DNA from: Psychrobacillus sp. FSL K6-2836
Lineage (GTDB): Bacteria > Bacillota > Bacilli > Bacillales_A > Planococcaceae
DNA: 64,000 nt
Reading direction: 5' to 3'
Assembly (NCBI RefSeq): GCF_038003085.1
Contig: NZ_JBBOOM010000001.1
Coordinates: forward strand, 2,604,001 to 2,668,000
The notes under the pieces were generated by a model that did no database searches, had not been told where the DNA came from, and saw only the letters and a list, made by a program, of their open reading frames with translations. Made by a program: the position numbers and the translations under genes. Of the stretch, positions 1 to 64,000 are shown in pieces (the stretch's first letter is position 1; every line of letters starts with the position of its first letter).

Positions 1-387
1 TTATTAATCGCAGGAGAAACTATTTCTGTATCGGTTATGATGGGTATGCTCATGTTAATCGGTATCGTAGTCACAAATGCGATTGTACTTGTGGATCGAG
101 TTATTCATATGGAACGTGATGGCATGAGTATGCGTGAAGCTATTCTAGAAGCCGGAGCAACTCGTCTCCGTCCTATTCTAATGACAGCAATTGCAACGAT
201 TGGTGCATTGATACCATTAGCTATTGGTTCAGGTGGCGGTGGCGGTTTAATCTCGAAAGGTCTTGGTATTACAGTAATCGGTGGTTTGATAAGTTCAACG
301 TTATTAACGTTAATTGTTGTGCCAATCGTTTATGAAATACTATCGAAATTATTCAAGAAAAACCGTAAGGAAGTAGAAGAAAACTAA
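1..387 (+). CDS. swrC: RND efflux permease, SwrC/AcrB type (C-terminal part)
   Basis: This is the C-terminal end of an RND-family transporter; the frame is open from base 1, so the 5' part lies outside the window. The visible 128 residues hold the last transmembrane helices of the second RND repeat, including the segment GIVVTNAIVLVDRV and the motif TRLRPILMTAIATIGALIPLA, both typical of AcrB-like pumps. The tail KNRKEVEEN is cytoplasmic. The sequence closely resembles Bacillus SwrC, which exports surfactin-like lipopeptides and is needed for swarming. The substrate here is inferred from the family only. A strong terminator follows at 408-444. Confidence 0.85.
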   Translation, partial: LLIAGETISVSVMMGMLMLIGIVVTNAIVLVDRVIHMERDGMSMREAILEAGATRLRPILMTAIATIGALIPLAIGSGGGGGLISKGLGITVIGGLISSTLLTLIVVPIVYEILSKLFKKNRKEVEEN

Positions 388-407
388 CAAAAAAAGCCCT
401 TGTTCAA

Positions 408-444
408 AGCCCTTCAAGACATCCATTGTCTTGAAGGGCTTTTT
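408..444 (+). terminator. Rho-independent terminator after swrC
   Basis: A perfect 13-bp stem (408-420 with 428-440) with a 7-nt loop is followed by a short T run. It closes the SwrC-like gene. Confidence 0.9.
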
Positions 445-503
445 GTGGGGGGATAAGGTACAAAAAAGTGGAAAATTCTTTAGTTGGAACTTTGAAAGGC
501 GTA

Positions 504-580
504 TTGCGATACACTCTAAAAGCGTTTCGACTTGCGATTTGCAACTATGACCTTGCGATTTTAACAAGGCTTATTGCGAT
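504..580. repeat. 21-bp-phased TTGCGAT array (array 1)
   Basis: The heptamer TTGCGAT occurs at 504, 532, 553 and 574. The last three are spaced exactly 21 bp. The array sits in the non-coding gap (388-757) between the convergent SwrC-like gene and the DUF1700 operon. Apart from the two terminators nothing else is recognisable in this gap. Confidence 0.7.
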
Positions 581-710
581 TATGGAAGTAAATTCATTCC
601 TCTAGTTTTAACATGTCGGCTTTTTATACTAACTCTAGTTTAGTTGGAATAGTTAAAAATCAATATGTCATGTGACGTTAGGCAGTGGAACAAAAGAAAG
701 TAACAGGACT

Positions 711-748
711 AAAAAAGACGGGGTCATGACATCAGTCACGATACCCCG
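711..748 (-). terminator. Terminator of the PadR/DUF1700 operon
   Basis: Read on the minus strand, a GC-rich stem (719-724 with 743-748, extended inward by TCGTGAC/GTCATGA-type pairs) is followed by a run of six T (711-716). It lies just beyond the DUF1700 stop codon. Confidence 0.75.
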
Positions 749-757
749 CTGTTTCTC

Positions 758-1807
758 TTATTTATAAACCATCGTTCCGCTTTTCTTTTCTACTGTTATT
801 TTCCCGTTATCTGAAGAAAGACGGACTTTGTTTGTTCCATTGCCAAATATAGTGCGAGAATTCTTTTCACCGAACACGCTTATTTTGCCAAAATCTACTT
901 TTGTATGAATGGATACGTCCGTTGGGTCGTTTTCTGTTTCTACTAAAATACTTCCGTTGTCTGTCTCCAGTTCAATCATTCGATCCAAGCTAGTAGTTAG
1001 TAGCTCGATTCTACCGTTATCGGTTTTTCCTATAATATTCCCGTTTACGTATTGCATTATAATTCTTCCGTTATCGGTCTCCGTATGAACTTGCTCGGCA
1101 TCAATATTTCGTAGTTCAATTCTACCGTTGTCTGTTTGGGCAGTGAACTTATCTGCTTGCATTTTCTCTATTTCAATACGCCCATTATCTGTTTCTACCT
1201 CAAGAATGTTCGCAGCAAATTCTTTTAATCCGATACTCCCGTTATCTGATGTTGCTTTAATATTTTTCCCGAGTATTTTTTCTGCTCGAATTCGTCCATT
1301 ATCTGTTTTCATAATAATTGTTGTATAGACCTTTTTAGGCAGAGCAACGTTTACTCTCAGCTCTTTTATCAAAAATAGGAAGCTAAATAATTTAAACTTT
1401 TTGGTTTTTAATCGAATCGATAATGTGTCGTTTACTATATCTGTAGTCAATTCTAATTTATCATGCTCTCCTATTAACTCAATAGTAGTTTCTTCTGTTT
1501 CCGAAGGGACTACGTATAAAGAGCCAAAGTCGATATCCATCATTACATTCGAAAAATTCGAGTGAGGGACTTTAATGATTTCGTTGCTTGAGGTAATTTT
1601 CTCTGGAATTTGAACTTGGTTCTCGGAAAGCTCCTCCGCAATTTCTTTAGGTGACCCTAAGGAGGCTGCAATTTCACTATCTGATTTTCCATCTTCTCGC
1701 CCATTTGAGAAATACTCTTTAATGTCAGAAAGAATATCATTTCTCTCCTCAACTGGAAGCCTCGTTAAAGCAAGTTCTAATTCATTTAAAAATTGTTGTT
1801 CAGTCAT
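758..1807 (-). CDS. DUF1700 (HAAS) / DUF4097 beta-solenoid protein
   Basis: The 349-residue protein has two parts. Residues about 1-65 form the HAAS/DUF1700 signalling-type domain ([20 protein letters not shown]), which in this family lies next to PadR regulators. Residues about 95-345 form a DUF4097-type right-handed beta-solenoid. It contains seven tandem [TS]DNG[RS]I units followed by looser copies (VDFGKI, SDNGKI), each one turn of the helix. There is one short hydrophobic stretch near residues 140-155 but no clear multi-pass membrane region. It is translated from a start overlapping the padR stop by 8 bp, so the two form one operon. A role in sensing envelope stress or in membrane association is inferred from the family; the exact function is unknown. 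Confidence 0.8.
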
Positions 1808-2126
1808 TTTTTACACCCTCTTCAATTAGATTATTTACGCCAGTTGTAAAGCTTTCCCATTCTTTTAGCTGTTCATGTAAGTAGGAGCGACCCAAATCAG
1901 TTAGCTTGTAGTATTTACGAGGGGGACCTTCTGTGGACTCCTGTAAATAGGTAGTAAAATAGCCTTCCTTCGTCAACCGCCTCAATAATGGGTATACGGA
2001 TCCTTCTGAAATCGAGATCTGATCGGATATTTTTTGGACTAGCTCATACCCGTATCGGTCCTGTTTATCCAATAAAACAAGCACACATAAATTTAAAACT
2101 CCTTTTTTAAATTGAATATTCATCAT
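1800..2126 (-). CDS. PadR-family transcriptional regulator
   Basis: This 108-residue protein is a PadR winged-helix repressor. The N-terminal [29 protein letters not shown] is followed by the recognition region [19 protein letters not shown] and the wing ([17 protein letters not shown]). The start follows AAAGGAGG with 6-nt spacing. It is the first gene of a two-gene operon with the DUF1700 protein. An inverted repeat flanking its promoter (2159-2207) suggests autoregulation. Confidence 0.9.
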
Positions 2127-2158
2127 TTATTTCCTCCTTTCGCTACTACACAATGAAC

Positions 2159-2207
2159 AGTACCTTAGATAGAATATATCACATACTATTATCTTATGCA
2201 AGGTACT
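2159..2207 (-). promoter_or_regulatory. padR promoter flanked by an inverted-repeat operator
   Basis: On the minus strand a SigA-type promoter reads TTGCAT (2201-2196), 17 bp, TATATT (2178-2173). It is bracketed by inverted arms AGTACCTT (2159-2166) and AAGGTACT (2200-2207), with GATA/TATC continuing the symmetry inward. This arrangement fits PadR autorepression. The assignment to PadR is inference from position. Confidence 0.6.
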
Positions 2208-2275
2208 GGATTAAATGCAATTATAATTTTTAAAACTGTCAGTTATAATTAGAGAGAATGAAAGGAAGTTGTAGG

Positions 2276-2605
2276 ATGAACCCTTTTACTAAAAAAGTAA
2301 TTCATATTATAAAATCTATTCCATCAGGAAAAGTGATGACGTATGGACAAATTGCAAAAGTTGCAGGAAGCCCTAGAGGAGCAAGACAGGTTGTTCGTGT
2401 TTTACATTCTATGAGTGCCAAATATAATCTTCCTTGGCACCGTGTGATTAATGCGAAAGGGGAAATTGTTATAGCTGATGAAGAATCGGCATACTCACAA
2501 AAAGTGATGCTAGAAGTGGAAGGAGTCCATTTTTCTGCCAGTGGACGTGTAGATTTAAAAAAATCACGTTATGAACTCAATGTAGTAGAGGAAGATTGGA
2601 TATAA
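2276..2605 (+). CDS. Alkyltransferase-like (ATL) MGMT-family protein
   Basis: This 109-residue protein matches the C-terminal DNA-binding domain of O6-alkylguanine-DNA alkyltransferase, including the helix-turn-helix SIPSGKVMTYGQIAKVAG. The catalytic PCHRV cysteine is replaced by tryptophan (PWHRV). That makes it an Atl1-type protein: these bind and flip alkylated guanine and pass the lesion to nucleotide excision repair instead of repairing it themselves. The start at 2276 is preferred because AAAGGAAG lies 7 nt upstream; the upstream in-frame ATG at 2258 has no ribosome site. It is followed 19 bp later by a Nudix hydrolase, a sensible nucleotide-damage pair. Confidence 0.9.
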   Translation: MNPFTKKVIHIIKSIPSGKVMTYGQIAKVAGSPRGARQVVRVLHSMSAKYNLPWHRVINAKGEIVIADEESAYSQKVMLEVEGVHFSASGRVDLKKSRYELNVVEEDWI

Positions 2606-2624
2606 AGAGAGGAAGTGGAGGTTT

Positions 2625-3053
2625 ATGTTTAGCTGGAAAGGTGCAGCAGGTATTTGTGTAAATGATCAGAAGGATGTGTTAATGGTACTTCAAGCAGCTC
2701 CGGGAGAAGATAAGAAATGGACAGTGCCATCAGGTACGCTTGAAGAAGGCGAAACATTAGAGGAATGCTGTATAAGAGAATTCAGCGAGGAAACTGGATT
2801 CATAGTGAAAACGTTGGACAAGGTACATAATAAAAGTGGAGTTATTAGTACGCATGGCATCTCTTACTATGTGGACTACTTTTTAGTAGAAATAATAAGC
2901 GGTGAAATAACAATTCAGGATCCAGATGAATTTATACATGAAATTGCTTGGAAGTCACTTGAGGAAATCCAAGACTTAGATCTTGCTTATCCAGAGGATA
3001 TCCACATAATCGAGAAAGTATTAAAAAATGCTGCAGATAAACTTCCAAATTAG
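2625..3053 (+). CDS. Nudix hydrolase
   Basis: The 142-residue protein has a complete Nudix box, G-x5-E-x7-REFSEETGF, around residues 36-58. The metal-binding REF-EE glutamates are intact. Such enzymes cleave nucleoside diphosphates linked to another moiety. The substrate cannot be read from sequence. It follows the ATL gene on the same strand and probably shares its transcript. Confidence 0.88.
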   Translation: MFSWKGAAGICVNDQKDVLMVLQAAPGEDKKWTVPSGTLEEGETLEECCIREFSEETGFIVKTLDKVHNKSGVISTHGISYYVDYFLVEIISGEITIQDPDEFIHEIAWKSLEEIQDLDLAYPEDIHIIEKVLKNAADKLPN

Positions 3054-3061
3054 GAAGAGGG

Positions 3062-3235
3062 TTGGATATTATTAAAATCGTATTAATAATAATCTGGGCT
3101 ATTGTTTTTCTTTATTTATTGAACATACTCGAAATAGAGAAAAGTTTGTTCAACTATATTATTGCCTTCTTTTTTTTATTGGGTGGTGTCTATGTAATAA
3201 ATAAGATATATAAAATGATATCTACAAAAAACTAG
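3062..3235 (+). CDS. Small two-helix membrane protein
   Basis: This short frame encodes 57 residues starting at TTG behind AGGAAG. It has two strongly hydrophobic segments: about residues 3-22 (IIKIVLIIIWAIVFLYLLN) and 31-47 (NYIIAFFFLLGGVYVIN). It ends in a basic tail (KIYKMISTKN). It lies 8 bp after the Nudix stop and its stop codon merges with the following terminator, which supports real translation. No family was recognised. Confidence 0.55.
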   Translation: MDIIKIVLIIIWAIVFLYLLNILEIEKSLFNYIIAFFFLLGGVYVINKIYKMISTKN

Positions 3236-3259
3236 AAGACATGAGCCTTCTAGTTTTTT
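3230..3259. terminator. Bidirectional terminator
   Basis: The stem AACTAGAAG (3230-3238) pairs with CTTCTAGTT (3247-3255). There is a T run on the plus side and an A run upstream, so it can end transcription of both the Nudix operon and the opposing MerR gene. Confidence 0.8.
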
Positions 3260-3311
3260 GTCCCGAGTTACAATCAGTGGTGGCTGAAGAAAACCCTCAT
3301 TGTTTGAAGTT

Positions 3312-4067
3312 TCACTTTGTGTAAATAACAATCGCATCCCGTAAAAATGCAGTTGCACCCGATTGTACTTTATCGTAATAAGCGGTAAAGCGTTCGTCAG
3401 CCACGTACATTTCTGCAAGACCAACATGCGCCTCTTTAGAGTATTGATCCCAGTAAAAGCAAAGCCATTGTTTATGCAAGTCTGCTGCTTTTTGAGCCAG
3501 TTCACCTGCAGGATCTCCAGTATCCATAGCAGATTTTAAATTGTTAAACAGTTGCTCTTCTAATTTTTGAATTTCCTCATATTGCTCGTTTGTCATTTCC
3601 TTTACTTTTGCATTGGACTTATTCACAGCATCCTCGCCGTACTTTTCTCGAATTTCTTTTCCGTATTTCTTCTCATTGTCATCGACAAGTTTTTGTTTGA
3701 AGCCTTCAAATTTTTCTTTATCCGTCATGCTTATCTCCCTTTCTGTTTGCCTAATTGATTTATCCACATTGTTGATAAGTGCATCTAGTTGCGCCCTTTT
3801 TTCAAGCAGTTTTTCACGATGATCTCGAAGTGCCTGGGTTCCGTCAAATGTAGGGGAAGTCATGATTTCTTTAATGCTATCTAAATTTACCCCAAGTTCG
3901 CGGTAAAACAGTATTTGCTGCAGTCGATCTACTTCAGTAGTTCCGTATATACGATACCCAGATGAGTTGATGCGTGCCGGTTTAAGTAGTCCAATCTCAT
4001 CGTAATATCGAAGTGTCCTCGTACTGATACCAGCAAGCTGACCAAGCTTTTGTACGGTGTATTCCAC
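3312..4067 (-). CDS. MerR-family regulator with TipAS domain (Mta/TipA-like)
   Basis: This 251-residue protein has an N-terminal MerR winged helix (residues 1-70; STRTLRYYDEIGLLKP), a coiled-coil dimer helix (about 80-115) and a C-terminal TipAS antibiotic-binding domain (about 120-251; LHKQWLCFYWDQYSKEAHVGLAEMYVADERF). The layout and length match Bacillus Mta and Streptomyces TipAL, which activate multidrug efflux genes after binding hydrophobic ligands. The promoter at 4090-4120 has the 19-bp spacer and dyad expected for autoactivation. No obvious target pump is adjacent. Confidence 0.88.
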   Translation of the reverse strand: MEYTVQKLGQLAGISTRTLRYYDEIGLLKPARINSSGYRIYGTTEVDRLQQILFYRELGVNLDSIKEIMTSPTFDGTQALRDHREKLLEKRAQLDALINNVDKSIRQTEREISMTDKEKFEGFKQKLVDDNEKKYGKEIREKYGEDAVNKSNAKVKEMTNEQYEEIQKLEEQLFNNLKSAMDTGDPAGELAQKAADLHKQWLCFYWDQYSKEAHVGLAEMYVADERFTAYYDKVQSGATAFLRDAIVIYTK

Positions 4068-4089
4068 CTTATCACCTCCTAATACGTTC

Positions 4090-4120
4090 AGTTTAAACCT
4101 TTACGTAGCGTTAAGGTCAA
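4090..4120 (-). promoter_or_regulatory. MerR-type promoter with 19-bp spacer
   Basis: On the minus strand TTGACC (4120-4115) and TAAACT (4095-4090) are 19 bp apart, the over-long spacing that MerR activators correct by twisting DNA. A dyad with arms ACCTTAACG and CGTAAAGGT fills the spacer. It lies 23 bp before the MerR start codon. Confidence 0.8.
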
Positions 4121-4182
4121 GCGGTAATTGTTCAATCATTTTACTTTGATTATAATGAGAGAATAAGTAAGGAGGAAATCAC

Positions 4183-4773
4183 ATGACAACGATAGGATTT
4201 GTAAGACATGGTGTCACAGCGTGGAATAAAGAAGGGAGAGCACAGGGGAACACAGATGTACCTTTAGATGAAGAAGGAATCCAAATGGCAGAGCAAGCAG
4301 CAGAAAGAATACAGTTCGAGGAATGGGACGTCATTTATACAAGTCCACTCATCCGTGCTAAGAAAACAGCTGAAATAATTGCAAAGAAACTTCCGGGTAT
4401 CGACTTTATCCAAGATAAACGTCTAGGAGAAATTGGTGGAGGCATAATCGAAGGAACGACTGAAGCTGAACGGATTGCTAAATGGGGACTAGATTGGAGA
4501 AATCAGGATATTGGCTTTGAGCCGGAAGATGTTATTATTTCTCGTGGGATGTCCTTTATAGAAGAAATAAAACAAAATTACCCGGGAAAACGAGTGCTCG
4601 TAGTTAGTCATGGTGGCTTCATAAGTAGATTATTATATGCACTTGTTCCAGACGGTGAATTTTCTCGTGATATCGGCAACACTTCTGTTACAATTGTGGA
4701 ACTGGGGAATCATGAAAACGTTTGTCATTTATTTAACTGTATGAAACATTTAGAAGTGAAAGAGGTGCAATGA
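4183..4773 (+). CDS. Histidine phosphatase family protein
   Basis: The 196-residue protein belongs to the phosphoglycerate mutase-like histidine phosphatases. The phosphoacceptor motif FVRHGVTAWN is at residues 5-14, the second arginine motif YTSPLIRAKKTAEI at about 55-68 and the catalytic VVSHGGFISRLL around 145. The start is preceded by AAGGAGG. The substrate is unknown. Its stop overlaps the start of the next gene, so the two are translationally coupled. Confidence 0.88.
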   Translation: MTTIGFVRHGVTAWNKEGRAQGNTDVPLDEEGIQMAEQAAERIQFEEWDVIYTSPLIRAKKTAEIIAKKLPGIDFIQDKRLGEIGGGIIEGTTEAERIAKWGLDWRNQDIGFEPEDVIISRGMSFIEEIKQNYPGKRVLVVSHGGFISRLLYALVPDGEFSRDIGNTSVTIVELGNHENVCHLFNCMKHLEVKEVQ

Positions 4774-5264
4774 TGAGGGATGCTTCCTACTATATAAAGA
4801 ATTTAGGGTTAGAGCCACATCCAGAAGGAGGGTATTTTCAAAGTAGTTATTATTCCAAGAATCCTAACGGTAATGGGAAATTGTATACGAGTATCTATTT
4901 TCTATTAGGTGCTGGGGATGTGTCCCATTTTCACCGATTAAAGTCGGATGAGCTATGGTATTTCCATGATGGTAGCTCACTTTTAGTACATGTAATTGAT
5001 GAGGAAGGTAATTATGTGGAACATAAGCTTGGCTTAGATATAGAAAATGGGGAAGTTCCTCAAGTGTTGGTGCCCAAAAATACTATTTTTGGATCTTCCG
5101 TTATGGAGGGTGGTACATTTTCACTCGTCGGATGCATGGTAGCACCGGGATTTGAATACGATGATTTTGAACTTTTTACGCAAAAGGAATTGTTACATGA
5201 TTATCCTCAACATAAAGAAATTATTTATAAAATGGCTTATGAAACATTGCCAGAGTCTGAGTAG
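4770..5264 (+). CDS. DUF985 cupin-fold protein
   Basis: The 164-residue protein is a cupin of the DUF985 type: residues about 10-30 carry the family motif LEPHPEGGYFQSSY, followed by the beta-barrel (SIYFLLGAGDVSHFHRLKSDELWYFHDGSSL). The FHR-xx-DE-x-WYFH residues form the likely metal or ligand site. It starts inside the stop codon of the histidine phosphatase. The function is not established for this family. Confidence 0.85.
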   Translation: MMRDASYYIKNLGLEPHPEGGYFQSSYYSKNPNGNGKLYTSIYFLLGAGDVSHFHRLKSDELWYFHDGSSLLVHVIDEEGNYVEHKLGLDIENGEVPQVLVPKNTIFGSSVMEGGTFSLVGCMVAPGFEYDDFELFTQKELLHDYPQHKEIIYKMAYETLPESE

Positions 5265-5270
5265 TGTATG

Positions 5271-5305
5271 AAACGCCCTTCAGTACTTATTACCGAAGGG
5301 CGTTT
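5271..5305. terminator. Hairpin terminator between convergent genes
   Basis: A perfect 11-bp stem, AAACGCCCTTC (5271-5281) with GAAGGGCGTTT (5295-5305), lies between the DUF985 stop and the end of the small cysteine protein on the other strand. The T run is short. Confidence 0.65.
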
Positions 5306-5309
5306 GAAC

Positions 5310-5465
5310 TTATTTATCTTTTTCTGTTTGCTCAGTAGCTGAGTCAGAATTCTTTTTAATAGGTAAGGCAGTTAAGTCGATTAGCTCTATAACAGAATTA
5401 CCTTCTCCTGCAGGTCCGCAAATTCCAGTTTCTATATCACATATCATAGTGTCTTTATTAGACAT
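5310..5465 (-). CDS. Small two-cysteine protein (51 aa)
   Basis: A 51-residue frame on the minus strand starts at ATG 5465 behind GAGGAAA and ends immediately before the hairpin at 5271-5305. The N-terminus contains CDIETGICGPAG, two cysteines six residues apart followed by a Gly-Pro turn. The middle is hydrophobic (SVIELIDLTALPI) and the tail is charged. It has its own ribosome site, and the motif suggests a redox or metal role. I do not recognise the family with confidence and assign no function. The rest of the gap (5466-5630) shows nothing else. Confidence 0.6.
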   Translation of the reverse strand: MSNKDTMICDIETGICGPAGEGNSVIELIDLTALPIKKNSDSATEQTEKDK

Positions 5466-5630
5466 AACTTTTCCTCTTTTCATTCATTTTATAATATCAA
5501 AGTTCAACTAGTACTATATTTGAGAAGTAAAAATATATCAAATATAACGCTTTATATTTTAGTTAAATTACAGGGATATTGGTTAGGCTTATGGAAGTAG
5601 GGATAAGCTCATCATTTGTTTGGAGGTTTT

Positions 5631-7268
5631 ATGATGACGAAGAAAGTAGTAATACTTCTTCTATTGTTTTTAGTAATTGCCATAATTGTAATGCTCAAAG
5701 AACCTAATGGAGATGGAAATGTGCGGGAGGGAGTGCCGTTAGAAGTGTCTTCAGATACGGAAACCATTGTATCTCTCTTGTTTGAACTTGCGGAAAAAGG
5801 ACAAACGATTAATTCGCCTTTTATCGTAGGAGAAACCACCATTCAAAAAGTGCATGAACTATGGGGGGATCCAGAGCGAAAAAGTGAAAATGCTAGTGCC
5901 ATTTATGAGGAGTTTCTATCTAACGATGCTTCAGTAGGTCATCGATCTGAAGTTGTTTTTGATATACGCTCCAGTTCACCTGAAATCCAACAAATCCATC
6001 TCGAGGATATTAAATCCATTAAAGGGGAACCGGATAAAATTAGAAGCTATCAGGATGACCAAGTAGATCAAACGATACTTATATATGACGTCACAAAGAA
6101 CATTCAATTGAAATGGATACTGCCTAAGCCAACGCAGGAAAATCCAAATCCAGTGGTTCATCATATTTCCGTTTTCACAGAAATTGAAGAATCAGTCTCC
6201 TTATCCGATTTAAGTCTAGAAGAAAAAGTCGGGCAAATGATATTTGCAGGGATAAAAGGAACCGTCATTACAAATGAAACAAAGAAAATCATATCTACAC
6301 ATCAAGTGGGCGGTATTATTTTGTTCAAGGATAATTTAAAGAATGCGGATCAATCTGTTTCCTTATTAAATTCGATAAAAGAAGAAAATATTAAGAATAA
6401 AGTTCCGCTATTTTTAGGTGTAGATGAAGAAGGGGGTAGAGTTGCTAGGCTACCGGACTTAACTAAGCTACCGACAAGCGAATATCTAGGAAAGCAAAAT
6501 GATGCTGCGCTTTCTTATAATATCGGAAAACTATTAGGAAAAGAATTAAGTGCATTTGGTTTTAACTTAGACTTTGCTCCTGTCCTTGATATAAATAGTA
6601 ATCCAGACAATCCGATTATTGGAGACCGATCCTTTGGAACTGATGCGGAGATAGTAAGTAAGCTTGGGCTGCAGCTGATGAAAGGTATTCAAAGTGAGCA
6701 GGTCATTTCGGTCGTAAAGCATTTCCCGGGTCATGGCGACACTGCTGTAGATTCCCATAAAGAGCTACCAATAATTCAAAAAAGTTTAGCGGATTTACAT
6801 GCACTTGAGTTAATACCTTTTACCCGAGCAATAGAGCAAGGTGTGGAGGTCATTATGATGGGTCATATTTTACTGCCGAAAATAGATTCTACATACCCAG
6901 CTTCCATATCTAAGGTCATTATTACCGATGTGTTGAGGGAACAACTAGATTATGAAGGTGTTATCATAACAGATGACATGACGATGAAAGCAATCTTAAA
7001 TAACTTTGAAATAAGTGAAGCAGCCGTATCTGCAGTAAAAGCAGGGAATGACATTGTGTTAGTAGCACATGACTACGCAAATGTAAAAAAAGTGAAAGAG
7101 GCAATACTCCAAGCGATAGAAGCTGGAGAAATTACAGAACAAAGAATTGATGAAAGCGTGAAACGAGTTCTCGCTATTAAAAAGAAATATAATTTGAGTA
7201 ATAAACAACTAGATGGGGTAAATATACAGGAGTTGAACCAATCAATTAATGAAACATTAGGGAGATGA
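5631..7268 (+). CDS. DUF4309-glycoside hydrolase family 3 fusion (NagZ-like)
   Basis: The 545-residue protein has an N-terminal membrane anchor (residues about 4-22), a DUF4309-like domain (about 43-180; GETTIQKVHELWGDPE) and a GH3 beta-N-acetylglucosaminidase domain (about 195-530). The GH3 part shows the NagZ-type loop KHFPGHGDTAVDSH, which supplies the Asp-His acid/base dyad, and the nucleophile motif VIITDDMTMKAI. It is predicted to sit outside the cell and remove N-acetylglucosamine from peptidoglycan fragments. GGAGG at 5622-5626 points to a start at 5631 or 5634. The anchor is a plain helix without a lipobox. It is followed 4 bp later by an alpha/beta hydrolase. Confidence 0.88.
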   Translation: MMTKKVVILLLLFLVIAIIVMLKEPNGDGNVREGVPLEVSSDTETIVSLLFELAEKGQTINSPFIVGETTIQKVHELWGDPERKSENASAIYEEFLSNDASVGHRSEVVFDIRSSSPEIQQIHLEDIKSIKGEPDKIRSYQDDQVDQTILIYDVTKNIQLKWILPKPTQENPNPVVHHISVFTEIEESVSLSDLSLEEKVGQMIFAGIKGTVITNETKKIISTHQVGGIILFKDNLKNADQSVSLLNSIKEENIKNKVPLFLGVDEEGGRVARLPDLTKLPTSEYLGKQNDAALSYNIGKLLGKELSAFGFNLDFAPVLDINSNPDNPIIGDRSFGTDAEIVSKLGLQLMKGIQSEQVISVVKHFPGHGDTAVDSHKELPIIQKSLADLHALELIPFTRAIEQGVEVIMMGHILLPKIDSTYPASISKVIITDVLREQLDYEGVIITDDMTMKAILNNFEISEAAVSAVKAGNDIVLVAHDYANVKKVKEAILQAIEAGEITEQRIDESVKRVLAIKKKYNLSNKQLDGVNIQELNQSINETLGR

Positions 7269-7272
7269 TTTA

Positions 7273-8043
7273 ATGAAAACTACTAATTCTAACATTGTTT
7301 ATAAAGAGGAAGGCCAAGGAGAAACGCTACTACTAATCCACGGATTTTGTGGCAGCTCCGAATATTGGAGTAAAGTAATGCCTAAGCTTTCCGAAAGCTT
7401 TAGAGTAATTGCAATCGACCTTCCTGGACATGGAGAATCTGAAGGTTACGACAGCGTGCAGGAAATAGACCAATACGCATCAGTTATAAAGGACTTTTTA
7501 GAAGAATTAGGAATAGAGAAAGCAACGATGTTCGGTCATTCATTAGGAGGCTATATCACATTGGCCTTCGCAGAAAGATATAGTGAATATTTAAATGGCT
7601 TCTCTTTAATTCATTCCACAGGATTTCCTGACTCTGCAGAAGCAAAGGAAGGAAGAATTACGTCTGCTGAAAAAATAGAGCAGGATGGTATCGATTCCTT
7701 CATTGACGGGCTAGTTCCCAAGCTGTTTGCTCCAGATAATGTGGAAACCTACAAACAATCCATCGAGGACGTGAAGAAGGTTGGTTATGGAACTCCCGCA
7801 CAAGGAGCAAAAAATGCACTTAATGCGATGAAAGAAAGAAAGGATCGTACCGAAGTTTTGGCAAATACTAAGCTACCTGTACTTTTAATAGCTGGTGAAA
7901 ATGACCAACTTATTCCAACTGACAAGACATTTACAGCAAGTGGAAAAAATATCAAGCAAGTAGTCATAAAGGGCACAGGGCATATGAGTATGTATGAGGC
8001 ACCAGAAGAACTGTGTAATGCCATTCTAACTTATTTAAAGTAG
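7273..8043 (+). CDS. Alpha/beta hydrolase
   Basis: The 256-residue protein has the canonical alpha/beta hydrolase layout: oxyanion motif HGFCGS (residues about 24-29), nucleophile elbow GHSLGG (about 91-96), acid region LLIAGENDQLIP (about 208-219) and catalytic histidine GTGHMSMYE (about 236). It is most like esterases and peroxidase-type hydrolases; the substrate is unknown. It begins 4 bp after the GH3 gene and should be co-transcribed with it. Confidence 0.88.
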   Translation: MKTTNSNIVYKEEGQGETLLLIHGFCGSSEYWSKVMPKLSESFRVIAIDLPGHGESEGYDSVQEIDQYASVIKDFLEELGIEKATMFGHSLGGYITLAFAERYSEYLNGFSLIHSTGFPDSAEAKEGRITSAEKIEQDGIDSFIDGLVPKLFAPDNVETYKQSIEDVKKVGYGTPAQGAKNALNAMKERKDRTEVLANTKLPVLLIAGENDQLIPTDKTFTASGKNIKQVVIKGTGHMSMYEAPEELCNAILTYLK

Positions 8044-8050
8044 GCATAGA

Positions 8051-8097
8051 AAAAAGGAGCGATAACAAGTGAATATGTCACTTTTTGTCGCTTCTTT
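8051..8097. terminator. Bidirectional terminator
   Basis: An interrupted stem (AAAGGAGCGA...AAGTGA with TCACTT...TCGCTTCTTT) separates the convergent hydrolase and DUF421 genes. The minus-strand reading ends in six T and looks the stronger. Confidence 0.7.
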
Positions 8098-8116
8098 AGT
8101 TTGTGGTGTTTACTTC

Positions 8117-8848
8117 TTAAATCCCATTTTCCCTTAAGCTAATATACAACGAGCCGTTTGTTTGTAATTGTGCATAAAACACGTCACTAACTGAATCTAC
8201 TCCATGTTTTCTTAGTTTCTTCATAACCCATTCTTCGGTTAAATCTAATTCATCTAGATTCTTTTTTACAATTTTACCATCAGCTATTATTTCAGAGGGT
8301 ATAAATAAAGGAAGAGTAAGTGGTACTTTAACATCCTGTTTTGTAGCTTCTTGCAAACCAACTTTTTTCATCACGCTTAATTCACCGTTCGTTTCAAGAA
8401 CAGCATAATGTACGTCCTGAATAGAAAAAATAGATTGCTCTCTTAGCATCATTAATACATCGTCCATATGTAAACGTGCTGACTTTAAAGACTTTGTACT
8501 GATTTCACCGTCTTTTATGACAATGGTAGGCTCATCATCAATCCATGTTCGGATTGTAGGGAATTTCAAAGATATATAACTCATTAATAACGTGAGGACC
8601 GTCCACCAAATAAGTGCAATCAATCCATCAAGAAAGGGTGTTTCATGTTGGGAGGCAATTTCGGCAGCAATAGAACCGACTGTTATACCGGTAATATAGT
8701 GGAAAAAAGTGAGTTGGCTCAGTTGTTTCTTTCCTAATAGTCTTGCTAATATAAGCAACACTATGAAGGAAAGGGTGGATCTCAAAATCATTTCCCAAAA
8801 GTTCATTTCGAAAAAGGTCTCCATATTTTTCGTATAACCTCGTTTCAT
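8117..8848 (-). CDS. DUF421 membrane protein (YetF/YdfR-like)
   Basis: This is a member of the DUF421 family. It has three N-terminal transmembrane helices (within about residues 15-95; LILARLLGKKQLSQLTFFHYITGITVGSIAAE) followed by a cytoplasmic alpha/beta domain with repeated FYAQLQTNG/HYAVLETNG units. Bacillus relatives occur in spore or cell membranes. The start is uncertain: 8848 gives 243 residues, and ATG 8824 gives 235, closer to the usual length; neither has a good ribosome site. Confidence 0.85.
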   Translation of the reverse strand: MKRGYTKNMETFFEMNFWEMILRSTLSFIVLLILARLLGKKQLSQLTFFHYITGITVGSIAAEIASQHETPFLDGLIALIWWTVLTLLMSYISLKFPTIRTWIDDEPTIVIKDGEISTKSLKSARLHMDDVLMMLREQSIFSIQDVHYAVLETNGELSVMKKVGLQEATKQDVKVPLTLPLFIPSEIIADGKIVKKNLDELDLTEEWVMKKLRKHGVDSVSDVFYAQLQTNGSLYISLRENGI

Positions 8849-8969
8849 TTCGACATAATGCTTAGTGTTGCCATGAATTTTGTTACTATTCTATCTATGA
8901 TGAAATAATTTTGTCGAGTTTGAGCTATAATAACTTTAATTGTTTATACATTAGAAAGAATGTGAAAAT

Positions 8970-10178
8970 ATGTCCAAGTTGAACTCCAGTCACAAAATGG
9001 GTAATCCAGTATATCCCATAATGTTCGCAATAGGAGTATGTCACCTATTTAATGACACGTTGCAGGCGGTAATTCCTGCAATGTTTCCTGTATTAGAATC
9101 GGAACTAGGTCTTACATTTACCCAGCTAGGTTTAATCTCATTTGTATTAAATATTGTTGCATCGGTTCTACAGCCGATTGTAGGATTTATAAGTGATAAA
9201 AAACCTATGCCTTATGCATTACCGCTTGGGATGTTGTGCTCCTTAGTTGGGATGGCAGGATTAGCCCTTGCACCAGAGTATTGGGTGATTCTCGTATCGG
9301 TAATATTTTTAGGGTTGGGTTCAGCAGTATTTCATCCAGAAGGATCGCGGGTATCCTTTATGGCAGCGGGATCTAAACGAGGACTCTCACAATCTATTTA
9401 TCAAGTGGGAGGAAATTCTGGACAAGCACTTGCTCCGCTTATAAGTGCATTTATACTAGTGCCTTTGGGTCAAAAAGGAGCAGCACTATTTTTAGTTGTT
9501 GCCGCAGTGGGGATATTCCTATTATCGAAGATTTCTGCATGGTATAAAAAGCAGTTGGAGGCGGAGAAGCTTTCCAAAAGAAAGAGAACGCTTCTCTCTT
9601 CACTCCCAGCTTTAACTAAAAAACAAGTCGGTGTGGCCTTAACTCTTTTGATGGTCTTAATTTTTGCTCGCTCCTTTTATGTTACCAATATGACCAATTT
9701 TTATATTTTTCATTTGATGGAGAACTATGGTATGACTATAAAAGAAGGGCAGTTAATTATTTTTATCTTTCTGGCATTAGGGGCAGTAGGGACTTTTTTC
9801 GGTGGACCTATGGCGGATCGAATGGGAAGAAGAAATGTCATTATATTGTCAATGGCGGTCCCAATCCCATTAAGTCTATTACTACCGTACGTACCTGTTT
9901 GGGCAATTATATTGTTGCTCATTGCGATAGGATTTTTCATCATGCTAAGCTTCTCGGTAACTGTCGTTTATGCGCAGGAGCTTGTACCGAGTAAAATTGG
10001 GACGATGGCTGGGTTAACTGTGGGTCTAGCATTTGGAATGGGAGCTATTGGAGCAGTGGTAATCGGGATGTTAATGGATTATGTAGGTGTTTACACGACC
10101 ATGATTGTCGTTTCGACGTTACCAATAATAGGGTTAGTGGCACTGGCACTACCCAAGGACCGAAAAATAACGATGTGA
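8970..10178 (+). CDS. fsr: MFS efflux pump, fosmidomycin-resistance type
   Basis: The 402-residue protein is a 12-helix MFS transporter. The N-terminal signature (FAIGVCHLFNDTLQAVIPAMFPVL) and the motif GLGSAVFHPEGSRV at about residue 115 are characteristic of the Fsr branch. A motif A-like loop GPMADRMGRRN is present at the start of the second half. It likely exports small drugs by proton antiport; the substrate is inferred from family. The ribosome site is weak. The first copy of the non-coding repeat element follows. Confidence 0.85.
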   Translation: MSKLNSSHKMGNPVYPIMFAIGVCHLFNDTLQAVIPAMFPVLESELGLTFTQLGLISFVLNIVASVLQPIVGFISDKKPMPYALPLGMLCSLVGMAGLALAPEYWVILVSVIFLGLGSAVFHPEGSRVSFMAAGSKRGLSQSIYQVGGNSGQALAPLISAFILVPLGQKGAALFLVVAAVGIFLLSKISAWYKKQLEAEKLSKRKRTLLSSLPALTKKQVGVALTLLMVLIFARSFYVTNMTNFYIFHLMENYGMTIKEGQLIIFIFLALGAVGTFFGGPMADRMGRRNVIILSMAVPIPLSLLLPYVPVWAIILLLIAIGFFIMLSFSVTVVYAQELVPSKIGTMAGLTVGLAFGMGAIGAVVIGMLMDYVGVYTTMIVVSTLPIIGLVALALPKDRKITM

Positions 10179-10751
10179 AATTAATGAAAAGCGAGTGATT
10201 AGCCGTTTTTTTAAAGAAAGTATAAAAAGATGTGCCGTGAACACTGGATTCATAGGACTATAAAAATGAATAATACTGTGATTTCCGTTTCAGGTGGACG
10301 CTTTCCGCGGGCGAGGCCGAGCCTCCTCAGGCCAACAGGATGTTGGTCACGAAGGCGTTGCCACACGAGGTGGCGCTCTTAGCCTTTGTTCCCTTGAAAC
10401 GCTCCCTGCGGGGTCTCGACTTTCTCGCTGTTCCCGCTGAAGTCGCCACCTTTCACTACAATCAACTAGTGTGTAGTACTCCACTATAAGATTTGCATAG
10501 CTTATCACTTAGATAATAAAATTGTTCAAATTTAAGAAAGTGATAAAATTATTTGTAATCTCTTTTGAATTAGAAGTGCGATTATCCAATGATAGTTGAA
10601 GAAAACAGATTTTCTTTTATACTAGTGCATATAAAGAAAAGTAGTAAGTGGTTACCAAATAAAGAAGCGAAAGAGCGAACGAAATTGCATCTTCGAGAGC
10701 TTACTCTATGAATTAGAAAGTATCTTATCCTTAATTATCCAAAAAAGCACT

Positions 10752-10926
10752 AACCTGTTTCTAAAAGTTGTAGAAGGGCGACGGTCAGACAAACGCCATA
10801 AGATTACCGAAAAAAAAGGGAATGCTGGTTGTGACGTACGTCACAACCAGCATCCCTAAAAGTTCACATGGTAATAATATAGCGACAAGTCTGTCCAAAG
10901 CATTTCGGAAACGTTAGAAACAGGTT
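10752..10926. repeat. Long imperfect palindrome of repeat copy 1
   Basis: The outer arms AACCTGTTTCTAA (10752-10764) and TTAGAAACAGGTT (10914-10926) are perfect complements. Inside them GGTCAGAC pairs with GTCTGTCC and ATTACC with GGTAAT. The apex is a perfect 30-bp palindrome at 10823-10852. The whole module can fold into a single rod-like hairpin. Confidence 0.85.
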
Positions 10927-10940
10927 TTGAACTTAAAGGA

Positions 10941-10965
10941 CCGGGCAACTTTTTGTCTGGTTTTT
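10941..10965 (+). terminator. Terminator at the right end of repeat copy 1
   Basis: CCGGGCAA pairs with TTGTCTGG using G-U pairs and is followed by five T. The same structure ends the other copies of the element. Confidence 0.7.
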
Positions 10966-10986
10966 GTAATGCTTTTTATTGTATCC

Positions 10987-11667
10987 CTATGCTTTTAAGC
11001 TACACCCATCCGGAACTTGAGTTGGATCAGTAACAAGATTTTCTTGTATATGAACTTGGTGCATTTTGTTGTTATGCATAAATTTGAAAATACCGTTTTC
11101 AAAATCTGTTCCGATTTCTTTGAAGAAAATACCTTCTTGGCACATATTCTTCTCACAAGTGAAGGAGACTTTATAAGAATCTCCGTCTGCCACTAAATAA
11201 GCACGGACTCCTTTTTCGAAAATGCCATCTTCTTCATCTTTAATGTAACGGGCAACCGAAACAACATGGAAGTCCACGAAAGGAATTTCTTTTAACAAGA
11301 CATTCATGAATGATCCCTTTGTTATTTCTTCCCATCTGCTTTGTGCGGTTTGTCCTATAATAATTTGAGTTATATTTAAACCATGGGCCACTTCTTTAAT
11401 AACTTTTGGAGAAGGACGTTTTTCGTTATCACGAATGATAAACTCTTCAACATCCAACTCATCCGCCAAATTTTTCCACTGTTCAATATATCCAGATTTC
11501 TCAGCATCGAATGCATCATATGGTAGTGGATCAACTGTTAGTATATATAGTGGACAATCTAGCATACTTGCCATTTTATGTCCTCTTCTAATTAGTCGCT
11601 CTCCATTTGGCCCGTAGTATACGCAAACAAGTATACTCTCATCCATTCGACCTTTTACGCGTTTCAC
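10987..11667 (-). CDS. Universal-stress/KdpD-N-terminal-like protein
   Basis: The 226-residue protein resembles the Usp-like domain of KdpD sensor kinases. SILVCVYYGPNGERLIRRG starts the Rossmann-type fold, and the nucleotide-loop region IIIGQTAQSRWEEITKGS lies around residue 120. The C-terminal 80 residues form an extra domain with two cysteines (CEKNMC). The start is placed at GTG 11667 because AAAGAGGTG lies about 9 nt upstream. It is divergent from the Mrp antiporter operon, so a link to monovalent-cation or pH stress is plausible but inferred. No transmembrane or kinase domain is present. Confidence 0.7.
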   Translation of the reverse strand: MKRVKGRMDESILVCVYYGPNGERLIRRGHKMASMLDCPLYILTVDPLPYDAFDAEKSGYIEQWKNLADELDVEEFIIRDNEKRPSPKVIKEVAHGLNITQIIIGQTAQSRWEEITKGSFMNVLLKEIPFVDFHVVSVARYIKDEEDGIFEKGVRAYLVADGDSYKVSFTCEKNMCQEGIFFKEIGTDFENGIFKFMHNNKMHQVHIQENLVTDPTQVPDGCSLKA

Positions 11668-12011
11668 GGTTGTACACACCTCTTTTTTGTTTTCCTCTAT
11701 CTATTTTTCGTGTAATTTTCTACTGAATAACTATATGCTTCAAAACACTTAAAGTGCGTTGTCTCTATCTTTCATGTATAATTATTAAATGCATGTATAG
11801 TAGTATAACTACATCCCACTCCATACATAATATGCATTTGCTATTTACACAAGCAAGCTATATATCCTAAATTCTACTGTATTTTGTAGGGTCTCATATG
11901 GAATCCTATTATGCTACTAGTTGCTAGGATAGTCAAGTCTATACTGTAAAAAAATTTCTCCCCCCACACTACCCAATCCTAATTCTTAATTAACCAATAG
12001 GAGGTTAAAAT
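11668..12011. other. Divergent intergenic region before mrpA
   Basis: This 344-bp AT-rich region separates the Usp-like gene and the mrp operon and must hold both promoters. I cannot fix either promoter with confidence and see no riboswitch. AGGAGGT at about 11999-12005 is the mrpA ribosome site. Confidence 0.5.
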
Positions 12012-14423
12012 TTGTTTTCTATAAATTTAGTTATATTAATCCCATTTATAGCAGCCGCACTTATGCCTTTTTTATACAGGCGATTTAATAAGATTCACCT
12101 TGGTTGGTTTGTATTAATCGTACCTATTACTTTGTTTGTCATACTTGCTAGGCTAATTCCCTCGGTAGCAGGTGGTAAAACTTATGTCCATACCTATGAA
12201 TGGATTCCCACATTAGATTTTAACTTCACTACATATTTAGATGGACTAAGTATGATATTTGCTCTATTAATCACAGGCGTTGGAAGCTTAGTTATTTTAT
12301 ATTCCATTTTTTATCTTTCATCTAAAGAATCCTTACAACATTTTTATTGTTATTTATTATTATTTATGGGTGCCATGCTTGGAGTTGTTTTTTCTGATAA
12401 CTTAATGGTGTTATATGTTTTTTGGGAGTTAACGAGTGTTTCTTCGTTCCTGTTAATCGCCTTTTGGAATCATCGACAAGCCTCTAGACAGGGTGCACAA
12501 AAAGCAATGCTAATCACTGTAAGTGGCGGAATTGCTATGCTGGTTGGTTTTATCATGTTACATACGATGACTGGTTCTTTCAGTATTCGAGAAATAATTG
12601 CTAATGTGAGTGAGTTTAGCGACCACGCATTGTTCATACCTGCGATGATTTTAGTATTGCTGGGTGCATTTACGAAATCAGCACAATTTCCTTTCCATAT
12701 TTGGCTACCGGATGCTATGGAGGCACCAACCCCTGTTAGTGCTTATTTACACTCGGCAACGATGGTGAAGGCAGGTATATATTTGGTGGCCCGTTTCACG
12801 CCAGTTTTTGGAGCTGATGAAGTATGGTTTTGGGTAGTAAGTGTAGTTGGGATGATTACTCTATTTTGGGGTTCCTTTAATGCTGTCCGACAAACCGATC
12901 TGAAAGCATTACTAGCGTTTTCTACTATTAGTCAGCTTGGGCTAATCATGAGCTTGCTTGGTTTAGGGTCGATAGCATTACAGTTTGGCTATTCTGCTGA
13001 TTCAGTTCTGTACACACAAGCAACATTTGCTGCTTTATTTCACTTGATCAATCATTCAACTTTTAAAGGTGCATTGTTTATGGTCGTTGGAATTCTCGAT
13101 CACGAGTTAGGAACAAGGGACGTTCGAAGACTAGGTGGATTAATGACATTCATGCCATTTACATTTACCGTCGCTTTAATAGGAAGTTTATCGATGGCCG
13201 GTTTACCACCGTTCAATGGATTCCTTAGTAAGGAAATGTTCTTTGCAGCAACTGTACATATTATGGAAGTAGATATTTTCTCTTTACCATCGTTCGGAAT
13301 TATCTTCCCAGTTGTAGCTTGGATCGCTAGTGTATTTACATTTGTTTACTGTGTGATTATCGTTTTTAAAGCATTTCTTGGTAAACCTCAGCCAGAAAAA
13401 TTGGATAAACCTATTCATGAAGCACCTATTGGAATGTTAATATCTCCAATGATTCTTGCCGCTTTAGTTGTTGGTATTTTCTTCTTTCCAAATCTATTAG
13501 GTAAATATATATTACAACCGGCTATGGGCAGTATTTATCCAACTTTTGGAGACGCAGCAGACTTAACACCAAAAATATCAGCATGGCATGGAGTGCAACC
13601 TGAATTACTCATGACTATTGCAGTTATTATAGTAGGTGCTATTCTATTTAAATTCCTTAAATTATGGAAACCAATCTATGGATTGTTTTCTTCTCGCTTC
13701 ACATTGAATGCACTTTATAATAATTTGTTGGCGTCCTCCGTTAGCAAATCCAATATAGTAACTAATCGCTATATGAACGGATTATTACGACATTATTTAA
13801 TGTATATTTTTGTATTCTTTGTATTGGCTGTAGGTGGGTATTTGTTTTATTCAAGAGCGTTTTCGTTTGATATTTCAACAAATGCAACTTTCAGAGTCTA
13901 TGAAGTGTGTTTAGTTGCTATTATGGCGATTGCGGCGTTATCTATGCTATTTGCTAAGTCACGTATGACAGCGACATTGTTGAATGGAGTATTAGGCTAC
14001 TCAATTGCTATCTTTTTTGTTATTTTCCGGGCTCCAGACTTAGCCTTAACCCAGTTAGTCGTTGAATCTGTTACCACTGCATTATTCCTATTAGCTTTTT
14101 CTCATTTACCGGATTGGAAAATGGAAAAGCTTCCAAAAGGAACAAAAGTAGTCAATGGAATAATATCGATAGCGGTCGGATTAGTAGTTGTTTTAGTTGG
14201 ATTATCAGTAGTAGATTTCAATCAATTCGATACTATTTCTAGCTACTTTGAAGATGCTTATGAATTAGCTGGAGGAGCAAATATCGTAAATGCTATATTG
14301 GGAGATTTCCGTGGTTTTGATACGATGCTCGAAGTGGTCGTACTATTTATAGCGGGTTTAGGTGTGTATTCGATGATTAAGCTAAAAGCAAAAAAGGAGG
14401 ATGAAAACATTGAAGATCAATGA
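12012..14423 (+). CDS. mrpA: Na+/H+ antiporter subunit MrpA
   Basis: The 803-residue membrane protein is the large subunit of the multi-subunit Mrp sodium/proton antiporter, homologous to NuoL/ND5 of complex I. It carries the proton-translocation core (LLLFMGAMLGVVFSDNLMVLYVFWELTSVSSFLLI, PFHIWLPDAMEAPTPVSAYLHSATMVKAGIYL) and the MrpA-specific C-terminal extension with the MbhD/MbhE-like region from about residue 640. The start is TTG, 6 nt after AGGAGGT. It is the first of seven overlapping genes and acts in pH and sodium homeostasis. Confidence 0.95.
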   Translation: MFSINLVILIPFIAAALMPFLYRRFNKIHLGWFVLIVPITLFVILARLIPSVAGGKTYVHTYEWIPTLDFNFTTYLDGLSMIFALLITGVGSLVILYSIFYLSSKESLQHFYCYLLLFMGAMLGVVFSDNLMVLYVFWELTSVSSFLLIAFWNHRQASRQGAQKAMLITVSGGIAMLVGFIMLHTMTGSFSIREIIANVSEFSDHALFIPAMILVLLGAFTKSAQFPFHIWLPDAMEAPTPVSAYLHSATMVKAGIYLVARFTPVFGADEVWFWVVSVVGMITLFWGSFNAVRQTDLKALLAFSTISQLGLIMSLLGLGSIALQFGYSADSVLYTQATFAALFHLINHSTFKGALFMVVGILDHELGTRDVRRLGGLMTFMPFTFTVALIGSLSMAGLPPFNGFLSKEMFFAATVHIMEVDIFSLPSFGIIFPVVAWIASVFTFVYCVIIVFKAFLGKPQPEKLDKPIHEAPIGMLISPMILAALVVGIFFFPNLLGKYILQPAMGSIYPTFGDAADLTPKISAWHGVQPELLMTIAVIIVGAILFKFLKLWKPIYGLFSSRFTLNALYNNLLASSVSKSNIVTNRYMNGLLRHYLMYIFVFFVLAVGGYLFYSRAFSFDISTNATFRVYEVCLVAIMAIAALSMLFAKSRMTATLLNGVLGYSIAIFFVIFRAPDLALTQLVVESVTTALFLLAFSHLPDWKMEKLPKGTKVVNGIISIAVGLVVVLVGLSVVDFNQFDTISSYFEDAYELAGGANIVNAILGDFRGFDTMLEVVVLFIAGLGVYSMIKLKAKKEDENIEDQ

Positions 14424-14835
14424 TGTCATACTCCGTACAGTTAGTAGAATTGTTGTATTTATCATTTTAACATTCGGTGTGTATTTGTTTATGTCTGGTC
14501 ATAATACACCGGGTGGGGGATTTATCGGTGGACTAGTTCTAGCATCCGCAATTGTATTGCTATATTTGTCTACGGACATTGAAACGGTCAAAAAGAGTCT
14601 ACCGCTAGATTTTAAATATGTTGCTGCGTTTGGCGTATTATTAGCTACATCCACAGGATTTGGATCCATATTGTTTGGAGTTCCATTCATGTCTCAAACC
14701 TTTGCCTATTTTGATTTGCCTGTTTTTGGAGAAACAGAACTGACGACGGTGACTATATTTGAAGCGGGTGTAGCTTTAACGGTTGTAGGTGTACTAGTAA
14801 CGATTATTTTAAGCATAAGTGAGGATGGTGGATAA
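14410..14835 (+). CDS. mrpB: Na+/H+ antiporter subunit MrpB
   Basis: The 141-residue protein has four transmembrane helices and the MrpB signature SGHNTPGGGFIGGL. The start is taken as TTG 14410, because GGAGG ends at 14400, directly against the ATG at 14401 and too close for it, while TTG is 9 nt away. It overlaps the end of mrpA. It is an essential small subunit of the Mrp complex. Confidence 0.93.
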   Translation: MKINDVILRTVSRIVVFIILTFGVYLFMSGHNTPGGGFIGGLVLASAIVLLYLSTDIETVKKSLPLDFKYVAAFGVLLATSTGFGSILFGVPFMSQTFAYFDLPVFGETELTTVTIFEAGVALTVVGVLVTIILSISEDGG

Positions 14836-14838
14836 CGA

Positions 14839-15177
14839 ATGGAAACATTGATCATTATGTTAATAGGGATTTTAGTTGCCGTTGCCACATATCTAATCCT
14901 CTCTAGAAATATAATTCGAATAATTTTAGGAACCGCTGTATTTTCCCATGCAGTACATTTGCTCATATTAACGATGGGGAACTTAAAGCAAGGGAATGTT
15001 CCCTTATTAAAAGAAGCAGATGCACCTTATACTGATGCCTTGCCACAGGCACTAATATTAACTGCTATCGTGATTAGCTTTGCAGTAACAGCTTTCATAC
15101 TTGTACTAGCCTACCGTACTTATCAGGATGTTGGTACGGATGATCTCGATGAATTGAGAGGGGCAAGTGATGAATAA
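14839..15177 (+). CDS. mrpC: Na+/H+ antiporter subunit MrpC
   Basis: The 112-residue, three-helix protein is homologous to NuoK (complex I). It shows the conserved DALPQALILTAIVISFAVTAF segment. It begins 3 bp after mrpB and overlaps the mrpD start, as is usual in mrp operons. Confidence 0.94.
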   Translation: METLIIMLIGILVAVATYLILSRNIIRIILGTAVFSHAVHLLILTMGNLKQGNVPLLKEADAPYTDALPQALILTAIVISFAVTAFILVLAYRTYQDVGTDDLDELRGASDE

Positions 15178-16654
15178 TTTAATTGTTTTACCGTTGATCA
15201 TTCCTATTATGGTTGGGATTGTATTGGTATTTTTACGACCATATGTGAAATTGCAGCGTATTATCAGTTTAATAACGATGATTGGCATTGCAGGGATAAG
15301 TATAATTATTTTAAATAGTGTTCAGACAGATGGAATTATACGATTAGATTTTGCTGGATGGGAGCCTCCATTTGGAATTCTATTTGTTGCAGATTCCTTT
15401 GCAATGTTACTCGTACTTACTGCAAGTATAGTTACAGCTATCTGTTTAATCTATGCATTTTCTTCCATTGGAGAAAGACATGAAAAAATGTACTTCTACC
15501 CATTTGTGTTATTTTTAGTTGCAGGAGTTAATGGATCGTTTTTAACTGGGGATCTATTTAATCTGTTTGTCTGTTTTGAAGTTATGCTATTAGCCTCTTA
15601 TGTATTAGTTACTCTGGGAGGGACAAAACCACAGCTGAGAGAAGCGGTAAAGTATGTAGTGATTAATGTTCTTGCTTCATGGTTCTTCTTAGTAGCCCTT
15701 GCCTATTTGTATGGTACGGTTGGTACTTTAAATATGGCTCATATATCAGAAAGAGTGGCGGAGGCGGGACAAGGACCTTTACTTACAACAATAAGTATTT
15801 TGTTTTTAATAGTATTTAGTTTAAAAGCTGGGTTATTACTATTCTTTTGGCTTCCAGGATCCTATTCTGTCCCACCAACTGCGGTTGCCGCATTATTTGG
15901 TGCTTTACTAACAAAGGTAGGAATATATGCACTTTTCCGGACATTTACGCTCATATTCTACCACGAGCCACTAATATCCCACACATTAATTGGGATAATG
16001 GCGGGAATTACATTGATTGTCGGATGTATGGGGGCAATTGCTTTTAAGGATGTTCGATTAATCGTTTCTTATAATGTGGTAATAGCTGTTGGATTTATAA
16101 TGATCGGTCTGGCTGTTGGAACCGAAACGTCTATTGCTGGATCTATCTACTACGTAATTCATGACATGTTTGCAAAAGCTATGTTATTTTTACTAGCTGG
16201 TACGATGATTTACTTAACTGGTAAATCAAAAATAGATGAAATGAGTGGACTAATACGAAACTATCCTCTATTTGGATGGATGTTCTTCCTGGTCACCTGT
16301 TCATTGGCAGGTATCCCGCCGTTAAGTGGATTTGTAGGTAAAATTTTAGTAGGACAAGGTGCTAGCGAATCAGGTTCTTACATATTACTAGCATTGGCTT
16401 TTATCTCCAGTATAGTTGTGCTTTACTCGCTTCTTCGGATTTTCTTAAATACTATATTTGGGGAAACTATTATTAGTCTTGAAGAAGAAAAACCTATGAA
16501 AATGGGAATGATTATACCAATTGTACTGTTGGGAATTGCAACGGTTTCATTAGGACTTGGAGCAGAGTTTATATCCGACTATGTTACGGACGCAGCTCAT
16601 ACTCTTTCTAATCCATCCGTGTATATTGATGCAGTAATGGGAGGAAATAAGTGA
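15170..16654 (+). CDS. mrpD: Na+/H+ antiporter subunit MrpD
   Basis: The 494-residue protein is the second NuoM/N-like proton-pumping subunit. It has the segments GDLFNLFVCFEVMLLASY and LPGSYSVPPTAVAALFGALLTKVGIYAL, with the glutamate and lysine used in the ion path. ATG 15170 has AGAGGGG at good distance and is preferred to GTG 15167. It overlaps mrpC by 8 bp. Confidence 0.94.
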   Translation: MNNLIVLPLIIPIMVGIVLVFLRPYVKLQRIISLITMIGIAGISIIILNSVQTDGIIRLDFAGWEPPFGILFVADSFAMLLVLTASIVTAICLIYAFSSIGERHEKMYFYPFVLFLVAGVNGSFLTGDLFNLFVCFEVMLLASYVLVTLGGTKPQLREAVKYVVINVLASWFFLVALAYLYGTVGTLNMAHISERVAEAGQGPLLTTISILFLIVFSLKAGLLLFFWLPGSYSVPPTAVAALFGALLTKVGIYALFRTFTLIFYHEPLISHTLIGIMAGITLIVGCMGAIAFKDVRLIVSYNVVIAVGFIMIGLAVGTETSIAGSIYYVIHDMFAKAMLFLLAGTMIYLTGKSKIDEMSGLIRNYPLFGWMFFLVTCSLAGIPPLSGFVGKILVGQGASESGSYILLALAFISSIVVLYSLLRIFLNTIFGETIISLEEEKPMKMGMIIPIVLLGIATVSLGLGAEFISDYVTDAAHTLSNPSVYIDAVMGGNK

Positions 16655-16670
16655 TGGGAGAGGTGAGAAT

Positions 16671-17153
16671 ATGCCAGCACAGTTTTTACTAAACCTATTC
16701 ATAGCATTTTTGTGGACAACATTAAAGGACGAAGATGAACTAAAGATGACGACATTTTTTAGTGGTTTCATCGTAGGGATCTTCATAATTTTCTTAATGC
16801 ATCGCTTTTTTGGGACTCAGTTTTATTTGAGAAGATTATTCTCCCTTATTAAGTTGATTTTCATATTTATATCAGAATTAGCTCAGTCGAGTCTACTAAT
16901 AAGTAAACAAATATTAAATCCACGTTGGGACCTAAAGCCTGGAATTTTCACATATAAAACAGAGCTAAAAGGAGACTGGGAAATTACCACTCTAGCAATG
17001 TTGTTAACGTTGACTCCTGGTTCTGTTGTGATGGAAGTGAACCCAGAAGGGGATATGTTTTACATCCATGCGATGGATATAGAACAGTCTAAAGCAGATG
17101 TATTGCGATCCATAACTAAATTTGAGAGAGCAATAATGGAGGTGACCCGCTAA
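16671..17153 (+). CDS. mrpE: Na+/H+ antiporter subunit MrpE
   Basis: The 160-residue protein has the MrpE fold: two N-terminal membrane helices and a cytoplasmic domain with TLTPGSVVMEVNPEGDMFYIHAMD near residues 112-135. The ribosome site is GAGAGGTGAG. Its last base is the first base of mrpF, so the two are coupled. Confidence 0.93.
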   Translation: MPAQFLLNLFIAFLWTTLKDEDELKMTTFFSGFIVGIFIIFLMHRFFGTQFYLRRLFSLIKLIFIFISELAQSSLLISKQILNPRWDLKPGIFTYKTELKGDWEITTLAMLLTLTPGSVVMEVNPEGDMFYIHAMDIEQSKADVLRSITKFERAIMEVTR

Positions 17154-17437
17154 TGATTGAAAAAATACTGTTGGCTTCTCTAACATTATTTGCTATATCT
17201 ATTGCAATTGCTCTATTTCGTATCATTAAAGGTCCTTCTATGCCAGATCGAGCAGTAGCTTTAGACATGATTGGTGTAAATCTCATATCAATGATTGCTA
17301 TTATTTCGATTGTCTTAAAAACAAAGGCATTTTTAGAGGCTATTCTTATACTTGGTATACTTGCTTTTATCAGTACAATTGCCATTTCCAAGTATATTGA
17401 AAGGGGGGCTATTATTGAGCATAAGTCAGATGATTGA
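17153..17437 (+). CDS. mrpF: Na+/H+ antiporter subunit MrpF
   Basis: The 94-residue, three-helix protein has the MrpF signature RIIKGPSMPDRAVALDMIGVNLI, containing the conserved aspartates. It overlaps both mrpE and mrpG. Confidence 0.93.
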   Translation: MIEKILLASLTLFAISIAIALFRIIKGPSMPDRAVALDMIGVNLISMIAIISIVLKTKAFLEAILILGILAFISTIAISKYIERGAIIEHKSDD

Positions 17438-17777
17438 GCTTGTTGCTGTTGTTATCATTTTTTTAGGAAGTGTCATGAGTGTGATTAGTGCCTTCGGGAT
17501 CATCCGCCTTCCAGATGTCTATACACGATCACACGCAGCTACAAAAAGCTCAACCGTAGCAGTATTGTTGTCCCTATCTGGAGCCTTTATATATTTTTGG
17601 GTAAGTGAAAATTTTATAAGTGTGCGTCTTATACTAGGTATATTATTTGTATTTTTGACTGCCCCTGTCGCAGGGCACTTACTAACGCGAGCAGCGTATC
17701 GGTCGAAAGTGGAGCTTACTGAAAATTCCTCAGATGATGCTTTAAAGGAAGTATTATTTCCAGAGGATAAATCATAA
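17415..17777 (+). CDS. mrpG: Na+/H+ antiporter subunit MrpG
   Basis: The 120-residue, three-helix protein ends the operon. The motif GIIRLPDVYTRSHAATKSSTVAVLL is diagnostic for MrpG. A TTG start at 17415 is chosen because AAGGGGGG lies 6 nt upstream; the longer upstream frame has no ribosome site. A strong terminator follows. Confidence 0.92.
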   Translation: MSISQMIELVAVVIIFLGSVMSVISAFGIIRLPDVYTRSHAATKSSTVAVLLSLSGAFIYFWVSENFISVRLILGILFVFLTAPVAGHLLTRAAYRSKVELTENSSDDALKEVLFPEDKS

Positions 17778-17780
17778 AAG

Positions 17781-17825
17781 AAAAGCTATACGATTGGAGA
17801 GATCTCCGATTGTATAGCTTTTTTA
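17781..17825 (+). terminator. Terminator of the mrp operon
   Basis: A stem of about 17 bp (AAAGCTATACGATTGGAG with its near-complement) with a 4-nt loop is followed by six T. It lies a few bases after the mrpG stop. Confidence 0.92.
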
Positions 17826-17836
17826 CTTAAAGTAGG

Positions 17837-17925
17837 TTCTGTTAAACAATGCCACTGATTTACGTTCTAGGCGGACGTTTTCTAGATAAGCGAGGGCAGA
17901 GTCGGCTTCCACTTTTTTGCACTTA
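17837..17925 (+). repeat. Remnant of the GC-rich repeat core
   Basis: The stretch beginning ACTGATTTACGTTC and containing GGCGGACG, GCGAGGGCAGAGTCGGC and TTCCACTTTTTTGCAC looks like a decayed copy of the core module of the repeat family. The remaining gap up to 18336 is AT-rich, with a direct repeat TATATTGCAT at 18187 and 18229. Confidence 0.5.
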
Positions 17926-18186
17926 AAAGGAACTTATGATTTTCTTAGATTTATATAAAGAGAGATTGGGTTTAATGTTCAAGGGGTTAATGTATAAGTT
18001 CTAGTTATTTAAGAAGGTAATTTTTGTTAAATTTTTGCTAGGAATATAGACTCATTAATAAGATGGAATATGAGATATTATTCAAAGGGCAAGGCGTTTG
18101 AGTATCATAACTATTAGTTGGAAATATGTCAATTTAACTATATATATTTGTGAAAATAAAAGAAATGTTCAATTAATTTCGTCTAA

Positions 18187-18314
18187 TATATTGCATTCTA
18201 CTGATTTCCATAGTATTATCAACTTTGATATATTGCATACGGGCGTGATAGAAAAAGTCATTTGTATAGCATTCATAGCAAACATCTAGAAAACACAAGA
18301 AATGATTATTTCTT
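18187..18314. promoter_or_regulatory. brnQ upstream region with a direct repeat and hairpin
   Basis: TATATTGCAT occurs twice, at 18187-18196 and 18229-18238, 42 bp apart. A small hairpin, AAGAAAT/ATTTCTT (18297-18314), lies just before the brnQ ribosome site. No T-box or clear CodY box was seen. Confidence 0.35.
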
Positions 18315-18336
18315 ATATCACAGGAGGTACAACAAA

Positions 18337-19692
18337 ATGAAGACTAAATTATCATTCTCTAATCATTTAGTGATTGGAGTTATGCTATTTGCATTATTTT
18401 TTGGAGCTGGGAATTTAATCTTTCCAGCGAGTTTAGGACAAAACGCAGGGACACATGTTTGGATAGCGGTCATTGGTTTCTTGCTAACTGGAATTGGGTT
18501 GCCGTTTTTAGGTACTTTAGCAATGGGATTCTCAGGAAGTAAAAATTTACAGGACCTTTCTAGTAGAGTACATCCTGTCTTTGCGGTAATCTTTACCTCA
18601 CTTCTTTACTTAACAATAGGACCATTTTTTGCTTTGCCAAGAACAGGAGCCGTTTCATTTGAGGTTGGTATTCTGCCATTCTTGAATCAAGAACATGCTC
18701 AAATTGGATTATTAGTCTTTACTCTTGTTTTCTTCGGACTCACATTATGGCTATCATTAAATCCATCAAAAATGGTGGATAATGTCGGGAAATATCTTTC
18801 TCCTGGAATTATAATAGGATTATTCTTCTTATTACTATTTGTAATTTTTAAGCCAATGGGAGCCTTTGAAGAACCGCAGGGGAACTATGTAACAAATGCC
18901 TTTATGACTGGATTTACAGAAGGTTATAATACGATGGACGCATTAGCATCCTTAGTATTTGGTATTATCGTAATTCAAGCAATTCGTTCCATGGGTGTGA
19001 CATCGACAAAAGGAATCCTTGTTGCTACAGCGAAATCAGGCGGAATTGCTATTTTATTCTTAGGATTAATTTATGCTGGAATTGCTTATCTAGGGGCTAC
19101 TAGTGTGAACCTATATGGACTATTTGAAAATGGTGGTCCAGTATTAAGTGCTGCATCGGAGCATTATTTCGGGTCATTTGGAGCTATACTTTTATCTGTT
19201 ATCATCTTCTTGGCGTGTCTAACGACAAGTATTGGTCTGACTACTGCATGTAGCGAATACTTCCACACGTTAATGCCAAAGATTAGTTATAAAGCATTTG
19301 TCATTTTCTTTAGTGTATTCACATGTATCATTGCAAACTTTGGATTGTCTAATATTATTACGTATTCCATTCCAGTACTAATGTTATTGTACCCATTAGC
19401 GATTGTATTGATATTCTTAACCTTCTTATCACCATTGTTTAATCACGCAAGACTAGTTTACGTTAGTGTAATGTTCGTAACGTTCTTAATAAGTATTGTA
19501 GACGGTTTAAAAGCTCTTTGTGGATCGTTAGAAATTGAGTATTTTAGCTGGTTACAGCCAATCGTAAGTTTTTACGAGAACGTATTGCCATTTTATAGTG
19601 TAGGTTTAGGATGGTTAATGCCTTTCGTAGTAGTAACGCTCGTGACAGGAATCATTGCGAGATTTGAAAAAACGGACATAAAGTCAGTGTAA
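18337..19692 (+). CDS. brnQ: Branched-chain amino acid:cation symporter BrnQ
   Basis: The 451-residue protein has 12 predicted helices and BrnQ signatures, including MLFALFFGAGNLIFPASLGQ near the N-terminus and GPFFALPRTGAVSFEVG around residue 90. It imports leucine, isoleucine and valine with a cation. The start is at ATG 18337, 8 nt after AGGAGGT; the frame is open 25 codons further upstream without a ribosome site. It is transcribed alone and closed by a strong terminator. Confidence 0.94.
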   Translation: MKTKLSFSNHLVIGVMLFALFFGAGNLIFPASLGQNAGTHVWIAVIGFLLTGIGLPFLGTLAMGFSGSKNLQDLSSRVHPVFAVIFTSLLYLTIGPFFALPRTGAVSFEVGILPFLNQEHAQIGLLVFTLVFFGLTLWLSLNPSKMVDNVGKYLSPGIIIGLFFLLLFVIFKPMGAFEEPQGNYVTNAFMTGFTEGYNTMDALASLVFGIIVIQAIRSMGVTSTKGILVATAKSGGIAILFLGLIYAGIAYLGATSVNLYGLFENGGPVLSAASEHYFGSFGAILLSVIIFLACLTTSIGLTTACSEYFHTLMPKISYKAFVIFFSVFTCIIANFGLSNIITYSIPVLMLLYPLAIVLIFLTFLSPLFNHARLVYVSVMFVTFLISIVDGLKALCGSLEIEYFSWLQPIVSFYENVLPFYSVGLGWLMPFVVVTLVTGIIARFEKTDIKSV

Positions 19693-19694
19693 TT

Positions 19695-19746
19695 AAAAGG
19701 TGACCATGGAGGTTGTGAAAGCAACTCTTACATGGTCACCTTTTTT
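19695..19746 (+). terminator. Terminator of brnQ
   Basis: A perfect 14-bp stem (19695-19708 with its complement at 19731-19744) is followed by T residues. Confidence 0.9.
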
Positions 19747-19962
19747 ATTATTCAAGCCACTGTTTATACTCTGTTGGACATTCTTGCTCTATATGTCAGT
19801 TAAACCAGTTGTTACATTTTCCTTACTAACATTCACTAGTGTTACATTAGATTTCTCGTTATTGGCAATATTCAAGGTTGCTTCTAGTATTTTGCTATTC
19901 ATATCGGATTCATCTATAGCGACAAGATTATTCATTATCCTTTCATTCCAAAACTATATTTT

Positions 19963-21204
19963 TTACTGTAGTGCAGGACCTATATATCGCTCTCTGGCTG
20001 CACCAAGACCAAATATAAAGAGTAGGATCGATGCGCCAACCAATATTAAAAGTGGAATCGTCCAGCTATTAGTTGCATCATGTATAAAACCAAATAGGGT
20101 TGGGCCAACAGCCGCAAGCAGGTATCCAATCGATTGAGCCATACCTGATAATTCCGCAGCCTGTTGCGCATTCCTTGTGCGTAAGCCAAAAAACATCATG
20201 GATAGGCTAAATGCGAAGCCTCCTCCTATGCCTAGAGCGATGATCCACAAAACGATTAATTTAGAACTACCGTATAGTAACCCAAACGTCCCGATTAAAA
20301 GTAAAATCGATGTAATAGTCACTAACGAACGTTGACCGGACATGCGTCCAGCAATGACCGGGACGATGAAAGTAAAAGGAAGAAGAGCTAAAAGCATAAC
20401 GGAAAGCATCAAGCCGGACTGACTCGAATTCAATCCCTGCTGCTTAAGAATTTCTGGCAGCCATGCAACAAGTACATAAAAGATCATGGATTGCAGTCCC
20501 ATAAACAGGGTTACCTGCCACGCTAGTGCCGAACCCCACAAATTCACATGACTGTCAGCCGTTTTATTATGAACGGTATCCCTTTTTACGTTACGATGTT
20601 TCATCTGTGGTAACCAAAATAAAATAGATATAAAGCTTAAAACGCCCCAAATTTCCAATGCACCTTTCCAGCCAAATCCCATTCCAAGGGCAATAGGAAC
20701 GCTTACACCAGACGCTATTGCTCCAAATAAATTCATAGAAATGGAATATACACCCGTCATTAAGCCAATGCGTTCAGGAAATTCACGTTTGATCAGGCCA
20801 GGTAACAATACATTACCGACGGAGATAGCCAAACCAAGAACAGCCGTACCGACATATAAAGCAACAACTCCTGAAAGGGAACGTATAATAATACCAACAG
20901 TCAGAAAGACAATGGAACCAAAAATAATTCGTTCCACCCCAAGTTTTTGTCCCAATTTAGGTACAATAGGTGAAAGAAGCGCAAAAGCTAATAACGGCAG
21001 GGTGGTAACCATTCCTGCCAATGTATTTGAAATATTCATATCATCCTTGATAAGACCAACTATTGGTCCTACTGAGGTTAAAGATGCCCGTAAGTTAGCA
21101 GCAATAAATACAATACCAACAATCATTATCCAAACGGCAGATTTGCCAACAGTTGAGATGGCTCCTTTATTCTCCTTTTTAATTATTTGGTCCATTGAAC
21201 TCAT
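19963..21204 (-). CDS. MFS transporter, CynX/NimT family
   Basis: The 413-residue protein is a 12-helix MFS transporter of the cyanate-transporter-like (CynX) branch. It shows the early NLRASLTSVGPIVG motif that marks this group, and the central GVYSISMNLFGAIASG. The start ATG 21204 lies 8 nt after AGGAGG; upstream in-frame codons lack a ribosome site. Relatives export nitroimidazoles or take up cyanate; the substrate here is unknown. It lies downstream of an XRE-cupin regulator but a terminator (21412-21450) separates them. Confidence 0.85.
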   Translation of the reverse strand: MSSMDQIIKKENKGAISTVGKSAVWIMIVGIVFIAANLRASLTSVGPIVGLIKDDMNISNTLAGMVTTLPLLAFALLSPIVPKLGQKLGVERIIFGSIVFLTVGIIIRSLSGVVALYVGTAVLGLAISVGNVLLPGLIKREFPERIGLMTGVYSISMNLFGAIASGVSVPIALGMGFGWKGALEIWGVLSFISILFWLPQMKHRNVKRDTVHNKTADSHVNLWGSALAWQVTLFMGLQSMIFYVLVAWLPEILKQQGLNSSQSGLMLSVMLLALLPFTFIVPVIAGRMSGQRSLVTITSILLLIGTFGLLYGSSKLIVLWIIALGIGGGFAFSLSMMFFGLRTRNAQQAAELSGMAQSIGYLLAAVGPTLFGFIHDATNSWTIPLLILVGASILLFIFGLGAARERYIGPALQ

Positions 21205-21411
21205 CCTAGTTCCTCCTAGCTTTTTGAAAAACTCATATATTGTAGTTTGTTCATTATGATTTACTGTAAAGATGAATGATATAAGAAAGAACATATTTTC
21301 ATAACTAACCACAATTGGTATATTATAATATATAATTCACTAATTAATAAATACTATAATATATTTATTTGAGTTTGTCTATCCTTAAATAGAGAACTGT
21401 TTTAAATAAAT

Positions 21412-21450
21412 TAAAAAAATGCCCCAATCCATTAGGTGGATTGAAGCATT
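21412..21450 (-). terminator. Terminator of the XRE-cupin gene
   Basis: On the minus strand AATGCTTCAATCCA pairs with TGGATTGGGGCATT and is followed by seven T. Confidence 0.85.
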
Positions 21451-21483
21451 ACTTGTATCAGGATAAGCTAGGAGAAAAGAAAT

Positions 21484-22053
21484 TTAGATTCCGTATTTCA
21501 ATATGATATGGAGAACAACAACATCGTTGGTATGATTGGCATATGAATGTGTGCCATCTGTAGAAAAACTAATCGAATCATATTGATTCAAGATATATGA
21601 ATCATTATTAACATTAATTGTAATTGTTCCGGACATGATAGTTGCAAGTTCAGTTGTATTATGATGATGTTTTTCCGGATGGTAGGAGCTATTTGGCTGT
21701 AAATAAGCACGGTACATTTCCATATCATTATTTGTATTTTGAAAAATTGGCTCAATTGCCCAGTTATTTCCGTCCCCAACAATTCTTAGCCCTTCCCCGG
21801 CCCGAGAGAGATTCACATTATTTTCAGTTGAGAATAAAGCCATAAGTGGAATGGATAAGCTTTTTGAGATTTTCCATAACATCCCTATTGTTGGATTTGT
21901 TTCTCCGCGTTCTATATTTCCTAGCGTAAGCTTACTCACACCCGATAATTCTGATAAATCTTCAAGACTTAAACGCTTTTCTTTACGAAGTTTTTTAAGT
22001 ACTGCTCCTACTTGTAAAACAACTTGTTTTGGATCCTCAGTTTCTAAATTCAT
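21484..22053 (-). CDS. XRE-family regulator with C-terminal cupin
   Basis: The 189-residue protein has an N-terminal XRE helix-turn-helix (residues about 14-70; SLEDLSELSGVSKLTLGNIERGETNPTIGML) and a C-terminal cupin_2 barrel (about 105-180; PEKHHHNTTELATIMSGTITI). The HHH and E residues could bind a metal. This layout is shared by PuuR- and ClgR-like small-molecule sensing regulators. It lies upstream of a CynX-type pump, a likely target. Confidence 0.88.
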   Translation of the reverse strand: MNLETEDPKQVVLQVGAVLKKLRKEKRLSLEDLSELSGVSKLTLGNIERGETNPTIGMLWKISKSLSIPLMALFSTENNVNLSRAGEGLRIVGDGNNWAIEPIFQNTNNDMEMYRAYLQPNSSYHPEKHHHNTTELATIMSGTITINVNNDSYILNQYDSISFSTDGTHSYANHTNDVVVLHIILKYGI

Positions 22054-22322
22054 TTTAAGTCACCCTTTGCAATATCATGGGAAAATATAAAATAAAATAA
22101 TTTTTTTAATATTATAGTGGATAAAATAATAATGAACAAACCAACTTATATATTATCATATACAAAAAGGGTAATTATATCTATAAAGTATGCCCCCTGC
22201 CACGCTTTTCTTACTATTCTACTGTTTGGGTGCTGTTAAGAAATTGATTCTCAACAATAGACCCTAACCCAATGAATCAACTTTGATTTGTCGTATGCCC
22301 TAGATTCTACTTTTCTTCTATT

Positions 22323-22967
22323 TTAAAATTCTTCTATTGTATAAATCCAATTTGCACGCATTACTTCTGCTAGTTCCTTGGTGTTGTTTTCGCGGAATGC
22401 ACGAATTAGATTCTCGTGTTGCTCAACAGAATATTCTCGTAAGACAATTTTTTCATAGTAAAACAATCTACGTACATGTGCTTGAAGCATTTCTACCATG
22501 GAATGTATGTATGGATTATTGGCAGTATCAACAATGAGCTGATGAAACTCTTCATCTACTCTTAGGGCTGTAGTAAATTCTTTTGCTTGTAGAGCTTCGG
22601 AGAATTCTCTATTTTTTTCTTCTAATAGACTTAGTGCTTCTTCATCCATATTAGGACTCGCAAGCTCCGCTGCAAGCGCTTGCAATACTGCCAATGGCGG
22701 CAAGAGATTATTAATATCCTCTTTTTCTACTGGTGTGACCTGTGTTGCTCTCCCTGGTTGCATCGTTACAAAGCCTTGAGACTCCAAAAGTTGTAAGGAT
22801 TCTCGAATGGGCGTTCTACTCACCCCTAAAGCTTGTGCAAGTTCGATATCGTTTAGCTTCTCATCTGGTTGTAAAGTACCGTCTATAATCCATTGTTGTA
22901 GCTGGTTGAAAGCATGTAGCTTAGCAGTTGTACGAACAGGCTTAGTATGATTAACTGGAATAGGCAT
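22323..22967 (-). CDS. GntR-family regulator, FCD (FadR) type
   Basis: The 214-residue protein has a GntR winged helix at residues about 15-75 (DIELAQALGVSRTPIRESLQLLESQGFV) and an FCD effector domain at about 85-208 with the metal-binding pattern D-x-x-FH-x-x-I and two later histidines. FCD regulators sense organic acids. Three TTGTATAA-type half-sites directly upstream suggest autoregulation. The target pathway is not evident. The 268-bp gap between it and the XRE gene shows only AT-rich sequence. Confidence 0.88.
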   Translation of the reverse strand: MPIPVNHTKPVRTTAKLHAFNQLQQWIIDGTLQPDEKLNDIELAQALGVSRTPIRESLQLLESQGFVTMQPGRATQVTPVEKEDINNLLPPLAVLQALAAELASPNMDEEALSLLEEKNREFSEALQAKEFTTALRVDEEFHQLIVDTANNPYIHSMVEMLQAHVRRLFYYEKIVLREYSVEQHENLIRAFRENNTKELAEVMRANWIYTIEEF

Positions 22968-22996
22968 AAAACGATTCCCCCCTTCAATTATCTTAA

Positions 22997-23029
22997 TTGT
23001 ATAACAATATTATACAACATATTATACAA
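22997..23029. promoter_or_regulatory. Operator candidate of the FCD GntR regulator
   Basis: TTGTATAA (22997-23004) and TTATACAA (23010-23017) form a perfect inverted repeat. A further TTATACAA is at 23022-23029. The cluster lies 30 bp before the regulator start. Confidence 0.6.
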
Positions 23030-23054
23030 TATATCGCACAGAATTGGTAAAAAT

Positions 23055-23681
23055 TTATTCTACTAGTAATTGTACGGTAATAGATTTCACATCAATGACG
23101 GATTGCTCCTTCATAATTTCTTGCATAATAACTTCTTTAAAATAGTTTATACTAGTTTCTAATGGGATATGAAGAATTTTTCTTAAAGCTGTTTCATACA
23201 TATTCACAAATTCAATATCCGTATTTCCACGTTGTAATTCAGCAAAGGCTTCATATACTTGATCCAATTTATCAGCTAACTCAAGTAAACGGCCTTCAAT
23301 AGTATCGTCTTTTCCTTCTTTCATTCGGTCAAAAAATACAGGCTGAAATTCTTTTGGGATCTCATCCAATATGAACTTCTCCATCATTTTTTCTTCTACA
23401 TGAGTTAGCATTTGTTTAAGCTCAGGAGATGCGTGCTTAACTGGTGTTTTAATGTCTCCGATAAAAATTTCAGCGAAATCATGGTTGATCGTTTTTTCGT
23501 AAAGTGATTTCCAATTAATAGTCGCACCGTTATTCTCTTCTAGTGTTGCAAAAAACATAGCGTATTGAGAAACTTTCCATGAATGAGCAGCGACATTATG
23601 CTCTTCAAATTTAAAACGTCCGGGACATCGGATAATTCTTTCTAAATCGTTCATGCTCATAAAAAATTTATGTATACCCAT
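23055..23681 (-). CDS. HD-domain hydrolase, YfbR/HDDC2-like
   Basis: The 208-residue protein belongs to the HD superfamily. It has HNVAAHSWKVSQYAMF for the first histidine, INHDFAEIFIGDIKTPVKH for the HD pair and ELADKLDQVYEAFAEL for the last aspartate. This pattern and order match the YfbR group of 5'-deoxynucleotidases. It probably dephosphorylates nucleoside monophosphates. The start is ATG 23681 behind GGGAGTGG, not the TTG two codons earlier. Confidence 0.83.
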   Translation of the reverse strand: MGIHKFFMSMNDLERIIRCPGRFKFEEHNVAAHSWKVSQYAMFFATLEENNGATINWKSLYEKTINHDFAEIFIGDIKTPVKHASPELKQMLTHVEEKMMEKFILDEIPKEFQPVFFDRMKEGKDDTIEGRLLELADKLDQVYEAFAELQRGNTDIEFVNMYETALRKILHIPLETSINYFKEVIMQEIMKEQSVIDVKSITVQLLVE

Positions 23682-23765
23682 TAACAACCACTCCCTTAAT
23701 ATTAATCATACTGCAAAAACAAAAAAATACCATACTAAAACACTCTGAATGGAAGGTGAGATAAA

Positions 23766-24224
23766 ATGATTCCCTCTTTGATAAACCAATTAACTTATAT
23801 CTCCAATACAATAACCCAGTTATTTGATTATATAGACGAAAAGCTACTTTCTAAACGTCCTATTGAAAATAAAATGTCTGTTTGGGAAGTTTGTGTGCAT
23901 CTTGCTCAAATACCCCAGGCAGATTTAAATATTTGCAAAGGATATAACATAGATCAAATGCAGTTATATTATGAAGAAAGTAAACCAGTTAATATACAAA
24001 CTGCTAAAGAACAATTTTTGGAAGGTATCCAGGAGGTTATGAAGCACATAGATCAACTTACGGAGGAAGCATTCTCAAAGGAATTTACCACCTATTGGGG
24101 AAGCAAGTATCGCCTAGAAGAGTGGTTTCTACAAATCATGAATCACTTAGTTCATCATCGTATGCAACTGTATTCGTATTTGCTTGTATTAAAGGTAGAT
24201 GTGCAAGTTGTTTTATTTCGCTGA
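23766..24224 (+). CDS. DinB-family protein
   Basis: The 152-residue protein has the four-helix DinB fold: an N-terminal helix, SVWEVCVHLAQIPQADL with the first metal histidine, and HLVHHRMQLYSYL with the second and third. Such proteins bind a divalent metal and often act as thiol transferases. No specific role can be assigned. The ribosome site is GGAAGGTGAG. Confidence 0.8.
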   Translation: MIPSLINQLTYISNTITQLFDYIDEKLLSKRPIENKMSVWEVCVHLAQIPQADLNICKGYNIDQMQLYYEESKPVNIQTAKEQFLEGIQEVMKHIDQLTEEAFSKEFTTYWGSKYRLEEWFLQIMNHLVHHRMQLYSYLLVLKVDVQVVLFR

Positions 24225-24263
24225 TTTTTGGGTAATCCTTAAGTAACCCAAGGAGGAATTTAA

Positions 24264-24749
24264 ATGACAAAATACGATAAATTAAAAAATACATTAGAAA
24301 AGCGCTTTAAAGAGTTAGAGCACCAGAAGCAAAATGAAGAAGAGTTTGAAACGACTGAGTTATCCAACTATGACAATCATCCTGCGGATAATGCGACTGA
24401 TTTAACCGATCAGCATACTCGATTGGCATTAAATAGACACTTTGATGAGGAAATGGTAGATATTGAAAAAGCATTAGCTGCTATCCAGGAAGGTACATAC
24501 GGGAAATGTGCGGAATGTGGGGAAGAAATCCCACTTGCTCGTTTAGAAGCTGTTCCTACAGCGCTGACTTGTGTAGAGCATGCTCATCAAGAGGTCAATG
24601 AAGAAATTCGTCCTGTAGAAGAATCGCTTTTAAATTCTACTACAGATCAGCCTGTGGAGGATGAAGACGATAGACTTCGCGATTATTCCAACAGCTTTGA
24701 GACACTAGAAGAGGTTGGTTCATCTGATACACCACAAGACAAGCAGTGA
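24264..24749 (+). CDS. yteA: YteA-type DksA/TraR zinc-finger protein
   Basis: The 161-residue protein has a coiled-coil N-terminal half and a DksA/TraR finger at about residues 87-112 (GKCAECGEEIPLARLEAVPTALTCVEH), in which the fourth metal ligand is histidine. The length and the acidic tail match Bacillus YteA, a sporulation-associated family. It may bind RNA polymerase like DksA, but this is inferred. The second full copy of the repeat element follows. Confidence 0.85.
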   Translation: MTKYDKLKNTLEKRFKELEHQKQNEEEFETTELSNYDNHPADNATDLTDQHTRLALNRHFDEEMVDIEKALAAIQEGTYGKCAECGEEIPLARLEAVPTALTCVEHAHQEVNEEIRPVEESLLNSTTDQPVEDEDDRLRDYSNSFETLEEVGSSDTPQDKQ

Positions 24750-24797
24750 AATGGATAGAGGTGTCCTTAAGTTCTTACTAGACTTTAGGGCATTTTT

Positions 24798-25459
24798 TGA
24801 GGTAAGTATATAAAAATATGCGGAGAACACTGAGTTCATGATACTTGAGTGAATGAATAATACTGTGATTTCCGTTACAGATGGACGCGTTCCGCAGGCG
24901 CAGCTTCAATCTCCTCGTCACTGCGTTCCTGCCGGAGTCGCCACCTTGCACTACCATCAATATAATGTGTAGTATGCAGGCAAAAAGATAGAGCATAGGC
25001 TATCGCTTAGATGATAATAGTGGTCAAAGTTAATATAGTGATAAAACCATCTGTTGAATCAAAGGTACTATTCTGTTATGAAGGATGATGAAAGTAGATT
25101 TCCTTTTTTACTAGTGGAACTCAAGAGAGATAGTAAGTAGTTACTAAATAAAGAATCCAAATAGCGAACGAAACTGCATCTTCGTGAGCTTGCTCTATGA
25201 ATAAGAAAGTATCTTTTCTCTAGTTATCCAAAAACGCACTTACCTGTTTCTGAGGGTTGTAAGAGGTCGAAGTATAGACAAACGCCATAAGATTACCGAA
25301 AAAAAGGGATGCTGGTAGGTTATGAGGGTCACAACCTACCAGCATCCCTAAAAATTCACTCGGTAATCATATAGTAAAATGTCTGTCCAAAGCCCTTTGA
25401 ATACGATAGTAACAGGTTTGACCTTAAAGGACTGGTCATCTTTTTTGCCCAGTTTTTTT
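24798..25459 (+). repeat. Non-coding repeat element, copy 2 (full length)
   Basis: This element occupies most of the gene-free gap 24750-25571. It matches copy 1 in order: left end (AAGTATATAAAAATATG...GAACACTG), a shortened GC-rich core at about 24866-24961, the AT-rich middle, the long palindrome at about 25242-25418 and the terminator. The apex stem has arms at 25306-25321 and 25333-25348. Confidence 0.85.
25431..25459 (+). terminator. Terminator at the right end of repeat copy 2
   Basis: ACTGG pairs with CCAGT and is followed by seven T. Confidence 0.65.
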
Positions 25460-25571
25460 GTGTTGGGATTGAAATATTTAGTTCATGTAACGATAAGATA
25501 AAATATTTAGAGAGCCGATTAAGCGATTTTCAGTAGTGATTATAGTACACTAGGGGAAAGGAGTGGATCCT

Positions 25572-25961
25572 ATGCCAGCTATCGTTTTGTTTGATGGAGA
25601 ATGCAATTTTTGTGATGCGAGTGTGCAGTTTATAATTAAGCGAGATCCTAAAGGATATTTCCAGTTTGCGGCGCAGCAAAGTGATATCGGGGTAACGCTC
25701 AGGACTAAGTATGCTGTACCTGACACTTTGGATAGTATATTAGTTATTGATCAACATAAGGTGTATAACTCATCAGATGCTGCACTCCAAATTAGCAAAC
25801 ATTTAAATGGGCTTTGGAGGTACTTACATGTGCTGAAGGTAATTCCTAAACCTATACGCAACGTAGTATATAAATTCATAGCAAAAAATCGTTATGCATG
25901 GTTTGGGAAAAAAGATAGCTGTATGATTCCACCTCCCGAGATTCGAAATCGTTTCCTGTAA
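25572..25961 (+). CDS. yuxK: DCC-family thiol-disulfide protein YuxK
   Basis: The 129-residue protein has the DCC signature at its N-terminus (VLFDGECNFCDASVQFI), a CxxC thioredoxin-like site, and the conserved PxxIRNVVYKFIAKNRY region. It is predicted to be a small redox protein (DUF393). ATG 25572 is used, since AAAGGAG lies 8 nt upstream and the GTG at 25563 is too close. Confidence 0.87.
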   Translation: MPAIVLFDGECNFCDASVQFIIKRDPKGYFQFAAQQSDIGVTLRTKYAVPDTLDSILVIDQHKVYNSSDAALQISKHLNGLWRYLHVLKVIPKPIRNVVYKFIAKNRYAWFGKKDSCMIPPPEIRNRFL

Positions 25962-26024
25962 CAATGTATCATTGTATGCTGTGCATCAGATAATATAGAT
26001 TAAATAGTTATGAGGTGAAATGGT

Positions 26025-27017
26025 ATGAATAGTGAAATATACGATGTAACAATTATTGGTGGTGGTCCAACAGGTTTGTTCGCTTCGTTTTATGGAGGAT
26101 TACGTGATTTAAAAGTGAAGATTATTGATAGTCTTCCACAGCTAGGCGGACAATTGATGGAGCTCTATCCTGATAAATATATTTATGATATCGGTGGTCT
26201 TCCGAAAATTTTAGCAAAAGATTTAGTAGCAAATTTAGAAGAGCAGGCTGCCTATAGTAATCCAACCATTTGCTTAGAGGAAACAGCAATAGCGTTAGAG
26301 AAGCTGCCAGATTATTTTGCGTTAACAACGGATAAAAATGTGCATTATTCCAAAACGATTTTACTTACTTCTGGGATTGGTTCATTTCAGCCGCGTAAGT
26401 TAAATGTTCCAGGAGCTGCTGAGTATGAAGGGAAAAACCTTCATTATAAAGTAAAAAATTTGGAGAATTTCCGGGATTCAAATGTACTTGTATTAGGTGG
26501 AGGAGATTCTGCACTCGACTGGTCCTTAATGTTAGAGGACGTTGCTTCGAACGTGACCATTTGTCATCGAAAAGAGCAATTTACTGCCCATGAAATGACC
26601 ATTCAACAGCTTCAAAATTCTACTGTACAGGTCAAAACACCATATGCAATAAAAGAAGTAATTGGCGATGGCGAAGGAATCCAAGAAGTCGTGATTGTCG
26701 GTAAGGATAAAACCGAGGAAAGCATTGCAGTAGACCATGTTTTAGTGAACTACGGAAATGTTGCATCCCTCGGGCCCTTAAAGAACTGGGGTCTGGAAAT
26801 GGAGAAAAATTCTGTAGTAGTCAATGAAAAAATGGAAACAAGTGTAGAAGGAATATATGCTGCTGGTGATGTATGTACGCATGATGGGAAAGTAAAACTG
26901 ATTGCAGTAGGATTTGGAGAGGTTCCAATTGCTATTAGCCATATTAAAGCATTCATAGATCCAAAAGCACGTGTACAACCAAAGCACAGTACAAGTATTT
27001 TTGAAGAAGTAAAATAG
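26025..27017 (+). CDS. yumC: Ferredoxin/flavodoxin-NADP+ reductase YumC
   Basis: The 330-residue protein is a thioredoxin-reductase-like flavoenzyme without the redox CxxC. It has the FAD site IIGGGPTGLFASFYGG near the N-terminus, the NADPH site VLGGGDSALDWSL around residue 155 and the C-terminal FAD motif GIYAAGDVCTHDGKVKLIAVGFGE. Length and motifs match Bacillus YumC, which reduces ferredoxin and flavodoxin with NADPH. Confidence 0.93.
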   Translation: MNSEIYDVTIIGGGPTGLFASFYGGLRDLKVKIIDSLPQLGGQLMELYPDKYIYDIGGLPKILAKDLVANLEEQAAYSNPTICLEETAIALEKLPDYFALTTDKNVHYSKTILLTSGIGSFQPRKLNVPGAAEYEGKNLHYKVKNLENFRDSNVLVLGGGDSALDWSLMLEDVASNVTICHRKEQFTAHEMTIQQLQNSTVQVKTPYAIKEVIGDGEGIQEVVIVGKDKTEESIAVDHVLVNYGNVASLGPLKNWGLEMEKNSVVVNEKMETSVEGIYAAGDVCTHDGKVKLIAVGFGEVPIAISHIKAFIDPKARVQPKHSTSIFEEVK

Positions 27018-27025
27018 AAAAGCGT

Positions 27026-27138
27026 GTGCGCCTATGTATTGGAAGTCAGTTTAAGTTTACGACATCGTGTCGCGACGACTGACTGACCCGAATCGTTCGG
27101 CCTTGAAATCCTGAAGTGACTCAGGCGGGCTAGGCGCT
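27026..27138. repeat. Cruciform-type intergenic repeat
   Basis: The inverted arms GCGCCTA (near 27028) and TAGGCGC (near 27131) enclose GC-richer sequence with internal palindromes around TGTCGCGACGA. It sits between the convergent yumC and GIY-YIG genes and looks like a dispersed extragenic repeat, unrelated to the 0.7-kb family. Confidence 0.6.
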
Positions 27139-27153
27139 GGAGCTAGACAGAGA

Positions 27154-27190
27154 AAATCCCATGTTCCTCTATTACGAGAACATGGGATTT
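27154..27190. terminator. Bidirectional hairpin between convergent genes
   Basis: A 13-bp perfect stem, AAATCCCATGTTC with GAACATGGGATTT, has T-rich flanks on both sides. Confidence 0.75.
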
Positions 27191-27194
27191 CATC

Positions 27195-27569
27195 TTATCT
27201 AAAAAATGCTTTGTCGATATTGTATTTCGATTTTTGAGTATTGATAGCGTATGTTTCGTAAATTTCACGATCCATTGCCTCTTCTACAATACAAACACTG
27301 ATTTTGTACACTTCATCACGATGTTTAATCATCGGTGAAACATTGTCTTCAAAGTGTTTTTTAATACGCTGTCTAATTTTACGCGCTTTACCAACGAATA
27401 AAAGTTCATCATTCTTATTGTAGAAAAAGAAAATGCCACCTTTATCACGAGGGATTTGATGGAAGTCGATAAATCCATGAATTGCTGGGATTTCTATTTC
27501 GCCTTCTTTTAGTACTTGTTCACGTTGTGTGATGGTTACAGTTGGTTTTGGTAATTCAATTTTAATCAT
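27195..27569 (-). CDS. GIY-YIG nuclease-domain protein
   Basis: The 124-residue protein carries a GIY-YIG-like catalytic fold of the UvrC type. The first strand is GGIFFFYNKNDELLFVGKA, the arginine helix is RKIRQRIKKHF and the glutamate is near EAMDREIYETYAI. The GIY tyrosine is replaced by phenylalanine and YIG by FVG, so activity is uncertain. It lacks the other UvrC domains and is similar in size to stand-alone GIY-YIG proteins of Bacillus. Confidence 0.8.
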   Translation of the reverse strand: MIKIELPKPTVTITQREQVLKEGEIEIPAIHGFIDFHQIPRDKGGIFFFYNKNDELLFVGKARKIRQRIKKHFEDNVSPMIKHRDEVYKISVCIVEEAMDREIYETYAINTQKSKYNIDKAFFR

Positions 27570-27710
27570 GCGCTCACGTCCTCTTATTGTCTATCCTTTA
27601 GTATATCAGAACTGGACTGCAATATCTATTCGAAAGGTATTTTGATGGTGGCAGGATTATTTAAAACAAGTGACGAAATTAATTACATAATACTATTTGG
27701 AGGTATGAAC

Positions 27711-28211
27711 ATGATTAGAAACATAGAAGACTTTTTAACCGATTGGCAGCATGAAAGTGATTCGACTCTGAAAATTTTAGAAGCATTGACAGATGAGTCA
27801 TTACAGCAAAGAGTGTCCGAAGAAGGGCGTACCCTCGGTAAGCTTGCGTGGCATCTCGTTACAAGTATAGATGAAATGATAGGGAGAACTGGACTGCAAT
27901 TTTCCGCAACTCCACATGAAACACCCCAGCCATTGACTGCGAAAGAAATGGTGGAGGCATATAGAGAGTCTAGTAATTCAATTGTTAAGGCTATAAAAGA
28001 ACAATGGACGGATGAAAGCCTTATAGAAGAAAAAGATATGTACGGAGAACTATGGACAGTTGCGACCGTTTTGCAAACCTTAATCTACCATCAAATACAT
28101 CACCGTGGGCAGATGACGATACTTATGCGACAAGCCGGATTACCAGTTCCGGGTATGTATGGACCATCGAAGGATGAATGGCTGGCATTTGGTGAAGAAG
28201 CACCAGAGTGA
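27711..28211 (+). CDS. DinB-family protein
   Basis: The 166-residue protein has the DinB four-helix fold. Its metal histidines are in GKLAWHLVTSIDEM and in LIYHQIHHRGQMTILMRQAG. The last motif and the C-terminal PVPGMYGPSKDEW are typical of the subfamily. The start ATG 27711 lies 7 nt after GGAGG; the frame extends upstream without a ribosome site. Confidence 0.87.
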   Translation: MIRNIEDFLTDWQHESDSTLKILEALTDESLQQRVSEEGRTLGKLAWHLVTSIDEMIGRTGLQFSATPHETPQPLTAKEMVEAYRESSNSIVKAIKEQWTDESLIEEKDMYGELWTVATVLQTLIYHQIHHRGQMTILMRQAGLPVPGMYGPSKDEWLAFGEEAPE

Positions 28212-28243
28212 TTATTGAATGCTCAAGATTTTAGGAGGATAAG

Positions 28244-29188
28244 ATGAAAGTTTATGATTTACACTGTGATGTACTTTACAAATTAGCAAAAGCGGAGAAT
28301 ACTATTTCATTTGCAGATTCTCCAAAACTCCAAGCAAGTAAAAAAGCGTTGGAGGCTGGAGGAATTGCACTTCAAGTGTTTGCGGTATTTGTTTCGGAAG
28401 GATTTCCTAAGGAACAGTTATTCTTGGAGGCAATTCGTCAAATTGAGTTTTTCCACACGGAAATTGTGGGGAAGGATGACAATATTATCTCCATATATGA
28501 ATGGGAGCAACTTGGATCACTAAAAGAAGGACAAATTGGAGCCGTCTTATCACTAGAAGGACTTGATATGATAGACGGAGACATGCATAAGCTGAAGCTA
28601 TTACTATCTCACGGTGTGAAATTAGTCGGTCTTACTTGGAATGGAGCAAACAAATTAGCGGATGGTTCTTCCGAAGAATCTAGTACTGGGTTAACCCCAT
28701 TTGGAGAAGAAGTCGTGACTTTGTTGAACGAGCAAAATATAATTGTTGATGTTTCTCATTTGAGTGAACAATCTTTTTGGGATGTTCTTCCTAAAGCGAA
28801 ATGGCTGATGGCAAGTCATTCCAATGCAAAGGCTCTATGCAACTCCTCAAGAAACTTAACTGACAATCAAATAAAAGCACTAATTGCCAAAAATAGTCCT
28901 ATCCATGTTGTATATTATCCACCATTTATAAATGATACTAAGAAGTCAGTAGAGATAAAGGACTTGGTGGAGCATATAGAACATATCATTTCTCTTGGTG
29001 GTAAGCATCTTGTAGGTTTAGGTTCCGACTTTGATGGGATTAGTGAATTTGTATTAGGTTTGGAAGATGCATCCAAAACACAAAATATAGTAAGAGAATT
29101 ATTAGAAAGCTATACAATGGAGGAAGTTGAAGGGTTCACATCACAAAATTTCGAACGATTCGTGATGCGAATTAGCAAGGAGGCATAA
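28244..29188 (+). CDS. Membrane-dipeptidase-type peptidase (M19)
   Basis: The 314-residue enzyme belongs to the M19 renal-dipeptidase family. Zinc ligands are visible as DLHCD at residues 5-9, the bridging glutamate in LSLEGLDM (about 106), SHLS and ASHSNA (about 171 and 191), and GLGSDFDGI (about 262). It is predicted to hydrolyse dipeptides, possibly with D-residues, in the cytoplasm (no signal peptide). Confidence 0.9.
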   Translation: MKVYDLHCDVLYKLAKAENTISFADSPKLQASKKALEAGGIALQVFAVFVSEGFPKEQLFLEAIRQIEFFHTEIVGKDDNIISIYEWEQLGSLKEGQIGAVLSLEGLDMIDGDMHKLKLLLSHGVKLVGLTWNGANKLADGSSEESSTGLTPFGEEVVTLLNEQNIIVDVSHLSEQSFWDVLPKAKWLMASHSNAKALCNSSRNLTDNQIKALIAKNSPIHVVYYPPFINDTKKSVEIKDLVEHIEHIISLGGKHLVGLGSDFDGISEFVLGLEDASKTQNIVRELLESYTMEEVEGFTSQNFERFVMRISKEA

Positions 29189-29190
29189 AT

Positions 29191-29283
29191 TTGGGGAGCT
29201 TACCAGATTGGTTTTTTGCAGTAGCGATTGCAGTTGTTATTTGTTTCGTTATTTTAGCGGAGTGGTGGACGCGAAGAGGGTAA
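29191..29283 (+). CDS. 30-residue single-helix membrane peptide
   Basis: A short frame starts at TTG 29191, 7 nt after a perfect AAGGAGG that overlaps the end of the dipeptidase gene. It encodes a 30-residue peptide with one membrane helix (WFFAVAIAVVICFVILAEWW) and an Arg-rich end (TRRG). The ideal ribosome site and hydrophobic design support real translation. The function is unknown. Confidence 0.6.
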   Translation: MGSLPDWFFAVAIAVVICFVILAEWWTRRG

Positions 29284-29333
29284 AGAGTGTGCTATACTAG
29301 GTAAATGAAAAAACGTATAGGAAGAGGAATCAC

Positions 29334-29807
29334 ATGCTAACATTTGAAGAAAAAGAAGCAATTATTCAAGAATTTACGGAGCTTACTCGTAAAGAAGTAT
29401 CGATGAAACGAGTAAATTATCATTACGAAAAGAGTTTATATGAAAAAACAACTGTTGTTTATCACCTTCATCCGAATGGAAATGGCTTTGTTTATGTTGG
29501 AGATCTTCCTCAATATGAAGCAGCTGACGATAAAGGGCTATTGAATATTCGTGAAGCTTCTGCTGAAGAGCTTAGAACAATTATTAAAGACTCGATTGCT
29601 TATCTTTCAACAGAGGAAGAAGAGCAGCAAGATGAGGAAATAGAAGAGGTTTGGAAAAACAAAGAAGATTCTAAGTTAACGCTATTACAAGAAGATACAC
29701 TATGGAATATCTATCATGGGTATAATTTAGAGGAAAGCTTTGGATCATATAGTGAAGCAAAAACTTACCTTTTAGAAGAGGGCTTCCGTCTAGATAGCAA
29801 AAGATAA
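29334..29807 (+). CDS. Conserved hypothetical protein
   Basis: The 157-residue acidic protein has no membrane segment or known motif that I recognise. The N-terminal part (FEEKEAIIQEFTELTRKEVSMKRVNYHY) looks helical. The middle forms strands (VYHLHPNGNGFVYVGDL), and a Glu-rich linker (EEEEQQDEEIEEV) precedes the C-terminal helix. It precedes a DUF3221 membrane protein by 13 bp and may share its transcript. Confidence 0.6.
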   Translation: MLTFEEKEAIIQEFTELTRKEVSMKRVNYHYEKSLYEKTTVVYHLHPNGNGFVYVGDLPQYEAADDKGLLNIREASAEELRTIIKDSIAYLSTEEEEQQDEEIEEVWKNKEDSKLTLLQEDTLWNIYHGYNLEESFGSYSEAKTYLLEEGFRLDSKR

Positions 29808-29820
29808 GGGGGTTCCTATT

Positions 29821-30198
29821 ATGAAAGGGAAGTATACGGTAGGAATAGTAATTAGTATCATACTAATTGCAATTGGTGCGAGCTTTTATTTTATTATGCA
29901 GTTTTTTGAAGATAATCCTACTCAACCGCAACAACCAACAACATACACAGAGGGAATTATTATCGATATTCAAGATACCTCTATTTTAGTAATTGGTGGT
30001 TTATCAGTTGATGAGGCCAAAAATATGTCGGTGGAAGAAGCACTGGAAGCTGGTAATGACGCTATATGGTTTTCTTTGACTATGGATCAGCGTAGTCGAT
30101 TAAAGTTACACGATGAAGTGAAGGTTGGATATACCACTCTTGAAGAATCATACCCTGCTCAAGGGACGGCCAAGACGATTGAAAAGATAAATGAATGA
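29821..30198 (+). CDS. DUF3221-like membrane-anchored protein
   Basis: The 125-residue protein has an N-terminal membrane helix (residues 5-26) and an extracytoplasmic OB-like domain. That domain shows the DUF3221 pattern GIIIDIQDTSILVIGGL, AIWFSL and the closing VKVGYTTLEESYPAQGTAKTIE. Function is unknown; members are common small surface proteins in Bacillus. The ribosome site is AAGGGGG. Confidence 0.75.
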   Translation: MKGKYTVGIVISIILIAIGASFYFIMQFFEDNPTQPQQPTTYTEGIIIDIQDTSILVIGGLSVDEAKNMSVEEALEAGNDAIWFSLTMDQRSRLKLHDEVKVGYTTLEESYPAQGTAKTIEKINE

Positions 30199-30205
30199 TA
30201 ATGAA

Positions 30206-30249
30206 GAACCGATATGGCGTAGATGACACTCTCGTTACATCGGTTTTTT
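30206..30249 (+). terminator. Terminator candidate after the DUF3221 gene
   Basis: AACCGAT (30206-30212) pairs with ATCGGTT and is followed by seven T. The loop is long. A second hairpin, GAAGCTATC...GGTAGCTTT (about 30377-30419), lies further down the gap 30199-30492; otherwise nothing is seen there. Confidence 0.6.
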
Positions 30250-30492
30250 TACTCTGTTGGGAAGCTTACAATTTCACTGGCTAAGTGTATCTAACATTAA
30301 GTTCCTTTTAAGAAGAGTTTAAATTTGAACTAGTAATTGTAGTTTGACGATTGAAAAGTTAAATGAATAAAATACTGAAGCTATCTGCCACCAGTTTCCA
30401 AAGGTGGATGGTAGCTTTGTTGTTTACTTACATGGATAAATCATGTTAGTCTATTGCTTATGTATTAGTATTGTGGAAGAAAGAGGTATGAG

Positions 30493-31665
30493 ATGACGAA
30501 GGATCAACGAAAGAAATTATTTATATTAATGATTAATATGTTTATTGCTATTGGGAGTTTTGGTATTATTATTCCCATTTTACCTGCTTATTTAAAATCT
30601 ATCGATCAAGGCGGGCTAGCGGCAGGTCTAATAATTTCCATATTTGCTGGAGCACAGCTTGTGATGTCTCCGATTGCCGGTAAATGGGCAGATAAATACG
30701 GGAGAAGAATTATGATTATCGCTGGTCTCAGCGGACTTGCTCTATCTATGTTTGTATTTTACTTCTCAGATTCTATCGGTATCTTGTATGTTTCTCGTGC
30801 CATTGGGGGAGTTGGTGCAGCGTTATTAGTTCCAGCCATTTTTGCATATGTGGCGGATATTACTTCGATGGACCAGCGTGCAAAGGGAAATAGTTTAATA
30901 TCTGCTGCAATGTCCTTGGGTATAGTAGTAGGGCCTGGTATTGGTGGGTTCTTGGCGGAATTTGGCTTAAAAATGCCACTTCTCGTTTCTGCTTTGGTAG
31001 GTGTTGTGGCAGTTATCTTTTCCACTTTTGTTCTGAAGGAAAGTAAGCCAGCAGACGTAGGTGTTCCTGAGGGTAAATCAGAACCAATGATAAAAGAAAT
31101 TGCACAATCATTTAAAAAGCCTTACTTTATCCCGCTTGTTATTACATTAGTAATGAGCTTTGGATTACTTGCCTATGAATCGGTTCTAGGTCTATTTGTT
31201 GATGATCAGTTCGGTGCCTCACCGCAGGATATTGCCTGGATGATCACAGCAACTGGAATTGTGAGTGTAATTATTCAATTGTTTGTGGTGGATAAAGTTG
31301 TTCGACGTTTCGGTGAAGCAAATGTGTTGAGAATCTTTTTAGGTGTAGCCGCTTTTGGTTTCCTACTTTCGATTTTAATATCGAGCTATGCATTTTTCTT
31401 TGTAATTACGATGATCATTTTCCTATCTACTTCCATTTTGCGTCCAGTGCTGACAACATTAATCTCTAAATTAGCTGGAAACGAACAAGGATTTGCGATG
31501 GGTATGAACAATGCATATATGAGTATAGGAAATGTATTAGGTCCATTGCTTGCCGGGGTACTATATGATGTGAATATTATTTATCCGTTCATATTAGGGC
31601 TAGTCGTATTAGTAATAACGACGATTGGTTCTATTATTTGGAAGGGTACGAAGAAAATAGCGTAA
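30493..31665 (+). CDS. MFS multidrug efflux pump, Bmr/NorA type
   Basis: The 390-residue, 12-helix transporter has MFS motif A as GKWADKYGRR at about residue 60 and the drug-antiporter motif C as GPGIGGFLAEFG around residue 145, which places it among proton-drug antiporters such as Bmr, Blt and NorA. Substrates cannot be read from sequence. It is transcribed alone and closed by a strong terminator, after which repeat copy 3 is inserted. Confidence 0.88.
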   Translation: MTKDQRKKLFILMINMFIAIGSFGIIIPILPAYLKSIDQGGLAAGLIISIFAGAQLVMSPIAGKWADKYGRRIMIIAGLSGLALSMFVFYFSDSIGILYVSRAIGGVGAALLVPAIFAYVADITSMDQRAKGNSLISAAMSLGIVVGPGIGGFLAEFGLKMPLLVSALVGVVAVIFSTFVLKESKPADVGVPEGKSEPMIKEIAQSFKKPYFIPLVITLVMSFGLLAYESVLGLFVDDQFGASPQDIAWMITATGIVSVIIQLFVVDKVVRRFGEANVLRIFLGVAAFGFLLSILISSYAFFFVITMIIFLSTSILRPVLTTLISKLAGNEQGFAMGMNNAYMSIGNVLGPLLAGVLYDVNIIYPFILGLVVLVITTIGSIIWKGTKKIA

Positions 31666-31666
31666 G

Positions 31667-31700
31667 AAAAGCTGCTCCTGGATATGGAGCAGCTTTTTTT
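31667..31700 (+). terminator. Terminator of the MFS pump gene
   Basis: AAAGCTGCTCC pairs perfectly with GGAGCAGCTTT across a 7-nt loop and is followed by a T run. Confidence 0.92.
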
Positions 31701-31848
31701 GAAAGATAAGTATATAAAAATGTCCCGTGAACACTCGGTCCGCGGGACTTGAAAGAATGATTAATGCTGTGATTTCCGTTTAGCTCTTCGAAAACGACAG
31801 AAACAGGTTTTGATCTTAAAGGACTGGCCGTTTTTTTGCCCGGTTTTT
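31701..31848 (+). repeat. Non-coding repeat element, copy 3 (internally deleted)
   Basis: This copy keeps the left end (AAGTATATAAAAATG..GTGAACACT) and the right end (GACAGAAACAGG...TTAAAGGACTGG plus terminator). It joins them directly after GTGATTTCCGTTT, losing the core and palindrome. It begins exactly at the last T of the host gene's terminator. Confidence 0.8.
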
Positions 31849-31864
31849 ATTTAATTGGAAAAAC

Positions 31865-33616
31865 TTAATCTACTTGTATCGGAATATGTTTGAACTCGAC
31901 GACATCGAATAGTCCGCTATCTGTCAGTTTTAGTTCTGGAATTACAGGAAGGCTGATAAAAGATAATGTTAAGAATAAATGGAAATCTAAATCTGGATGA
32001 AGTATATAAAGTGCTTCATGCAATTTTTCTAATTCCAGTGCGATTTCTTTAGCTGGACGATTTGTCATTAAACCTGCAATAGGTAAAGAAAGGGAGGCGA
32101 GAACCTTTCCTTCTTGGACGATAACGAATCCGCCTTGAATTTGTTCTAATTCTTGGCTGGCTTTTAACATATCCTCATCGTTCGTGCCTAAGACGATGAG
32201 ATTATGTGAGTCATGTGCGATGGTAGTCGCAATAGCACCTTGCTTCAAACCGAAGCCATGTACGATTCCCAGACCTATTGTTCCGAGAGAGTGATGGCGT
32301 TCAATAACGGCAAGCTTAAGTAAATCCTGCTTTACACTTGTTGTGAATAGGCCGTTTACTACTGGAACTTTCATTACTTTTTTTTTCGTAGTAATTTGGT
32401 TTGGCATAATTTCCATAACATTAGCCGTTCCGTCATTAGTAAAAGGAATGGCAAAAGAATCTATCGACAAATTAGGCAGTTTCACTGTACTAGTTAGGCG
32501 AGTGGATGGTTCCTGTATATTGTATTCCTCCATAATCATTCCTTGATGTTGTGAAACTTTTACTCCATTTTTCCAAACGGCAATGGCTCTTAAATCATCT
32601 AAGCTTTCAACTAATAAGAAATCGGCAATATAACCAGGGGCAAGAGCTCCTTTATCGGTTAGTTGGTAACATTCAGCTGCGTTAAGTGTCGCTAACTGAA
32701 TGGCCTGGAGAGGCTCCATTCCATCATTTATAGCTAGTCGGATTGCGTGATTGATGCTGCCTTCTTCGAGGAGCTCATCTAAATGCTTGTCATCTGTACA
32801 AAATAAGAATCGGCGAGCGTTATGAGTATTAACGGCAGGTAGTAGATCTCGTATATTTTTCGCTGCAGAGCCTTCTCTCATCAAGACATACATTCCTTGG
32901 GAAACTCTGTCTAATGCCTCGTCAGCAGTAACGCATTCATGATCTGTTTGAATACCTGCTGCGCGGTAACCTGTAATTTGCTCTGAGTTAAGTCCAGAGC
33001 CATGACCATCAATTATTACTTTCGCGTCCATGGCCATTTTTAGTTTGTCCATCATTTTAGACTCCGCAGATAGTACAGCGGGGAAGTCCATTACTTCTGC
33101 TAGTCCTAGAACTGCATCATTTTCAAGGAAGGGGTGCAAGTCACTTGCCTGAAGAATAGCGCCTGCGTGTTCCATAGGAGTTGCGGGAACACTGGATGGA
33201 AGCATCACATGAATATCCATTTCGCTATTTGTTGCATCATCAAGCATAAATTGAATCCCTTCCGATCCAGCTACATTGGCTATCTCATGCGGGTCCGTAA
33301 TAACGGTTGTAATACCATGGGGGAGTAATATACGACCAAATTCAGCAGGAGTGACCATGGAAGATTCTATATGAATATGTCCGTCTATCAATCCGGGAAT
33401 GACATACTTTCCTTCTGCATCTTCTTCGAGCACAGCTTCATAACTTCCTGTAGCATCAATTGCAACAATCATGCCATCCGAAACTACTATGTCTGCCTTT
33501 ATCCATCTTAGTGAAAATACATCTGCAACAGTAGCATTTCGAAGGATAAAATCTGCAGATTGTTTTTGTTGTGAAACAAGAATCCTTTTCTCAAGTTGCT
33601 CTTTTTCTATAGTCAT
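31865..33616 (-). CDS. ade: Adenine deaminase
   Basis: The 583-residue amidohydrolase converts adenine to hypoxanthine and ammonia in purine salvage. The metal site HIHIESSMVTPAEF is near residue 80, the catalytic region HGSGLN near 204 and the DDKHLDELL motif around 275. The length matches AdeC of Bacillus. The upstream gap is only 100 bp and shows no purine riboswitch. Confidence 0.94.
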   Translation of the reverse strand: MTIEKEQLEKRILVSQQKQSADFILRNATVADVFSLRWIKADIVVSDGMIVAIDATGSYEAVLEEDAEGKYVIPGLIDGHIHIESSMVTPAEFGRILLPHGITTVITDPHEIANVAGSEGIQFMLDDATNSEMDIHVMLPSSVPATPMEHAGAILQASDLHPFLENDAVLGLAEVMDFPAVLSAESKMMDKLKMAMDAKVIIDGHGSGLNSEQITGYRAAGIQTDHECVTADEALDRVSQGMYVLMREGSAAKNIRDLLPAVNTHNARRFLFCTDDKHLDELLEEGSINHAIRLAINDGMEPLQAIQLATLNAAECYQLTDKGALAPGYIADFLLVESLDDLRAIAVWKNGVKVSQHQGMIMEEYNIQEPSTRLTSTVKLPNLSIDSFAIPFTNDGTANVMEIMPNQITTKKKVMKVPVVNGLFTTSVKQDLLKLAVIERHHSLGTIGLGIVHGFGLKQGAIATTIAHDSHNLIVLGTNDEDMLKASQELEQIQGGFVIVQEGKVLASLSLPIAGLMTNRPAKEIALELEKLHEALYILHPDLDFHLFLTLSFISLPVIPELKLTDSGLFDVVEFKHIPIQVD

Positions 33617-33716
33617 TAAATTGTACTCCTTTTTTGAATAGTTCTACACATTATACTGGTGTTCAGTAAAAACAGGAAGTTATAATATGGGTAGGATACA
33701 TAAAGGAGGAAATTTT

Positions 33717-34757
33717 ATGGTTTATCGTAAAACCAAGTATGCAAATATAGCGATTGCTTTACTTTTCCTAGTTCTTTCTACCAACTTTTTAATCTACCAA
33801 TCCTCTGTACAGGACTATTTGTCTCTGCAACTCAATACTGGTGCTGTAGTAGGATCACTAATTGATTTAGCCATTGTAGTGCCACTTTTAATGTATGCAG
33901 CCTTTAAATTATCCATCAAGCAAACAATTGGAATAATCGTGGCTGGTCTAGTTATAGCAAGAATATTCATACCTAACGAGTTTTTTTCCCCGTTTACTGG
34001 AATACTTTACGCAGGCATCGTAATAGAGATGCTATTAATAATCGCAGAAATGATATTAATCTTTTTAGTCATTTGGAAAATACCCAAAATTCGATTACAA
34101 ATGAAACAAGCGAATGAGGGAGTATTATTCAGTTTACTTCCATCGGTTGAAAAAATAGTGACTAAAAATATATTAATTCGGGTTGTGATGTCCGAATTTC
34201 TAATGATGTATTATGCATTTTTTTCATGGAAGAAGAAAGCTCCTAATCATGAAGGTGTTGTAACAATGCATAAAAAAACAAGTGCAATTGCCATCCATAT
34301 GATGCTGATTCATGCAATTCTTATTGAAACAATAGGGCTCCATTGGTGGTTGCATGATAAATCCCTTATCCTATCAATTATATTATTAATCTTAAATATA
34401 TACTCAGTGTTCTTCTTTTTGGCAGAAATTCAAATTATGAAATTATATCCTTTGGAAGTTAAAAACGGAAAACTGTATATTTCACAGGGTCTTAGCACCA
34501 GAATTATTGTTCCTCTTAACTTGATCAAAGAAGTAAACTGGGGAGCAAAAGTTCCAAATAAGAATACGGTACAGTTTGTATATAAAGATTTTGAACCTGT
34601 TGAACCGCAAGCAATTATACACCTCAGTATGCCAATTGAGGTAACAATGTTTATGGGGATGAAAAAAAGTATAACCGAATTTGCAATTCGTGTAGATGAA
34701 CCGGACCGACTGAAGTTAATTCTTTCAAATGAAGAGGATACTAATCATTTGACCTAG
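33717..34757 (+). CDS. Multi-pass membrane protein of unknown function
   Basis: The 346-residue protein has about seven transmembrane helices: two near residues 8-60, two between 65 and 120, and the rest between 150 and 260. A soluble C-terminal domain of about 85 residues follows. Similar Bacillus proteins are often labelled beta-carotene monooxygenase-like without evidence, so I give no function. ATG 33717 follows AAAGGAGGA by 6 nt; the upstream frame is ignored. Confidence 0.7.
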   Translation: MVYRKTKYANIAIALLFLVLSTNFLIYQSSVQDYLSLQLNTGAVVGSLIDLAIVVPLLMYAAFKLSIKQTIGIIVAGLVIARIFIPNEFFSPFTGILYAGIVIEMLLIIAEMILIFLVIWKIPKIRLQMKQANEGVLFSLLPSVEKIVTKNILIRVVMSEFLMMYYAFFSWKKKAPNHEGVVTMHKKTSAIAIHMMLIHAILIETIGLHWWLHDKSLILSIILLILNIYSVFFFLAEIQIMKLYPLEVKNGKLYISQGLSTRIIVPLNLIKEVNWGAKVPNKNTVQFVYKDFEPVEPQAIIHLSMPIEVTMFMGMKKSITEFAIRVDEPDRLKLILSNEEDTNHLT

Positions 34758-34777
34758 AAATAAGCATCCGTTATAAT
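34749..34777 (+). promoter_or_regulatory. SigA promoter of mhqD
   Basis: TTGACC (34749-34754), a 17-bp spacer and TATAAT (34772-34777) form a near-perfect promoter. The -35 box overlaps the last codons of the upstream membrane-protein gene. Confidence 0.88.
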
Positions 34778-34795
34778 TATCTCAAATTCAAGATA
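34778..34795. promoter_or_regulatory. MhqR-like operator upstream of mhqD
   Basis: TATCTCAAATTCAAGATA starts immediately after the -10 box. It closely matches the inverted repeat reported for the MarR-type repressor MhqR of Bacillus subtilis (TATCT...AGATA with an AATT-like centre). Binding here would block transcription initiation. Confidence 0.75.
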
Positions 34796-34814
34796 ATTGA
34801 AAGGGAGTTATAAC

Positions 34815-35420
34815 ATGAACCATGTTTTTTATAAAGGTGAGGATTCCTCGCGACCAACACTATTACTTTTACACGGAACAGGTGGAAATGAGCATGATTT
34901 AGTTGGCCTTGGTAAAGAAATAGATACGGCCGCTAATATTTTGAGTGTGCGCGGAAATGTTTTAGAAAATGGAATGCCACGATTCTTTAAACGTTTAGCG
35001 GAAGGGGTCTTTGATTTAGAAGATTTACAGCTTAGAACGGAAGAATTGAAAAAATTCATCGATGAAGCAGCGGTAAAGTATGAATTTGATCGAGATAATG
35101 TAGTGGCGATTGGTTATTCCAACGGTGCCAATATTGCTGCAAATATTTTATTTGAATATGAAAATGTACTGAAGGGTTCCATTTTACATCACCCAATGGT
35201 TCCTAGACGTGGTGTAGAATTACCGGATATGCCAAAAACTCCTGTATTCATCGGAGCTGGTAAAAATGATCAGATGTGTCCAGCAACAGAATCAGAGGAT
35301 CTACAGGACTTGCTGCAAGGAGCGGGAGCAGAGGTAGAGCTTTACTGGCATGCATATGGTCACCAATTAACTCAAGATGAAGTGCAAGCAGCGAAACAAT
35401 GGTACCAGTCGAAATTCTAA
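34815..35420 (+). CDS. mhqD: Quinone-responsive carboxylesterase-like hydrolase MhqD
   Basis: The 201-residue alpha/beta hydrolase has the oxyanion motif LLLHGTGGNEHDL at the N-terminus, nucleophile elbow GYSNGANIAA (about 100-109), FIGAGKNDQMCP for the acid and YGHQLT for the histidine. It closely resembles Bacillus MhqD, part of the hydroquinone/catechol detoxification regulon. ATG 34815 has AAAGGGAG 7 nt upstream and is chosen over the TTG at 34797, which lies before the ribosome site. Confidence 0.9.
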   Translation: MNHVFYKGEDSSRPTLLLLHGTGGNEHDLVGLGKEIDTAANILSVRGNVLENGMPRFFKRLAEGVFDLEDLQLRTEELKKFIDEAAVKYEFDRDNVVAIGYSNGANIAANILFEYENVLKGSILHHPMVPRRGVELPDMPKTPVFIGAGKNDQMCPATESEDLQDLLQGAGAEVELYWHAYGHQLTQDEVQAAKQWYQSKF

Positions 35421-35427
35421 AAAATAT

Positions 35428-35457
35428 AGCCAAGCAGACTCGCTCTGCTTGGCTTTC
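35428..35457. terminator. Bidirectional terminator
   Basis: AGCCAAGCAGA pairs with TCTGCTTGGCT across a short loop. T-rich tails on both strands serve mhqD and the opposing MMPL gene. Confidence 0.85.
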
Positions 35458-35535
35458 TACATACTGGGAGTGATTTTCTATGGAAAAGTTATCTGTTAAG
35501 CAAGTAAACATCTTACTACACCATTACTTGACAAG

Positions 35536-37665
35536 TTAATGTAGTTTTTTTGCTTTATAAGGCCCTTTTCTAAAAGGAAGCCACCAGTTCCATTTACCGA
35601 AAAGCTTCATTAAACTTGGAACAAGCAATAACCTAATGATAGATGCATCTATCGCTACGGCAATCGCAATACCAACACCAATCTGTTTAACAGGCATTAC
35701 CTCTGTAAATGCAAAGGCTCCCGTTATAACAATCATGATTAGGGCTGCAGATGTAATGATCTTACTTGTTGAAGTCAAACCATCAACAGTTGCTAATGTA
35801 TTATTTTGGTGCTTTAAATATTCCTCCTGTATACGAGAGATTAAAAATACCTCGTAGTCCATACTTAAACCAAATACGAGACTAAATACAATAACAGGAA
35901 TGATTAATGCAATCGTAGTTTCTTCGATTCCAAAATGTCCATATTGGAATATATATACGAGAATTCCAAAAGTGGAAGCTAGACCAATGATGTTCATAAT
36001 AATCGCTTTCAATGGTATTAGAATAGAACGGAACGCAATCATTAAAATGATAAAAGTAGAGCCTAAAATAATTGCTAATAGCCAACCTACTTTGTCGAAT
36101 ATTTCATCAAAAATTTCTTGATTGAATTTAGGTTGGCCACCTAGCTTAAAGTCGACGCCTAAATCTTTTTCTGACCATTCTCGTACCCAGTCCTGTGCCT
36201 CATCGGAAGAACCGTTTAAATTTAGGGTTACTGGTACTAGTAATTTATTGTCTTGAACAAATGTATCTATTAAAGGTGTTAGTTGAGCTTCGACTTCTGG
36301 CACCATTAAGCTTTGTTCCCATTGCTCTACGGTTGGGATCTCACTTACTGTGAAAATTGTATTAACCGACTTGACATAATTATCTGCGAGTAACTCATTT
36401 TCTATGTTTTTTATGTCCTCTAAGCCAGCAGTATTATCCCAGCCATCTGATCGATCGGCAATCATGTAAACAGTGGACTGTTCGCCTAAACCAAATTGTT
36501 GGTCCATTAGCTCATAGGCTTCTCTAGAATCATAAGACTCTGGAAGGGAGTCCACTTGAGGAATAGTCAATTCCATATTCTTTACTGGTATTATCCCAAT
36601 TCCTAAAATAATTAATGCAACAAGTATTAATGTGACAGGACGTTTCATAACAAACGAGGCGAAGTTGCGCCATCTAGTTGTAGCACCTGGTTTTACACGA
36701 ATAATCGTCCATTTGTTGATACGTTCTTTTAAAAGCATTAATAGAGCGGGGAGCAAAGTAATAGACGCCAATACCGCAATAGTTACGACGAGCATTCCAC
36801 CTAATGCAATGTTTTGGAATATCTCGACTTGCATGACAAGCATTGCTCCTAAACCTATAAATACACATATTGCAGAGAATATGATGGATCGTCCAGCTGT
36901 TTGAATAGCAGTTTGTACTGCATCTGCTATCGAATTCTTAGCAAGCTCTTCTTTATAGCGATTGATGAGTAATAGGGCAAAATCGATGCTTAATGCCAAT
37001 CCAAGCATCGGGATAATGTTCATAACAAAAATCGACAAATCCATCGTCTCACTAAATAAGGTCATCACTCCGAAAGCGGAGACCACCGTTACAATTCCAA
37101 TGGCAAGTGGGATAAACGCTGCAACGACACTACCAAATGCAAGTAGTAATACAATAATAGCTATCGGTAAGCCTATTGCCTCTGCACTAGCTAAGTCTTT
37201 TTGACTGGCACTATTAATGTCTTTGTTAATAGCAGCACCACCTGTCAACGTAACTCCTTGCTCTCCGTCAATAGCTTCCCTGATGTCATCAACTGCACCA
37301 GTCATATCAGCATCGGAGTCGAAGTGGAGCATGGCATAGGCAACATGATCTTTATATAAAGAGTCATCCTCTAAAGGAGATTGAATAGACTCTGCAAGAT
37401 TTAGCTGTTCTATCTCATTTAATGTGTCTTCGATCGTACTATTGGAGGTTTGATCAAAAACGACAAATAGGGACTCTGCTGGAAAATCAAATGTTTTCGT
37501 TAATTCCTCCATCACTTCTGCATGTTCTCCGTCTGTACTAAATCCATCGCCCTCTAATAGACCTGGCAAACGAATAGCCAACACTGCCAAAATTACAAAT
37601 ATAAGTAACCAAATACCTAATATCGCCTTATAGTGACGTGTCACTATATTGGACAAGCCTGTCAT
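35536..37665 (-). CDS. MMPL-family transporter (YdfJ-like)
   Basis: The 709-residue protein is an RND-superfamily MMPL transporter. It has one N-terminal helix, an external domain (about residues 40-160), a helix bundle (about 165-360) with the motif NIIPMLGLALSIDFALLLINRYKEEL, a second external domain (about 380-520) and a second bundle with VFSLVFGLSMDYEVFLISRIQEEY. The GLSxD[YF] aspartates are the proton-relay residues. ATG 37665 follows GAGGAGG; the longer frame lacks a ribosome site. Substrates may be lipids or drugs. A perfect 20-bp palindrome lies within its first codons (37629-37648). Confidence 0.88.
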   Translation of the reverse strand: MTGLSNIVTRHYKAILGIWLLIFVILAVLAIRLPGLLEGDGFSTDGEHAEVMEELTKTFDFPAESLFVVFDQTSNSTIEDTLNEIEQLNLAESIQSPLEDDSLYKDHVAYAMLHFDSDADMTGAVDDIREAIDGEQGVTLTGGAAINKDINSASQKDLASAEAIGLPIAIIVLLLAFGSVVAAFIPLAIGIVTVVSAFGVMTLFSETMDLSIFVMNIIPMLGLALSIDFALLLINRYKEELAKNSIADAVQTAIQTAGRSIIFSAICVFIGLGAMLVMQVEIFQNIALGGMLVVTIAVLASITLLPALLMLLKERINKWTIIRVKPGATTRWRNFASFVMKRPVTLILVALIILGIGIIPVKNMELTIPQVDSLPESYDSREAYELMDQQFGLGEQSTVYMIADRSDGWDNTAGLEDIKNIENELLADNYVKSVNTIFTVSEIPTVEQWEQSLMVPEVEAQLTPLIDTFVQDNKLLVPVTLNLNGSSDEAQDWVREWSEKDLGVDFKLGGQPKFNQEIFDEIFDKVGWLLAIILGSTFIILMIAFRSILIPLKAIIMNIIGLASTFGILVYIFQYGHFGIEETTIALIIPVIVFSLVFGLSMDYEVFLISRIQEEYLKHQNNTLATVDGLTSTSKIITSAALIMIVITGAFAFTEVMPVKQIGVGIAIAVAIDASIIRLLLVPSLMKLFGKWNWWLPFRKGPYKAKKLH
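37629..37648. promoter_or_regulatory. Perfect palindrome in the 5' end of the MMPL gene
   Basis: Arms TATAGTGAC and GTCACTATA flank a 2-bp centre, 17 bp inside the coding sequence. The shape fits a TetR- or GntR-type dimer site, but no regulator is adjacent. Confidence 0.4.
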
Positions 37666-37770
37666 AAAATTCCTCCTCAAATAAAGCCTAGTTACATTGT
37701 AAAACAAAGTGATATAAAGATACTAATATAATGATAGAATATGAGTAGTAATTCTACAGGAGGGATTCCA

Positions 37771-38403
37771 TTGAAGGTAGCAGCACCAAAAATATCAAAA
37801 TCATTGCAAGAGCTTGATGTGCAAAAAGCACTTTTAGAAGATTATTATGTATCAGATGGACTAGTTACTGAGCTGGAGTTAGATGAGGAGCAAGAGGATA
37901 AAATTGTTTTTGATCAAATTTATTTTCGGGATATCTCTATGGAAGGTGTCCGTTTTCAGCAAGTAGAGTTTGTTGACTGTATTTTTGAAAAATGTGACCT
38001 ATCCAATGTCGATTTTGGGAACGCGGTATTCCATCGAGTAGAAATCCTGAGCTCGAAGCTAGTAGGAGCCAATATATCCCAAAGTAGAATGACCGAAGTG
38101 AAGATAGTAGATTCGGTTGCAAACTATGTGAGTATGAGTTTTTCTAAATTGAAAAAAGTATCCTTCTCTAAAATTGCATTCAACCGTGCGGATTTTATAG
38201 AGGCTACATTTGATAAGGTGAATTTTGAAGGCTGTGAATTAAATGAAGCGAATTTTACAGATACTGCTTTATCTGGAGTCGATTTAAGTTCGAATACGTA
38301 TGAACAACTATCCGTATCATTAGATAAAATGCAAGGTTGTACGGTCTCCACGGAACAAGCAATCGGCTTTGCAAAATCACTGGGTTTAAAGATCAAAGAA
38401 TAA
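37771..38403 (+). CDS. Pentapeptide-repeat protein
   Basis: The 210-residue protein contains tandem A(D/N)LXX-like pentapeptides from about residue 55 to 180 (for example CDLSN-VDFGN-AVFHR, ADFIE-ATFDK-VNFEG-CELNE-ANFTD). They form a right-handed quadrilateral beta-helix. Family members include gyrase-protecting DNA mimics, but the pattern alone does not show that role. The start is TTG 37771, 6 nt after AGGAGGG, instead of ATG 37741, which has no ribosome site and lies upstream of it. Confidence 0.87.
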   Translation: MKVAAPKISKSLQELDVQKALLEDYYVSDGLVTELELDEEQEDKIVFDQIYFRDISMEGVRFQQVEFVDCIFEKCDLSNVDFGNAVFHRVEILSSKLVGANISQSRMTEVKIVDSVANYVSMSFSKLKKVSFSKIAFNRADFIEATFDKVNFEGCELNEANFTDTALSGVDLSSNTYEQLSVSLDKMQGCTVSTEQAIGFAKSLGLKIKE

Positions 38404-38418
38404 AGAGCGGTCTGTTGT

Positions 38419-38571
38419 TATACGAGAGTGTACAGGTCCTATGCGAGAGAGATTTGCTGTTATACGAGAGCGAACTGGTTCTATATGAGAGAGACCTTGC
38501 TATACGAGAGTAATCAGCTCCTATACGAGAGCGTGCATGTTATACGAGAGTAATCCACTGATATACGAGAG
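38419..38571. repeat. 21/19-bp-phased TATACGAGAG array (array 2)
   Basis: Eight copies of TATACGAGAG (two with one change: TATGCGAGAG, TATATGAGAG) start at 38419, 38440, 38461, 38482, 38501, 38522, 38541 and 38562. The spacings are 21, 21, 21, 19, 21, 19 and 21 bp. The spacers are not conserved. The array fills the gap between the convergent pentapeptide and pit genes. Confidence 0.9.
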
Positions 38572-38599
38572 AACCCGTACCATTCATAGCTATCCAAAC

Positions 38600-38633
38600 A
38601 AAAAATAATCCCTTGTCCGCAAAGACAAGGGAT
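38600..38633 (-). terminator. Terminator of the ykaA-pit operon
   Basis: On the minus strand ATCCCTTGTC pairs with GACAAGGGAT and is followed by a T-rich tail. Confidence 0.88.
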
Positions 38634-38640
38634 CATTACA

Positions 38641-39639
38641 TTAGAAGAATAAATTTAATACTTGGAATATAATACCCGCCATAACAGCTGAAATAGGTAA
38701 AGTGATAATCCACGTTAAGACAATTTTTTTAGCAACTCCCCATTTTACACCCTTCACACGTTGTGCTGATCCAACCCCCATAATAGCGGAAGAAATAACA
38801 TGTGTAGTGGAAACTGGTAAATGAATAGTGGTAGCACCGAAAATAATCATTGCAGAAGACAAGTCAGCAGCTGCCCCGTTAATAGGACGTATTTTCATAA
38901 TTTTACCACCAACAGTTTTAATAATTTTATACCCACCAATAGAAGTACCAAGGCCCATTGCAGTAGCTGCAGCAATACGAACCCATAATTGAATATCGTC
39001 ATTTGTTTGCCATTCGGCTGCGATTAAAGCCATTGTAATAATACCCATCGCTTTTTGCGCATCGTTCGTACCATGCGTAAAGGATTGAAGGGCAGCCGTA
39101 CCAATTTGGAATATACGGAACCTCTTGTTTGTCCCATATAAACTCCCGTTTTTAAAAATAACTTTAAATAATGACATCATTAAAAAGCCGACAGCAAGGG
39201 CTAAAAATGGTGAAATGAGTAACGCTTGAATGATTTTGATGAAACCTTCCCAGTTCAAAATTGCAAAGCCAGCAGATGAAACTGCCGCTCCGGCGATAGA
39301 GCCGATTAACGTATGAGAAGAACTGGAAGGAATCCCGAAATACCATGTAACTAGATTCCAGATAATCGCTGAGAGTAATGCCGCTAAAATAATAAGCGAA
39401 CCATTTTGCAAGGCAAAAGGATCCACAATATCTTTTGTAATCGTTTTAGCTACTCCAGTAAATGTTAAAGCACCAACAAAGTTCATTATTGCTGCCATTA
39501 GTACAGCCACTCTAGGCTTTAGAGCTCTTGTTGATACGGATGTGGCAATGGCGTTTGCTGTATCATGAAATCCATTGATAAAGTCAAATGCAAGAGCAAA
39601 GACTACTACTAGAATGGTTAATATAAATATTGTTTCCAT
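38641..39639 (-). CDS. pit: Low-affinity inorganic phosphate transporter Pit
   Basis: The 332-residue membrane protein has the two PiT-family signatures: FDFINGFHDTANAIATSV near the N-terminus and QSFTHGTNDAQKAMGIITMAL around residue 190. It transports metal-phosphate with protons. It starts 12 bp after the DUF47 gene, its usual accessory partner. Confidence 0.94.
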   Translation of the reverse strand: METIFILTILVVVFALAFDFINGFHDTANAIATSVSTRALKPRVAVLMAAIMNFVGALTFTGVAKTITKDIVDPFALQNGSLIILAALLSAIIWNLVTWYFGIPSSSSHTLIGSIAGAAVSSAGFAILNWEGFIKIIQALLISPFLALAVGFLMMSLFKVIFKNGSLYGTNKRFRIFQIGTAALQSFTHGTNDAQKAMGIITMALIAAEWQTNDDIQLWVRIAAATAMGLGTSIGGYKIIKTVGGKIMKIRPINGAAADLSSAMIIFGATTIHLPVSTTHVISSAIMGVGSAQRVKGVKWGVAKKIVLTWIITLPISAVMAGIIFQVLNLFF

Positions 39640-39651
39640 AAGCGTATACTC

Positions 39652-40272
39652 CTACGCATTTCGCATAATAATTGTTTCCAACGTATTAGCTACGTTTTGG
39701 CAATAATCAGCGATTTCTTCTAGTTGTTCATATATATCTTTGAATTGAATAATGCGTATAGGATCTTTTTCGTTCAAGAATAATTGTTTAATCGATGAGC
39801 GAAGCACCTCATCACATTTTCTTTCATAATCTTTTATAAGTATAGAATGTTCATGCATTTTCAGAAGTTTTTTAGTAGCTAAGAGTTCCATCGCTTTAAC
39901 GATTTCATCCGTGCTTTTCACAATATAACCTAAGAATGTGCGCATAGATTCATCAATTTCAATCAATGAAAACATTTCCAAGTGAGCTGTGAAATTATCA
40001 ATACCATCCAAAATGTCATCCATACGAATCGCAAGTTCAAGAATATCTTCACGTTCAATTGGTGTCATAAAGGATTTATTTAACATAACGATCAATTCAT
40101 GTATTAAAGTATCTCCCGCTGTTTCGTAATTTTTTAAGTGAACGCTGATTTCTTTTAAATCTGCAACCGTATTAATACGAAAATCATCTGCATAATGAGC
40201 GCTATCACGTACGTTTTCTGCAATTTTTAATAGAGATACGAAAAATGGATCTGGTTTTTTTGAACTAATCAT
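39652..40272 (-). CDS. ykaA: DUF47 / PhoU-like phosphate transport accessory protein
   Basis: The 206-residue, all-helical protein belongs to the DUF47 family, related to PhoU. It has HLKNYETAGDTLIHELI and the motif EREDILELAIRMDDILDGID, which holds metal-binding acidic residues, with a second E-x-x-CD set later. It is encoded upstream of and co-transcribed with pit, and is thought to modulate transporter activity. Confidence 0.92.
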   Translation of the reverse strand: MISSKKPDPFFVSLLKIAENVRDSAHYADDFRINTVADLKEISVHLKNYETAGDTLIHELIVMLNKSFMTPIEREDILELAIRMDDILDGIDNFTAHLEMFSLIEIDESMRTFLGYIVKSTDEIVKAMELLATKKLLKMHEHSILIKDYERKCDEVLRSSIKQLFLNEKDPIRIIQFKDIYEQLEEIADYCQNVANTLETIIMRNA

Positions 40273-40515
40273 AAAAGCCTCCTGGACTTAATTAATATGT
40301 TTACTTTTTCCTCAAATAGCATACCAAAAAAAATACAAAATCAACACAATTTTTACTCTAGATTATCGAAATTTACAATACTGTAACATTAGAACTCGAA
40401 AATAGAACAAATAAGCCCATTTTTAGTCGAAAAACGTCGTTTTTTGTCAGAATTGATAGAATTTAAATGTAATTGAAACGATGAATTACATTGCTATTAT
40501 AAAAAAGGAAATATA

Positions 40516-40541
40516 TGAAACTTTCTGAAAGTATTTCCGTA
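40516..40541 (+). promoter_or_regulatory. SigW-type promoter of nfeD2-floT
   Basis: TGAAAC (40516-40521), exactly 16 bp, then CGTA (40538-40541) gives the consensus of the ECF factor SigW. It lies 35 bp before the NfeD2-like gene. The homologous yuaF-floT operon of Bacillus subtilis is known to depend on SigW. The rest of the 303-bp gap is AT-rich. Confidence 0.9.
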
Positions 40542-40575
40542 TATATTACTAAGTTAACTTTAAACGTGGAAAGGG

Positions 40576-41085
40576 GTGAGTGAAATAGAACAAGTCTATT
40601 TATATGGATTAATCGGTATAGGTTTAATCACTATTTTGTATGTGTTGTTTGCAGATGCAATCGATGGAATGGATGGCGGCATTTTCAATCCGACAACGAT
40701 TCTTTCTTTCTTATTATTTATATGTGCATCCGGTTTTATACTATTAAAACTAACGGATTGGGACGAGAAATTTGTTATTATGGCAGCTCTCATTATTTCT
40801 AGTATATTAACTTTCTTACTTTACTTCTTTATATTAGTTCCGCTTGCATCAGCAGAGGTTTCCACAGCATATACAAACGAATCTCTGCAAGGTCAAGTTG
40901 GAAGAGTCATAATTCCGATACCATCAGATGGGTTTGGAGAAATAGTAATAGAAACGGTAAGTGGAGTAATTTCTAAAAGAGCAGCAGGCTATGACAATGA
41001 AGAAATTGAGTACGATAAACAGGTACTTATCATAGATTTTGATAATGGAACTTTTTTAGTAAAGGAATACTTACCGTTAGTATAG
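40576..41085 (+). CDS. yuaF: NfeD2-like membrane protein YuaF
   Basis: The 169-residue protein has three transmembrane helices (about residues 8-25, 42-57 and 65-92) and a C-terminal OB-fold domain (LQGQVGRVIIPIPSDGFGEIVIE). It matches the flotillin partner YuaF/NfeD2. The GTG start at 40576 has only a marginal ribosome site. It is followed 19 bp later by floT and acts with it in membrane organisation under envelope stress. Confidence 0.9.
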   Translation: MSEIEQVYLYGLIGIGLITILYVLFADAIDGMDGGIFNPTTILSFLLFICASGFILLKLTDWDEKFVIMAALIISSILTFLLYFFILVPLASAEVSTAYTNESLQGQVGRVIIPIPSDGFGEIVIETVSGVISKRAAGYDNEEIEYDKQVLIIDFDNGTFLVKEYLPLV

Positions 41086-41104
41086 ATAAAAGGGGGAATT
41101 AGAA

Positions 41105-42622
41105 ATGCAAATGGAAATGTTGATAGTTATTGGGATAGTAGTGTTTGTTATAGTTGCAATGTTAGCTGTTTTTATTACAAAATATCGTACGGTAGGACCA
41201 GATGAGGCGCTAATTGTAACAGGGAGCTATTTAGGATCTAAGAATGTCCATACAGACGATTCTGGTAATCGCATTAAAATTATTCGTGGTGGAGGTACAT
41301 TTATATTTCCAGTGTTCCAACAAGCTGAACCGCTAAGCTTACTTTCTAGTAAATTAGAAGTTACTACACCAGAAGTATATACTGAGCAAGGTGTTCCTGT
41401 AATGGCGGATGGAACGGCAATTTTTAAAATTGGTGGTTCTATTTCGGAAATCGCTACTGCTGCGGAACAGTTTTTAGGTAAATCAAAGGCAGACCGTGAA
41501 AACGAAGCGAAGGAAGTATTGGAAGGTCATCTACGTTCTATCTTAGGCTCCATGACCGTAGAGGAAATTTACAAAAATCGAGATAAATTTTCGCAGGAAG
41601 TACAACGTGTAGCCTCCCAGGATTTAGCGAAAATGGGGTTAATCATTGTATCTTTTACAATTAAAGATGTACGTGATAAAAACGGATATTTGGACTCCCT
41701 AGGAAAGCCGAGAATTGCGCAAGTTAAGCGTGACGCGGATATCGCAACAGCGGAGGCAGAAAAAGAAACACGTATTAAACGTGCAGAAGCCTCTAAGGAT
41801 GCGCAGAGAGCTGAAATCGAAAGAGCAACAGAAATTGCTGAAGCGGAAAAAGACAACCAACTGAAGGTTGCGGAATATCGCCGTGAGCAAGACATTGCTA
41901 AAGCTCGTGCTGACCAAGCATATGAACTTGAAACTGCACGGTCAAAGCAAGAAGTAACCGAGCAAGAAATGCAAATTCAAATTATTGAACGTCAAAAGCA
42001 AATAGAGCTAGAAGAAAAAGAAATTCTAAGAAGAGAGAAGCAATATGACTCTGAAGTGAAGAAAAAAGCCGATGCAGATCGTTATGCTATTGAACAAAAT
42101 GCAGAAGCTTCTAAGTCACGTGAGATAGCAGAGGCAGATGCAGAGAAGTATCGAATTGAAGCAAAAGCAAAAGCGGATGCAGAGAAGGTTCGTTTAGATG
42201 GTCAAGCAAAAGCGGATTCACAACGAGCACAAGGGGAGTCAGAGGCCGATGTTATTCGACTTAAAGGACTTGCAGAGGCAGAAGCAAAACGTAAGATAGC
42301 TGAGGCTTTTGAAATGTACGGTCAAGCGGCTGTTCTCGATATGATTGTTCATATGCTTCCTGAATACGCTAAGCAAATTGCTAGTCCACTTTCAAATATC
42401 GACAAAATTACGGTTGTCGACACTGGTGGCGGAGAGGGTGGAGGGGCCAACAAAGTCACCTCTTATGCAACGAACTTGATGTCTACTCTTCAAGAAACGC
42501 TAAAGGCCTCCTCTGGAATCGATGTAAAGGAAATGCTAGAAAGCTATGCGGGGAAAGGAAATGTTCGTCCAAGTATAGAACGGTTAACGGAAGAAATAAA
42601 AAGTATAAATGAAACTCCATAA
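41105..42622 (+). CDS. floT: Flotillin FloT
   Basis: The 505-residue protein has an N-terminal membrane helix (about residues 5-25), an SPFH/PHB domain (about 30-200; GPDEALIVTGSYLG) and a long coiled coil rich in AEAE/KAEA repeats (about 205-410). A Gly-rich C-terminal region follows (VVDTGGGEGGGANKVTSY). It organises membrane microdomains and affects fluidity and signalling. A hairpin terminator follows. Confidence 0.95.
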   Translation: MQMEMLIVIGIVVFVIVAMLAVFITKYRTVGPDEALIVTGSYLGSKNVHTDDSGNRIKIIRGGGTFIFPVFQQAEPLSLLSSKLEVTTPEVYTEQGVPVMADGTAIFKIGGSISEIATAAEQFLGKSKADRENEAKEVLEGHLRSILGSMTVEEIYKNRDKFSQEVQRVASQDLAKMGLIIVSFTIKDVRDKNGYLDSLGKPRIAQVKRDADIATAEAEKETRIKRAEASKDAQRAEIERATEIAEAEKDNQLKVAEYRREQDIAKARADQAYELETARSKQEVTEQEMQIQIIERQKQIELEEKEILRREKQYDSEVKKKADADRYAIEQNAEASKSREIAEADAEKYRIEAKAKADAEKVRLDGQAKADSQRAQGESEADVIRLKGLAEAEAKRKIAEAFEMYGQAAVLDMIVHMLPEYAKQIASPLSNIDKITVVDTGGGEGGGANKVTSYATNLMSTLQETLKASSGIDVKEMLESYAGKGNVRPSIERLTEEIKSINETP

Positions 42623-42638
42623 CGTTTTAAGGCAAAAA

Positions 42639-42670
42639 ACCTATGAAAATATTCATAGGTTCTTTTTATT
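42639..42670 (+). terminator. Terminator of floT
   Basis: AACCTATGAA pairs with TTCATAGGTT across a 3-nt loop, followed by a T-rich run. Confidence 0.88.
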
Positions 42671-42748
42671 GTATTTCATTTAAGTTGTTTGAATTGTATA
42701 ATAAAAGCAGATAAAGCAGAATGTTGTCATAAGTATAGGGGGTAAAAT

Positions 42749-43684
42749 ATGCTAACAGTTGAACAGATAAAGGATATACGGATGAAAGCATATCTTCCAA
42801 GAGTATTTACAGATCAATCGGTTACTACATTTCTTGGAAGTGCAGAAAATATTTCTTACTCTTTATACACATTGTTTCCTAATACAACTACTTGGTTCTA
42901 TTATAACTCAAATAATTCTGCTGATTTTGTGGAGCGTTATACAATTTTAAATGGTGTTTTAGAAATAGAGCTGGATGGTCAAAAGTCGACACTGCATAGA
43001 GGTGATGTAATTGATTTAAATGAGTGCGGCGGGATTATCACTTGTAATACAGAATCACATGTGGAGATATTATTTGAAATGACTTCCTCGAGATTTGATA
43101 AAAGCTTTTCAGAGCGTGAGATAATTCAACGAGATGCTAAGCGAATTCAAGAAGTGGACGGGTATACTTATCATCATTGCTCACGAATCTGTGATTATTC
43201 TATTGAACTATGGAAAAGAATGAAACCAAAAGGACAAGGGGTTGCTATTCTAACGGTGGGTTCCTATTTTCACGATATTGGTAAGCTAGCAATCCCTATA
43301 GAAATATTGAACAAAACGGGTAAACTAACAGAAGATGAATGGAAAGTCATTAAAATGCATACAACTTTAGGGGCAGAGATGATGCGCAATCATGAAATAG
43401 AGCGAATGCGTAAAGCCGCTTTTATTGTAGAAGAACATCATGAAAGGTATGATGGAAAGGGATATCCATATGGTTTAATAGGGAATGAAATTTCCATAGA
43501 AGCTTCTATCGTTTCGGTGGTGGATGCATTCGATGCAATGACCACGAATCGGGTATACCGTAAGGCAATGACGACTGAGGAGGCCATTCAAGAGATGAAA
43601 GATGGAAGAGGCACTCAATTTCACCCTGAGGTAGTGGATGAATTTTTGGCAATGCTTGAAGAAAAACAAAATAAATGGATTTAA
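42749..43684 (+). CDS. Cupin-HD-GYP protein (c-di-GMP phosphodiesterase-like)
   Basis: The 311-residue protein combines an N-terminal cupin-like barrel (residues about 35-115; [27 protein letters not shown]) with an HD-GYP-type phosphohydrolase domain (about 135-305; [48 protein letters not shown]). All HD metal residues are present. The cupin is a likely small-molecule sensor that controls the hydrolase. It lies 14 bp before fumC and probably shares its transcript. Confidence 0.85.
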
Positions 43685-43698
43685 AAGGAGCGAGGTTA

Positions 43699-45075
43699 AT
43701 GTCTTATCGTATTGAGCATGACTCTATGGGGGAAATTAAAGTTCCAGAAGATAGTCTTTGGGGAGCACAAACGCAAAGATCCAAACAAAACTTTAAAATT
43801 GGTATAGAAAAGATGCCAATTGGGGTAGTTCATGGTTTGGCCCTTTTAAAAAAATCTGCAGCAATCGTTAGTCATTCGCTAGGAAACCTATCAGAAGCAA
43901 AAAAAGATGCTATCGCAGAAGCAGCAGATGAAATACTAGCTGGGAAACTAGATGCGCATTTTCCGTTAGTTGTTTGGCAAACAGGTAGTGGTACACAATC
44001 TAATATGAATGTAAATGAAGTTATCGCTCATAGAGGAAACCAAATACTTGAGGAAAAGGGGAGCGAAGAACGTCTTCATCCTAACGATGATGTGAACAAA
44101 TCACAAAGCTCTAACGACACCTTCCCAACAGCGCTTCATATCGCAGGAGTACTTGCAGTAGAGAACCAGCTACTACCAGCAATTGGTGTATTGAAGGAAA
44201 CGCTGGGCAAAAAATCCGAACAATTTATGGACATTGTCAAAATCGGTCGTACACATTTACAGGATGCAACACCTCTTTCACTTGGACAAGAGTTTAGTGG
44301 ATGGCATAGAATGTTAGAAAAATCAGCGAAAATGATTTCACAAAGTGTAGAAGATATGAAGGAGCTTGCAATCGGTGGAACAGCTGTTGGTACAGGATTA
44401 AATGCGCCAAAAGGCTTTGGTGACCAAGTGGCGGCTGAAATTTCTAAAGCTCTAGGAATCGAATTTACATCAGCCAAAAACAAGTTCCATTCTTTAACAA
44501 GCTATGATGATGTTGTTTACGTCCACGGGGCAGTAAAGGCATTAGCAGCTGACTTGATGAAAATTGCGAATGATGTTCGCTTACTAGCAAGTGGTCCTCG
44601 CTCGGGAATTGGTGAAATCTCAATACCGGAAAATGAACCAGGAAGCTCCATTATGCCAGGTAAAGTAAACCCAACCCAAAGTGAAGCAATGACAATGGTT
44701 GTTGCACAAGTAATGGGTAATGACACAACCATCAGCTTTGCAGCAAGCCAAGGGAATTATCAATTGAATGTATTTAAACCAGTTATCATTCACAATTTCT
44801 TACAATCAGTTGGGTTATTAAGTGATGCCATTCTAAGCTTCAATAATAATTGTGCAGTTGGAATTGAACCTAACCTAGATACGATTAAGCATCACGTAGA
44901 TAACTCACTAATGTTAGTAACTGCGTTGAATCCATATATTGGATATGAAAATGCAGCTAAAATCGCAAAACATGCCCATAAAAACGGAACAACATTAAAA
45001 GAGGCGGCAATCGAATTAGATCTTCTGACTGCTGATAAATTCGATGAAATTGTCCGACCTGAAAATATGATTTAA
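43699..45075 (+). CDS. fumC: Class II fumarate hydratase
   Basis: The 458-residue enzyme interconverts fumarate and malate in the TCA cycle. The signature [13 protein letters not shown] is around residue 315, and [11 protein letters not shown] and the active-site [14 protein letters not shown] precede it. ATG 43699 is chosen because GGAG lies 8 nt upstream; the longer frame overlaps the HD-GYP gene. Confidence 0.95.
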
Positions 45076-45084
45076 GAGGTAATT

Positions 45085-45576
45085 ATGAAAAAAATATTAT
45101 TTATTCTATTAAGCTGTATATTAGTGCTATCGGCATGTGGTAAGGAAAATGAGCAAGAAAATCATGAAGAGCACGAGGGTCACGTAGGTCATTTAGAAAA
45201 TGGCGATTTGCAAGAAACTACAGCATCAACAGATGTTTTGCCAGCTTTCTTAGAAACACAGTCCGAGGACATGAAGCTTGTCTATCAAGCCGCTGCAAAG
45301 GCAAATGATGTGCTAAAGTGGATGCCTTGCTATTGTGGCTGCGGAGATAGTGCAGGTCACGAAAGTAATTTCAACTGCTTCGTTCATGAAATAAAAGAAA
45401 ATGGGGAAGTCGTTTGGGATGATCATGGAACTCGTTGTGCAGCCTGCCTAGAAACGGCTATCACATCCATCCAGATGATCCAAGAAGGAAAGTCACTAGT
45501 AGAAATTCGTAATACAATCGATGAAACATATAAGGAAGGGTATGCGGCACCAACCAAAACACCAATGCCTTCATAA
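45085..45576 (+). CDS. PCYCGC-motif lipoprotein
   Basis: The 163-residue protein has a lipoprotein signal (LLSCILVLSAC, lipidated Cys at about residue 18), a His/Glu-rich linker (NHEEHEGHVGHLENG) and a C-terminal domain with the family motif MPCYCGCGDSAGHESNFNCF followed by GTRCAAC. The cysteines and histidines suggest metal binding on the outer face of the membrane. It starts 9 bp after fumC. The function is unknown. Confidence 0.88.
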   Translation: MKKILFILLSCILVLSACGKENEQENHEEHEGHVGHLENGDLQETTASTDVLPAFLETQSEDMKLVYQAAAKANDVLKWMPCYCGCGDSAGHESNFNCFVHEIKENGEVVWDDHGTRCAACLETAITSIQMIQEGKSLVEIRNTIDETYKEGYAAPTKTPMPS

Positions 45577-45584
45577 AAAAAAAA

Positions 45585-45622
45585 CTGCTCCTTTTCACAT
45601 ATTGTGAGAAGGAGCGTTTTTT
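45585..45622. terminator. Bidirectional terminator
   Basis: CTCCTTTTCACA pairs with GTGAGAAGGAG across a short loop, followed by six T, and preceded by nine A that act as a T run on the minus strand. Confidence 0.9.
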
Positions 45623-45723
45623 GTGAGTGTTATTTTGAAAATCGGTTAAATCAGTCCGATTATTGGTTGGATAAGCAAGTAACCGGCTGAATATAAATGA
45701 TAATCGTTCGAATATCATTGGAA

Positions 45724-46608
45724 TCACTTAATATAATAATCACTAATTAACTCTTCCTTTATAACATCCGTTGGTATTTCAAATGTAATAACGCCCATAC
45801 TACCTGGCGCCACTTCATATTTATCGAAGGAAATGGTTAGCTTATGATCTGAAGTAATAGAGAATGTTTGGTCTGGTCGAATGGTATCAAAACCATCAAA
45901 ACTATCTTCTTCACCGGCAATCCAGTACATGTTCATTTCATCTGCAGCCATTTCTTTTTTCATTTCACCCTTAATATACGTGGAGATTGTCTCGATGTAT
46001 CCTTTGTCGTCTTTAAATAGACTAGGTAATGTGATAAGGACTTCATTTTTTTTATCAATCGTATCTATCCTCATCGTTGTAGATGAAGAACCTACTATAT
46101 TCACTGCGTAGCGGCTAATCGATAGAATCTCATCTGTATCCGTCACTACTTCATACGTAGATGCGACACCAAGATGACCACCGCCCGCTTCCTTCAAAGC
46201 CTCCATCTCTTTTTGGAAGCCTTCATAAAGTTCTTTGTTTTCTGCAATATATTTTTCATTTAGACTATTTTCTAATTCTTTATTAGTTAGTCCAGTTACA
46301 TTTGGTGTTTTCAAGTCCGCGTTATATGTGTCCTCTTCTATAGTTATTTCTTGTATCGAAACGACTTGAACGATGGATCCAAGAATAGGCACTACGGAAA
46401 GTGATTGGGCAAGGGCAGGGTTCATATTAACGCTTGCTACAAAGATTGCTGCAGCTGCAACAACTCCAATTCCAAACTTTTTGAAAGACGGTTTTTTCTT
46501 CGATTGTTCTCTTTTTACAGTTTGAACGGATTTACTTACTACTTGCTTTAGCTCTGTTGGTATTTCAATATCATTATATTGTTTTTTAGAATCATTTAAT
46601 TTACTCAT
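45724..46608 (-). CDS. rsiV: Anti-sigma factor RsiV-like
   Basis: The 294-residue protein has an N-terminal cytoplasmic segment that would bind SigV, one transmembrane helix (about 47-65; FGIGVVAAAAIFVASVNM) and an extracytoplasmic DUF4163/DUF3298 region. The end pattern SDHKLTISFDKYEVAPGSMGVITFEIP is typical of RsiV. In Bacillus subtilis RsiV binds lysozyme, is cleaved and releases SigV. It overlaps sigV by 4 bp. Confidence 0.87.
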   Translation of the reverse strand: MSKLNDSKKQYNDIEIPTELKQVVSKSVQTVKREQSKKKPSFKKFGIGVVAAAAIFVASVNMNPALAQSLSVVPILGSIVQVVSIQEITIEEDTYNADLKTPNVTGLTNKELENSLNEKYIAENKELYEGFQKEMEALKEAGGGHLGVASTYEVVTDTDEILSISRYAVNIVGSSSTTMRIDTIDKKNEVLITLPSLFKDDKGYIETISTYIKGEMKKEMAADEMNMYWIAGEEDSFDGFDTIRPDQTFSITSDHKLTISFDKYEVAPGSMGVITFEIPTDVIKEELISDYYIK

Positions 46609-47102
46609 ACTTTCACCTTCTCTTCCATATTGGTGCGTAATTTCCTTAAAGCAGCATATAATCTTGTTTTGATTGTGTTTTGGTTTACACCAAGCATCTT
46701 CGCAATATCCTCTATTTTCATATCCTCAAAAAAACGAAGGATAATTAGAGTTTTCTGTTCCGGTGTTAAATGATCGATTGCCTCGTACAGGTCGATATCT
46801 GGTACATCCATTTCCTGGGATGGTAAATGAAAGTCTAAAACTTCATCCTCCACTACAACCATTCGTTTGTTTTTATGAATAAAATCTATGGAAGTATTTA
46901 TTAATATACGATAAAACCACGTTTTCAAATATTGAGTTTGCTCAAGAGAATCAATCGATCTTAAAGCTTTCATAATACTGTCTTGGATAATATCCAAGGC
47001 AGATTCCTTATTTTTTACATAGCTATAGGCCAGCCGATAATGGGCATGTTGGTTTTCAACTATATAATTTTCCACTTGCTGAAACTTTTCTGATTTTGTC
47101 AT
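46605..47102 (-). CDS. sigV: ECF sigma factor SigV
   Basis: The 165-residue protein has region 2 (about residues 20-88; AYSYVKNKESALDIIQDSIMKAL, TWFYRILINTSIDFIHKNKR) and region 4 (about 110-160; LTPEQKTLIILRFFEDMKIEDIAKMLGVNQNTIKTRLYAALRKL). The pairing with RsiV identifies SigV. An ECF-type promoter upstream (47156-47183) suggests autoregulation. Confidence 0.88.
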   Translation of the reverse strand: MTKSEKFQQVENYIVENQHAHYRLAYSYVKNKESALDIIQDSIMKALRSIDSLEQTQYLKTWFYRILINTSIDFIHKNKRMVVVEDEVLDFHLPSQEMDVPDIDLYEAIDHLTPEQKTLIILRFFEDMKIEDIAKMLGVNQNTIKTRLYAALRKLRTNMEEKVKV

Positions 47103-47155
47103 GACAGGGGTGTGCTCCTTTTTCTAACTGTAACGTTCGAACGTACTAAATATTA

Positions 47156-47183
47156 GACGGGGTTGGCTGAAAGAAAGTTTGCC
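47156..47183 (-). promoter_or_regulatory. ECF-type promoter of sigV
   Basis: On the minus strand GGCAAAC (47183-47177) and CGTC (47159-47156) are separated by 17 bp. This is close to the AAC/CGTC pattern of ECF factors, with a start about 50 bp before sigV. It fits autoregulation by SigV, but the exact factor is inferred. Confidence 0.55.
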
Positions 47184-47213
47184 TTTTATTAATTTAAATG
47201 ATAAAGCTTCTGC

Positions 47214-47265
47214 TTGACGAAAATTACTTCAACTGTTATGGTTATACACATAAGTATATAACCAT
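47214..47265 (+). promoter_or_regulatory. Promoter and operator of the YtrA-like regulator
   Basis: TTGACG (47214-47219), a 17-bp spacer and TATGGT (47237-47242) form a SigA promoter. A perfect inverted repeat, ATGGTTATA (47238-47246) and TATAACCAT (47257-47265), overlaps the -10 box and start site, as expected for GntR autorepression. Confidence 0.72.
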
Positions 47266-47293
47266 ATAAGTGATAAGGAGAGAGGTTTTTGTA

Positions 47294-47671
47294 GTGAGCA
47301 CAATTTTCGACCATGACAAACCGATCTATTTGCAAATACGAGAAAAAATCGAAGATCAAATTGTAAACGATCAATTAAAAGAGGGGGAGCAGGCACCTTC
47401 TACGAATCAATTGGTTAGCTTTTACAAGATTAATCATGCAACCGTATCAAAAGGGGTCAATCAATTAGTAGAAGAAGGAATATTATTTAAAAAAAGAGGG
47501 ATAGGGATGTTCGTAGCAGAAGGAGCTAAAGGGATGCTAGTCCAAAAACGGAAAGACGCATTCGTAGATGATTATATCGTGGGTCTAGTGAGAGAAGCCG
47601 AGAAATTAGGTATAACCGAAAACGAAATCGTCGAGCTATTAAGCAAAGTGAAAAGGAGTGATTCTCAATGA
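47294..47671 (+). CDS. GntR-family regulator, YtrA type
   Basis: The 125-residue protein has a GntR winged helix (residues about 8-75; PIYLQIREKIEDQIVNDQLKEGEQAPSTNQL) and only a short C-terminal dimerisation helix pair, the mark of the YtrA subfamily. These control adjacent ABC transporter genes. GTG 47294 lies 8 nt after AGAGAGG. Its stop overlaps the start of the ATPase gene. Confidence 0.88.
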   Translation: MSTIFDHDKPIYLQIREKIEDQIVNDQLKEGEQAPSTNQLVSFYKINHATVSKGVNQLVEEGILFKKRGIGMFVAEGAKGMLVQKRKDAFVDDYIVGLVREAEKLGITENEIVELLSKVKRSDSQ

Positions 47672-48540
47672 CTTTAAATGTTTCAGTAAACAATTTAGGC
47701 TTAACCTATGGTTCCTACTCCGCATTAAAGGATGTTTCGTTCATGCTAAATGAGCCAAAAGTTTACGGGCTATTAGGTAGAAATGGTGCTGGAAAAACAT
47801 CTCTACTTTCTATCTTGGCTTCATTCCGCGAGCAAACAAGTGGAACTGTCACAATAGGTGGCGAAGCCCCATTCGAAAATGCGGAAATAATGCAACATGT
47901 ATCTTTCATCTTCAATAAAGACTATAAAGAGGAATCAGATAATGTAAAAGAAACACTAGAGTATGTAGCGCGATACCGTTCACAGTTTGATGCAAAGTAC
48001 GCTGACTATTTAGTGCAAAAGTTCAAACTCCCGTTAAAAAAACCAATAAAAGAATTCTCAAAGGGTATGCAGTCTGCGCTAAACGTAACGATTGGCCTAG
48101 CAAGCAGGTCCCCGATTACGATATTTGATGAGGCCTACCTTGGGATGGATGCCCCAACTAGAGATATATTTTACCGTGAATTGTTAGAGGACCAATCAAA
48201 CCACCCGCGCATCATTATATTATCTACACATCTTGTATCCGAAATGGATTACTTGTTTGATGAAGTAATCATTTTGCATAAAGGAAGTATTGTATTGCAA
48301 GAGGATTTTGAGTCACTAATAACAAAAGGGTCCTCCATTACAGGTGCGACCGAGATTGTAGATGAATTTGTACGCCCGATGAAACAGTTAAATACTCAAC
48401 AATTGGGGAATACGAAGTCCGTTATGGTATATGGAGAACTGAATGATCGTGACCGAAAAGCGGCTCAGCAAAAGGGACTTGAGGTTGGTCCAATTTCACT
48501 TCAAGATCTGTTTATACATTTGACAGAGGGGGATGACTAA
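47668..48540 (+). CDS. ABC transporter ATP-binding protein (YtrB-like)
   Basis: The 290-residue ATPase has Walker A GRNGAGKTS (about residue 37), a shortened signature FSKGMQSALNVTIGLA and Walker B ITIFDEAYLGMD. The degenerate signature and EAYLGMD are typical of YtrB-like ATPases under YtrA-type repressors, often induced by cell-wall antibiotics. It is coupled to the regulator and permease genes by overlaps. Confidence 0.88.
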   Translation: MTLNVSVNNLGLTYGSYSALKDVSFMLNEPKVYGLLGRNGAGKTSLLSILASFREQTSGTVTIGGEAPFENAEIMQHVSFIFNKDYKEESDNVKETLEYVARYRSQFDAKYADYLVQKFKLPLKKPIKEFSKGMQSALNVTIGLASRSPITIFDEAYLGMDAPTRDIFYRELLEDQSNHPRIIILSTHLVSEMDYLFDEVIILHKGSIVLQEDFESLITKGSSITGATEIVDEFVRPMKQLNTQQLGNTKSVMVYGELNDRDRKAAQQKGLEVGPISLQDLFIHLTEGDD

Positions 48541-48541
48541 G

Positions 48542-49324
48542 TTGAAAAAAGCATCGATTTTTCCGAAGGTAGCAACAGATTTGTTCTGGGTCCAACTATT
48601 TTGGGCATTTGGCTTCTTAGGAATAATGTTCGCAATTCATATAGTAAAAATAGTCTTAGCTATTAACAATGATAATGATATAGAATTGTATTTTGTCTCG
48701 ACATTTGTAGCGTCTAATATATTCATGCTTGTAGTGGGTATAATTTCATCATATGGCTTTTTGCCTCACTACGTCAGTAATGGTGTAACAAGAAAAGATT
48801 ATTTTAAAGGAGCAGCACTTGCTTCTATAGGGCTTTCTATTGCGCTTCCAGTGATTTCAGGTATAGTCTCTGTAATTGAATTACTTGTCTTGAAAATATT
48901 TAATATGTCTACTATATTTTCGACGACTTTTGGAGAAAAAGTCGACGTAGAGGACGATGGAATTATTAGTGAAATCATTCAATCCATTATTATAGCTCCT
49001 TATGTCGACCCTCAAAGTAGCTGGTTGTTAGCGATCTTCATCGTTACTTTAAACCTTTTAACGTTTTATCTACTAGGTTGGTTAATAGGAAGTGCTTTTT
49101 ATCGTTTTGGTGTTGTAATCGGGATAGTGTTTATCGCAATTTCAATTGTCTTGGTCCTTTTAGAGAATGCATTATTAAGTATAGGGTTAGGACTTCCGGT
49201 AGCAGACAGATTCTCCTCGTACGACTTTTCGTTACCTATATCCATACTAGGAATAGTAGTAATGATAATTATAGTTCTATGGCTCATCCGCCAGCTTACG
49301 AAGAGAGTGGCTATTAAAATGTAA
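48542..49324 (+). CDS. ABC transporter membrane subunit
   Basis: The 260-residue protein has about six transmembrane helices: near residues 17-45, 55-80, 95-115, 160-185, 188-210 and 230-250. It has no other motif. It is the permease partner of the YtrB-like ATPase by position. TTG 48542 is taken as the start because the run of G at 48526-48532 is 9 nt upstream; ATG 48533 would abut it. Confidence 0.75.
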   Translation: MKKASIFPKVATDLFWVQLFWAFGFLGIMFAIHIVKIVLAINNDNDIELYFVSTFVASNIFMLVVGIISSYGFLPHYVSNGVTRKDYFKGAALASIGLSIALPVISGIVSVIELLVLKIFNMSTIFSTTFGEKVDVEDDGIISEIIQSIIIAPYVDPQSSWLLAIFIVTLNLLTFYLLGWLIGSAFYRFGVVIGIVFIAISIVLVLLENALLSIGLGLPVADRFSSYDFSLPISILGIVVMIIIVLWLIRQLTKRVAIKM

Positions 49325-49336
49325 TAAAGTGATGTG

Positions 49337-49370
49337 AGTGTACGAAGTGAAAACTTTGTGCACTTTTTTT
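49337..49370 (+). terminator. Terminator of the YtrA-type operon
   Basis: An imperfect stem, GTGTACGAAGT with ACTTTGTGCAC, closes on a GAAA-like loop and is followed by seven T. Confidence 0.8.
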
Positions 49371-49376
49371 ATTTTA

Positions 49377-49987
49377 AAGGAAGAAAGTATATAAAAATGT
49401 CCTATGATTACTGGGTTCACTAAACTTTCAAGGCGGAATAATCCCTATGATTTACGTTACATGTGGACGCTTTCCGCGGGCGAGGTCGAGCCTCCTCATT
49501 CGCTACGCTCCTTGCGGGGTCTCGACTTTCTCGCTTATCCCGCTGGAGTCGCCAAATTTCACTACAATCAATTAAGTGAGTAGTACTAAGATTTAACATA
49601 GCCTCTCGCTCAGATGAAAAGAGTAGACGAGCCCGGTTAGGAATCCTATTTTAATGAAAGGAAAAAGTAGATTTTCTTTTACAAGTGTCCATTTCATCAT
49701 TACTTATTTTAAGATAAAACACGTATATTTATGTGGTTTTATATCCAATTATGCGTTTAGTTAAAGTGGACCTAGTTGATTGGAGAGCAGGGCGGCGACT
49801 CCAGTGGGAACAGCGCGAGCTGAAGACCCTGGACTAAGCGTAGCGAAAATCTTTTTTGCGACGAGCTTGCGCAGGAGCAAGGGAAGCGGCTGAAGACGTG
49901 CCCACGGAAAGCGTCCGCTCGGAGCGGAAATCAGCGGCATATCTACGTTTCTGTTCTTAAAGGACGGGGCATCTTCTTGCTCGGTTT
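49377..49987 (+). repeat. Non-coding repeat element, copy 4 (rearranged)
   Basis: This copy keeps the left end (AAGTATATAAAAATGTCC) and a GC-rich core at about 49452-49572. The part usually holding the palindrome is replaced by a second core in inverted orientation (about 49773-49932). It ends with TTAAAGGACGGGGC and a terminator at 49962-49988. It dominates the 881-bp gene-free gap 49325-50205. Confidence 0.8.
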
Positions 49988-50002
49988 TTCTTATTATCTA
50001 GT

Positions 50003-50104
50003 TCCGGACGCCAACCCCTCGAGTCGTTACAGAATGTCGGATAAAGGCAAAGTACGCCTTTACCGTCATTCTTCCAACGCTAGTCGAGGCCAACGGGCGT
50101 CCTC
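50003..50104. repeat. Cruciform-type intergenic repeat
   Basis: GGACGCC near 50007 pairs with GGGCGTCC near 50094. The next pair is CCTCGA/TCGAGG, and a nested hairpin, GAATG..AAAGGC with GCCTTT..CATTC, lies at the centre. It is inserted between repeat copy 4 and the next ABC operon. Confidence 0.65.
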
Positions 50105-50205
50105 CACATTTCAAACTATCTTAAGAATTTCTTCATTTTTATCCTTCTAGAATGTTAAGAAATGGCGGGTACAATGAGTGAAGTAGCGAAACGGGAGGGT
50201 AAATA

Positions 50206-50904
50206 ATGATACAAGTAAATCAAGTGAATCATACATTTCTAATAGGAAAAAAAGGAAAAGAGAAAAAAGTGCCGGTTTTAAAAGGTTTATCATTCGAAGT
50301 GGAAAAGGGAGAAATCGTGGCTATTGTAGGGAAAAGTGGCTCTGGCAAGTCGACTTTGCTACACACAATAGCGGGATTTATGAGTCCCGAACAAGGTTCA
50401 ATTACAGTGAATGGGCAAGAAACAGCTAATTTAAATGAAACGGAAAGAGCGGCGTTTCGCTTAAACAATTTCGGCTTCATCTTTCAAAACTTTCAACTGA
50501 TGCCTGGATTAACCGCTTTTGAAAATGTAGAGCTACCTTTGAAGCTAAAGGGTATATCCCCGAAGGAAAGAAAAGCAAGTGTCGGGCAAATGATGGACAA
50601 GGTAGGGCTAACAGAGGTTGGAGACCATTATCCAAATGAATTATCTGGAGGACAGCAGCAACGTGTAAGTATTGCACGTGCCCTAATTACTAACCCACCT
50701 ATACTGTTTGCAGATGAGCCAACTGGAAGTCTAGATTCCGAAACCGAGCAGGATATTTTATTGTTAATACAAAAATTAAATCAAACACTAGGCGTAACAT
50801 TTGTGATGATCACGCACGACGAGGAAGTAGCAAGCATTGCACATAGAACATTTAAAATGCGTGACGGGGAATTAGTGAAAGGAGACACTAAACATGTTAT
50901 TTAA
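50206..50904 (+). CDS. ABC transporter ATP-binding protein, MacB/LolD type
   Basis: The 232-residue ATPase has Walker [10 protein letters not shown] (about residue 43), signature [15 protein letters not shown] (about 146) and Walker [13 protein letters not shown]. The insertion [29 protein letters not shown] is typical of the MacB/LolD/YknY branch. These ATPases drive mechanotransmission through FtsX-like permeases, for peptide or drug export. It overlaps the permease gene by 11 bp. Confidence 0.9.
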
Positions 50905-52186
50905 AGATCAAGTCGACTTTGTTCGACAACATATTAAGAAAAATAAGTTACGTGTATTTATGACAGTGCTTGCCGCAACAATGGGCTGTGCGTTTTTAAT
51001 CGTGTTAGCTTCGATTGGATTTGGTATACAAGATACTATGCGCAACGAAATCCTCCAAGATCAAGCCATCACGGAAGTAGAAGTTTACCCGAATGAAAAT
51101 GAAGAATTAAATCTGCAAGAAATCAAATCTGTACCATATGTGGGCGCAATCGTTCAAAGAACAAGCATGGAAGTTATGACAACCTTCCATTTAGAGGACC
51201 GTACGATACAAGGAAACTTGCAATTAACTGATATGAAAGAGGAAGAACAATCAAACCTTAAATTATCAGAAGGACGATTACCACAAAATGAATCGGAAAT
51301 AGTAGTAGGGTACCACTTTGCACAGAATTTATGGACAGATGAAGACCGTGCAAAAATGGAAGAAGTTGTTGAAGAGGCAGATCTTCCAAAGGGTTATGAA
51401 AAGTCGGTTATCGGCGAAACAGTTTCATTGTCATTGCAATCATATGATTCAGATAATACTTTCCCAGAAAAATGGAATTTTACAGTTGTAGGTGTAATGG
51501 ATAATCCAGCAAAAGACTGGATTGTAGATCAAAGCATTTTAATGGATAAATCATGGCTACCAGAATTAACAGGAGCTTATGAAGCAAATGTAGAAGAAAT
51601 TCCGGAAAACTTTACTTACACAACTACTAAAATCTATACATCTAGTTTAGAGCATGTGAAATCAGTAACAAAAGACTTAAAGGATATGGGCTATAGCGTC
51701 TATTCTGTATCAGAGCAATTAGAGCAAATCGATGTATTCTTTATGGCATTTAAAATTGGATTAATCTTCGTTGGAACAATTGCAATTCTTATATCATCTA
51801 TTGGTATTTTCAACACAATGACAATGGCAGTAACTGAAAGAACTCGTGAAATTGGCGTGATGAAAGCAATTGGAGCTAGCCCTAAACTAATTCAACGATT
51901 GTTCTTAATGGAAAGTGCATGGATTGGCATAATTGGTACTGTCCTTGCGGTCATCATTTCATATGCAGTGAGCTATCTTGCTAACTGGCTGCTACCAATG
52001 GTTGTTGGGGCTGCATTAGGGGAGGATGGACTTCAAGACTTATCTATTACATTTTCATTAATCCCTTGGCAGCTAGTAGTTTTAGCGTCTGCTATTAGTA
52101 TCGGAGTAGCAATGATCTCCGGCTGGAGACCAGCACGCAAAGCAACTAAAATTGACGTGATTCAAGCATTACGTCAGGAATTATAA
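50894..52186 (+). CDS. ABC transporter permease, FtsX/MacB type
   Basis: The 430-residue protein has one N-terminal helix (about 21-43), a large external MacB-PCD-like domain (about 50-285) and three C-terminal helices with the FtsX-domain signature AVTERTREIGVMKAIGASPKLIQRLFLMES around residue 315. It ends with WRPARKATKIDVIQALRQEL, as in MacB/YknZ. A strong terminator follows. Confidence 0.9.
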   Translation: MLFKDQVDFVRQHIKKNKLRVFMTVLAATMGCAFLIVLASIGFGIQDTMRNEILQDQAITEVEVYPNENEELNLQEIKSVPYVGAIVQRTSMEVMTTFHLEDRTIQGNLQLTDMKEEEQSNLKLSEGRLPQNESEIVVGYHFAQNLWTDEDRAKMEEVVEEADLPKGYEKSVIGETVSLSLQSYDSDNTFPEKWNFTVVGVMDNPAKDWIVDQSILMDKSWLPELTGAYEANVEEIPENFTYTTTKIYTSSLEHVKSVTKDLKDMGYSVYSVSEQLEQIDVFFMAFKIGLIFVGTIAILISSIGIFNTMTMAVTERTREIGVMKAIGASPKLIQRLFLMESAWIGIIGTVLAVIISYAVSYLANWLLPMVVGAALGEDGLQDLSITFSLIPWQLVVLASAISIGVAMISGWRPARKATKIDVIQALRQEL

Positions 52187-52190
52187 AAGA

Positions 52191-52237
52191 AAAGAGTAAG
52201 TAAGAAGTGTCTTAAGACATTTCTTACTTACTCTTTT
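52191..52237 (+). terminator. Terminator of the MacB-like operon
   Basis: A long, almost perfect stem (AAGAGTAAGTAAGAA with TTCTTACTTACTCTT, plus GTGTC/GACAT inside) is followed by five T. Confidence 0.9.
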
Positions 52238-52239
52238 TC

Positions 52240-52484
52240 AAGAGATAGGAAAGTAACGCACTAATCTGTTTCTAAGCGTTGCAGAAGGGCGACGGACAGA
52301 CGAACGCCATAAGGTTACCGAAAAAAAGGATGCTGGTTGGTTGTGACGGATGTCACAACCAACCAGCATCTCTAAAAATTCACGGGGTAATAATATAGCG
52401 ACAAGTTCTGTCCAAAGCACTTCGGAAACGCTAGAAACAGATTTTGTGCTTAGAGGACCGGGAATCTTTTTTGCTCAGTTTTTC
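52240..52484 (+). repeat. Non-coding repeat element, copy 5 (right half only)
   Basis: Only the long palindrome and terminator remain. The outer arms are AATCTGTTTCTA (near 52263) and TAGAAACAGATT. The apex has perfect 19-bp arms at 52329-52347 and 52352-52370. The terminator is at about 52458-52484. It starts directly after the host terminator. Confidence 0.85.
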
Positions 52485-52751
52485 CTATCCAGAAATCGTA
52501 AAATAAGCAATGAAAAGTACAAATACAACTATTGCATTTATTAAATTATATTTAGTTCTAGAAATCGTTTGATCGAATCTATCAGATTTCTTAATAAATA
52601 CAATACCAAGATAGGTTATGAAAATCGCTAAAAACAATGAGAAAATGGGAGGCATCGCATAAACGCGAGCATCGATAAAGTGCACAATGATAATTGCGAT
52701 CGCCATTGCTACACCATAAGCAACTTTTTTAATTGTTGGTTCTTTCATCAT
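52485..52751 (-). CDS. Small membrane protein of unknown function
   Basis: The 88-residue protein has about three hydrophobic segments: residues 9-25 (VAYGVAMAIAIIIVHFI), 33-52 (MPPIFSLFLAIFITYLGIVF) and 68-86. GGAGG precedes ATG 52751 and ATG 52748. No family was recognised. It abuts repeat copy 5, whose terminator ends at its stop codon. Confidence 0.65.
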   Translation of the reverse strand: MMKEPTIKKVAYGVAMAIAIIIVHFIDARVYAMPPIFSLFLAIFITYLGIVFIKKSDRFDQTISRTKYNLINAIVVFVLFIAYFTISG

Positions 52752-52785
52752 AGGATCCTCCAGCGACGTGGTATTTCAATCGTTA

Positions 52786-53949
52786 TCAATTCAAATAATC
52801 CTTTAATTCATTCTCCAAAAACGGCTTTGCATTTAGCATCTGTTTAAATTGCTGATAACTGGTCATTTGTTCAGAAGTAGGTTTTTTGCCCGTCTTATAA
52901 GCACGTATCAATATGTTCTTTGGTGTGTTTTCCATATCGATAAACTCTACTAATTGTGCTTCGTATCCAACCATATTCAAAATCTCTGCTCGTATGGAAT
53001 CCGTTGCTAAAGCTGCAAAGCGTTCTTTAATTAGTCCATGTTTCAACATAATATCTAAACCCGGTGCATTTAGCTGTGTATTTAATTCGTGTTGGCAGCA
53101 AGGTACGCTTAATATAACGCTCGCATCCCATTTAACAGCTCTTGCAAGTGCCATATCTGTTGCAACGTCGCAGGCATGAAGCGTGACAACCATATCCACA
53201 GCAGTTTCGTCATTATAGTCATTAATATCTCCAACTAAAAATTCTAGCTGATCGTATCCTAAATCATCTGCAATTTGTGCACATTCTTCAATGACTTCCT
53301 TTTTCAAATCAAGCCCAGTAACTCGGATATCAAGTCCTTTTTCGATTTTTAAATAATGATATAATGCGAATGTTAAATACGATTTACCTGATCCAAAATC
53401 GAGAATTCGAACGGTTTTATCCTTGGGGAGGTAGGCAAGTGTATCATCGATAAATTCGATAAAGCGATTAATTTGTTTAAACTTGTCATACTTTTGCTTT
53501 TTGACTTTTCCATCAGATGTCTGCACACCTAATCGTATAAGAAAAGGGTATGGTGTATGCTCATCCAACAAATAATTTTTTTTACGGTTATGGGAAAGGT
53601 CTACCGCTTTTGTGGCTGCTGATTTTTCTGATTTCCACATCACTTTGTTTTTCTTAGAAAGCTGAGCCTGTACTTTTTCTGCTTTGAAATCTATATGAAG
53701 CTGACGGAACTGTTCTAAGAGCTCATCTAATGTTTCTGTAAATGCATCTAAAGCAATATTTTCATGCTTCAATATTCGCTCGTACTGATATTCAAGCTGG
53801 ATATGATACGTATTTTTTATCTCAATCGGTTTTAATTTTACTCGTTTCACTTCATTAGACTTTGCACGTGGTTGACTAATGGTTGCACTGACTAACTGCT
53901 TCGTTACAATTTGCTCAAGCAAGTATTCTTTCATTTCCTGAAATTCCAT
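52786..53949 (-). CDS. Class I SAM-dependent methyltransferase
   Basis: The 387-residue protein has an N-terminal substrate-binding half and a Rossmann methyltransferase domain from about residue 175. Motif I is RILDFGSGKSYLTFALYHYL, followed by GLDLKKEV and the TLHACDVATDMAL region. The HACD motif and length match the conserved SAM methyltransferases related to eukaryotic METTL25/GSTCD proteins. The substrate is unknown, possibly RNA. ATG 53949 is preferred to the upstream start at 53994. It lies 52 bp downstream of nhaC on the same strand. Confidence 0.85.
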   Translation of the reverse strand: MEFQEMKEYLLEQIVTKQLVSATISQPRAKSNEVKRVKLKPIEIKNTYHIQLEYQYERILKHENIALDAFTETLDELLEQFRQLHIDFKAEKVQAQLSKKNKVMWKSEKSAATKAVDLSHNRKKNYLLDEHTPYPFLIRLGVQTSDGKVKKQKYDKFKQINRFIEFIDDTLAYLPKDKTVRILDFGSGKSYLTFALYHYLKIEKGLDIRVTGLDLKKEVIEECAQIADDLGYDQLEFLVGDINDYNDETAVDMVVTLHACDVATDMALARAVKWDASVILSVPCCQHELNTQLNAPGLDIMLKHGLIKERFAALATDSIRAEILNMVGYEAQLVEFIDMENTPKNILIRAYKTGKKPTSEQMTSYQQFKQMLNAKPFLENELKDYLN

Positions 53950-54001
53950 AATATCGCCTACTTTTTCGTAATATACTTGGAAATAGTGTATCACATCGAC
54001 T

Positions 54002-55381
54002 TCATTTATTATAAGTAAGTGTTTTGCCAGTCAGTCCGAACAAAATAGTGAGCACAGGACAAAGCAAACAGAAAAAGGCGAACGGCAAGTAGTCAATCGT
54101 TGATATAGATAAAACATCTGTGATGAAAATCCCGCATACGCTCCAAGGTACCAGTGGATTTACTACTGTACCTGCATCCTCCATCACACGAGCCAGGTTT
54201 TTGTTTGCTAATCCGACTTTTTGAAAATGGGCTTGGAATGTTTCACCTGTTAATAAAATCGATAAATATTGCTCACCGATAAGCACATTTACCCCAATAG
54301 CAGTAAATGCTGTAGCTGAAATAACCTTCCCAACACTTGTTAGTAAACTTTCCACTTTTCGCAATAAACTTTGCACGATACCTAAGGTAAATAAAAGACC
54401 CCCCATGCTTAGAGCCAGTAAGACAAGTGAAATAGTGAACATCATACTAGACATTCCGCCTCTAGAAAGTAAGGAGTCAATCGCTGCTATACCTGTTTGA
54501 GATGTATAACCACTAAATAGGATGTTTAATACTTCACTTGCAGTAAAAAACTGATGGAAATATGCAACAGCTATTGCACTAGCAGACGTCAATGCAAGAG
54601 CTAAAATAGCTGGTACTTTTTTAAAAGAAAGCACAATAAGAAAAACTAAAGGCAGCAATGAGTACCAATGAATCATACCAGTTTGAAGTAGTCCATCTTT
54701 TAGTACATTTATCTGTTCTAGCTGCTGGATTTCCTTATTAGGTGAAAGTATTGCATAGCCAATTATCGCTATAAAAAAAGCGGGAATTGTAGTCCAGCCC
54801 ATATTTCGGATATGCTCAAATAAATCAACTCGAACAATGGCAGATGCTAGATTCGTTGTATCTGATAATGGGGACATCTTATCTCCGAAAAAGGCACCTG
54901 ATACAACAGCCCCCGCAGTTATAGCCAATGAAATATCCATAGCACTTGCTATACCGACAAATGCAACCCCTATAGTTGCGACGGTTGTTAATGAACTTCC
55001 AATAGATAACCCAATGACGCAAGTAACTAAAAAGACAATTGCAAAGAAAAAATGTGGAGAAATGAATTGAAATCCTATAAAAATAAGCGTTGGAATAGTT
55101 CCGCCAATCATCCAGCTACTTATTAAAATTCCTATAAAGAAAAAGATGAAAACTGCTCCGAGCCCTGTTTTAGCCCCTTCTATGAGTCCTACTTCCAATG
55201 AGCTGAATGACACCTTTTTTATGAGTCCATACATTATTAAAAGCAAAATAGCAAATAAAATGGGCATATGAGGTACAGCCTCAAATTCTATAATACAAAC
55301 AGCCATTAAAGTAATGATTAATAAAATAAGAAACAATGCCTCTTTAAAAGGAGGCGTAATCGTAGATGAAATTCGAAACAT
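54002..55381 (-). CDS. nhaC: Na+/H+ antiporter NhaC family
   Basis: The 459-residue membrane protein has about 11-12 helices and NhaC features: SIGSSLTTVATIGVAFVGIA and GDKMSPLSDTTNLASAI in the first half, and EDAGTVVNPLVPWSVCG in the second. It expels sodium or exchanges carboxylates. ATG 55381 follows AGGAGGT by 6 nt; the longer frame is rejected. Confidence 0.9.
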   Translation of the reverse strand: MFRISSTITPPFKEALFLILLIITLMAVCIIEFEAVPHMPILFAILLLIMYGLIKKVSFSSLEVGLIEGAKTGLGAVFIFFFIGILISSWMIGGTIPTLIFIGFQFISPHFFFAIVFLVTCVIGLSIGSSLTTVATIGVAFVGIASAMDISLAITAGAVVSGAFFGDKMSPLSDTTNLASAIVRVDLFEHIRNMGWTTIPAFFIAIIGYAILSPNKEIQQLEQINVLKDGLLQTGMIHWYSLLPLVFLIVLSFKKVPAILALALTSASAIAVAYFHQFFTASEVLNILFSGYTSQTGIAAIDSLLSRGGMSSMMFTISLVLLALSMGGLLFTLGIVQSLLRKVESLLTSVGKVISATAFTAIGVNVLIGEQYLSILLTGETFQAHFQKVGLANKNLARVMEDAGTVVNPLVPWSVCGIFITDVLSISTIDYLPFAFFCLLCPVLTILFGLTGKTLTYNK

Positions 55382-55554
55382 TATATAACCTCCTAAATTA
55401 ATTTTCACACTTTGTCGATTCAACGCTTTCAATCGTTAAAGTAATTAGGATTTTACCATGTTTCAACAGACTGTCAATTAGAAAATGAAATGTCTATTTC
55501 ATCAGAATTTTATGATAAAATAGAATATATATAAACCTCAAAGGGGTGATTGGT

Positions 55555-57186
55555 TTGTTAAATGAAAAAACAGTTGGGGAAATTGTTAAAGAAGCAGCAA
55601 GAAAATTTCCAGACACAGAAGCGTATGTGTATCCGGAACTTGGTATTCGAAAAACATATAAAGAATTTGATGAAGAAACAGATGAGCTTGCAAAAGCCTT
55701 TATCGGTATGGGTATTCAAAAAGGAGAGCATGTGGCTATTTGGTCTGACAATAAGAGAGAGTGGTTACTTAGCCAATTCGCAACAGGAAAAATGGGTGCA
55801 GTTCTAGTAACAGTGAACACAAATTATCAAGAGAAAGAACTAGAATATCTATTGCAGCAATCTGATGCTACAACTCTTATATTATGTGAATCTTATAAAG
55901 GAACTTCCTATTTAGATATTGTACGTGCAATATGCCCGGAAATCATTCAGTCGGAAAAAGGCAATATTCACTCCGAAAAGTTTCCACATTTTAAGCGTGT
56001 TATTGTAATGAGTGAGAATGAGTATAAAGGCATGTATACATGGTCGGAGCTATTGGCACTTGCTGATGAGGTTGCGGACGAAACACTGGAATTCGCTTTA
56101 AATTCACTTCACAACGATGAGGTTATTAATATTCAATATACTTCTGGAACTACTGGCTTTCCTAAAGGCGTTATGCTATCTCATAAAAACATAGTAAATA
56201 ACGGACAACTTGTGGGAGATTATATATATTTGACGGAAAAAGACCGTCTTTGTATTCCAGTGCCGTTTTTCCATTGTTTTGGGTGTGTAATGGGAACAAT
56301 CGCATCCGTCACACATGGGACTACAATGGTCATTATCGAACAGTTCGATCCTGGAAAAGTACTTAAAATAGTACAGGATGAAAAATGTACTGCGTTGCAC
56401 GGGGTACCGACAATGTTTATCGCAGAATTGAATCATCCTGACTTTAATCAGTTTAAATTGAATACGCTGCGAACAGGTATTATGGCAGGATCCATTTGTC
56501 CAATCGAAGTGATGAAAAAAGTGATGGATGACATGGGTGCAACCGAAATAACAATAGCTTATGGACAAACGGAAGCATCTCCAGTCATTACACAAACGAA
56601 GACAGATGATCCCATTGAAAAACGTGTGTCATCAGTTGGTCAGGCACACCCAGGAGTAGAGGTTAAAATTATCGACCCAGTAACTGGAGATGATACACCA
56701 GCAGGAGTTCCTGGAGAGCTTTGTACACGAGGTTATTTAGTGATGAAGGGCTATTATAAAAACGATCAAGCAACCAAGTCGGCAATCGACAACAATGGCT
56801 GGCTTCACACAGGTGATATTGCGGTGATGGATGAGGAAGGATATATCGATATAACAGGACGTATTAAAGATATGGTCATCCGTGGCGGAGAAAACATCTA
56901 TCCAAAAGAAGTAGAGGAATTTTTATATCAGCACCCTAAGGTCCAGGACGTACAGGTAGTTGGAGTACCAGATCCAAAATACGGGGAAGAGCTTATGGCA
57001 TGGGTTATCTTAAAAAATGGTCAGCAAATAACTTCTGATGAGTTAAAGGAATACTGCAAAGGGAAAATTTCATTTCATAAAATACCGAAGTATGTAGAAT
57101 TTATTGAGGCATATCCGATGACAGCTTCAGGAAAAATCCAAAAATTCCTCCTTCGTGAAATGTCTAAGGAGAAGACCGAGGCATAA
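55555..57186 (+). CDS. AMP-binding acyl-CoA synthetase
   Basis: The 543-residue enzyme belongs to the ANL superfamily. It has the P-loop YTSGTTGFPKGVMLSHKN (about 193-210), the A5 motif YGQTEASPV (about 335), A7 TGD and A8 GRIKDMVIRGGENIYPKEVEEFL, and A10 GKIQKFLLR. It activates a medium- or long-chain fatty acid as acyl-CoA; the closest type is Bacillus YngI/FadD-like. TTG 55555 lies 8 nt after AAGGGG; GTG 55546 overlaps that site. Confidence 0.9.
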   Translation: MLNEKTVGEIVKEAARKFPDTEAYVYPELGIRKTYKEFDEETDELAKAFIGMGIQKGEHVAIWSDNKREWLLSQFATGKMGAVLVTVNTNYQEKELEYLLQQSDATTLILCESYKGTSYLDIVRAICPEIIQSEKGNIHSEKFPHFKRVIVMSENEYKGMYTWSELLALADEVADETLEFALNSLHNDEVINIQYTSGTTGFPKGVMLSHKNIVNNGQLVGDYIYLTEKDRLCIPVPFFHCFGCVMGTIASVTHGTTMVIIEQFDPGKVLKIVQDEKCTALHGVPTMFIAELNHPDFNQFKLNTLRTGIMAGSICPIEVMKKVMDDMGATEITIAYGQTEASPVITQTKTDDPIEKRVSSVGQAHPGVEVKIIDPVTGDDTPAGVPGELCTRGYLVMKGYYKNDQATKSAIDNNGWLHTGDIAVMDEEGYIDITGRIKDMVIRGGENIYPKEVEEFLYQHPKVQDVQVVGVPDPKYGEELMAWVILKNGQQITSDELKEYCKGKISFHKIPKYVEFIEAYPMTASGKIQKFLLREMSKEKTEA

Positions 57187-57266
57187 TTCGAATTATTTCC
57201 TGGGAAATCGACAAGATTCATGTAACCAGAATAAGAAAACAAATCCAATAGGAGGAATAACTTTAA

Positions 57267-57785
57267 GTGAATGCAAATTTCATAATGCGATTCAAAGCGT
57301 TTATGCTTGATTACTTGCTTATATTTGCCTACTTGGTTGTGCTTGCTATCTTTAATATATTAATATTTCCATCTGTGCAGAGTTTATTTAGTGGCTCACT
57401 TGTAGTAGCACAAGTCACAGGATTTCTAATGGTGACTTTGCCGGTTTCACTATATTTTATTATAAGTGACTCAGTGATAGGGAGACAGTCCCTTGGAAAG
57501 AGATATATGGGGATTAAAGTAGTCAATGAACGGTATGAAGCTATTACGATACTCCATGCCATTTGTAGAACCATTCTGAAATTTCTTCCTTGGGAGCTTT
57601 CGCATTATCTAGTTTATCGTCTAGTTTACCTCGGAGATGCAGAAGTTCCATTAAATTACTATATCGTTGGTGGGATTATCTATACGCTTATGTTTGCATA
57701 TATCCTAACAACGCTATTTACTAAAAGAAAAAAATCCCTTTATGATATTGTTGTCAGGACACAAGTTATAAAGGCCGAATCTTAG
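57267..57785 (+). CDS. RDD-family membrane protein
   Basis: The 172-residue protein has an RDD domain: an N-terminal RFKAFMLDYLLIFAY with R and D residues, four membrane helices in all, and GRQSLGKRYMGIKVVN in the loop. Members may transport cations or compatible solutes; the role is not settled. GTG 57267 follows AGGAGG at a rather long 11 nt. Confidence 0.82.
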   Translation: MNANFIMRFKAFMLDYLLIFAYLVVLAIFNILIFPSVQSLFSGSLVVAQVTGFLMVTLPVSLYFIISDSVIGRQSLGKRYMGIKVVNERYEAITILHAICRTILKFLPWELSHYLVYRLVYLGDAEVPLNYYIVGGIIYTLMFAYILTTLFTKRKKSLYDIVVRTQVIKAES

Positions 57786-57875
57786 AAAAGATGAGAGCAT
57801 CCGTTTTTCAAATCGATGCTCTTAACATTTATTGATATACTGATAATATGGGAATTATTGAATGGAGGTTCTACC

Positions 57876-58622
57876 TTGTATTTGGATCATATCGTTCATA
57901 GTGTAACGAAAAAACCAATAGAAGTAACTGAGGATTGGACTAATAAAGGTATCCATGCAGTAGTGGGTGGTCAACATACTCAGTGGGGAACATATAACGC
58001 ACTTCTCTATACAAAAACTAGCTATATTGAATGGCTTGCAGCAGAATATGAAGAAATTGCAAAAAATGCTAATCATCCTTTAATAAATCTTATGCTCCAT
58101 GACTTGAATACGAGTGGATCAGGGTTCAATACAATTTGCATTCGCACTACGACTATAGATAATCTTTGTAATCAGCTAGAGGAGCGGGGTATAAAAACAT
58201 CGGGAGTTCTACATGCTGAAAGGAAGACGACTAGTGGATTAGTACGTAAGTGGAAAATGCTATTTTTACAAGAAGAAATTAGTAACGATTTACCTTTTCC
58301 GTTCTTTATAGAATGGGAGGAGAGCGATGATACCAGATACCATTTGCTTCAAGAGGATGGAACAATCGATAAAAGCAATTTAGAGTTAACTATTACTGCT
58401 TGTGAGTTTCAAGTTCGAAATCCGAGGGAAGTAATGAATAAATGGAAAAGGTATTTTCAACTGATCGAGCAGGATGAACAAACATTACTGTTGGAAAATA
58501 CTCGATTAATATTTAAACAAAGTACAAATGAAGATAAAGAGCGACTTGTAAGCATTAATATAGAGGGTGCTAATCTACAGGAAGAAATCATTTACGAACA
58601 AGCAATCTATCGGTTTCTTTAA
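57876..58622 (+). CDS. VOC-family glyoxalase-like protein
   Basis: The 248-residue protein matches the glyoxalase-like domain with the N-terminal LDHIVHSV strand and the segments GGQHTQWGTYNALLY and SYIEWLA. It has two beta-alpha-beta modules. It is probably a metal-dependent enzyme or binding protein of unknown substrate. TTG 57876 lies 6 nt after GGAGGT; the longer upstream frame is not preferred. Confidence 0.82.
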   Translation: MYLDHIVHSVTKKPIEVTEDWTNKGIHAVVGGQHTQWGTYNALLYTKTSYIEWLAAEYEEIAKNANHPLINLMLHDLNTSGSGFNTICIRTTTIDNLCNQLEERGIKTSGVLHAERKTTSGLVRKWKMLFLQEEISNDLPFPFFIEWEESDDTRYHLLQEDGTIDKSNLELTITACEFQVRNPREVMNKWKRYFQLIEQDEQTLLLENTRLIFKQSTNEDKERLVSINIEGANLQEEIIYEQAIYRFL

Positions 58623-58635
58623 AAGGAGAAAATAA

Positions 58636-59907
58636 ATGGATGAATTAATAGAAAAGGCAATACTCGTTGCCGTTAAACTACAAAAAGATGAACATTTTGA
58701 ATATGAATTGGAAGAACTGCACAATTTAGCAGAGGCACTAGATGTGGAGGTAGTTGGGGAAGTAACGCAAAATCTTGAACGAGTTACCTCTTCCCATTAC
58801 GTTGGCACAGGTAAGGTAGAAGAAATTAAGAACTTTTATGAAGAAACAGGTGCTAATCTTGTAATATTCAATGATGAGCTATCTCCATCACAAATAAGAA
58901 ATCTAGAACGCGACTTAGATTGCAAAGTTATCGATCGTACAATGCTAATCCTAGATATCTTTGCTCGTCGTGCAAAATCGAATGAGGCACAAATGCAAGT
59001 TGATTTGGCGCAACTTCAATATATGCTTCCACGTCTTGTGGGACTCCGAGCATCTCTTGGTCGACAAGGAGGAGGAACTGGCGGCGGATTCAAAAACCGT
59101 GGCGCCGGGGAAACAAAACTAGAGCTTGATAGACGTAAAATCGAAGACCAAATTGCTAAGCTTAAAAGAGACCTTGAACATGCAAAAGATCAACGAGAAA
59201 CACAACGGAAGCAACGTAAGAAAAACGCAATTCCTGTGGTGTCCTTAGTAGGTTATACGAATGCTGGTAAGTCGACAATTATGAACCAATTACTCAACAA
59301 AGTTGGGCAAACGGAATCGAAGCAAGTATTTGAAAAGGACATGCTTTTTGCCACTCTAGAAACTTCCGTAAGGCAGATTAAACTTCCGGACCAAAAAGAA
59401 TTCTTACTAACCGACACAGTAGGATTTGTTAGTAAGCTTCCTCATCACTTAGTGAAAGCTTTTCGCTCCACATTGGAAGAGGCTCGTGATGCGGATTTAC
59501 TTCTACATGTAGTAGACGTCTCGAATGATGAACATCGCTTTATGATGGACATTACGAATGATACACTGCATGCTGTCGGTGTGGAGGATGTACCAACAAT
59601 TTATGTATACAATAAATCGGATTTAGCTGATATGAAATACCCACATATTGCTGGAGATAATATTTGGATTTCTGCGAAAGAGGGAGCAGGACTGGATGAA
59701 TTATTAGAGATTATTAAAAAGCATATTTTTTCTAATTATGTCCGCTGCTCACTACTGATCCCGTTTGATCGTGGGGATATTGTATCTTACCTAAACGAGC
59801 ATGCATCAGTTTCCTCTACCTCGTATGAAGAAGAGGGTACTGTCGTACAGGTAGAATTGAAAAAGTCAGATTATGATCGCTTTCAAGAATTTTTATTTGT
59901 TCAATAG
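58636..59907 (+). CDS. hflX: Ribosome-associated GTPase HflX
   Basis: The 423-residue protein has the HflX N-terminal domain (about 1-190; SSHYVGTGKVEEIKNFYEE, LPRLVGLRASLGRQGGGTGGG, NRGAGETKLELDRR) and a G domain with G1 GYTNAGKST, G3 DTVGF and G4 NKSD. It binds ribosomes and can split or rescue stalled 70S particles under stress. It starts 13 bp after the VOC gene. An array of 21-bp repeats begins at its stop codon. Confidence 0.94.
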   Translation: MDELIEKAILVAVKLQKDEHFEYELEELHNLAEALDVEVVGEVTQNLERVTSSHYVGTGKVEEIKNFYEETGANLVIFNDELSPSQIRNLERDLDCKVIDRTMLILDIFARRAKSNEAQMQVDLAQLQYMLPRLVGLRASLGRQGGGTGGGFKNRGAGETKLELDRRKIEDQIAKLKRDLEHAKDQRETQRKQRKKNAIPVVSLVGYTNAGKSTIMNQLLNKVGQTESKQVFEKDMLFATLETSVRQIKLPDQKEFLLTDTVGFVSKLPHHLVKAFRSTLEEARDADLLLHVVDVSNDEHRFMMDITNDTLHAVGVEDVPTIYVYNKSDLADMKYPHIAGDNIWISAKEGAGLDELLEIIKKHIFSNYVRCSLLIPFDRGDIVSYLNEHASVSSTSYEEEGTVVQVELKKSDYDRFQEFLFVQ

Positions 59908-59910
59908 ATA

Positions 59911-60004
59911 GAATCACTAGAATGTAGCAAAGAATCGCTAGAATGCCGCAGAGAATCGCTAGAATGTAAAAAAGAATCACTAGAATGCAGAAGAGATTCA
60001 GTGG
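59911..60004. repeat. 21-bp tandem array (array 3)
   Basis: Four units of GAATCRCTAGAATG plus seven variable bases start at 59911, 59932, 59953 and 59974, exactly 21 bp apart. A decayed fifth unit is at 59995. The array starts 3 bp after the hflX stop, in the same frame, and its units are open in that frame (ESLECxx heptads). It sits between convergent hflX and an ABC exporter gene. Confidence 0.9.
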
Positions 60005-60012
60005 GTATAAAT

Positions 60013-60060
60013 AAAAAAGTTGTCTCGCCAGTGGTTTCCAACTGGGGGACAACTTTTTAT
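60013..60060. terminator. Bidirectional terminator
   Basis: AAAAAGTTGTC pairs with GACAACTTTTT, with an inner CCAGT/ACTGG stem. It is flanked by an A run and a T run and serves the convergent genes. Confidence 0.85.
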
Positions 60061-60066
60061 TTCACA

Positions 60067-61785
60067 TTAAACCTCTTGAAACTGTATATTATGCAGTCTA
60101 GCAAATATACCATCCTGTGCTACTAAATCACTGTAGGTTCCATCCTCCGCAATCCCGTCTTCTGTTACGACAAGTACACGGTCTGCATCACGAATAGTTG
60201 CCAGTCTATGTGCAATAATAAGTGTAGTACGATTTTCAGCAAGCTCCATTAAAGACTTCTGAATGAATCGTTCTGTTTCTGTATCAAGAGCAGATGTAGC
60301 CTCATCCAAAATTAGAATTGGTGGGTTTTTCAGGAACATACGCGCTATCGCTAGACGTTGTTTCTGTCCACCTGATAACTTAAGTCCTCGTTCCCCGATT
60401 TGTGTATCATAGCCTTCTGGAAGAGAAGCGATCATATCCTCTAAATGTGCCTTTTTGGCAGCATCACGAATTTCTGCTTCACTAGCATCTTTTTTACCGT
60501 AAGCGATATTTTCACGAATGGACCCTGTAAACAAGAACACGTCTTGTTGTACAATCCCAATCTGTGAACGTAATGATTTCATTGTAATATCTTGAATGTT
60601 CAATCCGTCAACAGAGATGACACCCTCTTGAACATCGTAAAATCTTGGGATTAGTGAACAAATAGTAGTTTTTCCTGCGCCAGATGGACCTACAAAAGCG
60701 ATGGTTTCTCCTGCTTTAATAGACAAATTAATATTATCTAATACAGGTTTATGTTCATCGTATCGGAAACCAACCTGTTCAAAAGTTATATCCCCTTTTA
60801 AATGCTGAACAGTAAGTGCATTAGGTTTGTCCTGAATTTCAGGATCCTGTTCAACTAGCTCTAAGAAACGTTTGAACCCAGCCATTCCTTTTGGATACAG
60901 CTCAAGTAGTGCAGTAATTTTATCCACAGGTTTGATCAACACATTGACATATAACACAAAGCTTACAAGCTCTCCGTATTTAAGAACGCCCTTGTACGTA
61001 AACCAAGCTCCTACAACAAGCACGACCAATGTAACAAGCCGAGTTAACATATAGATACTGGAATGTGTACCGGCCATCACTTTATAGGCAACCAACTTAG
61101 CTAAACGGAATTGACCATTATCTTCTTTAAAACGAGCTATTTCAAAATTTTCATTTGTAAAAGATTGAACGACACGAACACCAGAAACACTGTCTTCTAC
61201 TCGTGCATTTACATCGGCAATTTTCCCGTACATGTTTTTCCAAGCTTTATTCATCATAATGTTACCATACGTTGCTACGACGGATAAGACTGGCACCATG
61301 ACGATAGCGATAATCGCAAGTTCAGGATTTATATTGTACATAATCGTAAATGCCCCGATTACTGTCATAAATGCGATGAACAAATCCTCAGGACCGTGAT
61401 GGGCAAGTTCACCAATATCAAAAAGATCATTCGTGATACGACTCATAATATGACCTGTCTTAGTGTTGTCGAAGAATCGAAACGACTGACGCTGAACATG
61501 ATTGAATAGCTGCTGTCTCATGTCAGTTTCGATATTAATCCCGAGCTTATGTCCAAAGTAACTCACAACATACTGTAGAAAAGTACTGAATATGTAGACT
61601 ACTAATAGTAGAATACTAATTCGTGTAATCATGCCCCAATCACCAGTAGGCAACAATTCATCGATAAACCATTTAACTGCTAATGGATATACAAGCTCTA
61701 AAATTGCGACAAATACAGCACTGCTGAAGTCAATGATAAAAAGTCGCTTATGCGGTTTGTAATATGAGAAAAACTTCTTGAGCAT
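60067..61785 (-). CDS. ABC exporter, fused permease and ATPase
   Basis: The 572-residue half-transporter has a six-helix exporter domain (about 1-310) and an ATPase domain with Walker A GPSGAGKTT (about 367), signature LSGGQKQRLAIARM (about 470) and Walker B ILILDEATSALD. It functions as a dimer for drug or lipid export, like Bacillus YgaD/BmrA. It is transcribed alone. Confidence 0.92.
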   Translation of the reverse strand: MLKKFFSYYKPHKRLFIIDFSSAVFVAILELVYPLAVKWFIDELLPTGDWGMITRISILLLVVYIFSTFLQYVVSYFGHKLGINIETDMRQQLFNHVQRQSFRFFDNTKTGHIMSRITNDLFDIGELAHHGPEDLFIAFMTVIGAFTIMYNINPELAIIAIVMVPVLSVVATYGNIMMNKAWKNMYGKIADVNARVEDSVSGVRVVQSFTNENFEIARFKEDNGQFRLAKLVAYKVMAGTHSSIYMLTRLVTLVVLVVGAWFTYKGVLKYGELVSFVLYVNVLIKPVDKITALLELYPKGMAGFKRFLELVEQDPEIQDKPNALTVQHLKGDITFEQVGFRYDEHKPVLDNINLSIKAGETIAFVGPSGAGKTTICSLIPRFYDVQEGVISVDGLNIQDITMKSLRSQIGIVQQDVFLFTGSIRENIAYGKKDASEAEIRDAAKKAHLEDMIASLPEGYDTQIGERGLKLSGGQKQRLAIARMFLKNPPILILDEATSALDTETERFIQKSLMELAENRTTLIIAHRLATIRDADRVLVVTEDGIAEDGTYSDLVAQDGIFARLHNIQFQEV

Positions 61786-61973
61786 TAAAATCGCTCCTTC
61801 CTTCTGTCATAACGACTATTATAACTAACAATTTCAAAAGTCGAAATAATTAAATTCGATAGAATAAATAAAAATTCCAATTTTCGTCAATTTACTTGAA
61901 GTAAATCATCTGAAATTGTTGATTTTACTCTTTTTTTAATAGTAATCTTCCTAATTTAAATATAAAAGGTTTT

Positions 61974-62002
61974 TTGACAATTGAAAAAGGGAAGTTTATA
62001 AT
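61974..62002 (+). promoter_or_regulatory. Consensus SigA promoter of dtpT
   Basis: TTGACA (61974-61979), exactly 17 bp, then TATAAT (61997-62002) match the housekeeping consensus perfectly. The predicted 5' leader is about 100 nt. The rest of the 61786-62107 gap is AT-rich with nothing else recognisable. Confidence 0.92.
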
Positions 62003-62107
62003 AATTGTCTTGTTAGTTTAAGGTATTAGGTAACTCTTTATATGCTCTGACTATATTAAGTGGAGTTTATTCCTAATATTCTCAAAATTAGAAAAGAGGT
62101 AAAAAGA

Positions 62108-63595
62108 ATGGCATCAAGAGAAGAGATTGTTAAATCTGTCCCTCAAAAAGGGTTTTTTGGTCATCCGAAAGGATTACTATCATTGTTTTTCACGGAATTT
62201 TGGGAGCGCTTTTCCTACTATGGAATGCGTGCCATATTAATTTACTACATGTATTACGAAGTGACGCAGGGTGGACTAGGTTTAGAGCGTTCAACTGCTA
62301 ACTCAATTATGTCTGTCTATGGTTCACTGGTATACATGTCCGGGATTATTGGTGGTTGGATAGCCGACCGCCTATTCGGTACAACCAAAACCGTTTTCTA
62401 CGGTGGAGTCCTAATCATGTTTGGTCATATTGTCTTGGCATTTCCTGGAGGAGTGACTACTCTATTTGTGTCAATGGCACTGATTATCATTGGGACAGGC
62501 TTGCTGAAACCAAACATTTCAAGCATTATCGGGGATCTATACTCGAAAGAAGATACTCGCCGTGATTCAGGATTTAGTATTTTCTACATGGGTATTAACA
62601 TGGGGGCATTTATCGCACCTTTAATCGTTGGGACTATTGGTCTTGAATATAACTTCCATTTAGGATTCGGAATTGCCGCAATAGGTATGGCATTAGGATT
62701 AATCGTATTTTTGATCACGAAAAAGAAATATCTGGGATTAGCAGGTACATATGTGCCAAACCCAATGTCTAAAGAAGAACGTAAAAAAGTATTAACGAGA
62801 ATTGGTATTGCTATAGTTATTATTCTGGTCGTTGGGTTTATATTGATCCAACAAGGTATTTTAACGATTGCTGGATTCATCATGACAGTCTCTATTCTAG
62901 GTATCGTTATTCCTACATTGTACTTTATCGTTATGTATAGAAGCAGTAAAACAACTGAGGATGAAAAGTCTCGATTACTTGCATACATTCCATTATTTGT
63001 TGCAGCTATGATGTTCTGGGCTATTCAAGAGCAAGGATCGAACATTTTAGCTCAATACGCAGATGAACGAGTAGATTTAATGATTGGATCATTTGAGATT
63101 TCACCTGCCTGGTTCCAATCACTAAATCCATTATTTATAATTACGCTTGCACCAGTGTTTGCTTGGATGTGGGTAAAATTAGGGGACAGACAACCATCTA
63201 CACCTAAGAAATTCTCATTTGGTTTGTTCTTTGCGGGGATGTCCTTTATCGTCATGATCATTCCAGCCTACTTCAATGGAACAGACTCTCTAGTTAGTCC
63301 TTTCTGGCTTGTACTGAGCTTTTTCCTTGTAGTATTAGGTGAATTATTATTGTCACCAGTTGGATTATCTGCTACTACAAAGCTTGCACCAGGAGCATTT
63401 GCTGCTCAAACAATGAGTTTATGGTTCATGACGAACGCATCGGCGCAAGCTATCAATGCTCAAGTAGTTAAATTTTATACACCGGAAAACGAAATTATCT
63501 ACTTCGGTGTTATTGGAGCAGTAGCTCTAATTATCGGTTTCTTACTCTACTTTATGACTCCATTGATCCAAAAATATATGCGTGGCGTTAAGTAG
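62108..63595 (+). CDS. dtpT: Di-/tripeptide:proton symporter DtpT (POT family)
   Basis: The 495-residue transporter has the POT signature FFTEFWERFSYYGMRAILIYYM with the ExxER motif, the PTR2 motif GGWIADRLFGTTKTVFYGG and FSIFYMGINMGAFIAPL. It imports di- and tripeptides with protons. ATG 62108 follows AAGAGGT by 6 nt; 16 upstream codons are open but lack a ribosome site. Confidence 0.94.
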   Translation: MASREEIVKSVPQKGFFGHPKGLLSLFFTEFWERFSYYGMRAILIYYMYYEVTQGGLGLERSTANSIMSVYGSLVYMSGIIGGWIADRLFGTTKTVFYGGVLIMFGHIVLAFPGGVTTLFVSMALIIIGTGLLKPNISSIIGDLYSKEDTRRDSGFSIFYMGINMGAFIAPLIVGTIGLEYNFHLGFGIAAIGMALGLIVFLITKKKYLGLAGTYVPNPMSKEERKKVLTRIGIAIVIILVVGFILIQQGILTIAGFIMTVSILGIVIPTLYFIVMYRSSKTTEDEKSRLLAYIPLFVAAMMFWAIQEQGSNILAQYADERVDLMIGSFEISPAWFQSLNPLFIITLAPVFAWMWVKLGDRQPSTPKKFSFGLFFAGMSFIVMIIPAYFNGTDSLVSPFWLVLSFFLVVLGELLLSPVGLSATTKLAPGAFAAQTMSLWFMTNASAQAINAQVVKFYTPENEIIYFGVIGAVALIIGFLLYFMTPLIQKYMRGVK

Positions 63596-63673
63596 AATAA
63601 AATACCTATTAAAGGGAGTCTTTCTTCCTGTTATTACCTGTTATTATTATAAAAGTGAAACTATTTAAATAAC

Positions 63674-63709
63674 CATCCCGTAAAGTAAGTATCTTACTGA
63701 GAAGGGATG
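63674..63709 (+). promoter_or_regulatory. Hairpin covering the lipoprotein ribosome site
   Basis: CATCCC (63674-63679) pairs with GGGATG (63704-63709), and AGTAAG with CTTACT. The 3' arm includes the AAGGGA ribosome site, and a T-rich stretch follows. It could be a terminator for dtpT or could mask translation of the lipoprotein. Confidence 0.45.
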
Positions 63710-63718
63710 ATTATTTTT

Positions 63719-64000
63719 ATGAAAAAATGGACAGCACTATTATCGGTAGTAACCTTATCATTAGGTTTGGCTGCTTGTAACGAAACCGCAACTCCGGTGC
63801 AAGAAAAAGAGGTAACGGAAACTAGTAAACTCACTTTACAAGAAGTATATGACAAGTCAATGAAAGCCTCAAAAGAGCTAAAAAGCGTAAAAGGTTCGAT
63901 AGATATGAAACAGACAATGACTATTCCAAGTGAAGAAATGACTTTGGATATTCAATCAGTGATGGATATGGAATATATAATAGAACCTATGCAAATGCAC
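63719..64000 (+). CDS. Lipoprotein, DUF6612-like (N-terminal part)
   Basis: The open frame runs off the window after 94 residues. It begins with a lipoprotein signal peptide (MKKWTALLSVVTLSLGLAAC, lipid-anchored Cys at residue 20), a short linker and a domain start (LTLQEVYDKSMKASKELKSVKGSIDM) resembling DUF6612/LppX-like lipoproteins. ATG 63719 follows AAGGGA at a long distance. Function is unknown. Confidence 0.75.
   Translation, partial: MKKWTALLSVVTLSLGLAACNETATPVQEKEVTETSKLTLQEVYDKSMKASKELKSVKGSIDMKQTMTIPSEEMTLDIQSVMDMEYIIEPMQMH

Follow-up and report, generated by a model that had tools for sequence, protein, structure and literature searches.

A mobile, multi-copy non-coding element of Psychrobacillus carries a long paired rod under structural selection and lands mostly behind terminators

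The available portions of two papers (PMC6542083, PMC3446304) describe bcr1-bcr3 of the Bacillus cereus group as non-coding, intergenic, MITE-like repeats that reach up to about 130 copies per genome, are restricted to related species, can fold and are sometimes transcribed; the bcr repeats measure 100-400 bp and show a TTTAT motif at insertion. Group IIC introns, according to the accessible part of PMC7161350, recognise a terminator stem-loop at their insertion site. The insertion sequences IS608 and ISDra2 target the lagging strand (PMC6006769, in excerpt), and REPs are sequences of 20-40 bp (PMC3733652, in excerpt). Here we characterize a non-coding element of Psychrobacillus, up to ~750 bp long, for which the open-access literature yielded no recognised description, subscription papers lying mostly outside that search.

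The window, that is, the whole stretch of DNA that was analysed (64,000 nucleotides, C1:2604001-2668000), comes from the Psychrobacillus sp. FSL K6-2836 genome, which measures 4.54 Mb in five contigs. Repeat families tie together five places within it, 10213-10965, 24799-25459, 31701-31848, 49376-49993 and 52240-52487, whose ends were read from the sequence:

10213-10965, + strand: copy 1, full element with rod (repeat families; site element-free in two relatives, filled in P. antarcticus)
10206-10212, + strand: T-tract at the copy 1 insertion point, with no clear hairpin remaining 5' of it (sequence)
10218-10275, + strand: copy 1 left end, which includes a stretch able to form a hairpin (family D2, left-end alignment)
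10332-10398, - strand: Bacillaceae-1 hairpin (RF01690) within copy 1 (70.2 bits, gathering score 35)
10675-10700, + strand: hairpin P1 of copy 1, loop ATTGCATC, stem with three mismatches
10749-10924, + strand: rod of copy 1, the reported palindrome (R1 201.3 bits; fold)
10936-10965, + strand: copy 1 right end, a terminator-like hairpin with a T-tract (fold; not flagged by the consensus scan)
24799-25459, + strand: copy 2, full element, rod at 25238-25416 (repeats, R1; element-free site in genomes G013 and G007)
31701-31848, + strand: copy 3, left end fused to right end, without rod (repeats; element-free site in OK028)
49376-49993, + strand: copy 4, with the shared left end, a similar right end and, in place of the rod, an inverted GC-rich block (element-free site in G013)
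52240-52487, + strand: copy 5, right end preceded by a rod (52260-52441), the usual left part missing (site element-free in P. antarcticus and G007)

No open frame of at least 100 aa lies inside the five copies, and a search with the rod model R1 finds three rods in the window. The neighbouring gene at 12012-14423, which we take to encode an Mrp antiporter subunit, is 94% identical to that of P. psychrodurans, 93% to that of P. antarcticus and 91% to that of Psychrobacillus sp. OK028. Elements of the copy 4 type (49376-49993), with the same left end and inverted GC-rich block, also occur at L254-L258 and in many copies in the genus, and G018 has many occurrences, at ~87% identity, of a ~165-nt unit akin to the copy 4 3' part (e.g. 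L259-L261). Relative to the remainder of the element, the Bacillaceae-1 block has the orientation opposite to that of copy 1 in eight loci (L003, L006, L008, L009, L013, L016, L017 and L019), which would fit a module able to invert or to insert in either direction; a further match (44.8 bits, 27035-27101) is intergenic and lies outside the five copies.

The earlier note had proposed that copies 1, 2 and 5 each fold into a rod, and this palindrome observation is confirmed. Folding gave -93.8 kcal/mol for copy 1 (10744-10970; z -10.41), -81.1 kcal/mol for copy 2 (25233-25460; z -6.95) and -100.5 kcal/mol for copy 5 (52255-52490; z -10.53), values that no shuffle equals, the rod being ~175 nt long. 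Copy 1 does have the outer arm AACCTG/CAGGTT and copy 5 does have AATCTG/CAGATT, the two that had been set against each other, and TAGGTT/AACCTA is present in copy 2. That the apex stays perfectly paired holds for copy 1, where it forms a perfect 32-nt palindrome, but not for copy 2, in which an A:C mismatch stands above TAGGTT/AACCTA.

R1, a covariance model built from 30 rods of alignment A3, gave 137 matches on the host genome, 32 of which are the reverse strand of listed rods, leaving 103 rods on contig C1 and two on C4. The host thus holds at least 105 rods, a lower bound, as 150 of the 1921 candidates were scored. Rods occur in every one of the 19 genomes of the genus, with 4 to 144 matches each, both strands counted; 145 candidates were scored per genome, so that these counts are at least those given. 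In a survey of the order with stricter filters, in which weak matches are lost, rods were found in 36 of 261 genomes and three of 19 genera (19 genomes of g1, 6 of g11 and 11 of g3). Among relatives, 57 of the 80 loci similar to the window's neighbour gene were searched along with the window, yielding three rods in P. antarcticus (L166), one weak rod in P. psychrodurans (L164) and two in Sporosarcina sp. E16_8 (L194); since L194 resembles the g3 loci, we infer that g3 is probably Sporosarcina. A plasmid or phage origin was considered and set aside: the copy 1 rod and right end found no counterpart among 72,556 plasmid and 50,697 phage records, a set from which records of the host genome or of one very close to it were possibly excluded.

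Selection on the structure was evaluated in two alignments: A4, comprising 74 host-genome rods, including L024, whose 5' part is broken and which was excluded from A2 and A3, and A5, comprising 28 rods from 22 sources chosen for low reverse-strand scores at E<=1e-9, a threshold at which L096 and L097 gave no match. Both were fitted to the model and therefore lean towards structure. In A4, 93.4% of 3049 cells pair and double changes occur at 24 of the 43 pairs, all five pair measures lying above every one of 500 shuffles; when partners are shifted by 1-3 columns, pairing is 31-45%. Double changes in A5 occur at 36 of 43 pairs, with four measures above all 500 shuffles and the fifth reached by three of them. 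These measures were complemented by a tree-based covariation null modelled after R-scape (own implementation, 100 null alignments, E<0.05). Four of the 43 pairs pass this test in A4, all of them in the apex and none in the lower rod, and 14 of 43 pass in A5, which spans three genera, where they are spread over five of the seven helices; non-structure pairs pass in neither alignment. Since only apex pairs pass within the genome, the three window copies alone could not show selection. The larger alignments nevertheless bear out the earlier note's reading of selection for structure, with significant covariation that arises mainly between genomes. The paired base changes among the relatives of the rod show that a folded single strand is under selection.

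The apex and the lower rod vary in different manners. Mismatches (A:C and other) occupy 15 of 737 apex cells versus 186 of 2312 cells in the lower rod. The latter frequently has one-sided G:U states in A4 (175 of the 2312 cells) and keeps unequal internal loops across genera. Apex columns 108/150 switch from U-A to C-G with 27 double changes and no one-sided state. The cleanness of the apex could be due to stronger selection or to templated correction. Replacement of whole arms, which had been named as the explanation that would undo the claim, fits the lower rod poorly because G:U states are common there and unequal loops persist across genera; for the apex, templated correction may have acted.

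We also asked which strand folds. The inferred changes out of Watson-Crick pairing in A4 comprise about 139 to G:U and about 70 to A:C, giving a G:U share of 0.65 on terminal and 0.75 on internal branches versus 0.476 expected from per-base rates at unpaired columns. The corresponding events in A5 are 28.8 to G:U and 16.7 to A:C, a share of 0.63-0.64 versus 0.462 expected on the same basis. Raw transition counts show no difference between the paired lower rod (143:108) and unpaired columns (218:143; Fisher p 0.40), and they are insufficient, so that the G:U excess is visible only against per-base rates; between internal and terminal branches there is no clear difference (p 0.41 for G:U/A:C; p 0.055 for kept/broken). 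G:U states therefore exceed A:C beyond the mutation pattern, which points to the + strand as the folded strand, either as RNA or as single-stranded DNA. The open choice between a folded RNA and a DNA hairpin is thereby narrowed to a fold of the + strand, with RNA favoured and single-stranded DNA kept as a candidate.

The rod is part of a larger conserved core, in which a hairpin, P1, is followed by a linker of ~47 nt and then by the rod. The stem of P1 varies freely, and its eight-base loop is near-constant and close to ATTGYATC. Counted only where at least six of its nine pairs form, P1 is present at 37 of 74 host rods, 24 of 28 A5 rods and seven of nine further genus rods (two of the seven being one place, L070 and L117); its distance to the rod in A5 is 44-50 nt in 22 of 24 cases and 55 and 56 nt in the other two. 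An alignment of P1 (30 of these other hairpins and window copy 1, 27 distinct rows) has 93.0% of cells paired versus 73.7% in shuffles, a percentage inflated by the selection of P1 on pair count, and the double changes at six of nine stem pairs are matched in number by 74 of 500 shuffles. Linkers have TATTCTTT-like and CCAAAA-like stretches in common. Within the rod, unequal internal loops with GGCGACGGA or GCGACGGA opposite TCCAAAGC recur at many loci of three genera, as does GATTACCGAAAA near CGGTAAT. Many host P1 hairpins (e.g. 10675-10700) carry the identical three stem mismatches, A:A, A:G and G:A, a mark of a subfamily or an internal loop rather than random decay. A known RNA family was also considered and rejected: Rfam 15 gave nothing at gathering score over P1 or rod in the window and six further loci, and under relaxed settings 10180-11000 and L194 900-1950 yielded sub-gathering matches only, apart from Bacillaceae-1.

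Other arrangements of the core were also observed. Two P1-rod units of two subtypes diverge from each other in L114 (2470-3320) and L115 (2270-3330), both of g3, and in L194 (1000-1860, Sporosarcina sp. E16_8); in L114, inspection by eye suggests inverted ends and shows a 9-bp direct repeat flanking the unit, within a terminator-like hairpin. Tandem P1-rod units ~200 nt apart are found in L104 (5255-5788, genome G012) and L105 (4795-5323, G011). These genomes have four rod matches each in all, both strands counted, of which the tandem units are nearly the sole ones, and the units of L104/L105 are possibly an old fixed locus. Because diverging and tandem units occur in such other settings, the core does not depend on a single type of element.

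The element is mobile, since for each of the five window copies a relative has the corresponding site without it: the intergenic region measures 806 nt at copy 1 versus 46 and 95 nt in relatives, 813 versus 151 and 152 nt at copy 2, 200 versus 53 nt at copy 3, 881 versus 259 nt at copy 4 and 599 versus 350 nt (two genomes) at copy 5. Two other genomes carry longer insertions that start with the left end at the copy 5 site, indicating either that this site was used more than once or that the window copy is a remnant. At the junctions, the element is preceded by the upstream T-tract, which stays in place on its left side, and has a T-tract of its own on the right; in Psychrobacillus, no terminal inverted repeats or constant duplication were seen by eye beyond the T-tracts.

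The left-end pattern had 62 hits in the host genome versus 10 in a reversed control. Landing sites were analyzed at 29 left ends, namely the 30 loci listed without L293, judged a chance match at a gene start. A terminator (a hairpin of -4 kcal/mol or better with a T-run within 32 nt upstream) lies 5' of the left end in 23 of 29 cases versus 70 of 1160 random upstream places, and two of the 23 terminators are formed by the right end of a different copy. The position behind genes explains part of this link, as such a terminator lies at some point in the ~110 nt that follow the stop of 27 of the window's 58 open frames. At 23 of 29 left ends, the closest open frame upstream lies on the same strand. 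Insertion mostly behind terminators should cause little harm. The rods are also oriented with respect to replication, 93 of 103 being directed away from the origin (p 0.004 if a gene bias of 80% is assumed), where the origin is placed at the main dnaA match (2.198 Mb, minus strand) and the terminus assumed opposite.

Genes that could act on the element were sought in the host. There is one Y1_Tnp gene, of REP type by NCBIfam at 50.7 bits, below the cut-off of 80, and one RVT_1 gene, a group II reverse transcriptase without N-terminus, accompanied by an intron 3' end; the latter pair (L295 533-2680) lies directly behind an Abi_C-domain gene. Neither the Y1 nor the reverse transcriptase locus has a clear match to the element, and no ends of the element border the Y1 gene. 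Across the genus, RVT_1 counts do not track rod matches: G013 has 123 rod matches and one weak reverse transcriptase match, G003 has 137 and 18, and G012 has four of each. An autonomous partner was rejected at the loci covered: of nine left-end loci examined out of 30 fetched, seven have no longer, gene-bearing element, and L268 and L270 have only what is apparently one and the same insertion inside the element, presumably IS3-type.

Transcription signals of the element are weak. Copy 1 has a promoter-like site on the + strand at 10596-10623 and three such sites in all versus a shuffle mean of 1.7, no more than in shuffles, and the consensus terminator scan did not flag its right-end hairpin, though folding gives one at 10936-10965. 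A hairpin and T-run follow within 70 nt of 25 of 74 host rods versus 37 of 740 random places.

The analysis shows a paired single-strand fold under selection, many copies, mobility, the position behind terminators, the orientation with replication and the spread over three genera. We find it somewhat probable that a structured RNA (P1, linker and rod) is the cargo of a non-autonomous mobile element which inserts at terminator T-tracts. Its core would work as an RNA read in the + direction, and the element would enter a terminator T-tract while that strand is the single-stranded lagging-strand template. Insertion would be carried out by a trans-acting enzyme, for which an HUH/Y1 transposase is the most economical guess, and the folded RNA would be kept because spread of the element or tolerance by the host depends on it, for example by binding the mobilising enzyme or a host factor. 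Single-stranded DNA may instead be the working form, with no RNA function, in which case a transposase would recognise the rod and end hairpins on the template of the lagging strand, much as IS200/IS605 and REP systems work; we see this as possible, if rather unlikely. Only the + strand is shown to fold, and it is also the lagging-strand template in elements directed away from the origin. G:T pairs are tolerated in DNA hairpins, which suits a DNA fold. The single Y1_Tnp gene, REP-type under the cut-off (50.7 versus 80 bits), and the lagging-strand targeting stated for IS608 and ISDra2 in the available part of PMC6006769 also agree with such a form; however, the unequal loops and the eight-base loop are kept over three genera, rod and P1 also occur in elements with other ends, and no element ends flank the Y1 gene.

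Without any selection on structure, replication might correct one arm of the quasi-palindrome from the other and so create paired changes, a process compatible with columns 108/150, which switch through 27 double changes and no one-sided state, and with the rarity of apex mismatches (15 of 737 cells). Correction should erase mismatches, G:U pairs and unequal loops, and is therefore disfavoured for the lower rod, which keeps 186 mismatches and 175 G:U in 2312 cells as well as unequal loops between genera; the significant A5 pairs, moreover, spread over five of seven helices, and we judge correction alone very improbable. We give equally little credence to a retroelement in the manner of group IIC introns, with a reverse transcriptase of the group II type copying its RNA and the copy being placed in terminators. 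The target would be of the same kind (PMC7161350, accessible part), the element's T-tract end meets the target T-tract, and the genome has a group II reverse transcriptase, without N-terminus, and an intron 3' end. Against this, the window holds no group II intron at gathering score and the element's own match (21.3 bits) is at chance level, while G013 combines 123 rod matches with one weak reverse transcriptase match and G012 has four of each. Quite unlikely, though less so than these two, is a bacterial counterpart of SINEs, in which the conserved structured RNA of ~250 nt would itself be the mobile or targeting agent, directing a non-autonomous element to T-tracts of terminators on the lagging-strand template and being carried by element types that differ per genus. 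For the favoured reading, a mobile element with a structured RNA, what stands out is a core without Rfam match that is mobile, abundant and common to three genera; at ~100 copies per genome, individual ones of which are missing from sister species, both the RNA and the rule of insertion are directly testable.

The comparison with described systems, made by description from the available portions of the sources cited, places the element near bcr1-bcr3, since it is also non-coding, intergenic, multi-copy, foldable and limited to relatives. It is set apart from them by its length of up to ~750 bp and its terminator T-tracts; the Psychrobacillus junctions inspected by eye have T-tracts and no constant TTTAT. 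With group IIC introns it shares the position behind intrinsic terminators (23 of 29 left ends), but no catalytic core or domain V was found in it, and it encodes no protein. The Intron_gpII model had no match in the window, nor up to E 5 in 10180-11000, in a search that was positive at L295, and the best group II trace in the element is a plastid group II intron match at chance level (21.3 bits, gathering 52.5, E 3.6). Hairpins, a lagging-strand link, many passive copies and a single Y1 gene recall IS200/IS605-derived elements and REP/REPIN sequences with RAYT (PMC6006769, PMC3116915, PMC2817692, as far as their accessible text goes); the rod of ~175 nt within a longer element differs from a REP palindrome of 20-40 bp, and the Y1 gene shows no link to element ends. 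Bacillaceae-1 RNA (RF01690), a 67-nt hairpin inside copy 1 that overlaps neither P1 nor the rod, is a separate module found in either orientation. In its many copies, its non-coding nature and its element-free sites, the element corresponds to a MITE-like non-autonomous element.
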